This document shows, piece by piece, positions 1 to 34,057 of a stretch of 34,057 nt of DNA (position 1 is the first letter of the stretch; every line of letters begins with the position of its first letter). A program made the position numbers and the translations under genes. This DNA comes from Pseudomonadota bacterium (GTDB lineage Bacteria > Pseudomonadota > Alphaproteobacteria > Rhizobiales > Pleomorphomonadaceae): the NCBI GenBank assembly GCA_018262505.1, contig JAGSYV010000093.1, positions 1 through 34,057 of the forward strand, written 5' to 3'. Under the pieces are notes generated by a model. It made no database searches, was not told where the DNA came from, and worked only from the letters and a program-made list of their open reading frames with translations.

Positions 1-333
1 GCCCCAGATCAGGTCGACCTTGTTCTTCTTCAAGAGGAAGCCGACGCCCTGGCTCATCTGCTGGGCGATGCCGCGCGACCGCTTGACGATGGCGGCGACA
101 TCGGCACCCGGTTTCTCGGCCTTGATGCCGTAGTCGGCGGCGTGCTCGATATAGTGGAAAATCTCGGCCGAACGCAGCAGCGCCTTGGCGGGAATGCACC
201 CCCAGTTGGGGCAGATACCGCCGATATAGGCGCGCTCGACGACGCCAACCTTGAGGCCGAGCTGGGCGGCACGGATGGCGGCGACATATCCGCCGGGACC
301 GGAGCCGATGATCAGGATGTCATACTGGGACAT
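1..333 (-). CDS. lpdA: Dihydrolipoamide dehydrogenase (E3), N-terminal part, cut by window edge
   Basis: This is the flavoprotein E3 of the pyruvate dehydrogenase complex, which reoxidises dihydrolipoyl groups and passes electrons to NAD+. The first 111 codons are visible, starting MSQYDILIIGSGPGGY. They show the FAD-binding Rossmann motif GSGPGG near residues 11-16 and the redox-active disulfide motif GGICPNWGCIPAKALL near residues 39-54 (C-P-N-W-G-C, the CxxxxC of class I pyridine-nucleotide disulfide oxidoreductases). The NAD and dimerisation domains lie outside the window. It is the last visible gene of the pdhA-pdhB-pdhC-lpdA run, 110 bases after pdhC on the same strand. The frame is open to the window edge, so this is a partial gene, not a truncated one. 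Assignment is firm because of the motif and the operon. Confidence 0.95.
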   Translation of the reverse strand, partial: MSQYDILIIGSGPGGYVAAIRAAQLGLKVGVVERAYIGGICPNWGCIPAKALLRSAEIFHYIEHAADYGIKAEKPGADVAAIVKRSRGIAQQMSQGVGFLLKKNKVDLIWG

Positions 334-387
334 AGGTCTATGCCTTCAATCTGGGTTCGGCGTGGGCGAAGCCTCTCGCCGGAAGCA

Positions 388-415
388 GGCGGCGCCGACG
401 CTGTCGGCAACCGCC
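388..415. other. Hairpin between pdhC and lpdA
   Basis: An outer 5-bp stem (GGCGG/CCGCC) encloses a 6-bp stem (GCCGAC/GTCGGC) with a 3-base loop. There is no T-run on either side, so it does not look like an intrinsic terminator. A partial attenuator or an RNA processing/stability element between two cistrons is an inference. Confidence 0.4.
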
Positions 416-443
416 TCCCGAAATGGACGACGGATAAACTCCG

Positions 444-1751
444 TCACACCAGCATCGACATCGGCTTCTCGATGAAGCCCTTGAACGCGCGCAAAAGCTC
501 CGCGCCGAGCGCACCGTCGACGGCGCGGTGGTCGGTGGAGAGCGTGACGCTCATCACGGTGGCGACGGCCAGCTGGCCGCCCTTCACCACGGCCCGCTGC
601 TCGCCAGCGCCGACCGCCAGGATCGTCGCGTGCGGCGGGTTGATGACGGCTGCGAAGTCCTTGACGCCGAACATGCCGAGGTTGGACACCGAAGTGGTGC
701 CGCCCTGGTATTCTTCCGGCTTCAGCTTGCGGTCCTTGGCGCGCTTGGCGAGATCCTTCACCTCGTTGGAGATGGTGGAAAGGCTCTTCTCGTTAGCCTT
801 GCGGACGATCGGCGTGATCAGGCCGCCGGGGATCGACACGGCGACGCCGACATCGGCGTGCTTGTGCTTCAACATGCCGCCATCGGTCCAGGAGACGTGG
901 GCGTCCGGCACGGCCTTGAGGGCCAGCGCGTAAGCCTTGATCACCATGTCGTTGACCGACACCTTGTAGGCCGGCTTGCCATCGGCGGTCGGCGCCGCGT
1001 CGTTGATGTCCTTGCGCAGCGCCAACAGCGCGTCCAGCTCCACATCGACGGTGACGTAGAAGTGCGGCACCGTCTGCTTGGACTCGGTCAGGCGTCGGGC
1101 GATGGTTTTGCGCATGCCGTCGTGCGGGATCAGCTCGTAGCTCCCCGGATCGAACAGCTTCAGCGTCATCTCGTCGCTGGCACCAGCCGGCTTCGGAGCG
1201 GGCGCAGCGGCCGGAGCCGACGCCTGCGGAGCGGCTGCCTTCGGCGCGGCCTCCGCGCCTTCGACGTCGCGCAGGATGATGCGGCCCTTCGGCCCCGAGC
1301 CCTTGACGGACTTGAGATCGAGGCCCTTGTCCTTGGCAACTCGACGGGCCAGCGGCGACGCGAAGACGCGTTCGCCCTGTTCCGCCTTGGGAGCCTCGGC
1401 CTTCGGCGCTTCAGCCGGTTTGGCCTTCTCGTCTGCCTTCGGCGCTTCCGCCTTGGCCACGGTCGGAGCAGCCCCATCGGCGGCCGCCGCGGCAGTGGAA
1501 ACATCCTCGCCCTCTTCGGCGAGGATGGCGATCACCGCGTTGACCGGCACGTCGGCCGCGCCTTCGGCGACCACCAGCTTGGCGACGACACCCTCGTCGA
1601 TCGCCTCGACCTCCATGGTCGCCTTATCGGTCTCGATCTCGGCGAGCACCGTGCCGGATTTCACGGCATCGCCCACTTTGACGTTCCATTTGGTCAGGTT
1701 GCCCGTCTCCATCGTGGGAGAGAGCGCCGGCATCAGAATCTTGATCGGCAT
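444..1751 (-). CDS. pdhC: Pyruvate dehydrogenase E2, dihydrolipoamide acetyltransferase
   Basis: This is the E2 core of the pyruvate dehydrogenase complex. It moves the acetyl group from E1 to coenzyme A on a swinging lipoyl arm. The 435 residues hold, in order: one lipoyl domain with the lipoylation lysine K43 in [10 protein letters not shown], an Ala/Pro/Lys-rich flexible linker (about 85-125), a peripheral-subunit-binding domain (about 130-168, FASPLARRVAKDKGLDL), a second Ala/Pro linker, and the catalytic domain ending with DHRAVDG (H408 and D412 as the expected catalytic pair). The length is normal for a single-lipoyl-domain alphaproteobacterial E2. It starts 11 bases after pdhB stops, which implies co-transcription with pdhA and pdhB. 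I see nothing degenerate in it. Confidence 0.97.
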   Translation of the reverse strand: MPIKILMPALSPTMETGNLTKWNVKVGDAVKSGTVLAEIETDKATMEVEAIDEGVVAKLVVAEGAADVPVNAVIAILAEEGEDVSTAAAAADGAAPTVAKAEAPKADEKAKPAEAPKAEAPKAEQGERVFASPLARRVAKDKGLDLKSVKGSGPKGRIILRDVEGAEAAPKAAAPQASAPAAAPAPKPAGASDEMTLKLFDPGSYELIPHDGMRKTIARRLTESKQTVPHFYVTVDVELDALLALRKDINDAAPTADGKPAYKVSVNDMVIKAYALALKAVPDAHVSWTDGGMLKHKHADVGVAVSIPGGLITPIVRKANEKSLSTISNEVKDLAKRAKDRKLKPEEYQGGTTSVSNLGMFGVKDFAAVINPPHATILAVGAGEQRAVVKGGQLAVATVMSVTLSTDHRAVDGALGAELLRAFKGFIEKPMSMLV

Positions 1752-1762
1752 TTTATCTCTCC

Positions 1763-3124
<1,362 letters not shown>

Positions 3125-3145
3125 TTTTAAAACCTTTCGGCGCTG

Positions 3146-4216
3146 TCAACGAAGAATGTCGGTCCAGAGCTCGGACGGATCCGGCTCGGCATCGGCGGAG
3201 GCGAAGTCGGCCGCTTCGGTCACGACGGCACGGACGTTCTTGTCGATCTCCTTGAGATCGTCCTCGCTGGCCCAGCCCTTCTCGACCAGCCGCTTCCTGA
3301 CCTGCTCGATCGGATCGCGCTCGTCGCGCATCTTCTGCACTTCGTCCTTGGTCCGGTACTTGGCCGGATCGGACATGGAGTGACCGCGGTAGCGGTAGGT
3401 CTGCATTTCCAGGATGTAGGGACCGTTGCCGGCCCGCGCCCATTCGACGGCGCGATCGGCAGCCGCCTTGACGGCGCGAACGTCCATGCCGTCCACCTGC
3501 TCGCCGGGAATGTTAAAGCTCTCGCCGCGCTTGGCAAAGTCGGTCTGCGCCGAGGAACGACTGACCGAGGTCCCCATGGCATAGCGGTTGTTCTCGATGA
3601 CGAAGATCACCGGCAGCTTCCAGAGCTGCGCCATGTTGAAGGTCTCATAAACCTGACCTTGGTTGGCGGCACCATCGCCGAAGTAGACCACCGACACGTT
3701 ATCGGTGCCGCGATACTTGTCGGCAAAGGCAAGACCGGCGCCGATCGGCACCTGGGCGCCGACGATGCCGTGACCGCCGAAGAACTGCTTCTCGCGGCTG
3801 AACATGTGCATCGAGCCGCCCTTGCCGCGTGAATAACCGCCCTGGCGACCGGTCAACTCGGCCATGACCCCCTTGGGGTCCATGCCGCAGGCCAGCATAT
3901 GGCCATGATCGCGATAGGAGGTGGTGACCTGATCCTCGCCCTCGCGCAGCGCCTTGCCGATACCGACGACCACAGCTTCCTGACCGATATAGAGATGGCA
4001 GAAACCACCGATCAGACCCATGCCGTAGAGCTGACCGGCCTTCTCTTCGAAGCGCCGGATCAGCAGCATGTCGTGATAAGCCTTGAGCTCATCATCCTTG
4101 TCGAACTCAGCGACCTGATAATTGATGGCCGGGTTGGAAATCTTGCCGGTTTTTTTCGTTGCGGAGGTCGGGGCCGAAGCGCGGCTGCGCTTCTCGGTCG
4201 CCGGTCGTACAGCCAT
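3146..4216 (-). CDS. pdhA: Pyruvate dehydrogenase E1 alpha subunit
   Basis: This is the alpha half of E1 and the first gene of the PDH operon. The 356-residue protein begins with a basic, Ser/Thr-rich tail of about 30 residues. The dehydrogenase E1 fold follows, with YRDHGHMLACG near 101-111 and the thiamine-diphosphate/Mg motif that starts GDGAANQG at 180 and ends in the asparagine pair at 209-210. The later RYRGHSMSDPAKYRTKDE is the loop that in mitochondrial E1 alpha carries regulatory serines; whether it is phosphorylated here is not known. Length and motifs are normal. The start at 4216 follows a GGGAGG-like ribosome site (complement of tcctccc). About 160 bases separate it from the next possible ORF upstream, enough for a promoter. 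Confidence 0.97.
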   Translation of the reverse strand: MAVRPATEKRSRASAPTSATKKTGKISNPAINYQVAEFDKDDELKAYHDMLLIRRFEEKAGQLYGMGLIGGFCHLYIGQEAVVVGIGKALREGEDQVTTSYRDHGHMLACGMDPKGVMAELTGRQGGYSRGKGGSMHMFSREKQFFGGHGIVGAQVPIGAGLAFADKYRGTDNVSVVYFGDGAANQGQVYETFNMAQLWKLPVIFVIENNRYAMGTSVSRSSAQTDFAKRGESFNIPGEQVDGMDVRAVKAAADRAVEWARAGNGPYILEMQTYRYRGHSMSDPAKYRTKDEVQKMRDERDPIEQVRKRLVEKGWASEDDLKEIDKNVRAVVTEAADFASADAEPDPSELWTDILR

Positions 4217-4335
4217 TGAGCGTTCCTCCCGTGTAGGGATTATTTCGTAGGGCGCCGACGGAACCCCTTTCCCGGGAGCAAGTCAAGGTTTGGATCGCAT
4301 GTCAATCATGCGAAAGCCGCATCACTGGCCGTGCG

Positions 4336-4356
4336 AGTTAACTGGAATCAAGTTAA
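4336..4356. promoter_or_regulatory. Repeated AGTTAA elements upstream of pdhA
   Basis: AGTTAA occurs at 4336-4341 and again at 4351-4356. TTAACT at 4338-4343 also forms a 6-bp inverted repeat with the second copy across 7 bases. This lies in an AT-rich patch about 120-140 bases upstream of the pdhA start. It could be a regulator site for the PDH operon, but no regulator can be named from sequence alone. Confidence 0.3.
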
Positions 4357-4377
4357 TTCAAGAAAAATATAGCAACG

Positions 4378-4602
4378 TCAATTGGTTTTGGCCTGCGCCA
4401 ACTTATCAAAATCCATGATCACCACCTCATTGGGATTGACCACGAAGACGGGCGATGCTGGCGGGTAATCATACGCAACGAACTCACGCGGAACGGCGGG
4501 AACGGCCCGTTCCCTTACCCAGGGAGTCTGAACCAACGTGGTAAAAGGAGGGTGAACAGCGTCCGATATGCCCCCGCAAAATGAGTCATCAGAGCCATAC
4601 AA
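4378..4602 (-). CDS. Doubtful small ORF, hypothetical protein
   Basis: This 74-codon frame is open from a TTG at 4602 and ends 161 bases before pdhA on the same strand. No ATG or GTG start and no ribosome site is visible. The frame stays open upstream to a stop near 4670, so a start might also be missed. The C-terminal half (REFVAYDYPPASPVFVVNPN) reads like a real small domain, faintly reminiscent of secreted DUF1236-type tails, but I do not recognise the family. It may be a short unknown gene, a decayed remnant, or chance. An overlapping frame in the same strand is also open, which lowers confidence further. Confidence 0.25.
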   Translation of the reverse strand: MYGSDDSFCGGISDAVHPPFTTLVQTPWVRERAVPAVPREFVAYDYPPASPVFVVNPNEVVIMDFDKLAQAKTN

Positions 4603-4671
4603 TAGATAAAAGGTGGCAATCCGCTCATCGCTACCGCAATCACGACATCGTGTCCGGACTTCTCAGCCGCA

Positions 4672-5409
4672 ATGGCGCCGAGGAACCGCCAAACCGCCAC
4701 GAAAGCCGGCGATGCATCTGCGGAAGTCGGAGGATCAGGCGTGAGGTTTGGGCAGATACGGCCGCGGCCGGCGACGGTACTGTCGATCCTCGGTCATGCA
4801 ACATTCCTCGCGCTCCTCGCCATCGAAGCCCCGCGCTACTTGGCTGTAAGTAGGCCACCCGCGGCGATTGAGGTGGTCATGGTCGCCCCACCGGAGAACC
4901 GCCCCGCTCCCGTTACCCCTCCCACCACGGCCACACCCGCGCAGCCCCAGGCCGCCAGCCAGTCGACGGCGCCGCTGATCAATCCGGCTCGTCCGCCGTC
5001 CAATGCACCAGTAACGGCAACCGAATATTTTGCCAGCGCCGTCCTGAACGATGCTCGCAATCGGAAAACCCGGCAAACGCTTGCCGCGCTCGGCAGCGAC
5101 GAACGGTTGATTCAGCTCTGCAATATCGAGGCAATGGAGCAATTGAAGCGCTGGAAGGCCGGCTTCGTTGCCGATCATATCGTCGCCTACGCCACGGCAG
5201 ATCCGTCACTGACGGCAGCATCGATCGAGGCGCCCGGCGCCGCCGTCCATGCCGGCGGGAAATGGTATCGGCTATCGTTCGGTTGCACCGCACGAACCGA
5301 CTTCCAACGCGTCGAGTCTTTCGCTTTCACGCTCGGCCGGCCCATCCCTCAACAGGAATGGGAACAGGATAACCTGCCCGAGCAGGTCGACGGCGACGCC
5401 ACCGATTAG
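4672..5409 (+). CDS. DUF930 domain protein, membrane-anchored
   Basis: The 245-residue protein has a basic N-terminus and one hydrophobic segment (about 36-53, SILGHATFLALLAIEAP), so it is probably anchored in the inner membrane with its bulk in the periplasm. A TonB-like Pro/Ala/Thr-rich linker covers about 70-115. The C-terminal domain (about 120-235) matches my memory of the DUF930 pattern: LCNIEAMEQLKRW, then DHIVAYATADPSL, then a GGKWYRLSFGC core and a PIPQQEWE end. Two cysteines (in QLCNIE and FGCTAR) could form a disulfide. DUF930 has no established function. The start at 4672 is uncertain, as no strong ribosome site precedes it. It stands alone, transcribed toward ntrX, with hairpins between the two genes. 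Confidence 0.75.
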   Translation: MAPRNRQTATKAGDASAEVGGSGVRFGQIRPRPATVLSILGHATFLALLAIEAPRYLAVSRPPAAIEVVMVAPPENRPAPVTPPTTATPAQPQAASQSTAPLINPARPPSNAPVTATEYFASAVLNDARNRKTRQTLAALGSDERLIQLCNIEAMEQLKRWKAGFVADHIVAYATADPSLTAASIEAPGAAVHAGGKWYRLSFGCTARTDFQRVESFAFTLGRPIPQQEWEQDNLPEQVDGDATD

Positions 5410-5452
5410 TACCAACTCGCGAAGATGCTGACGCATCCGCTCATTGAGGCCA

Positions 5453-5495
5453 TTGCCGATTTCTCATTTGCATCTGAGGCATGAGAAATCGGCAA
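5453..5495. repeat. Perfect 15-bp inverted repeat, 3' of the DUF930 gene
   Basis: TTGCCGATTTCTCAT at 5453-5467 and its exact complement at 5481-5495 enclose a 13-base loop. It lies between the convergent DUF930 and ntrX genes. Neither side has a classic T-run, so a terminator role is possible but not shown. It may instead be a copy of an interspersed palindromic repeat. Confidence 0.65.
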
Positions 5496-5500
5496 ACGGA

Positions 5501-5533
5501 ATACCAAGAGGCATTTTCAATGCATCTTGGTAT
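5501..5533. repeat. Second perfect hairpin between DUF930 gene and ntrX
   Basis: ATACCAAGA at 5501-5509 pairs with TCTTGGTAT at 5525-5533. After a single G/A mismatch, GCATT pairs with AATGC around a TTC loop. This 14-pair stem lies 10 bases past the ntrX stop and directly follows the other hairpin, giving a tandem structure suited to stop transcription or stabilise transcripts from both convergent genes. Confidence 0.65.
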
Positions 5534-5543
5534 AAGGCTTGCC

Positions 5544-6791
5544 TCAACCGGCGATCGCCAGACTCTTGAGCTTTCTGTGCAGCGCCGAACGCTCCATGCC
5601 GACGAATTCGGCGGTGCGCGAAATATTGCCGCCGAAACGGTTGAGCTGGGCCTTGAGATACTCTCGCTCGAAGATCTCGCGCGCTTCCCGCAGCGGCAGC
5701 GCCATCAGGTGTTCCCCACCCGAACCCGACGGCAGCGACGGCAGCATGGTGCCGATCTCCGACGGCAGCAGATCGGCGGTGATCACCGCCTCCGGATCGC
5801 CGCGCGTCAGGATCATCAGCCGCTCGACGTTGTTGCGGAGCTGGCGGAGATTGCCCGGCCAGTCGTGCGACTGCAACACGGCCATCACGGCGAGGCGGTG
5901 GAACAGGTCTTCGCGGAAATGACCCTCGGCAATCTCGCGCTCGAGGTCACGCGCCGTCGACGACACATAACGCACGTCGACGTGCACCTTCTGCGTACCG
6001 CCTACGCGCTCGAAAGCCTGATCGACGAGGACGCGCACCATACGGTTCTGCATCTCGCGCGGCATGTCGCCAATCTCGTCGAGGTAGAGCGTACCGCCAT
6101 GCGCCTCCTCAAGGGCGCCAACCTTGCGCTTGCCGTCATCGTCGGACTCGCTGCCGAACAGCTCGATCTCCATGCGATCTGGCGAGAAGGCGCCGCCGTT
6201 CAGCACCACGAACGGGCCGGCCGCCCGGTGAGAGTGCTCGTGGATGGCGCGCGCCACCGATTCCTTGCCGGACCCGGAGGGACCAGAGATCAGCACGCGG
6301 CTGTTGGTCGGCGCGACGCGATCGATGGTGTTGCGGAGTTGGTTGACCACCGACGACCCGCCGACGATGCCTTCCTGGCGATCGGACCGGATCTGCAGCT
6401 CACGAATCTCGCGCTTGAGACGCGATGATTCCAGCGCCCTTTCGGCGATCAGCACCAGGCGATCGGCCTTGAACGGTTTCTCGATGTAGTCGTAGGCGCC
6501 GCGCTTGATGGCGGAGACCGCGGTCTCGACATTGCCGTGGCCGGAGATCATCACCACCGGCACGTCCGGATTGCCGGCTTTGATCTCATCGAGCAATTGC
6601 AAGCCGTCGATGCGGCTGCCCTGCAGCCAGATATCCAGGAAGATCAACTGCGGGCGCCGCTCTGCAATCGCCTGAAGAGCCTTGTCACAGTCACCGGCCG
6701 TCCGGGTGCCATGACCTTCATCCTCAAGGATGCCCGCCACGAGATCGCGAATATCAGCCTCGTCGTCAACGATCAGAATGTCGGTCGCCAT
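5544..6791 (-). CDS. ntrX: NtrX-type sigma-54-family response regulator with a shortened AAA+ domain
   Basis: This is the response regulator partner of NtrY, a nitrogen/redox two-component pair of alphaproteobacteria. The 415 residues contain a receiver domain (1 to about 120) with phospho-acceptor D53 in LIFLDIWL and K105, then an AAA+ domain with Walker A GPSGSGKE (170-177) and Walker B GGTLYLDEI (232-240), and a C-terminal Fis-type helix-turn-helix (about 370-412). The GAFTGA sigma-54 loop is absent, which is usual for NtrX of this group. The odd feature is at residues 301-304: EDLFHRLAV runs straight into MAVLQSHDWPGNLRQ. In every NtrX and NtrC-class protein I know, about 40 residues including the ReDIP helix lie there. 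The gene is about 40 codons shorter than usual NtrX, with the frame kept. Confidence 0.9.
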   Translation of the reverse strand: MATDILIVDDEADIRDLVAGILEDEGHGTRTAGDCDKALQAIAERRPQLIFLDIWLQGSRIDGLQLLDEIKAGNPDVPVVMISGHGNVETAVSAIKRGAYDYIEKPFKADRLVLIAERALESSRLKREIRELQIRSDRQEGIVGGSSVVNQLRNTIDRVAPTNSRVLISGPSGSGKESVARAIHEHSHRAAGPFVVLNGGAFSPDRMEIELFGSESDDDGKRKVGALEEAHGGTLYLDEIGDMPREMQNRMVRVLVDQAFERVGGTQKVHVDVRYVSSTARDLEREIAEGHFREDLFHRLAVMAVLQSHDWPGNLRQLRNNVERLMILTRGDPEAVITADLLPSEIGTMLPSLPSGSGGEHLMALPLREAREIFEREYLKAQLNRFGGNISRTAEFVGMERSALHRKLKSLAIAG

Positions 6792-6899
6792 TGTTTCCTG
6801 CGTATCCGTTCCGCCGCCGAGCGGCCATACCCCGGCCGCTTCGGCAGTAACATAAATGTCACACGATCTGAAGCCCTATCCACCGTAAACTGTCGACAA
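6792..6899. other. Spacer between ntrY and ntrX
   Basis: This 108-base gap is longer than is common for this pair, which usually sits close together. It holds a near-palindrome (GTGACA, 4 bases, TGTTAC on the minus strand, one mismatch) at about 6847-6862. ntrX may therefore have its own promoter, but none is clear. Confidence 0.3.
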
Positions 6900-8987
6900 T
6901 CAACCCGTTCTGTGCGGATCGGTCGGCAAGCTGATCCTGACCATGGCTCCGTGGCCACCGTCGGCGACCGCCGGCGAGTCCAAAAGATCGATACTGCCGC
7001 CGTGCTCCTCGACGATCTTGCGCACGATGGCAAGGCCGAGGCCGGTCCCCTTCTCGCGCGTCGTCATATAGGGCTCCAGGAGCCGATGCCGCTCGGTTGT
7101 CGGCAAGCCAATGCCGGTATCCACCACCTCGACGACATTGAAACCGCCGGCTTCGCGGCCATAGACGTCGACGCGCGCACCGGTCCGCCCGCCTTCGGGC
7201 AGCCCTTCAATCGCTTCGACCGCATTCTTGACGAGGTTGGCAACCGCCTGGCTGATCAGCCGGTGATCGAAACGCCCCATCAATGGGGTTGCCGGCAAAT
7301 GTGCCTCGAAGGCGATCTCCGGATGGCCGACACCAAGCAAGAACACCGCCTCGCGCACGCATTCGCCAAGATCGCGCTCCTCGAAGGAGGGCTTGGGCAT
7401 GCGCGAGAACTGCGAGAATTCGTCGACCATGCGACCAATGTCGCCCACCTGCCGCACGATGGTATCGACACACTGGTCGAACACCCGCCGGTCGTCGTCG
7501 ACCACCAGCTTGCCAAACCGTCGCCGGATACGCTCGGCACTGAGCTGGATCGGCGTCAGCGGATTCTTGATCTCGTGGGCGATGCGGATCGTCGCCTGAT
7601 GCGGCCGCGCTTCGTCCTCGTCACGCAGGGCGGCCGACAGGAGTTGGGCCAACTCCGGCACTTCGTCGACCAGCATGCGGCCGACGAAGCTGAACAGGTC
7701 GACGCCGAGCAGCGACAAGGCCGAAGCGTTGGCGATGGTCACATGGCCATCGTTGGAAATGCCGACGACCCCGGCCGACACGCCCGACAGCACCGCCTCC
7801 GTGAAGCGCCGCCGCCGCTCCGCCTCCTCGGAAGCCGAGATCAGCTCCTGTCGCTGGCTTCTGAGTTCCACCGTCATCTTGTTGAAGGAGGCGCCAAGAC
7901 TTGAGATGTCGTCGGAGGTCGCCCCGACGGGCACAGCGGCGGTAAGATCGCCATGCGCCACCCGGTCGGCGGCATTGATCAGGTGGCGGATCGGCGCCAC
8001 AAGGTAATTGGCAAACGATAGGCCGACCCACATGGCGCCGAGCAGGAACACCAGCGACATGCCGCCGAAAATCATCGCGAAACCGATCTGAACGTCCGAG
8101 CGGTTGTTCTCGAGCTCGCGGTATTCCATGGCGCTATCGCGGGCGAGCTTAAGGTTGTCCAGCACCTGCTTGTCGAGCAGGCGAACGATATAAAGATAGG
8201 TCTCGTCGTAAGCCCTGAGCTTCAGGAGGCCGCCGACCTGGTTGGATTGGCCGGGCTGCAACAGAACCGCCACTTCCTTGCGCGCCTCGTTGATCGCCTC
8301 CACCGTCGGCATGACAGTTTTGATGTTGGGGTCGATGTCGGAGCGCAGGATGATCTTGCCGTCCTTGTCGAGCAGATAGGCGCTTTGCAGGCCGTGCAGT
8401 GACGCCTGCAACCGAACAAGGTTCTCGAACCGGGTCGGCTCGTAGTCGTAGAGGGGCTTGGCCGCGTCGAGCGAGGTGGCGATGCTGATGAGATCGGCAC
8501 GCAGCACACGGGCATGCTCCTGCATGTAGGCGCTCGCCACCGTCAGCACATTGTCGACGACCTGCCGTGTCCGCGATTCGAACCAATGGTCGAAACCCTG
8601 GTTGAGCGAGACGGTGAAAGCCACCGCCACCATCACCGCCGGCAGAGCGGCGATGAAAGCGAACAGCGCCACCACGCGCAGGTGCAGCCGGGCCGCGGCC
8701 CGTCCCTCGAACCAGGCCCAGCCGAGGCGCCAAACCTCCTGGCCGACCATGAAGACCATGGCGACCAGCAAAAGGCCGTCGATCACCAGCGCGCCGCGAA
8801 CGACATCGGTGGTCGGCGCAATCGGCAGAAGGTTGGAAATCAGCGCAAAGGTACCAAGCGAGAAAAGTGTGGCAACCGCCACCAGCACCAGGCCAGCCAG
8901 CCGTCGCCCCCGCCCCTCGGCGTAAACGTCCTTCATCGCCATTGGCTTTGCGGCAGCTTCAGCCTGACTCACCGACAACTCCGCCAT
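6900..8987 (-). CDS. ntrY: NtrY-type membrane sensor histidine kinase with a shortened PAS/linker region
   Basis: This is the sensor partner of NtrX. I chose the start at 8987 (MAELSVSQAEAA) because GGAG lies 7 bases before it; in-frame starts at 9023 and 9092 exist without such support. The 695 residues show four hydrophobic segments (two near the N-terminus, one just before the periplasmic loop, one before HAMP), then a HAMP domain (NYLVAPIRHLINAADRVAHG), a PAS domain (from about FTEAVLSGVSAGVVGI), the H-box with H471 (RIAHEIKNPLTPIQ), and an ATPase domain with N-box NLVKNAVEAIE and G-boxes DTGIGLP and GTGLGLAIVRKI. Oddly, the PAS domain stops early: RDEDEARPHQAT is fused directly to RIAHEIKNP, leaving out the second half of PAS and the helix before the H-box, roughly 45-50 residues by memory of homologues. 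The frame is kept. Confidence 0.9.
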   Translation of the reverse strand: MAELSVSQAEAAAKPMAMKDVYAEGRGRRLAGLVLVAVATLFSLGTFALISNLLPIAPTTDVVRGALVIDGLLLVAMVFMVGQEVWRLGWAWFEGRAAARLHLRVVALFAFIAALPAVMVAVAFTVSLNQGFDHWFESRTRQVVDNVLTVASAYMQEHARVLRADLISIATSLDAAKPLYDYEPTRFENLVRLQASLHGLQSAYLLDKDGKIILRSDIDPNIKTVMPTVEAINEARKEVAVLLQPGQSNQVGGLLKLRAYDETYLYIVRLLDKQVLDNLKLARDSAMEYRELENNRSDVQIGFAMIFGGMSLVFLLGAMWVGLSFANYLVAPIRHLINAADRVAHGDLTAAVPVGATSDDISSLGASFNKMTVELRSQRQELISASEEAERRRRFTEAVLSGVSAGVVGISNDGHVTIANASALSLLGVDLFSFVGRMLVDEVPELAQLLSAALRDEDEARPHQATIRIAHEIKNPLTPIQLSAERIRRRFGKLVVDDDRRVFDQCVDTIVRQVGDIGRMVDEFSQFSRMPKPSFEERDLGECVREAVFLLGVGHPEIAFEAHLPATPLMGRFDHRLISQAVANLVKNAVEAIEGLPEGGRTGARVDVYGREAGGFNVVEVVDTGIGLPTTERHRLLEPYMTTREKGTGLGLAIVRKIVEEHGGSIDLLDSPAVADGGHGAMVRISLPTDPHRTG

Positions 8988-9122
8988 CGTCTGTCTCCAT
9001 TGCGTCTCCGAGCCGTCTATCATGATTGCGGCTTCTTGACGAAAACCTCGTGCAAATGCCGATGATCCGTCATTTTGTCCCGATGCTGCCACAAGGCTCG
9101 CTTTACATCCGCCAACAATGAA

Positions 9123-9173
9123 CTAACAAGGCGACCAGCCAACAACCGAGCTAACAAGGCGACCAGCCGACAA
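9123..9173. repeat. Tandem 28-base direct repeat in the ntrY-kdsD divergent region
   Basis: CTAACAAGGCGACCAGCC occurs at 9123-9140 and exactly again at 9151-9168. Both copies continue with RACAA, giving 22 of 23 identical bases at a 28-base period, and a decayed third copy may precede at about 9112. It ends 19 bases before the kdsD start, so it is in the leader or promoter of kdsD. Confidence 0.7.
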
Positions 9174-9191
9174 TTGCGGATCCAAGCCGAT

Positions 9192-10199
9192 ATGACCGAC
9201 AGCCCGCTTCCCAAGCCCGCCCTCGCGGCGGCGCTGCACGCCATCGAAATCACCCGGACCGGCGTCACCGCCCTTGAGGAGGCAGCGCTGCACGGCCCGC
9301 TCGGCGATGCCATCGAAAAGGCGATCGGCATCATCGCGGAGGGCAAGGGCAGGCTCATCGTCACCGGCATCGGCAAAAGCGGCCACATCGCCCGCAAGCT
9401 GGCCGCCACCTTCTCATCGACCGGAACTGCCGCCTACTACGTTCACCCCACCGAGGCCGGCCATGGCGACCTCGGCATGGTCGACAACTCCGATGTCATT
9501 CTGGCTCTGTCCTGGTCGGGAGAGACCACCGAACTCGCCGTGGTGCTGGCCTTTGCCAAGCGCTTCAACGTGCCGGTCATCGGACTGACCGCCGGTGCCG
9601 AGTCGACGCTGGCCGCCGCCTCCGACGCGGCGCTCATTCTGCCACGCGTGCGGGAAGCCTGTCCGCACAATCTCGCTCCGACGACGTCGACCGTCCTTCA
9701 GCTTGCCATTGGCGATGCGATCGCCATGGGGGTGATGGTAAGGAGGGGCTTCTCCGAGACCGACTTCCACATTTTCCATCCAGGCGGCAAGCTCGGCTCG
9801 CAGCTCCGGCGCGTCTCGGAAATCATGCATAGCGAACGGCTGCCGCTCATCAGCACCGACAGCCGGATGACCGAGGCCATCCTGACCATCAGCTCCGGGG
9901 GCTTCGGCGTGGTCGGCGTTGTCGATTCCGACGGCCGGCTGGCCGGCGTCGTCACCGACGGCGACCTGCGTCGCTTCGTGCATTCCGATCTTGGTCCGCA
10001 GCTCAGTTCGGCCAAGCTGGAAACGCCGGTCACCGAAGTCATGACGCGCAAACCCGTCACTGTCGCGCCGCAGATTTTCGCGGCGGAAGCGCTCGACCTT
10101 CTGCAAAACCGCAAGATTTCCGTGCTGTTCGTGGTCGAAGATCAGAAGCCGATCGGCGTCCTGCACACCCTCGACCTGCTGCGCATCGGCGTCGCGTAG
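9192..10199 (+). CDS. kdsD: D-arabinose-5-phosphate isomerase (KpsF/GutQ family)
   Basis: The enzyme interconverts ribulose-5-phosphate and arabinose-5-phosphate, the first step of KDO synthesis for lipopolysaccharide. The 335 residues begin with a SIS sugar-isomerase domain (about 30-180) with GIGKSGHIARKLAATF, TEAGHGDLGMV and SWSGETTEL. Two CBS motifs follow (about 205-265 and 275-335), containing VVDSDGRLAGVVTDGDLRR and KISVLFVVEDQKPIG. This is the standard full-length architecture. I chose ATG 9192 because the upstream extension to 9075 is Lys/Arg/Asn-rich low-complexity sequence that runs through the direct repeat. The other KDO genes are not in the window. It is divergent from ntrY. Confidence 0.95.
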   Translation: MTDSPLPKPALAAALHAIEITRTGVTALEEAALHGPLGDAIEKAIGIIAEGKGRLIVTGIGKSGHIARKLAATFSSTGTAAYYVHPTEAGHGDLGMVDNSDVILALSWSGETTELAVVLAFAKRFNVPVIGLTAGAESTLAAASDAALILPRVREACPHNLAPTTSTVLQLAIGDAIAMGVMVRRGFSETDFHIFHPGGKLGSQLRRVSEIMHSERLPLISTDSRMTEAILTISSGGFGVVGVVDSDGRLAGVVTDGDLRRFVHSDLGPQLSSAKLETPVTEVMTRKPVTVAPQIFAAEALDLLQNRKISVLFVVEDQKPIGVLHTLDLLRIGVA

Positions 10200-10224
10200 C
10201 GACACCCTCCATTTCGAAGGGACC

Positions 10225-10257
10225 GAATGACCGGCTGTCTTGATTCGCCGGTCATTC
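10225..10257. terminator. Bidirectional hairpin after kdsD and the CDF gene
   Basis: GAATGACCGGC at 10225-10235 and its exact complement at 10247-10257 form an 11-bp stem with an 11-base loop. It lies 25 bases after the kdsD stop and overlaps the stop codon (10252-10254) of the convergent CDF fragment. The T-run after it is weak, so efficiency is uncertain. Confidence 0.6.
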
Positions 10258-10647
10258 CCTTATTGGTTCGGGATGGCTGACGATGCGACGAATGTCCGGG
10301 AAGGCAATGCGTGCCGCCCGCTCAACCGCGTCGGCGCGGCGATGCACCTCGGCGGCGGCAAGTGTCGGCGGGAAACGGCAATGGAACGCCACGAACACCC
10401 CCTCGTCGATCTCGCGGACGCGGACATTGTGAATGTCCGAGACGCCATGTTCTTCCGCCGCCTCTTTGAGAACCGCCGCATAAGCGGCGACCCGGTCATC
10501 CGAAAGCTCCGCGCCGGGGATGAGGTCGGGATAGAGTGGCTCGATATGCGTCTCGACCTCGATCTCCGCGCCGATCTCGGCGCGGATGGCCGCCTCGATA
10601 CGACTTGCCACGTCATGCGCCTGTCCGAGCGGCATGGCTCCAGTCAA
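10252..10647 (-). pseudogene. Detached C-terminal domain of the cation diffusion facilitator
   Basis: This frame (starting at a TTG, or at the ATG at 10635) encodes AMPLGQAHDVASRIEAAIR and then a ZT-dimer-like domain with EVETHIEPL and ends IRRIVSHPEPIRE. In related CDF transporters this sequence directly continues the first dimerisation domain. Here it is in a different frame from the transporter body and overlaps its end by 35 bases. I infer a small indel near 10640-10650 that disconnected it; the expected acidic linker residues between the SISLD strand and GAMPLGQ are missing, so a deletion of about 10-13 bases is likely. Separate translation as a stand-alone domain is possible but no ribosome site supports it. 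Confidence 0.7.
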
Positions 10648-11605
10648 GCGATATCGAAAGACGGTCGCCGAGATGCTGAATGGTGATGTGGTGGACCGGG
10701 ATGCGCTCGCGCGAAGCCGCCAGGAACACCCGCTCCCTTAGGCTCTCATCGTCGATCGGCATCGGCCTCAAGCTGACCGTCGCCTCGGAATCGGCGATTT
10801 CTGCCGAAATCGTCGCAACCATTGCCCGCTTGACGGAGGCCGTCTCACTCAAGCTGAAAGTCCTCGGAACTCCCGCCGATATGTCGACGAAATGTCGAGG
10901 GCCGACGGCGCGCACCCTGAGTTGGTCGATAGTCACCACGCCCGGCAGGTCCTGCAGCAGCCTGCGGAGGGTGCGCCCAATGGTCGGCGACACCCTGTCA
11001 GTAAGTTCGTCGGCGGTGCGACGGATCATCCTGAGGCCCAACCAGCCGATGAAGATGGCGATGGCTGCCGCGGTCACCGGGTCGGCCCAGTCGGCGCCAT
11101 AGAGCGTCGCGATGAAGCCGATGATGACGATCGTCGACGACGCGACATCGGACAGGAAATGCATGGCATCGGCAGCGAGCGCCCGACTACCGGTATCGAC
11201 CGCCGCCTTGTGGAGTGCCCGGGCCCGCCACAGGTTGATGAGGATCTCCACACCCAGCACGACGAAGGCGACGATATTGACCGAAGGGGGCGCAGCCGCG
11301 CCGACAAAGTGGTTCCAAGCCTCCACGGCAACGCCGCCCGCCAGCACCAGGAGCAGCGTTCCCTCCCCGAGCGCGGCAAGATCCTCGAACTTGCCATGGC
11401 CATAGGGATGATCGTCGTCGGCCGGCCGATCAGCAAAGCGGACCGCCAGGAAGGTGACCAGCGTGGCGATCGCATCGGTCCCCGAATGCAGCGCGTCGGT
11501 GACGAGGGCCAGCGAGCCGATCAGCAGGCCGACGACAAGCTTGGCGGTCGTGAGGCCGATGCTGGCGATCAGCGATACCAGCGCCACGCGTTCTTTCCTG
11601 GTCAT
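10613..11605 (-). CDS. Cation diffusion facilitator transporter, frameshifted near the C-terminus
   Basis: This CDF antiporter would export a divalent metal (zinc, cobalt, iron or manganese) against protons at the inner membrane. I chose the start at 11605 (MTRKERVALVS), which has GAGG 6 bases upstream, over 11668. The 330 residues show six hydrophobic segments, the metal-site motifs H40xxxD44 (DALHSGTD) and H149xxxD153 (DAMHFLSD), the HPYGHGKFED motif at 66-74, and a cytoplasmic dimer domain (about 205-290). The end, SISLDWSHAARTGA, does not look like a family end: the expected continuation is found in another frame just downstream (10252-10647). The membrane part and first cytoplasmic domain are intact, so it may still work, but the gene as a whole looks broken. 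Confidence 0.85.
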   Translation of the reverse strand: MTRKERVALVSLIASIGLTTAKLVVGLLIGSLALVTDALHSGTDAIATLVTFLAVRFADRPADDDHPYGHGKFEDLAALGEGTLLLVLAGGVAVEAWNHFVGAAAPPSVNIVAFVVLGVEILINLWRARALHKAAVDTGSRALAADAMHFLSDVASSTIVIIGFIATLYGADWADPVTAAAIAIFIGWLGLRMIRRTADELTDRVSPTIGRTLRRLLQDLPGVVTIDQLRVRAVGPRHFVDISAGVPRTFSLSETASVKRAMVATISAEIADSEATVSLRPMPIDDESLRERVFLAASRERIPVHHITIQHLGDRLSISLDWSHAARTGA

Positions 11606-11681
11606 CGCCACCTCGCCTTCCGTAGTACAACGGAGACGTGGCATGCCCTTCCGCCGAACAGAACGCAAGCGCTAGCGGCCG

Positions 11682-13757
11682 TCACTCCACGAAAACAGTA
11701 ATCCGATCGGCCCTGCCCTCGCCATCAATGACCGACAGGGTCACAAAGCCCGTGCCCTTCGGGAAGTAACTGAACTGTCGCGCCCAGGGCTCGCGCGCCA
11801 CCGGCGCCCCATCGGCGAGCCAGGTGAACGGCCCTTTGCCATTGCGGACCTTGAGGGCGAGCGGTTGCGGCGAACCGGCACGGAAGCCCAGATCGACATG
11901 GGCACCGGCGGGAGGATAGGCGATCTCCGGCCCGGCATCCCTCGCGGCCACGGCCGCTCGCGCGCCACGCAGCCGTTGGAGTGGCGGCGGCAACTCGGCA
12001 TTGGAAACCTTGAGAAGGCCCGGCGGCTCGGGCGGCAGTCGCGTGGTTCCGCCGGCCCGGACGAAAGTGTCGGCGAGGATCGGCACGGCAACGTCGACGC
12101 CCATCAGGCCGGGCAGCGGTGCACCATCCGGCCGACCAACCCAGACGCCCACCACATAACGGCCGTCGTAGCCCATCGCCCAAGCGTCGCGGTAACCGTA
12201 GGACGTACCGGTCTTGATGGCGACGCGCACGTCGCCCTTGGCCGCGCCAAGCGAGCCGGCCAGGATGTCGGTGACATAGGCGGCGGCTCTCTCGTCCATC
12301 AGCGGCTTGGGCGGCTCGGCAGGCCCCAGAGCGTCGACCCTTTCGCGAAGCGCAATCGGCCGGCCACCGCGGGCCAGCGCCGTATAGAGCGTCGTCAAGT
12401 CGTTGAGCGTCAGCCCGACGCCGCCGAGGCCGACCGCGAGATTGGCCGGCGCCATGTCCGGCAGCTTCGCCTCGACGCCGGCCCGGCGGAAGCGCGTGAC
12501 GAGCCGTGCCGGCCCCACCAGCTCCAGCGTCTGGATCGCCGGTACGTTCAAGCTTTCCGAGAGCGCCTGCCGTACCGTCACCGTGCCACGGAAGCTCTTG
12601 TCGAAATTGTTGGGCGTGTAGCCGGCGAAGGCGGTGGGCCGATCCTCGACCAGCGTCTCGGGATGGGCAATCCCCGCCTCGAAGGCAAGGCCATAGATGA
12701 AGGGCTTCAGCGTCGAGCCCGGTGAGCGGATCGCCCTCGTCATGTCGATGGAGCCGGCGCGCCTCTCATCGAACAGCCCAGCCGACCCGACCGACGCCAG
12801 CACGTCGCCGCTCGCCTCCTCCGCCACCATGATCGCCACTGAGACATTCGGGCCGACGGCGCTTGCCCGCTCGGCAGCCAGTCCCTCGAGCGACGCCTGT
12901 AACTTGGCATCGATGCAAAGACGAATCTCGCCCTCTTTGGGAGCCGCCGTCACCGCGCGATCGGCGGAATGAGCGGCAAGCAAGGGAAAATCGCGCCGCC
13001 GGGTCGGCACCGGTTCGGCGATGGCCGCTTCGGCGTCGGCCTGCGAAAGAACACCGGCACTGGCGGCCCGTGTCAGGATTCTATCCCGCGCGGCCTTGGC
13101 AGCGGCGCGGTCGCGGTCGGGACGGCGCGCCTCGGGCGCCTGTGGCAGCGCCACCAGAAAAGCCGCCTCGGCCGGCGTAAGGCGGAGGGGCTCCTTGCCA
13201 AACCAGGCGAGCGAGGCCGATCGTATCCCCTCGATATTGCCGCCAAATGGCGCAAGGCTGAGGTAGGCGGCAAGGATGGCGTCCTTGCTGGCAAAGCGCT
13301 CAAGGGCCAGCGCCTTGACGATCTGGCCGAACTTGCCGCTGGGTGACCGGGTGTGCAGGCGCTCCGAAAGGCGCACCACCTGCATGGTCAAGGTCGATCC
13401 GCCGGAGACGATACGTCCGTGCGTCACGAGCTGCCAGCCGGCGCGCAGAAGAGCTTTGGGGTCGACGCCGTCATGGTCGCGGAAGTGATGATCCTCCGTG
13501 GCGAGCAGCAATTTGACATAGGTGGAATCGACGCGGCCGGGATCGACCGGCAGCCGCCATAGCCCGTCGCCCACCGTATAGGCGCGCAGAATCTCGCCAT
13601 TGCGAGCGGTGACGACTTGCGACGTCGGAGCAAACAGATCGACCGGCGGTGTCGCGTCGACAAGACGTTGGAATCCGACCACGGCCGATATGCCGCCGAC
13701 GAGGACCGACATCATCGCGGCTGCCGCCGTCACCAGTGCGAAACGTCGAATGACCAC
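11682..13757 (-). CDS. pbpC: Penicillin-binding protein 1C
   Basis: This is a bifunctional peptidoglycan glycosyltransferase/transpeptidase of the PBP1C class at the outer face of the inner membrane. The 691 residues have one N-terminal membrane segment (about 7-30), then a family-51 glycosyltransferase domain with the catalytic Glu in TEDHHF (E88) and GGSTLTMQVVRL. The transpeptidase domain carries all three motifs: SxxK (S348-K351 in SPGSTLKPF), SxN (S402-N404 in SESLNVP) and KTG (K515 in IKTGTSYGYRDAWAMGY). The C-terminal PBP1C beta-sandwich domain (about 600-691) is present. The length is normal. The alpha-2-macroglobulin gene that often sits directly upstream of pbpC is not there; a 324-base AT-rich gap is found instead. 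Confidence 0.96.
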   Translation of the reverse strand: MVIRRFALVTAAAAMMSVLVGGISAVVGFQRLVDATPPVDLFAPTSQVVTARNGEILRAYTVGDGLWRLPVDPGRVDSTYVKLLLATEDHHFRDHDGVDPKALLRAGWQLVTHGRIVSGGSTLTMQVVRLSERLHTRSPSGKFGQIVKALALERFASKDAILAAYLSLAPFGGNIEGIRSASLAWFGKEPLRLTPAEAAFLVALPQAPEARRPDRDRAAAKAARDRILTRAASAGVLSQADAEAAIAEPVPTRRRDFPLLAAHSADRAVTAAPKEGEIRLCIDAKLQASLEGLAAERASAVGPNVSVAIMVAEEASGDVLASVGSAGLFDERRAGSIDMTRAIRSPGSTLKPFIYGLAFEAGIAHPETLVEDRPTAFAGYTPNNFDKSFRGTVTVRQALSESLNVPAIQTLELVGPARLVTRFRRAGVEAKLPDMAPANLAVGLGGVGLTLNDLTTLYTALARGGRPIALRERVDALGPAEPPKPLMDERAAAYVTDILAGSLGAAKGDVRVAIKTGTSYGYRDAWAMGYDGRYVVGVWVGRPDGAPLPGLMGVDVAVPILADTFVRAGGTTRLPPEPPGLLKVSNAELPPPLQRLRGARAAVAARDAGPEIAYPPAGAHVDLGFRAGSPQPLALKVRNGKGPFTWLADGAPVAREPWARQFSYFPKGTGFVTLSVIDGEGRADRITVFVE

Positions 13758-14081
13758 CTACTCTTCTCCGGCTGGGCGGCCATGCTAGCGCATGACGACG
13801 ACCGCGGCGAGAAGCCAATGCGCAGCATGGCAATGACGACATCGCTTGCGTTCTTGACAGTTTACCGCCGCCTGAACAGAATGACTACAGAATAACGTGA
13901 CGTATGAATGGATATACAACCGTATATACTACACACCAGAGCAGATGACTTCACATGGAAATTCGCCAGCAAACAATCGGCAAAACAAATAATACACATT
14001 CCAAATAGTACAACGTTAACGGTCATAGCCTAGAAATGACGAAGGAGAGAAGCGGGCGGATGCTGGGCTCTGGAGGTCAAA
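13758..14081. other. AT-rich divergent intergenic region between pbpC and the FIST receptor gene
   Basis: No gene is seen in this 324-base gap. It is much more AT-rich than its surroundings from about 13850 on. It holds a sigma-70-like promoter candidate on the plus strand (13854-13882), a 6-bp inverted repeat ATATAC/GTATAT (13912-13927) and a CGTTAACG palindrome near 14013-14020. Confidence 0.5.
13854..13882 (+). promoter_or_regulatory. Sigma-70-like promoter candidate for the FIST receptor
   Basis: A consensus TTGACA at 13854-13859 is followed after exactly 17 bases by CAGAAT at 13877-13882 (4 of 6 matches to the -10 consensus). It points at the receptor gene that starts 200 bases downstream, so the leader would be long. 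The inverted repeat at 13912-13927 would fall in the early transcribed region, where a repressor could act. Confidence 0.4.
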
Positions 14082-16145
14082 ATGGGACTATTCGGCAAGA
14101 TACTGTCGAGGCAGACAAGTGGGACGCCGCGCGAAACCGTCGCCGCGGTCGCAAGCGGCGACCGGAAGGAAGCGAAAGTGGACACCCCAGTCTCCACGAC
14201 GGAACCGCTGCGGATCCTGCGGACGGACGCCACTCTCTCCGGCATCGGTCCGAACGACTTTCTGTTCGATGGTCGCCCGGCCAGTCTGGTTCTTGCCTTC
14301 GTCTCACCTAAGGTAGACTTCGCCAGCGTGACCCGTCGGATCAAATCGCTCGCCCCCTCGACCGAGGTCGTGGCGACGACAACCGCCGGTGAACTTTGTG
14401 CCAGAGGCGGCGAGAAGATCTATTGCGAGACGGACGGCAGTTGGCAAAACGTAGTCCTGCAGGCTTTTTCGCCGGCTCTGATCGAGAAAGCAGAAGTGTT
14501 CTCGGTCCCGCTCTCCTCGCAAGACCTGCGGGCGGGTCGGTCGACAATGTCGCACGGCACGCGCATCGCCAAGATCGTTTCGGCGCTGAACAACGTGAAG
14601 CCGACCATACACCTCGATGCCAAATCGACCTTTGCACTGACCTTCGTCGACGGCCTGTCGATGTCGGAAAGCTATTTCATGGAAGCGGTTTATGAAACCG
14701 GCCGCTTCCCCTGTCTGTTCGTCGGAGGCTCCGCTGGCGACGCATTGACCTTCACCGAGACGCTGCTGTTCGATGGCCGGCAGATTGTGAAGGATCATGC
14801 GGTCGTCGCCTTCGTCAAGATGGCCGCGGGGCAGCGCTATGGCGTGATGAAGAGCCAGAACTTCCGCAAAACCGGCCCGAGTTTCGTCGTGGTCGACGCC
14901 GATCCCGACCGCCGATCGGTGAGTGCCGTTATCGACGAGAAGAGCGGCAAGGTCGTCTCGTTGGTCAAAGCCCTTTCGGCCGCTCTGAAAGTCGAGCCGG
15001 CGAAGCTCGAAGCCACCCTCAAGGGAAAAGCCTTTGGCGTCGAGCTGGGAAGTGAATTGTTCGTCCGGTCGGTCGCCAAGATCGATCTCGAGCAAGAAGT
15101 GTTTTACTTCTACTGCGACATCGGCCCAGGTGACGAATTGACGCTGCTCGAGCAGACCGACTTTCTCGAGCAAACCCGCACCGACGTCGAACGCTATTTG
15201 CGCGGCAAGCCGAAGCCGGTCGGCATTCTCATGAACGACTGCATTCTGCGCCGCCTGTCCAATGCTCAGGCTCTGTCGCGAACCGGCGGCATCTGGCCGG
15301 CCCCCGTCGCGGGTTTCTCGACCTACGGCGAACTGTTCGGCATCAACATCAACCAGACCCTCTCGGCAATCGTCTTCTTCGCCAACGTCCAGGAAGACTT
15401 CCAGGATGAGTACCTCGACAAGTTCGCAATCCATTACGCGAGCTTCGTCAATTACTTCACCCGCAACAGGCTGAAGCGTGTCGAGATCCTCAATCGCCTG
15501 AGGACCGGCGTCATCGACAAAATCTCGGACTATCTCGAAATGTCCTCGAAGATCGAGGGCACGCTGTCGGAAATCTCCAACGTCGGCGATGTCATGTCCG
15601 GCATCCGCGCGGCCATGGTCGGTTCTCGCACCGAACAGCGCGGCAAACCGTCCAATACCGAAGCGCTGGCGGCTCGATTCGGCGGTCTCAACGATGCGCT
15701 CGTCGCCTTGCGGCAAGTCGTTTCGGTCATCGACAACATCACCGGTCAGACCAACCTGCTCGCTCTCAACGCCACCATCGAAGCCGCGCGAGCCGGAGAG
15801 GCCGGACGGGGCTTCGGCGTGGTGGCCGGCGAAGTGAAGAAGCTCGCCAATGACACCAAGGCGACACTCGGCCACACGCAGACGGCCATCGCCAACATTG
15901 AGGAATCGCTTCGCGAACTCGGCCTCATCATCGAGGCGACCAAGCTGGAGTTTTCCGAGGAAGGCGAGCGCTACAAGCACATCGTCGGCAATGTGGAAGA
16001 AATCTTCGCCCAGAGCGGCCATTTCGAGCGGTCGATTGCCGGCCTGTCGTCGATCGTCGCCAGCCACCGGAACAGCGTGGAGCAGGCGGTCAGCAGTATC
16101 GAATTCCTCCAGCGGCTCGACAAGAGCAATCGGGACGCCGCCTGA
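14082..16145 (+). CDS. Soluble FIST-domain methyl-accepting chemotaxis-type receptor
   Basis: This is a cytoplasmic chemoreceptor-like protein of 687 residues without any membrane segment. After a low-complexity start it carries a FIST N domain (about 60-255, with [10 protein letters not shown] and [12 protein letters not shown]) and a FIST C domain (about 262-410, with [13 protein letters not shown] and [14 protein letters not shown]). A helical linker follows, and then an MCP signalling hairpin (about 500-680) whose tip, at residues 549-592, reads [20 protein letters not shown] and [16 protein letters not shown], which is nearly canonical. FIST domains are thought to sense small ligands such as amino acids. 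No C-terminal CheR-tethering pentapeptide is seen. A GGAGG lies 6 bases before the ATG. No che genes are nearby, so it is an orphan receptor here. Confidence 0.92.
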
Positions 16146-16176
16146 CGGCGGTGTTTTGTCCGGCTACCCTGCCATA

Positions 16177-16218
16177 GAAAACCGCCGCGCGGGTATCCCC
16201 ACGCGGCGGTCGTTTTTT
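16177..16218. terminator. Strong intrinsic terminator between the FIST receptor and glyA
   Basis: ACCGCCGCG at 16181-16189 pairs with CGCGGCGGT at 16202-16210, with extra GGG/CCC pairing inside the loop, and is followed by CG and six T. The AAAA before the stem gives a T-run on the other strand too, so it can end both the receptor gene and the convergent glyA. Confidence 0.9.
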
Positions 16219-16236
16219 ACCTGGAAAGCGGCAAGA

Positions 16237-17532
<1,296 letters not shown>

Positions 17533-17708
17533 TTGGATTTCCGTTCCGTCAAGGGACGTTTCTTGGGCCGGACTGACCGGGACGAGATGCCCCGGCGCCA
17601 CGCGCGCCCGTGACGAGGGTCGCTTACCATGAGCGAGGGGGTGCCATCAACCTGAGGACCGTCCATCCGGCGGTCGGCAGACCTGCTTAAATCGTATATG
17701 CGGCCCCG

Positions 17709-18167
17709 TCAGGCAACTATGACGTCGAGCGCAGCGATCTTGGCCTCGTCCTTCGCGCGCCCGGCAAGACGATAGAATCGCCTGAGATCGGCGAGAGAAG
17801 CCGCGCGAAACCGTTTGCCAACAGCTTCGATCTCCACCGTCTCTCCCATCTCGTAAAGCACCCAGCCGTCGGCGGTGTGGACGCTCATACCGGCCATCAC
17901 GTCGACAACGAGCGGCGCGCCGCTGAGATGGAGATGCACCACCGATCGGAACTTGTCGTTGCCGCTCTCACCACCCGGATCGATACCGGCCGCCGCCGCC
18001 AGCGCCTTGGCTTCTTCCGCGTGGATGATGACGTCGAGATCGGCGGCCGTAAAATCGCCGATGCCCTTGAGTTCGAGAACGACCGTGCCGAACAGGACGG
18101 GGGCGACACCCGCCCGGTCGGCGAGACGGTCGAGAAAGACGAGGGTTTCAACAAGCGCCGGGCGCAT
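17709..18167 (-). CDS. Nucleotidyltransferase-fold protein, function unknown
   Basis: The 152-residue soluble protein has the shape of a minimal nucleotidyltransferase. LFGTVVLELKGIGDFTAADLDVII (about 25-48) resembles the G-T/S...D-x-D active-site strand, and VVDVMAGMSV (about 87-96) could supply the third acidic position. The end, LADLRRFYRLAGRAKDEAKIAALDVI, is the L-x3-Y...K-D-x2-K-I helix typical of such proteins. The Asp pair is D-L-D in ADLDVII. Substrate and role are unknown; the family ranges from tRNA-like transferases to toxin-antitoxin enzymes. Its start codon directly abuts the stop of the DUF6898 gene (TAG then ATG), so the two are translated from one transcript. Confidence 0.6.
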   Translation of the reverse strand: MRPALVETLVFLDRLADRAGVAPVLFGTVVLELKGIGDFTAADLDVIIHAEEAKALAAAAGIDPGGESGNDKFRSVVHLHLSGAPLVVDVMAGMSVHTADGWVLYEMGETVEIEAVGKRFRAASLADLRRFYRLAGRAKDEAKIAALDVIVA

Positions 18168-18401
18168 CTAGACCGTGAACCCTCCCCGATCGGTGCGGGG
18201 CAATGGCGGCGCTACGGTGTCGGCGAGGCGCCGCTCGAGCTTCCTGAGCGCCAATTGTTCGAGATCGCGCCGAGCAGCGCCGACCGGACCGAGGACCTGA
18301 ACCTCGACGCCGGTCACCGAGCAGATGGCCGAGACGCGCACGGTATTGCCTATGGCGACAAACTCGAAATAGACCTCTCGCTCTCCCGTATTTCCCGCCA
18401 T
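18168..18401 (-). CDS. DUF6898 family protein
   Basis: This is a 77-residue protein with YFEFVAIGNTVRVSAICSVTGVEV, a GPVGAARRDLEQLALRKLERRL helix and a short tail. I recognise this pattern as the small DUF6898 family of Hyphomicrobiales, which has no assigned function. A beta-rich start followed by one helix suggests a small single-domain binding protein. Its stop is immediately followed by the start of the nucleotidyltransferase-like gene, which suggests a joint role. It lies 75 bases downstream of the L,D-transpeptidase gene on the same strand. Confidence 0.75.
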   Translation of the reverse strand: MAGNTGEREVYFEFVAIGNTVRVSAICSVTGVEVQVLGPVGAARRDLEQLALRKLERRLADTVAPPLPRTDRGGFTV

Positions 18402-18475
18402 GCAGCAGCACCTTCAAACGAAAAGCCCGCCCGGTGGTGCCGGACGGGCGAAACTAGCACGAAACGCGATGAAAC

Positions 18476-19759
18476 TCAGCCGGCCTGCGCCTGGTTCTGC
18501 GCCTCGGGCGACATCGGCACGCCGAGGCCGTCGCGCTGGTAGATGTCGTCACGGAACTCGACGGTGTTGTTCGGCGTCGCCCAGGCCGTGATGTACTGGA
18601 AGTAGAGCGGCACCGGATCTGCCACCGGCGCGTCGATGCGTTCGCCGGACGTCAACGCCTCGGTGATGCGGTCCTTCGGCCAGTCGGGCGTATTCTTCAG
18701 GATCCAGTAGACGTACTCGCGAACGTTCTGAACGCGCACGCAACCCGAGGAATGGAACCGGTCGTTGCCGCCGAACAGGCCCTTGCTCGGCGTATCGTGC
18801 ATGTAGACGCCTTCCGGTGACGGGAAGTCGATCTTCACCGTGCCCATGGAATTGAGGTCGCCGGGTTCCTGACGGAACATGTAGTTGACCGCCTGATCGG
18901 TTTTCCAGTCGATCGACTGCCAGGGGACCTCGGTGCCCGAGCGCGGATCGAAAGCATGAATCTTCTGCCGGTCGAGATAGCTCGGGTCCTTCTGCATCTG
19001 CGGGATCAGGTCCTTGAGGATGATGCTCTTGGGGACCGTCCAGTAGGGGAAGAAGCGGATGATGGTGATCTTGGTGTTGAGAAGCGGCGTCTGGCGGTCG
19101 ATCTTGCCGACCACGCCCCGGTGCCGCGAATGGACGGTATCGCCGTCGATGGTTTCGATCTCCGCGCCGGGGATGTTGACCATCACGTAGCGGTCACCAT
19201 TGCCGCCAAGCGGGTTGGGCAACGTCTGCAAGCGGACCAGATTGAGCTGAAGCTGCTGAATGCGCGTCTCCACCGGCACGTTGAGCTGACGCAGCGTCGC
19301 GTCATCGACAACACCGTTGGCAATGATGCCATGGCGGGTCTGGAAGCGACGGACGGCGCCATCGACGAACGTGTCATAGGCGGTGGACGAGCCAGCGCTT
19401 TGATCGAGATCGCCGGTGATCATCAAACGCTGCCGCAGCGCCGCGACAGTTGGACTTTCCGAGCCGACACGGAGCGCACCGCCCGCCGGAACCTGTGGCC
19501 AACCGCCCTGCGCGGCGATGGACGAATACTGTGCGATGGCCTGATTGGTAAACAGCGCCGATTGGCCAGAGATCGACGGCCGAGTCGACTGCGCCGAGAG
19601 ATCAGCGGGAGCGGACGTGTCAAACCCTTCTGTCCATTCCGTCTGGGCCAGCAGTGTCTGGGCCTTCGAGGCGGAAGCCGCCAACGCCGTCATTCCGGCG
19701 ATGCCAGCCTTGAGCACCCCGCGGCGACTTGCCGCCATCGACAAAAAAGATCCCTTCAC
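18476..19759 (-). CDS. Tat-exported L,D-transpeptidase of the YcbB type
   Basis: This is a periplasmic peptidoglycan enzyme expected to form 3-3 crosslinks or attach proteins to meso-diaminopimelate. The N-terminus carries a twin-arginine signal (SRRGVLKAGIAGMTALAASA) ending at SKAQ. A peptidoglycan-binding-1 repeat follows (SESPTVAALRQRLMITGDLD ... VRRFQTRHGIIANGVVDDAT), then the YkuD catalytic domain with MHDTPSKGLFGGND and HSSGCVRVQN; the catalytic Cys is residue 340 (codon 18740-18742). I chose GTG 19759 because GGAG lies 7 bases before it; ATG 19738 is the alternative and both give the same Tat signal. Genes of this type next to ldtR are called ldtP in Liberibacter and Sinorhizobium relatives, and ldtR lies 738 bases upstream here. 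Confidence 0.92.
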   Translation of the reverse strand: MKGSFLSMAASRRGVLKAGIAGMTALAASASKAQTLLAQTEWTEGFDTSAPADLSAQSTRPSISGQSALFTNQAIAQYSSIAAQGGWPQVPAGGALRVGSESPTVAALRQRLMITGDLDQSAGSSTAYDTFVDGAVRRFQTRHGIIANGVVDDATLRQLNVPVETRIQQLQLNLVRLQTLPNPLGGNGDRYVMVNIPGAEIETIDGDTVHSRHRGVVGKIDRQTPLLNTKITIIRFFPYWTVPKSIILKDLIPQMQKDPSYLDRQKIHAFDPRSGTEVPWQSIDWKTDQAVNYMFRQEPGDLNSMGTVKIDFPSPEGVYMHDTPSKGLFGGNDRFHSSGCVRVQNVREYVYWILKNTPDWPKDRITEALTSGERIDAPVADPVPLYFQYITAWATPNNTVEFRDDIYQRDGLGVPMSPEAQNQAQAG

Positions 19760-20018
19760 GACCGCACTCCAGATCGAAACGTTCGGACGCCGGCAAATCG
19801 GGCAAGAGCGTCTGAAACCCAGACCAATGGACACGACCTGGGTTAACGGAGCCTTTCCGGCAAATTCCCGCACAAACGAAGCGCCCGCGGTGGACTCGCA
19901 TGACAGCTTCAATGGCCTGCCGTTTATCGGCAATTCATGGCGAAATCGAGGACTATAAATACCTCTTCCCGTCGTGCAGGCCAGACCCGATCAAACGGCA
20001 TGGCAACAAAAAGACGTG

Positions 20019-20130
20019 AAAAGGCCCTGGGCGCAGGAGGGCGCTCAGGGCCAAGTCGCGCGTCTCGGGAGGAGTTGAGACGTTCGAAGCATCCGGTCTC
20101 AGGAAAGGGGAGGAAGCATTCCAACCGACA
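20019..20130 (-). ncRNA. Candidate small RNA with anti-Shine-Dalgarno loops
   Basis: Read on the minus strand from about 20130 to 20019. First comes a weak GGAA/TTCC stem around CTTCCTCCCC (about 20122-20102). Next is a perfect 6-bp hairpin, CGTCTC/GAGACG, with loop AACTCCTCCC (20082-20061). Last is a 12-pair stem (GGCCCTGAGCGC / GCGCCCAGGGCC, one G-T pair, 20052-20023) with loop CCTCCT, followed by TTTT, which is a typical Rho-independent end. The exposed CCUCC sequences resemble the multi-loop alphaproteobacterial sRNAs called alpha-r14 or cuckoo RNAs. The 5' end is not defined. An alternative is that this is the structured leader or attenuator of the L,D-transpeptidase mRNA, whose start lies 260 bases downstream on the same strand. 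Confidence 0.55.
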
Positions 20131-20163
20131 TGCTCGATACACTTAACATATGACATCAAATTG

Positions 20164-20179
20164 TTAAAAAATAGTTAAC
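20164..20179 (+). promoter_or_regulatory. CtrA-type binding box
   Basis: TTAA at 20164-20167, seven bases, then TTAAC at 20175-20179 is an exact match to the TTAA-N7-TTAAC box bound by the cell-cycle regulator CtrA in alphaproteobacteria. It is about 35-45 bases upstream of the candidate sRNA and 400 bases upstream of the L,D-transpeptidase start. Binding is inferred from consensus only. Confidence 0.5.
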
Positions 20180-20250
20180 GCCCCAGAAAAGACCGTGTAT
20201 CGGCATTCACCTTGATGGGCACTTCATGCGGATATTATCTGTTTCGAAAT

Positions 20251-20275
20251 GTCCATGTCAGATTTGACAGTGGAC
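20251..20275. promoter_or_regulatory. 10-bp interrupted palindrome, possible operator
   Basis: GTCCATGTCA at 20251-20260, four bases (GATT), then TGACA, one unpaired G, and TGGAC through 20275. It lies between ldtR and the L,D-transpeptidase gene. As MarR-type regulators bind palindromes of about this size, an LdtR site is a reasonable guess, not a demonstrated one. Confidence 0.35.
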
Positions 20276-20367
20276 CGATGGATATTCAAACAACATTCGG
20301 TGCGTTGACTTTCGCCCCCTTCTCATCCCGACTTTTCGCATGACGACTTGAGGCGCTCAAAGCAAAA

Positions 20368-20393
20368 CGGCCACCGTTGGTGCACGGCGGCCG
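20368..20393 (-). terminator. Intrinsic terminator of ldtR
   Basis: On the minus strand CGGCCGCCG pairs with CGGTGGCCG (nine pairs, one G-U) around an 8-base loop and runs into TTTTGCTTT. It lies 105 bases past the ldtR stop, so the L,D-transpeptidase needs its own promoter between here and 19760. Confidence 0.75.
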
Positions 20394-20497
20394 CTGCCAA
20401 AAGTGTAGAGACAGAAGGTCCGACAGTCCAAGAGCGCCCCGAAATCAGACGATACTGACTTCAGAATTCCGTGTCGCGGCGCGCCTCGAAAGTCGCT

Positions 20498-21013
20498 TCA
20501 CAGCCGATAGAGGATCTGGTCGGTCCAGAAGCGCTCCAGCCGCTGCAGCGACTTGTTGAGCACCTTGAAATCGTCGCGGTTGATGCCACCGACCGTCTCG
20601 ATCGAGATGATGTGACGGTTGTAGAGCTTGCTGACGATGTCGGCGATCGCCTGCCCCTTATCCGTCAGCTTGACGCGCACCGAACGGCGGTCCATGCGCG
20701 AACGCTGATGGTGAATGTATCCCATCTCAACCAGCTTCTTGAGATTGTAGGAGACATTGGAGCCGAGATAGTAACCGCGCGTCCTGAGTTCGCCGGCGGT
20801 CAGCTCGCTATCGCCGATGTTGAACAGCAGGAGTGCCTGAACGGCGTTGACGTCGGTGCGGCCCGAACGGTCGAATTCATCCTTGATGACGTCGAGCAGA
20901 CGGCGGTGCAGACGCTCGACGAGGCGGAGCGCCTCGAGGTAGAGCGGCTGCAGGCCCTGCTCTTCTTCGGGCTCGGTGGCGTAAAGATCATAGGCGCGCT
21001 TGGCGTTGGCCAT
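20498..21013 (-). CDS. ldtR: LdtR, MarR-family transcriptional regulator
   Basis: This is a 171-residue winged-helix regulator. I chose the start MANAKRAYDLY (21013) with GAGAGG upstream; the frame extends to 21070. LQPLYLEALRLVERLHRRLLDVIKDEF forms the dimer helix, VQALLLFNIGDSELTAGELRTRGYYLGSNVSYNLKKLVEMGY is the helix-turn-helix, and RMDRRSVRVKLTDKG is the wing. The sequence to the end (RLERFWTDQILYRL) is close to what I recall for LdtR of Liberibacter and Sinorhizobium, where it controls an L,D-transpeptidase and osmotic-stress tolerance. The adjacent downstream L,D-transpeptidase gene fits. The palindrome at 20251-20275 is a possible target. Confidence 0.92.
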   Translation of the reverse strand: MANAKRAYDLYATEPEEEQGLQPLYLEALRLVERLHRRLLDVIKDEFDRSGRTDVNAVQALLLFNIGDSELTAGELRTRGYYLGSNVSYNLKKLVEMGYIHHQRSRMDRRSVRVKLTDKGQAIADIVSKLYNRHIISIETVGGINRDDFKVLNKSLQRLERFWTDQILYRL

Positions 21014-21236
21014 GGTGGAAAGCCTCTCTGTCGTACTTTTTGGATGCGGCTCTTTGTCCGCCTTGATCACGACAGTAGCCGAGAGCTTTGGGCTTTACGC
21101 CTCAAAAAGGGCAGTGCCAGCAGGAAATTCAGCGAGAATCCGGACAATTCGACCTAGTTTTCATCGATCCGACTCTGGTCAAGAATCCCAGTTGAGACGA
21201 ATTGGCAAATTTTACGCAATAACTCTTTGTTGACCT

Positions 21237-21671
21237 TCACAAACGATCACGCGTCCGCTCGTAATACGCCGAGAGCACGGCGTAGAGCGCCACCGTCCCG
21301 ATATGGAAGATCATGAGCGGGTAGTTGCGCCCGAACTGCGGATTGTAGGCGCTGTAGAGCGCCGTCTCGGTGAGCGCGCTGATCATCCACACCACCGTCC
21401 CCCAGGAGGCGAGCAGCCACAGCCCCACTGCCGCCACCAGATCGGCAACGGCGAAAAACAGCGTGGCCACGATGACCGGTGACGACAGCATCAGAAAATT
21501 ACCGGTGGGAACCCCGAAGCCGAGAATGGTTGCCCAGCGCAACAGGCCTGCGACCAGGAACACCGCCGATAGAAAACGCACATAGATGACCAGCGTCAGG
21601 CGGGCATCGAACCGATTCCAGAGGCCGGCGTCGAACCCCTCGGGCCGCCGCGAGTCGCCGTTACCGCTCAT
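21237..21671 (-). CDS. DUF6163 family membrane protein
   Basis: The 144-residue protein has a soluble N-terminus of about 24 residues and four hydrophobic segments: YVRFLSAVFLVAGLLRWATI, LMLSSPVIVATLFFAVADLV, AAVGLWLLASWGTVVWMISAL and YPLMIFHIGTVALYAVLSAY. The layout and the RNYPLMIFH stretch match DUF6163, a small Hyphomicrobiales inner-membrane family of unknown function. AAGGA lies 8 bases before the ATG. It is divergent from hemB and 223 bases upstream of ldtR on the same strand. The hemB-DUF6163-ldtR-transpeptidase neighbourhood is, from memory, conserved in the order, which hints at a shared envelope role. Confidence 0.8.
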   Translation of the reverse strand: MSGNGDSRRPEGFDAGLWNRFDARLTLVIYVRFLSAVFLVAGLLRWATILGFGVPTGNFLMLSSPVIVATLFFAVADLVAAVGLWLLASWGTVVWMISALTETALYSAYNPQFGRNYPLMIFHIGTVALYAVLSAYYERTRDRL

Positions 21672-21761
21672 TCGATATTCCTTTCGGTTTGTTCCGCTGC
21701 CTGATTTTTCAACGTCGGAGTATCGATCAAATCCTGACCCGCGTATAGAGCCGGAGGCTGA

Positions 21762-22841
<1,080 letters not shown>

Positions 22842-22842
22842 C

Positions 22843-23379
22843 GTGCTGTCGGCCCGTCTTCTCACCATCGCGACCGCGGCGGCCATCGCCGCGGTTTTTG
22901 TTGCCGAGGGCTGGTGGTTGGCAGAGGGCTACCGCGACGCCCGCGCCTGCCTCAATGCCCTGCCGGCACTTGAAGAAAACGGCAATCTGACCGTTGACGA
23001 CCTCGCGCGTTCCGAGCTCCTGCCCAGCGTTTTCGAGGTCTATTATCGGGTAGCCAATTCCTTTGGTAGTCGGCCGGATCGTCTTCGCTGCGCCTTTGGC
23101 GAAGGGCCGGATGGCCAACGTCATTTGCTCGGTGTGGAGTTCCATGGCCAGCCGATCGGCGAAGCCCGCCTCTATTTTCTCGAGCGCTTCTGGCTGGACG
23201 ATCCGGCAGCCATCCGAAGTGGAGAGGCCCGTCTCGACAACGAGATATCGCCGCTGTCTTTCCTTGCCGCGATGATCGGCCGGCCGCATCCATCCCTGAT
23301 CGGCGCCCTCCTCTGCGCGCTGCTTGCCGTGGCAGCACTCGCTGCCGGCCGACTCTCTGGAGGCAGGCGTCAAAGCTGA
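22843..23379 (+). CDS. Two-pass inner-membrane protein of unknown function, coupled to hemB
   Basis: The 178-residue protein starts at a GTG one base after the hemB stop, with AAGG inside hemB as ribosome site. One hydrophobic segment lies at each end (about 5-27, LLTIATAAAIAAVFVAEGWWL, and about 150-171, PSLIGALLCALLAVAALAAG). About 120 residues lie between, probably periplasmic, including CLNALPALEENG and RLRCAFGEGPDGQRHLLGVEF; the two cysteines could form a disulfide. I do not recognise the family. Translational coupling to hemB suggests constitutive co-expression, but RDD-type or heme-related functions cannot be argued from the sequence. Confidence 0.7.
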   Translation: MLSARLLTIATAAAIAAVFVAEGWWLAEGYRDARACLNALPALEENGNLTVDDLARSELLPSVFEVYYRVANSFGSRPDRLRCAFGEGPDGQRHLLGVEFHGQPIGEARLYFLERFWLDDPAAIRSGEARLDNEISPLSFLAAMIGRPHPSLIGALLCALLAVAALAAGRLSGGRRQS

Positions 23380-23417
23380 CGCCGCCCTTGTCTCGTCGCC
23401 GGTCGAAGGATTAGGGT

Positions 23418-23600
23418 GTCGGCCCAAATGCCGACCGAAGTATCCAGGCAATTCAAAGTGCAGGTCACTAGCCGGGTCTTCAGCGTGCCGGGCGAAGCCC
23501 CTGGAGCGGCGAATGCCCGGATATAACCGGGTCACCGCTTTAGGTTTCTGTTTACGCATCGGATTTTGCCGAAAAGCGGGTCCACTTTTCGGCCCGATGC
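23418..23600. repeat. Cluster of palindromic repeat modules upstream of metY
   Basis: Three modules lie in the 246-base gap: a hairpin GTCGGC/GCCGAC (23418-23435); CCGGGC/GCCCGG (23488-23520), competing with a tight GGGC-GAA-GCCC hairpin; and a composite palindrome GCATCGG ... CCGAAAA ... TTTTCGG ... CCGATGC (23556-23600). The last resembles palindromic intergenic repeats common in Hyphomicrobiales genomes. No SAM-II riboswitch core was recognised, although metY-type genes often carry one in this group. Confidence 0.55.
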
Positions 23601-23625
23601 TTGAGAGGCGATGAGGGAGAGACAG

Positions 23626-24912
23626 ATGACCGAACAGACCCCTGGATTTGCGACGCTTGCCATTCATGCCGGCGCCGCCCCGGATCCGACCACCGGCGCC
23701 CGCATCACCCCCATCTACCAGACGGCATCCTACGTCTTCGAGGACGTCGATCAGGCCGCCAAGCTGTTCGGCCTCGAAGCCTTCGGCAACATCTACGGCC
23801 GCCTGACCAACCCGACGCAGGCGGTACTCGAAGAGCGCGTCTCGGCGCTCGAGGGCGGCGTGGCGGCGCTCGCCGTGGCGTCGGGCCATGCCGCACAGCT
23901 TCTGGTCTTCCACACGCTGCTGCAGCCCGGCGACGAGTTCATCGCCTCCCGAAAGCTCTACGGCGGCTCGATCAACCAGTTCAACAACGCCTTCAAGAAC
24001 TTCGGCTGGAACGTCGTCTGGGCCGACCCGGCCGATCCCGCCTCCTTCGAGAGAGCGGTGACGCCGCGCACCAAGGCGATCTTCATCGAGTCGATCGCCA
24101 ACCCCGGCGGCATCATCACCGACATCGCCGCCGTGGCTCACGTTGCGAAGCGAGCCGGCGTGCCGCTCATCGTCGACAATACGCTGGCAACACCCTATCT
24201 CTGCCGGCCGATCGAACACGGCGCTGACATCGTCGTCCATTCGCTCACCAAGTTCCTGGCCGGTCACGGCAACTCGCTCGGTGGCATCATTGTCGATGCC
24301 GGCAACTTCGACTGGTCGCGCGAGAACCGCTATCCGATGCTCTGCGAGCCACGGCCTGAATACAACGGCATCGTTTTCCACAAGAACTTCGGCAACTTCG
24401 CCTTCGCCGTCGCCTGCCGCGCCCTCGGCCTGCGCGATCTCGGCCCCTGTATCTCGCCCTTCAACGCCTTCCAGATCCTGACCGGCATCGAGACGCTGCC
24501 GCTGCGCATGCAGCGTCACGTCGACAACGCGATGGCGGTCGCCGAATACCTGTCCGACCACCCCAAGGTGGCCTGGGTGTCCTACGCCGGTCTGCCGGGC
24601 GATCGCTATCATGGCCTGCAGCAGAAATACGCGCCGAAGGGCGCCGGCGCCGTTTTCACCTTCGGCCTCAAGGGCGGCTACGAGGCGGGCGTGACGCTGG
24701 TGAAGAGCGTCGAGCTGTTCTCCCACCTCGCCAACGTCGGCGATACCCGTTCGCTGGTCATTCACCCCGCCTCCACCACCCACAAGCAGCTCACCGATGC
24801 CCAGAAGGTGGCGGCCGGCGCCGGACCTGACGTCGTTCGGCTATCGATCGGCATCGAGGACGTCGCCGACATCATCGCCGACCTCGAGCAGGCGCTGGCC
24901 CGCATCGACTGA
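23626..24912 (+). CDS. metY: O-acetylhomoserine aminocarboxypropyltransferase (sulfhydrylase)
   Basis: This PLP-dependent enzyme makes homocysteine (or methionine) directly from O-acetylhomoserine and sulfide. I chose ATG 23626 (MTEQTPGFAT), which has GGGAGAG 4 bases upstream; the frame extends to 23611. The 428 residues carry QTASYVFEDVDQAAKLFGLE (32-51), the GRLTNPTQ substrate loop (58-65), the SGHAAQ PLP-phosphate loop (86-91), the DNTLATPYL strand (184-192) and the PLP lysine K209 in HSLTKFLAGHG. The end, DVVRLSIGIEDVADIIADLEQAL, is standard. The length and the extended FGLEAFGNIYGR stretch favour the O-acetylhomoserine type over cystathionine lyases; O-succinylhomoserine as substrate cannot be excluded. 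Confidence 0.9.
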   Translation: MTEQTPGFATLAIHAGAAPDPTTGARITPIYQTASYVFEDVDQAAKLFGLEAFGNIYGRLTNPTQAVLEERVSALEGGVAALAVASGHAAQLLVFHTLLQPGDEFIASRKLYGGSINQFNNAFKNFGWNVVWADPADPASFERAVTPRTKAIFIESIANPGGIITDIAAVAHVAKRAGVPLIVDNTLATPYLCRPIEHGADIVVHSLTKFLAGHGNSLGGIIVDAGNFDWSRENRYPMLCEPRPEYNGIVFHKNFGNFAFAVACRALGLRDLGPCISPFNAFQILTGIETLPLRMQRHVDNAMAVAEYLSDHPKVAWVSYAGLPGDRYHGLQQKYAPKGAGAVFTFGLKGGYEAGVTLVKSVELFSHLANVGDTRSLVIHPASTTHKQLTDAQKVAAGAGPDVVRLSIGIEDVADIIADLEQALARID

Positions 24913-25003
24913 TCGGTGGCTCAACTCCGACATCCGCCTGCCGCCGAGATCATCCCGGAGCAGATGCCGGAGTTAAACCCCCACGAAAATGGCGGAGGCG
25001 CCC

Positions 25004-25225
25004 GTGTCGTCGAGTCTCAGGAAGCTGATCGGCACCATTATCCTGGTGATCACCGTACCGGTCTATGCCCTCATCGCCATGGTGATCGCCGTGGCCGTGC
25101 TGCCCGGTGTGAACGTCTGGGGACAACTCGCCTACTATGTCGTGGCCGGTCTGCTCTGGGTGCCGCCGGCCGGCCTGCTCATCACCTGGATGGTGAGGCC
25201 GGATCGACGACGCGTTGAAGGCTAG
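25004..25225 (+). CDS. DUF2842 family small membrane protein
   Basis: This is a 73-residue protein with two hydrophobic segments, LIGTIILVITVPVYALIAMV and LAYYVVAGLLWVPPAGLLIT, and a basic C-terminus (RPDRRRV). SLRKLIGT at the start and the GLLWVPPA turn match DUF2842, a small alphaproteobacterial family of unknown function. GTG 25004 has a GGAGG 5 bases upstream and gives the usual family start; the in-frame ATG at 24989 has no such site. It is the next gene after metY on the same strand, 91 bases away. It ends 6 bases before the convergent exopolysaccharide gene, with no hairpin between. Confidence 0.8.
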   Translation: MSSSLRKLIGTIILVITVPVYALIAMVIAVAVLPGVNVWGQLAYYVVAGLLWVPPAGLLITWMVRPDRRRVEG

Positions 25226-25231
25226 AACCGG

Positions 25232-26587
25232 TCAGGCCGCAAGATCGCCGGCAGGCGCGGCAACACGCACGATGCTCGTGACGCCATGGCGGCCGAGAGC
25301 GGCAAGAAGCGTGTCGACGGCGCCGGGATCGGCGTCACCGGTCAGCATGAGCTGACCGGCAAGCCGGGCGAACAGCGTGAAAGCCGGATCGGCACGCAGC
25401 CGGCCGAGATCGATGAGCACGAGATCGTAGGTCTGCTCCAGCGCTTCGAGCAACATGGATGCGGCTTGCGTATCGGCGGCAAGCGCTGCCAACGGCCGAC
25501 GGCCGGCGCCGATTTCATGGGCGCGCGACGCGGCATTGCGTTGAATGACGTCGGCAAAATCAGCCTCTCCGGCGAGAAGCTCGGCAAGACCCGGCCGATC
25601 ATCGGTGCGTCGGCCAGCGTCGACCACGACGATGCGCGCGCCATTGAAGCCACCGTCACGAGCAAGTTCGTCAACAAGGCGACGATTCTCATCGCCTTCG
25701 CCGAAGCAGGCCACCGCCACTCGCCGACGTCCGGCAAGATCAATGCCGGGAATGACTGGGGGGGAGACCGACGCCGCGGCGGGAGGCAGAGCAGTCTTTT
25801 CCGCCAACAGGGGAGCCTCGTCGGGGGAGCCCGTTCGATCCAGAGGTTCGAGAGCGCCAACGGCGAGCGGCGCCTCGTCAGACAATTCGCTCGCCTCACG
25901 CCGCCGCCACCGGCTGAAGGACGCCGCCATCCCTCCCAGGATCAGCACCGACAGCCCGACCAGCGAAGCCCCGGCAGACGGCGAAAGGCTTGCCGCTCGC
26001 TCGACCGGCGCGGCATCCGACACCAACCGCGCACCCACGCCTCCGTCCGTGCCCTGGAGGGCAATATAATCGGCGACGACGCGGTCAACAAAGCGCACGG
26101 CGAAATCGGAATTTTCAGCCGAGAAGCGCACATTGATCCCCCGGCCCCGCCCGGACGGTGCCGCCGAGAATCGCGCTGCCAACGCATCGGTCAGCCGCTC
26201 TTCCGGCGAGACCAGCTTGCTGGCACCTCCCAAGCCCACGGCCGCCAGAATGCGCACCTGAAGCGGCGGCTTTGAAAATGCGCCGGCATCGGTGATTCCC
26301 AGTTCGCTCGCCGCGCGACGCAGCGTGTCGCGAGAGGCGATGAGCTTGGCCTGCGCGTCAAGAAAAGCGGCGTCGACGGCGTTCTCGGCCACACCCTTTC
26401 GGTCTACGGTCAGGTTGGCCCCCACCTCGACGCCTGACGGCATTGTCGACAGAAGGCCATGAGTCGCTGCGGCAGACGAGACAGCCAACGCGAACACGAA
26501 AGCCATTCGACGCAAAACAAGCCGGAAACCAGCCGGACGCAGGCCATCTCCCACCTCAGTGGCGGGGGCCGGGCCGAACACGTTCAT
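25232..26587 (-). CDS. Wzz/BY-kinase-like exopolysaccharide protein lacking a P-loop
   Basis: The N-terminal part resembles the chain-length determinant domain of ExoP/Wzz proteins: one membrane segment (VLRRMAFVFALAVSSAAATHG), a periplasmic stretch of about 135 residues with FLDAQAKLIASRDTLRRAASELG, and a second membrane segment (AGASLVGLSVLILGGMAA). The long coiled coil usual in this family is nearly absent. The cytoplasmic part has a BY-kinase/ParA-like layout (RRRVAVACFGEGDEN, ARIVVVDAGRR, TYDLVLIDLGRL), but the Walker A lysine and serine/threonine are missing and no C-terminal tyrosine cluster exists. It is thus probably a non-catalytic partner in polysaccharide assembly. The start is uncertain (26587 or 26650). 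It is divergent from the Wza-like gene. Confidence 0.65.
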   Translation of the reverse strand: MNVFGPAPATEVGDGLRPAGFRLVLRRMAFVFALAVSSAAATHGLLSTMPSGVEVGANLTVDRKGVAENAVDAAFLDAQAKLIASRDTLRRAASELGITDAGAFSKPPLQVRILAAVGLGGASKLVSPEERLTDALAARFSAAPSGRGRGINVRFSAENSDFAVRFVDRVVADYIALQGTDGGVGARLVSDAAPVERAASLSPSAGASLVGLSVLILGGMAASFSRWRRREASELSDEAPLAVGALEPLDRTGSPDEAPLLAEKTALPPAAASVSPPVIPGIDLAGRRRVAVACFGEGDENRRLVDELARDGGFNGARIVVVDAGRRTDDRPGLAELLAGEADFADVIQRNAASRAHEIGAGRRPLAALAADTQAASMLLEALEQTYDLVLIDLGRLRADPAFTLFARLAGQLMLTGDADPGAVDTLLAALGRHGVTSIVRVAAPAGDLAA

Positions 26588-26731
26588 GGGTCGAGCTTGC
26601 CTTTGCATGCCGAAAGCATGGTCGGGTATGGTAACCAGCCCGTTAAGCATCGCGAAATTGTTACTCGCGCCGGCGCTTTCACGAGCACGTCAAGACTTCA
26701 TAAAGAATTTCTAAACAGTGTTTTCCTTTCA

Positions 26732-26739
26732 TTAACCAT
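26732..26739 (+). promoter_or_regulatory. CtrA-type half-site upstream of the Wza-like gene
   Basis: TTAACCAT at 26732-26739 equals the 8-base CtrA half-site described in Caulobacter. It lies 53 bases upstream of the export lipoprotein start in an AT-rich divergent region (26588-26791) that otherwise shows no clear promoter. The match is short, so chance is possible. Confidence 0.35.
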
Positions 26740-26791
26740 GCCGGACTAGGGTCACCCAACGTATTCGCGCTGATTTCGTGGGGACTTTCGC

Positions 26792-27355
26792 ATGCAGCGA
26801 CGCGCCTTTCTCGGTCTGGCTTTGCTCGGCCTCGGCGCCTGCACGACCCTGCCCCAGCGGCAGCTTGCGGGCACCGCCGTTCCCGACGGGCTCGACGGCC
26901 CTTATCGGCTCGACAGTGGTGACAAACTGCGCGTCACCGTCTTCGAGCAAACGGCGCTGTCGGGCACATTCACCATCGATCAGGCGGGCTACATCGCCTA
27001 TCCCTTGGTTGGCAACATCGCGGTGCGCGGCCTGACCACGCAGGAGGTGGCGGGCGCCCTCACCCGCGGCCTCAGGAACGGCTACCTGACCAAGCCGGAC
27101 GTGACGGTCGAGGTCGACACCTACCGCCCCTTCTTCATCATGGGCGAGGTGCGCAATCCCGGCCAATATACCTACGTCAATACCATGACCATCGAGACCG
27201 CGGTCGCTATCGCCGGTGGGTTCACCTCGCGGGCCGACGAGCGCCATATCGAGGTATCGCGTCGGCTGAACGGCAAGACCTACACGGGCACCCTGCCACC
27301 CAGCGCCTTGGTCAGGCCAGGCGATGTGCTGAAAGTCGCTCAACGGCTGTTTTAA
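26792..27355 (+). CDS. Polysaccharide export lipoprotein (Wza/ExoF-like)
   Basis: The 187-residue protein has a lipoprotein signal peptide with lipobox LGLGAC (Cys 17) and is therefore a periplasm-facing lipoprotein. The Poly_export domain follows (YRLDSGDKLRVTVFEQTALSG, then FTIDQAGYIAYPLVGNIAVRG and LTTQEVAGALTRGL), then a SLBB-type domain (PFFIMGEVRNPGQYTYVNTM, IETAVAIAGGFTSRA, LVRPGDVLKVAQRLF). It is short compared with full Wza and has no C-terminal outer-membrane helix, so it is of the compact ExoF type that works with a Wzz/ExoP partner. A GGGGA lies 7 bases before the start. The divergent gene is the likely partner and the next gene is the initiating sugar transferase. Confidence 0.9.
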   Translation: MQRRAFLGLALLGLGACTTLPQRQLAGTAVPDGLDGPYRLDSGDKLRVTVFEQTALSGTFTIDQAGYIAYPLVGNIAVRGLTTQEVAGALTRGLRNGYLTKPDVTVEVDTYRPFFIMGEVRNPGQYTYVNTMTIETAVAIAGGFTSRADERHIEVSRRLNGKTYTGTLPPSALVRPGDVLKVAQRLF

Positions 27356-27468
27356 CGCCGAGCATTACCGCTGCATAAGCGGGCAGATTATCCGCGATTT
27401 TACTTCACTTCAGGACTTTTGCGGCATTATGCCGGCTTCGGTCGCCGTGACCGTCGGAATGGATTGTA

Positions 27469-28947
27469 ATGAGCGCCACAGAGCCAGCCTCCGGACCTGT
27501 TTCCCACCTCGCGGCCACAGCAGCGGCGGTTGCCCAAAACTATCGCGACGCTTCCATCGCTCCATCACTGGTGAGCGGTCTCGCCGCCACATTCGAGTGG
27601 CTGTGCCTGTCTGTGATCGGTGTCGGCCTGCTGCCGCTGTTCTCGGTCTCGCTGGCCGGCCTCACCACAGCAATTCCCGTCGGCACCGCCTTGCTGACGC
27701 TCATGATTGCCCAAACCCTCGGCGCCAACGACCTGTCGCTGCTGCGTCGCCATTCCCAGCGCTTTGCCAAGCTCTTGGTCGCGTGGTCAAGCGCGTTCGG
27801 CTTCGTCTCGGTGCTGCTTGTCATTGGTAACAGCGTGCCCGACGTCGCACGTCTGTGGTTCCCGGCTTGGTATTTGGCCGGAGTCATGGCGCTGGGCCTG
27901 TCCTCGGCTGTGACGACGTTGGCAACCCGCCGGCTCACTCGCGCCGGCCGCCTGCAAAAGCGGGCGGTGATCCTCGGCGGCGGGACCATGGCCGAGTCCT
28001 TGATCACAGCGCTCGAGGAGACTGGTGGGAACGAACTGGCGATCCTCGGCATCTTTGACGACCGTAACGATGATCGCAGCCCAGAGAACCAGCAAGGATT
28101 CCCCAAGCTCGGCAACACGTCCGACCTGGTGGATTTCGCCCGTCTCACCGCCGTCGACCTGGTCATCGTTGCCCTGCCGGCGACAGCCGAAGTCCGCATT
28201 CTGCAGCTTCTGAAAAAGCTATGGGTGCTGCCGGTCGATATCCGCCTGTCCGCTCACTCGAGCAAACTGCGCCTCCGCCCACGTTCCTACTCCTACATCG
28301 GCCGAGTGCCATTTCTCGATCTGTTCGATCGGCCGATCACCGGCTGGTCACAGGTGTCGAAGCGCGTGTTCGACGTTGTCATCGCCAGCCTTGCGATCAT
28401 TGTACTGTCGCCGCTGATGCTCGGAGCGGCCATCGCCGTCAAGGCGACCTCGAATGGCCCCATCCTGTTCCGCCAACCGCGCTACGGCTTCAACAACGAG
28501 GTGATCTCGGTGATGAAGTTCCGCTCGATGTATGCCGATCAGGCGGACATCAAGGCCGACAAGGTGGTGACACGCGGCGATCCGCGCGTCACACCGGTCG
28601 GCCGCTTCATCCGCAAGACATCGATCGACGAATTGCCGCAGTTGTTCAACGTCTTGAAAGGCGATCTGTCGCTGGTCGGCCCACGCCCGCACGCCGTCAA
28701 CGCCCACACAGCGCACAAGCTGTGGGAAGAAGTGGTCGACGGCTATTTCGCCCGCCATAAGGTCAAGCCGGGCGTCACCGGCTGGGCGCAGATCAACGGT
28801 TGGCGCGGCGAGGTCGACACGCCCGACAAGATCCAGGCGCGCGTCGAGCACGACCTCTACTACATCGAGAACTGGTCAGTGCTGTTCGACCTTTACATCC
28901 TGCTGCTGACGCCGGTGCGCATCATCAATCAGGAAAACGCCTACTGA
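27469..28947 (+). CDS. Undecaprenyl-phosphate sugar-1-phosphate transferase (WcaJ/ExoY superfamily)
   Basis: This is the initiating enzyme of exopolysaccharide synthesis: it transfers a sugar-1-phosphate from a UDP-sugar to undecaprenyl phosphate in the inner membrane. The 492 residues carry four N-terminal membrane segments, a Rossmann-like CoA-binding-3 domain (RAVILGGGTMAESLITALEE), a further hydrophobic segment (VFDVVIASLAIIVLSPLMLG) and the catalytic bacterial sugar transferase domain with MKFRSMYADQAD, TSIDELPQLFNVLKGDLSLV, GPRPHAV and KPGVTGWAQINGWRGE. The last part, ENWSVLFDLYILLLTPVRII, is typical for the polyisoprenyl-phosphate hexose transferase family. The sugar (glucose or galactose) cannot be told. 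It lies 113 bases downstream of the Wza-like gene; its stop overlaps that of the convergent DUF1667 gene by 7 bases. Confidence 0.93.
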   Translation: MSATEPASGPVSHLAATAAAVAQNYRDASIAPSLVSGLAATFEWLCLSVIGVGLLPLFSVSLAGLTTAIPVGTALLTLMIAQTLGANDLSLLRRHSQRFAKLLVAWSSAFGFVSVLLVIGNSVPDVARLWFPAWYLAGVMALGLSSAVTTLATRRLTRAGRLQKRAVILGGGTMAESLITALEETGGNELAILGIFDDRNDDRSPENQQGFPKLGNTSDLVDFARLTAVDLVIVALPATAEVRILQLLKKLWVLPVDIRLSAHSSKLRLRPRSYSYIGRVPFLDLFDRPITGWSQVSKRVFDVVIASLAIIVLSPLMLGAAIAVKATSNGPILFRQPRYGFNNEVISVMKFRSMYADQADIKADKVVTRGDPRVTPVGRFIRKTSIDELPQLFNVLKGDLSLVGPRPHAVNAHTAHKLWEEVVDGYFARHKVKPGVTGWAQINGWRGEVDTPDKIQARVEHDLYYIENWSVLFDLYILLLTPVRIINQENAY

Positions 28948-29315
28948 ATCGAGGGGATATCGCGAGCGGCGCGGAAATCCACGCCGAGGCCTAAAGCATC
29001 GGACACGATGATCTCTCCCTCCGTGACCGGCGCGGCAACCGACACAGAACGCAGAAGCTGCAAGCAGTGGAAGATGCGCTCCTTGGGCACCGGCGTCACC
29101 GAGACCACCGGCAACAGCGGCAAGCCGCCGCCTGAGACCCGCACCGTCGTCGTCACCATGCGCTTCGGCGCGACCACTTCTTCGGCGGCATAAGCCTGCC
29201 CCTTGTTACAGGTGAAACCGGTCATCTCGGCGACGCTGCCGTCCTCGACGGTCACCTCGCCGCCGCAGCCGATCGGACAGCCAATGCACTGAATGGCATG
29301 AACCACGCGCGCCAT
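28941..29315 (-). CDS. DUF1667 protein with a four-cysteine motif
   Basis: The 124-residue protein begins MARVVHAIQCIGCPIGCGGE and has C10, C13, C17 and, in TGFTCNKGQAYA, C36, a CxxCPxxC-x18-C pattern that could bind an iron-sulfur cluster or zinc. The rest (VVAPKRMVTTTVRVSGGG, SVTPVPKERIFHCLQLLR, GEIIVSDALGLGVDFRAARD) matches DUF1667, which is found with the two flavoproteins encoded just upstream and resembles the end of molybdopterin/redox beta-barrel proteins. Its start overlaps the stop of the flavoprotein gene (ATGA); an ATG three bases earlier (29318) is also possible. It probably serves as an electron-transfer or assembly subunit of that dehydrogenase. Confidence 0.85.
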   Translation of the reverse strand: MARVVHAIQCIGCPIGCGGEVTVEDGSVAEMTGFTCNKGQAYAAEEVVAPKRMVTTTVRVSGGGLPLLPVVSVTPVPKERIFHCLQLLRSVSVAAPVTEGEIIVSDALGLGVDFRAARDIPSIQ

Positions 29316-30619
29316 CATGCCTCCTCCTCGATCTCTTCCTCGGCCGCGACCTGCTCCGGCGCCGGCACGACGCGGAACTCCAGCGTCGCGGCATCGCCGA
29401 TCTTGCGAACGGGAATGTCGGCGACGATCATCTCGCTCGGCTTGACCACCCTGAGCTTGCGCTCGAAGGCGAGCGCGCCGTCGGCCCAGAATTGCAGCAG
29501 GGACGCGCCCATCGGTTTCGCCGCCCGGAAATAGAAGCGGACGCTCATCTTGCCCGGCTCGAAATCCGACAGCCGCTGCGGCACGACGGTGCGAAGCCCC
29601 TCGCCCGCCATGACCGACCGTTCTCGGCCCGACGGTGCCAGCTCTCCGCACGCATGGCGAGCCGCCGAGCGACCGGCGATCGCCGCCTCCTCCGACACCC
29701 AGTCGACGAGGTCATGGACATGCAGCACGTTGCCGGCGGCAAAGAAGCCGGGGATCGATGTCTGACGGAACTGATCGACCCGCGCGCCGCTGGTGATCGG
29801 ATCGAGAGCAACACCAGCCGCTCGGCCAAGCTCGTTTTCCGGAATGAGACCGACCGAGAGCAGCACGCAGTCGCAGGCGACGTCGAAGGCCGTGCCGTCG
29901 ATCACCTCCAGCTTGTCGTTCACCTGAGACACGGTGATGCCGGTCACCCGGTCCTTGCCGTGGATCGCCGTCACCGAATGGCCGAGATAGAGCGGAATGC
30001 CGAAGTCTTCGAGGCATTGAACGATGTTGCGCGTCAAGCCGTTGGAATACGGCATGATCTCGAACACCGCCTTCACCTTGGCGCCCTCGAAGGTCATGCG
30101 GCGGGCCATGATCAGGCCGATGTCGCCCGAGCCGACGATCACCACTTCCTTGCCCGGCAGATACCCCTCCATATTGACCATGCGCTGGGCAGCGCCGGCG
30201 GTGAACACGCCGGCCGGCCGGCTGCCCGGCGTGCGGATGGCGCCACGCGTCCGCTCGCGGCAGCCCATGGCGTAGACCACCGATTTCGCCCTGACAACCG
30301 TCAGTCCGGCATGCGGGCTGACCGAGGTGATGATGCCGCCCGGCTCGGCCGCCAGCACCGTCGTGTCGAGCCAGACGTCGATATCGGTCGCCTTGACCAT
30401 GTCAACGTAGCGGTGGGCATAGCCCGGCCCGGTCAGCTCTTCCTCGAAGCGGCGCAGGCCGAAGCCATTGTGGATGCACTGCTGCAGAATGCCGCCGAGT
30501 TCGCGGTCGCGCTCGAGAATCAGCACGCGCTCCGCCCCGGCTTCCCGCGCGGCGAGCGCCGCTGCCATGCCCGCCGGACCACCGCCGATGGTCACCACAT
30601 CGTAGGAAAACTCACGCAT
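29315..30619 (-). CDS. FAD/NAD(P)-dependent oxidoreductase of a glycerol-3-phosphate-type dehydrogenase module
   Basis: This 434-residue flavoprotein of the disulfide-reductase fold starts at ATG 30619 (MREFSYDVVTIGGGPAGMAA), overlapping the upstream gene by 8 bases. It has an FAD Rossmann motif GGGPAG (12-17), CIHNGFGLRRFEEELTGPGY, a second nucleotide motif VIVGSGDIG, and the IPGFFAAGNVLHVHDLVDWV motif that closes FAD sites in this family. The C-terminal about 100 residues form a domain ending in an acidic tail (EEEIEEEA). No CxxC redox pair is next to the flavin, so it probably passes electrons between flavin and NAD(P) or the DUF1667 partner. The three-gene set is known from many anaerobes and some proteobacteria and is usually annotated with glycerol-3-phosphate oxidation. 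Confidence 0.88.
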   Translation of the reverse strand: MREFSYDVVTIGGGPAGMAAALAAREAGAERVLILERDRELGGILQQCIHNGFGLRRFEEELTGPGYAHRYVDMVKATDIDVWLDTTVLAAEPGGIITSVSPHAGLTVVRAKSVVYAMGCRERTRGAIRTPGSRPAGVFTAGAAQRMVNMEGYLPGKEVVIVGSGDIGLIMARRMTFEGAKVKAVFEIMPYSNGLTRNIVQCLEDFGIPLYLGHSVTAIHGKDRVTGITVSQVNDKLEVIDGTAFDVACDCVLLSVGLIPENELGRAAGVALDPITSGARVDQFRQTSIPGFFAAGNVLHVHDLVDWVSEEAAIAGRSAARHACGELAPSGRERSVMAGEGLRTVVPQRLSDFEPGKMSVRFYFRAAKPMGASLLQFWADGALAFERKLRVVKPSEMIVADIPVRKIGDAATLEFRVVPAPEQVAAEEEIEEEA

Positions 30620-32105
30620 CGACACCCTCCCCGGCTTCGAGCTGGGCGCGCGACAGGAATAGCCACGACCCCGTCGAGTCTTTCCGGACGGCGGTGACGG
30701 GAATGCCGAGCTCACGGGCCAAGATCGCCGTGACGCGCGGCCCGCAGAAGCCACCCTGGCAGCGGCCTGCCCCGGCCCGCACCCGCCGCTTGACGCCATC
30801 AACGGTGCGGGCACCACAGGGCGACTGGATGGCGGCGACGATCTCCGCCTCGGTAATGGTCTCGCAGCGGCAGATGACGCGGCCGAACAGCGGATCGCTG
30901 GCAACCAGCCGCGCCTGCCCTTCGCGATCGAGGTCATGAAAGCGCGGCTTTTGCGGATTGACCGGCACGAAGCTCGCTTTCCGCTTCAATCTCAGGCCGA
31001 CGTCCTGCAGCATCTCGACGATGATTTCGCCGATCGCCGGTGCCGAGGTCAGGCCTGGCGACTGGATGCCGGCGGCATGGACGAGGCCGCGCGCCGCCGG
31101 CGACGATCCGATGACGAAATCCTTGCCGGCAGCGGCGCGCAAGCCGGCGAACTCGGTGATCGCCGTGCCGAGCGGCAGTGCCGGCACGATGCGACGGGCC
31201 CCGGCGATAATCCCGGCAAGGCCGCCGGCCGTGGTTTCCTTATCCTCGGGATCGTTGATGTCCACGGCGTCGGGACCGATGAACACATTGCCATGCACGG
31301 TGGGCGACACCAGGATGCCCTTCGACACCTTGTCAGGCGCCGGGAACAGCACCGTGTTGACCAGTTGGCCGACGCTACGATCGAACAGGATGTATTCGCC
31401 ACGGCGCGGCTTGATAGTGAAGCTGTCGTCGCCGGCCATGCGCGCGACCTCGCCGGAATGCAGGCCGGCGGCGTTGACCACGAAACGGGTGGCAACGCGG
31501 CCGCGCGTCGTTTGTACGGCAACGATCTGCCGATCCACCATGCCGAGGCCTGTCACCGCGCATTCGGTGACCATTTGCACACCGTTGCGGATGGCGTTTT
31601 CGGCAAAACCGACGGTCGCCAGGAAGGGACAGACAATGGCGCCGGTGGGCGCCCAAAGCGCGCCGGCGACTTCGGGCGAAATGTTGGGCTCATGGTCGAG
31701 CAGACGGTCGCGCCCCCAGATTTCAAGGCCGGGCACACCATTGTCGATGCCGCGGTGGCGAAGAGCGGCGACAGTCTCCATCTCAGCGGCGTTCTTGGCC
31801 ACCACCAGTGCACCTGTCGCCTTGCGCGAAATGCCGAGGCCTTCGGCAAGCTCGGCATAGAGCCGCGCGCCCCGCACATTGAGGCGAGCCTTCCACGTGC
31901 CGGGCTCGGCGTCGAAGCCAGCGTGCAGGATGCCGCTGTTGGCCTTGGAGGTGCCGGTGGCGACATCCGGCGATCGTTCGATCAGCACGACGGACAGGTC
32001 GAAGCGCGCGAGTTCACGCGCAATCGCGCATCCCACCACGCCGCCGCCGATAATGACGACATCGGCGCTTTCCGGAAGAGACTCTGCTCCGAAGCTTCCC
32101 GTCAT
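30612..32105 (-). CDS. FAD-dependent dehydrogenase with BFD-like [2Fe-2S] domain (glycerol-3-phosphate dehydrogenase-like)
   Basis: The 497-residue protein, started at ATG 32105 with GGGAGAGG three bases upstream, has a DAO-type FAD domain (DVVIIGGGVVGCAIARELAR, residues about 15-34, and ATGTSKANSGILHAGFD). Its C-terminal domain contains the BFD-like cluster motif: CRC, then about 35 residues further CQGGFC, four cysteines fitting a [2Fe-2S] site. It resembles GlpA and LhgO relatives. A substrate such as glycerol-3-phosphate or a hydroxy acid is inferred, not shown. It is the first gene of the three-gene operon and has an array of TTCG half-sites in front. Confidence 0.88.
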   Translation of the reverse strand: MTGSFGAESLPESADVVIIGGGVVGCAIARELARFDLSVVLIERSPDVATGTSKANSGILHAGFDAEPGTWKARLNVRGARLYAELAEGLGISRKATGALVVAKNAAEMETVAALRHRGIDNGVPGLEIWGRDRLLDHEPNISPEVAGALWAPTGAIVCPFLATVGFAENAIRNGVQMVTECAVTGLGMVDRQIVAVQTTRGRVATRFVVNAAGLHSGEVARMAGDDSFTIKPRRGEYILFDRSVGQLVNTVLFPAPDKVSKGILVSPTVHGNVFIGPDAVDINDPEDKETTAGGLAGIIAGARRIVPALPLGTAITEFAGLRAAAGKDFVIGSSPAARGLVHAAGIQSPGLTSAPAIGEIIVEMLQDVGLRLKRKASFVPVNPQKPRFHDLDREGQARLVASDPLFGRVICRCETITEAEIVAAIQSPCGARTVDGVKRRVRAGAGRCQGGFCGPRVTAILARELGIPVTAVRKDSTGSWLFLSRAQLEAGEGVDA

Positions 32106-32150
32106 GCGCCTCTCCCGATCCACCGATCCGTCTCGCTCACCGCATCGAAG

Positions 32151-32210
32151 TTCGATTGACCTTCGTTTTGGTTCGATTTTTCTTTCGTATCATTTCGAGC
32201 GAAAGTTTCG
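32151..32210. promoter_or_regulatory. Array of six TTCG half-sites, probable DeoR/GlpR-type operator
   Basis: TTCG occurs at 32151, 32162, 32172, 32184, 32194 and 32207, spaced 11, 10, 12, 10 and 13 bases, so about one per helix turn. The palindrome TTTCG-AG-CGAAA at 32193-32204 is among them. It lies 46-105 bases upstream of the dehydrogenase start. DeoR-family GlpR repressors bind repeated TTCG-type half-sites, so this fits glycerol-3-phosphate control. No such repressor gene is in the window. Confidence 0.5.
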
Positions 32211-32293
32211 GATTGGTACGAACGCCTATGGCCTGAACCTCAGGTCGCCGTTGGGATGAGTCACCACGACAAGCAGGAATGATTTCTTGCGAA

Positions 32294-32335
32294 ACGAAAC
32301 AACGCCGCCTTCCCAGGAAAGCGGCGTTGTTTCGT
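32294..32335 (-). terminator. Intrinsic terminator of the PTS gene
   Basis: A perfect 15-bp stem (32294-32308 with 32321-32335, ends ACGAAAC/GTTTCGT) with a 12-base loop, 48 bases past the PTS stop. On the minus strand it is followed by TTCGCAAG rather than a pure T-run, but the T-rich stem end and its strength support termination. Confidence 0.7.
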
Positions 32336-32349
32336 CGTATTTTAGAAGA

Positions 32350-32373
32350 GCCGCCGGTCTTGTGGCCGGCGGC
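32350..32373 (-). terminator. Second hairpin downstream of the PTS gene
   Basis: GCCGCCGG at 32350-32357 pairs exactly with CCGGCGGC at 32366-32373 around an 8-base loop, 10 bases past the PTS stop. On the minus strand TCTTCT follows. It forms a tandem pair with the stronger hairpin beyond it. Confidence 0.5.
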
Positions 32374-32382
32374 ATCAAGGTG

Positions 32383-34057
32383 TCAGGCGGACAGGGCCTG
32401 CGCCACCTCGCCGGCGTCATCGCCGACGATCAGGTGGTAGTTGGCGGCGCCGAGCGTCGCAACGGCCCGCACACCGGCCTTCTTGACCAGCGACTGGTCG
32501 AACCGCTTGGGATCGGCCACCTCGACGCGAACGCGGGTGCCGGACACCGCCTCGACCGAGACGATGTTGGCGCGTCCACCGAGGGCATCGATCATCTGAT
32601 CGGCCTTGAGGCGGGCAGCCACCGACGGCGCAGCGGTGGCGCCTTTGGTGGCGACCGGCGTTGCGACGGCGGTGGGAGTAACCCCACCGGCAGGCTGCGA
32701 CCGGAGATACTCTTCCATGTCGGTCTTCATGTTTTCGGACTGGGTGCCGAAGATCACCTGCAGGCCCTGGCCAACCACCATAACGCCGGCGGCACCCATT
32801 TCCTTGAACTTCGGCTGATCCACCTTGGCGATATCGGCAACACCGACGCGCAGGCGGGTGATGCAGGCGTCAAGGTTGGTGATGTTCTGAGCACCACCGA
32901 AGGCGGCGACCAGCTTGCGGGCGGTGGCAAAGCGATCGTTGCCGTCCGCGACCTCGTTGGCCGTTTCAGAGATGGCAGTCTCGTCCTCGCGGCCAGGCGT
33001 CTTCAGGTTGAACTTCTGAATGGCGAAGCGGAACACACCGTAATAGATGGCGGCATAGATCGGCCCGAGGATCAGCGTCATCCACCAGTTATGAGCGTTG
33101 GAACCGAAGACGTTGAACAGCAGGAAGTCGATGCCACCCTGGGAGAAGGTGAAGCCCATGTGGATGTCGAGCGTGTTGGCCACGAACTGGGTGGTGGCGG
33201 CAAGCACGGCATGCACGGCGTAGAGGGCGGGAGCCACGAACAGGAAGGAGAACTCGATCGGCTCGGTGATGCCAGTCAGGAACGAGGTCAGGGCGGCGGA
33301 GATCATCATGCCCATGACCTTGAGCCGGTTCTCCGGCTTGGCGGTGTGAGCGATGGCGATGGCGGCGGCCGGCAGGCCCCACATCTTGAACAGGAAGGCG
33401 CCCGACAGAATACCGGCCGTGGGATCGCCCGCGAAGAAGCGGTTGATGTCGCCATGGACCACCTTGCCGGCGGCATCAGTGTAGGAACCGATCTCGAAGA
33501 AGAACGGCACGTTCCAGATGTGATGCAGGCCGAACGGGATCAGCAGGCGCTCGACGAAGCCGTAAACAGTCGCGGCAAGGCGCGGATCGTTTTCAGCCGC
33601 CCAGTGCGAGAAGATGTCGATGCCGGACTGCACGGGCTGCCAGACGAAGGACAGCACCACGCCGGCGGCAATCGCCGCGAGGCCGGTGACGATCGGCACG
33701 AACCGCTTGCCGGCGAAGAAGCCAAGATAGGACGGCAACTGGATCCGGAAGTAGCGGTTGAACAGCGTCGCCGCGATGGCACCGATGATGATGCCGCCGA
33801 ACACGCCGGTGTCGATGGTCGGCACCGTCTTGCCAGCCAGCACGGGCACATGCAGGAACACGGCCATGACGCCGAGCGTCGCGGTCATGACGAAATAGCC
33901 AACAACGGCGGCGATGGCGGCAACGCCGTCATTCTTGGCGAGGCCAAGGGCGACGCCGACGGCGAAGATGATCGGCAGGTTGCCGAAGATGGCATCGCCA
34001 CCCTTGGCCATCACCTGCGACACGATCTCCGGCAGGAAGGAGAAGTTGGACGCGCCG
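32383..34057 (-). CDS. ptsG: PTS glucose-class EIIC-EIIB permease with an extra EIIB-like domain, partial
   Basis: This protein imports and phosphorylates a hexose, probably glucose. The N-terminus is outside the window (the frame is open to the edge). The EIIC part shows [67 protein letters not shown] and the active-site [10 protein letters not shown], all close to E. coli PtsG as I recall it. After NLKTPGRED comes EIIB with the phospho-accepting Cys in [14 protein letters not shown] (codon 32863-32865). A Pro/Ala/Thr linker and a second EIIB-like domain of about 75 residues follow ([18 protein letters not shown]), where that Cys is Ser (codon 32542-32544). No EIIA domain is attached. E. coli PtsG ends after the first EIIB, so this tail is extra. 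NagE is the alternative name, less likely. Confidence 0.9.

Follow-up and report, generated by a model that had tools for sequence, protein, structure and literature searches.

A candidate anti-Shine-Dalgarno small RNA behind a CtrA-type box, upstream of an L,D-transpeptidase gene in Pleomorphomonas

The minus strand of the window (the whole 34,057-nt stretch of DNA analysed here, from a genome of the genus Pleomorphomonas, with Oryzibacter) very probably encodes a small regulatory RNA upstream of an ldtP-type L,D-transpeptidase gene, with loops that by their sequence could occlude ribosome-binding sites on other mRNAs. The reading that we favor, and regard as reasonably probable, is that of an anti-Shine-Dalgarno (anti-SD) sRNA, probably controlled by CtrA, that would work in the manner of NfeR1 and sX13. 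Known anti-SD sRNAs of alphaproteobacteria are tied to stress and nitrogen control in the accessible parts of PMC7143759 and PMC10746234; if the CtrA-type box described below functions, this class of RNA would be linked to a cell-cycle regulator. The CtrA link is open to direct testing, as the bacteria can be cultured and the set of copies is small and well defined.

The proposed sRNA gene (20019–20137, minus strand) comprises three hairpins and a short U-run at its end; its 5′ boundary, near 20137, is inferred from conservation and lies slightly beyond the interval 20019–20130. Hairpin 1 (20084–20137) carries CUUCCUCCCC in its loop (CTTCCTCCCC on the minus-strand DNA, 20116–20107), on a stem that is altered in diverged copies, and hairpin 2 (20061–20082) reads CGUCUC-AACUCCUCCC-GAGACG (loop AACTCCTCCC, 20076–20067), with six stem pairs that are invariant among 13 distinct copies. 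Hairpin 3 (20019–20052) is terminator-like, with a CCUCCU loop (CCTCCT, 20040–20035) and a UUUU end; an earlier reading of this DNA from the sequence only had described a 12-pair stem with a TTTT tail, of which the tail is present and the stem proves to be 11 pairs plus an A·C mismatch. The gene upstream, on the same strand, encodes an LdtR-type MarR regulator (20498–21070; Pfam) and is followed by a terminator-like hairpin (20366–20395, minus strand) within a conserved block. Downstream, also on the minus strand, lies ldtP (18476–19738; YkuD and PG_binding_1 domains, assigned by Pfam and synteny), whose start codon is our choice. Between ldtR and the sRNA, a palindrome, TGTCA-N4-TGACA (20256–20269, no strand assigned), is found in the own genome and 10 close relatives (L001–L011), and a short conserved block, AATGCCGATA (20198–20207; mean column identity 0.95), sits between the palindrome and the box.

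The 126-nt strand from 20135 to 20010 folds with −49 kcal/mol (z = −4.05), an energy equalled by none of 200 shuffles, and the C-rich-loop hairpins that the sequence-only reading had placed on this strand are borne out by the sequence and by the fold. A terminator scan of 19800–20500 listed a single site, the hairpin after ldtR (20395–20366), where shuffles expect 1.1; the last stem of the sRNA, with its run of four U, is absent from that output. Clustering of the anti-SD motif was rejected as evidence, since dinucleotide-shuffled versions of the window contain three CCTCC within 130 nt in 95 of 200 cases, although the window itself has just this one such cluster. The sRNA stands above chance because of its fold, its column conservation, and covariation with the loops kept.

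In terms of distribution, the sRNA lies immediately 5′ of ldtP in 13 of the 14 genus genomes (own counted) and in G014, of another genus. A DNA search matched 12 of 60 genomes (the own plus 11 of the genus's 13 other members), and a model, R1, built from 12 copies with G008 and G014 left outside, matched 14 of 120: the own, 12 of the 13 other genus members, and G014, with scores of 41.9 bits for G008 and 34.5 bits for G014. In G001 the best R1 match reaches 21.4 bits (E = 0.04), no LdtR match was found, and no LdtP match is better than 3e-39, so that the ldtR-sRNA-ldtP region seems to be missing there. Mean column identity among 11 genomes, the own included, is 0.91–1.00 over 20147–20018 and 0.45–0.65 over most of the spacer 20497–20278, a contrast that holds on the upstream side only, as the 280 nt between the sRNA and ldtP are largely conserved too. 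The comparison bears out the RNA that the sequence-only reading had proposed ahead of the transpeptidase gene: it is conserved, carries anti-SD sequences in its loops, and ends in a terminator-like stem.

All three of ldtR, sRNA, and ldtP stand together in 11 genomes (own counted). In G007, ldtR is separated by a contig break and by a gene for collagen-like Gly-x-y repeats from the sRNA (L012, L025), which still adjoins ldtP on its upstream side; in G008, ldtR is the last gene before a contig boundary, with the sRNA 5′ of ldtP on another contig; in G014, the sRNA is with ldtP and ldtR is distant (C6:314481 versus C6:1049638). Among 16 further loci (L138–L153, drawn from 60 genomes with LdtP matches), no exact TTAA-N7-TTAA box was found in the 800 nt 5′ of ldtP and R1 scored low, at most 23.2 bits (L140), followed by 17.9 bits (L139); 17 loci outside the genus (L026–L042) have no box 3′ of ldtR. 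A pattern of box plus two anti-SD loops yielded seven matches in 84,980 genomes, six in Pleomorphomonas and one in Oryzibacter.

Compensatory stem changes around constant loops, which the sequence-only reading had proposed looking for in relatives, are present. The alignment holds 14 matches, 13 of them distinct, and was fitted to the model and hence is biased toward it; 95.7% of its cells pair, and two-sided change is seen in 17 of the 35 pairs. None of 500 shuffles reaches any of the five measures used, and slid structures show two-sided change in 1–6 pairs. In 14 of the 17 two-sided pairs the change comes from a single sequence, in two from two sequences, and in one from five. Stems 1 and 3 covary; the pairs of stem 2 never vary, so covariation is neutral for hairpin 2, neither for nor against it. 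Hairpin 2 retains UCCUCCCGAGACG, TCCTCCCGAGACG, and the loop TCCTCCC in 14 of 14 copies, and loop 1 retains CTCCCC in all 14. The CCUCCU loop, favored by the sequence-only reading and rejected here as the main seed, is in contrast the least conserved, with CCTCC in 9 of 14 copies; the middle loop would take that role.

The CtrA-type box, TTAACTATTTTTTAA (20164–20178, minus strand; TTAA-N7-TTAA), does not appear in the sequence-only reading. It is the single match of its pattern in the window, with none in 100 shuffles, and it occupies the same place before the sRNA in all 14 copies, exact in 12 and with its first half kept in every one; in G004 and G011 the second half is TAAA. The variant TTAACCAT is found in 9 of 14 copies, and loop 2 follows the box by 90 nt in 11 copies, by 92 nt in G007 and G008, and by 97 nt in G014. 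Published motifs for CtrA include both TTAA-N7-TTAA and TTAACCAT, with activating sites near −35, according to the available portion of PMC6180460, and CtrA-type motifs, some atypically spaced, were computed upstream of several LDT genes in Agrobacterium, as given in the accessible part of PMC11527210. The own genome encodes a CtrA-family protein that scores 425 bits against the NCBIfam CtrA model (cut-off 350); among 14 control genomes, one has a match above that cut-off.

A candidate −10 region with GTTAAG (20138–20152, minus strand) is proposed from conservation and inference, and the −10 element beside the box is poor; a better σ70-like site lies ∼100 nt farther upstream. The promoter scan returned the alternative promoter-like site CTGACA-16-GATAAT (20234–20261, minus strand), whose TGACA falls within the conserved palindrome and whose second hexamer varies among relatives. 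Closer to the downstream gene, 9 of 14 copies have TTAACCA ∼106–115 nt 5′ of ldtP (L125–L134; own: TTAACCCA, ∼19838–19847), so that this gene may have a candidate CtrA-type half-site of its own.

Across the own genome (5.28 Mb, 89.85% complete) the box motif occurs at 22 places versus 16 for the backwards control. Fifteen of the 22 sites were viewed as loci and 20 adjacent proteins were scanned, 9 of which have no Pfam match and several no known cell-cycle role. A tandem pair of boxes, 35 bp apart, lies just 5′ of a URO-D (hemE-type) gene (L086/L087, G000:C32:15109–15158), an arrangement that we take to be reminiscent of the Caulobacter origin; this site is possibly the replication origin region. 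Another box site stands beside a protein that exceeds the Flg_bb_rod cut-off and one that falls just short of the FliO cut-off (21.5 bits against 22), and a further one lies between a zinc-ribbon gene and an ABC gene that we infer to be ftsE-like. A looser pattern run over 297 genomes of the order gave seven matches, six of them copies of the sRNA and the seventh a DUF1127-type alpha-r14 locus in G017. In that genome, of another genus of the family, a TTAA-N7-TTAA box, TTAAGCCTTCGTTAA, stands 5′ of the alpha-r14 hairpins (L065, G017:C1, ∼1749088–1749102), beside a small protein called DUF1127 by eye.

The genome-wide count, barely above its control, and the presence of another promoter-like site upstream would also suit a real anti-SD sRNA in which CtrA is uninvolved and the box is bound by another protein (a response regulator, LdtR, or a MucR-like protein) or is a mere A/T-rich part of the promoter. 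LdtR sites are inverted repeats with A/T-rich ends in the accessible part of PMC5481520, which is in keeping with such a role. The exact N7 spacing in 12 of 14 copies, the published CtrA variant in 9 of 14, and G014, which keeps the box and the sRNA without an adjacent ldtR, argue against this explanation, however; we hold a box that serves something other than CtrA to be somewhat unlikely. As for the CtrA-controlled sRNA itself, the genome motif count that hardly exceeds the control, the short U-run, the poor −10 element, and the better promoter-like site farther upstream weigh against it.

The position of the element, on the same strand and directly 5′ of ldtP in the copies examined, even without ldtR, would be expected if the ldtP mRNA began with a structured leader or an attenuator, with the terminator-like stem read through under some condition, and the conserved DNA between sRNA and ldtP and the short U-run of the own copy point the same way. 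Yet the ldtP start is ∼280 nt away from the stem, and the loops remain anti-SD-like in diverged copies. The sole alternative fold considered, the two-state switch of the sequence-only reading in which GAGAC would compete for the GTCTC of the middle hairpin, is not conserved, GAGAC being present in 5 of 12 aligned copies. A leader is on these grounds improbable, although leader and trans-acting roles could coexist. A small protein encoded at the locus is very improbable. Two of the sense frames do stay free of stops among the 11 close copies (own counted), and one of these has 6 of its 11 variable columns at third codon positions, but across the 14 copies every sense frame is interrupted somewhere (one by stops in G008 and G014, a second in G007 and G008, and the third in many copies including the own), and insertions and deletions within the last loop change the reading frame while pairing stays.

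Under the favored reading of an anti-SD sRNA, the locus would produce a stand-alone, trans-acting RNA of ∼115–120 nt. Phosphorylated CtrA would bind the box near −35 and set transcription of the sRNA, and the loops, chiefly UCCUCCCGAG of the invariant hairpin 2, would pair with G-rich ribosome-binding sites and block the start of translation, as for NfeR1 and sX13. The fixed site before ldtP, a gene for cell-wall crosslinking, would link the sRNA to a common cell-cycle or envelope programme. The best predicted targets are messages for ABC solute-binding proteins and a zinc-type dehydrogenase, and the accessible part of PMC10746234 reports ABC-transporter mRNAs as targets of NfeR1.

The 10-nt complement of UCCUCCCGAG occurs 2–9 nt before an ATG in 14 of 14 genus genomes, with 49 matches versus 2 for a backwards control in which SD strength was free to differ. 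The pattern CTCGGGAGGA-N2-9-ATG precedes, among the 14 genomes, the gene for a Peripla_BP_4 sugar-binding protein in 10 (9 of them confirmed at the protein level), an ADH_N/ADH_zinc_N dehydrogenase gene in 8 (6 confirmed), and the gene for an SBP_bac_1 solute-binding protein in 6 (5 confirmed), the Pfam identity of each gene coming from one scanned member. G004, G007, and G008 have none of these three recurrent targets, though hairpin 2 is kept. Because the sites include the Shine-Dalgarno core, their recurrence is in part no more than the usual conservation of translation starts. As a baseline, 0.8 Mb of G012 contains 651 predicted genes, 50 of them with GGAGG start sites; the comparison is rough because 25 of 82 Pfam families are listed, among which periplasmic-binding-type domains have three members and LacI regulator domains two. 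In this sample the longest hairpin 2 match, 11 nt, belongs to the one predicted target that it chanced to include, and the next, in three genes, is 9 nt.

The ribosome-binding site of ctrA, AAAAAGGGGAT (L099, G000:C96, minus strand near 2172–2190), is complementary to loop 1 of the sRNA. It is found in 13 of 14 genus genomes, the own included (G013 lies outside the sample), and the 8-nt match between loop 1 and this site holds for the 11 close sRNA copies. A fuller scheme, in which CtrA would drive pulses of the anti-SD sRNA that shut down sugar-uptake messages while loop 1 (UCCCCUUU) pairs with AAAGGGGA of ctrA and so closes a feedback, is doubtful. The ctrA feedback on its own is speculation because G007 and G008 keep only the CCCC core.

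No Rfam family reaches its gathering score in the window. A lax search of 401 bases returned sX13 (31.9 bits), ar14 (31.0), CcsR1 (24.6), and Atu_C7 (21.8), with E values of 0.0002–0.004 for 401 bases; the sX13, ar14, and Atu_C7 matches span nearly the entire RNA and that of CcsR1 covers hairpins 2–3. All lie below the gathering scores (sX13 RF02232, 50; alpha-r14 RF02344, 58.8; CcsR1 RF02791, 65.3; Atu_C7 RF02501, 45), and formal membership in the four families was rejected. When applied to 11 relatives, the alpha-r14 model gave 29.0–33.8 bits in 10, with none at gathering, and L012 has no alpha-r14 match among those listed. The likeness to alpha-r14/cuckoo RNAs suggested by the sequence-only reading thus survives as architecture (three hairpins, anti-SD sequences in the loops, ∼120 nt), whereas membership does not. 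The available parts of PMC7143759 and PMC10746234 describe alpha-r14/NfeR1 of Sinorhizobium meliloti as having hairpins with anti-SD loops and predicted ABC-transporter targets. Unlike those RNAs, the sRNA has the full nonamer CCUCCUCCC in none of its loops (CUUCCUCCCC, AACUCCUCCC, and CCUCCU); the alpha-r14 promoter CTTAGAC-N17-CTATAT matches at best 8 of 13 positions in 20130–20340, with the CtrA-type box found instead; and where alpha-r14 stems are highly variable, stems 1 and 3 vary here and the middle stem is frozen.

Other anti-SD RNAs resemble the sRNA in part. Anti-SD hairpins are common to it and to the CcsR1–4/CIN1-type RNAs (RF02791), which occur with DUF1127 genes, but the sRNA is one RNA with its own box and forms no array; a DUF1127 motif scan of the window in six frames gave three poor matches, none convincing. 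The sX13 RNA of Xanthomonas, the top Rfam score here, comes from another class of bacteria; it has three stems with C-rich loops and represses mRNAs with G-rich motifs near their starts independently of Hfq, and no CtrA box is mentioned for it in the accessible part of PMC3771888. CcnA of Caulobacter crescentus shares a CtrA box upstream and a C-rich loop: in the available portion of PMC8959179 it is putatively CtrA-activated and its CCCC loop acts near ribosome-binding sites, but its gene lies at the replication origin and not at ldtP. No description of the present combination was found among the literature matches listed, from a search that left most subscription papers outside.

The alpha-r14 model also matches elsewhere in the own genome, once over cut-off (64.9 bits) and once under, both on G000:C248 beside a DUF1127 protein; because that locus lies apart and accompanies DUF1127, the RNA of the window is a second, separate anti-SD RNA of the genome. 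A further alpha-r14 match, at C99 (34.5 bits), was discarded, as it resembles a common terminator at the end of a coding region. The own DUF1127 and anti-SD locus (L060, G000:C248, ∼490–850) contains the CCTCCTCCC motif four times, whereas nine of the 10 other DUF1127 loci of the genus (L050–L059) contain it eight times and the tenth seven times; its DUF1127 end and last stem also deviate, and the shortfall in motifs reflects a deletion or an assembly fault. The sRNA and this locus have TGTCGGTTGGA in common; TCGGTTGG is absent from the other loci displayed, and a similar linker is seen in L056.
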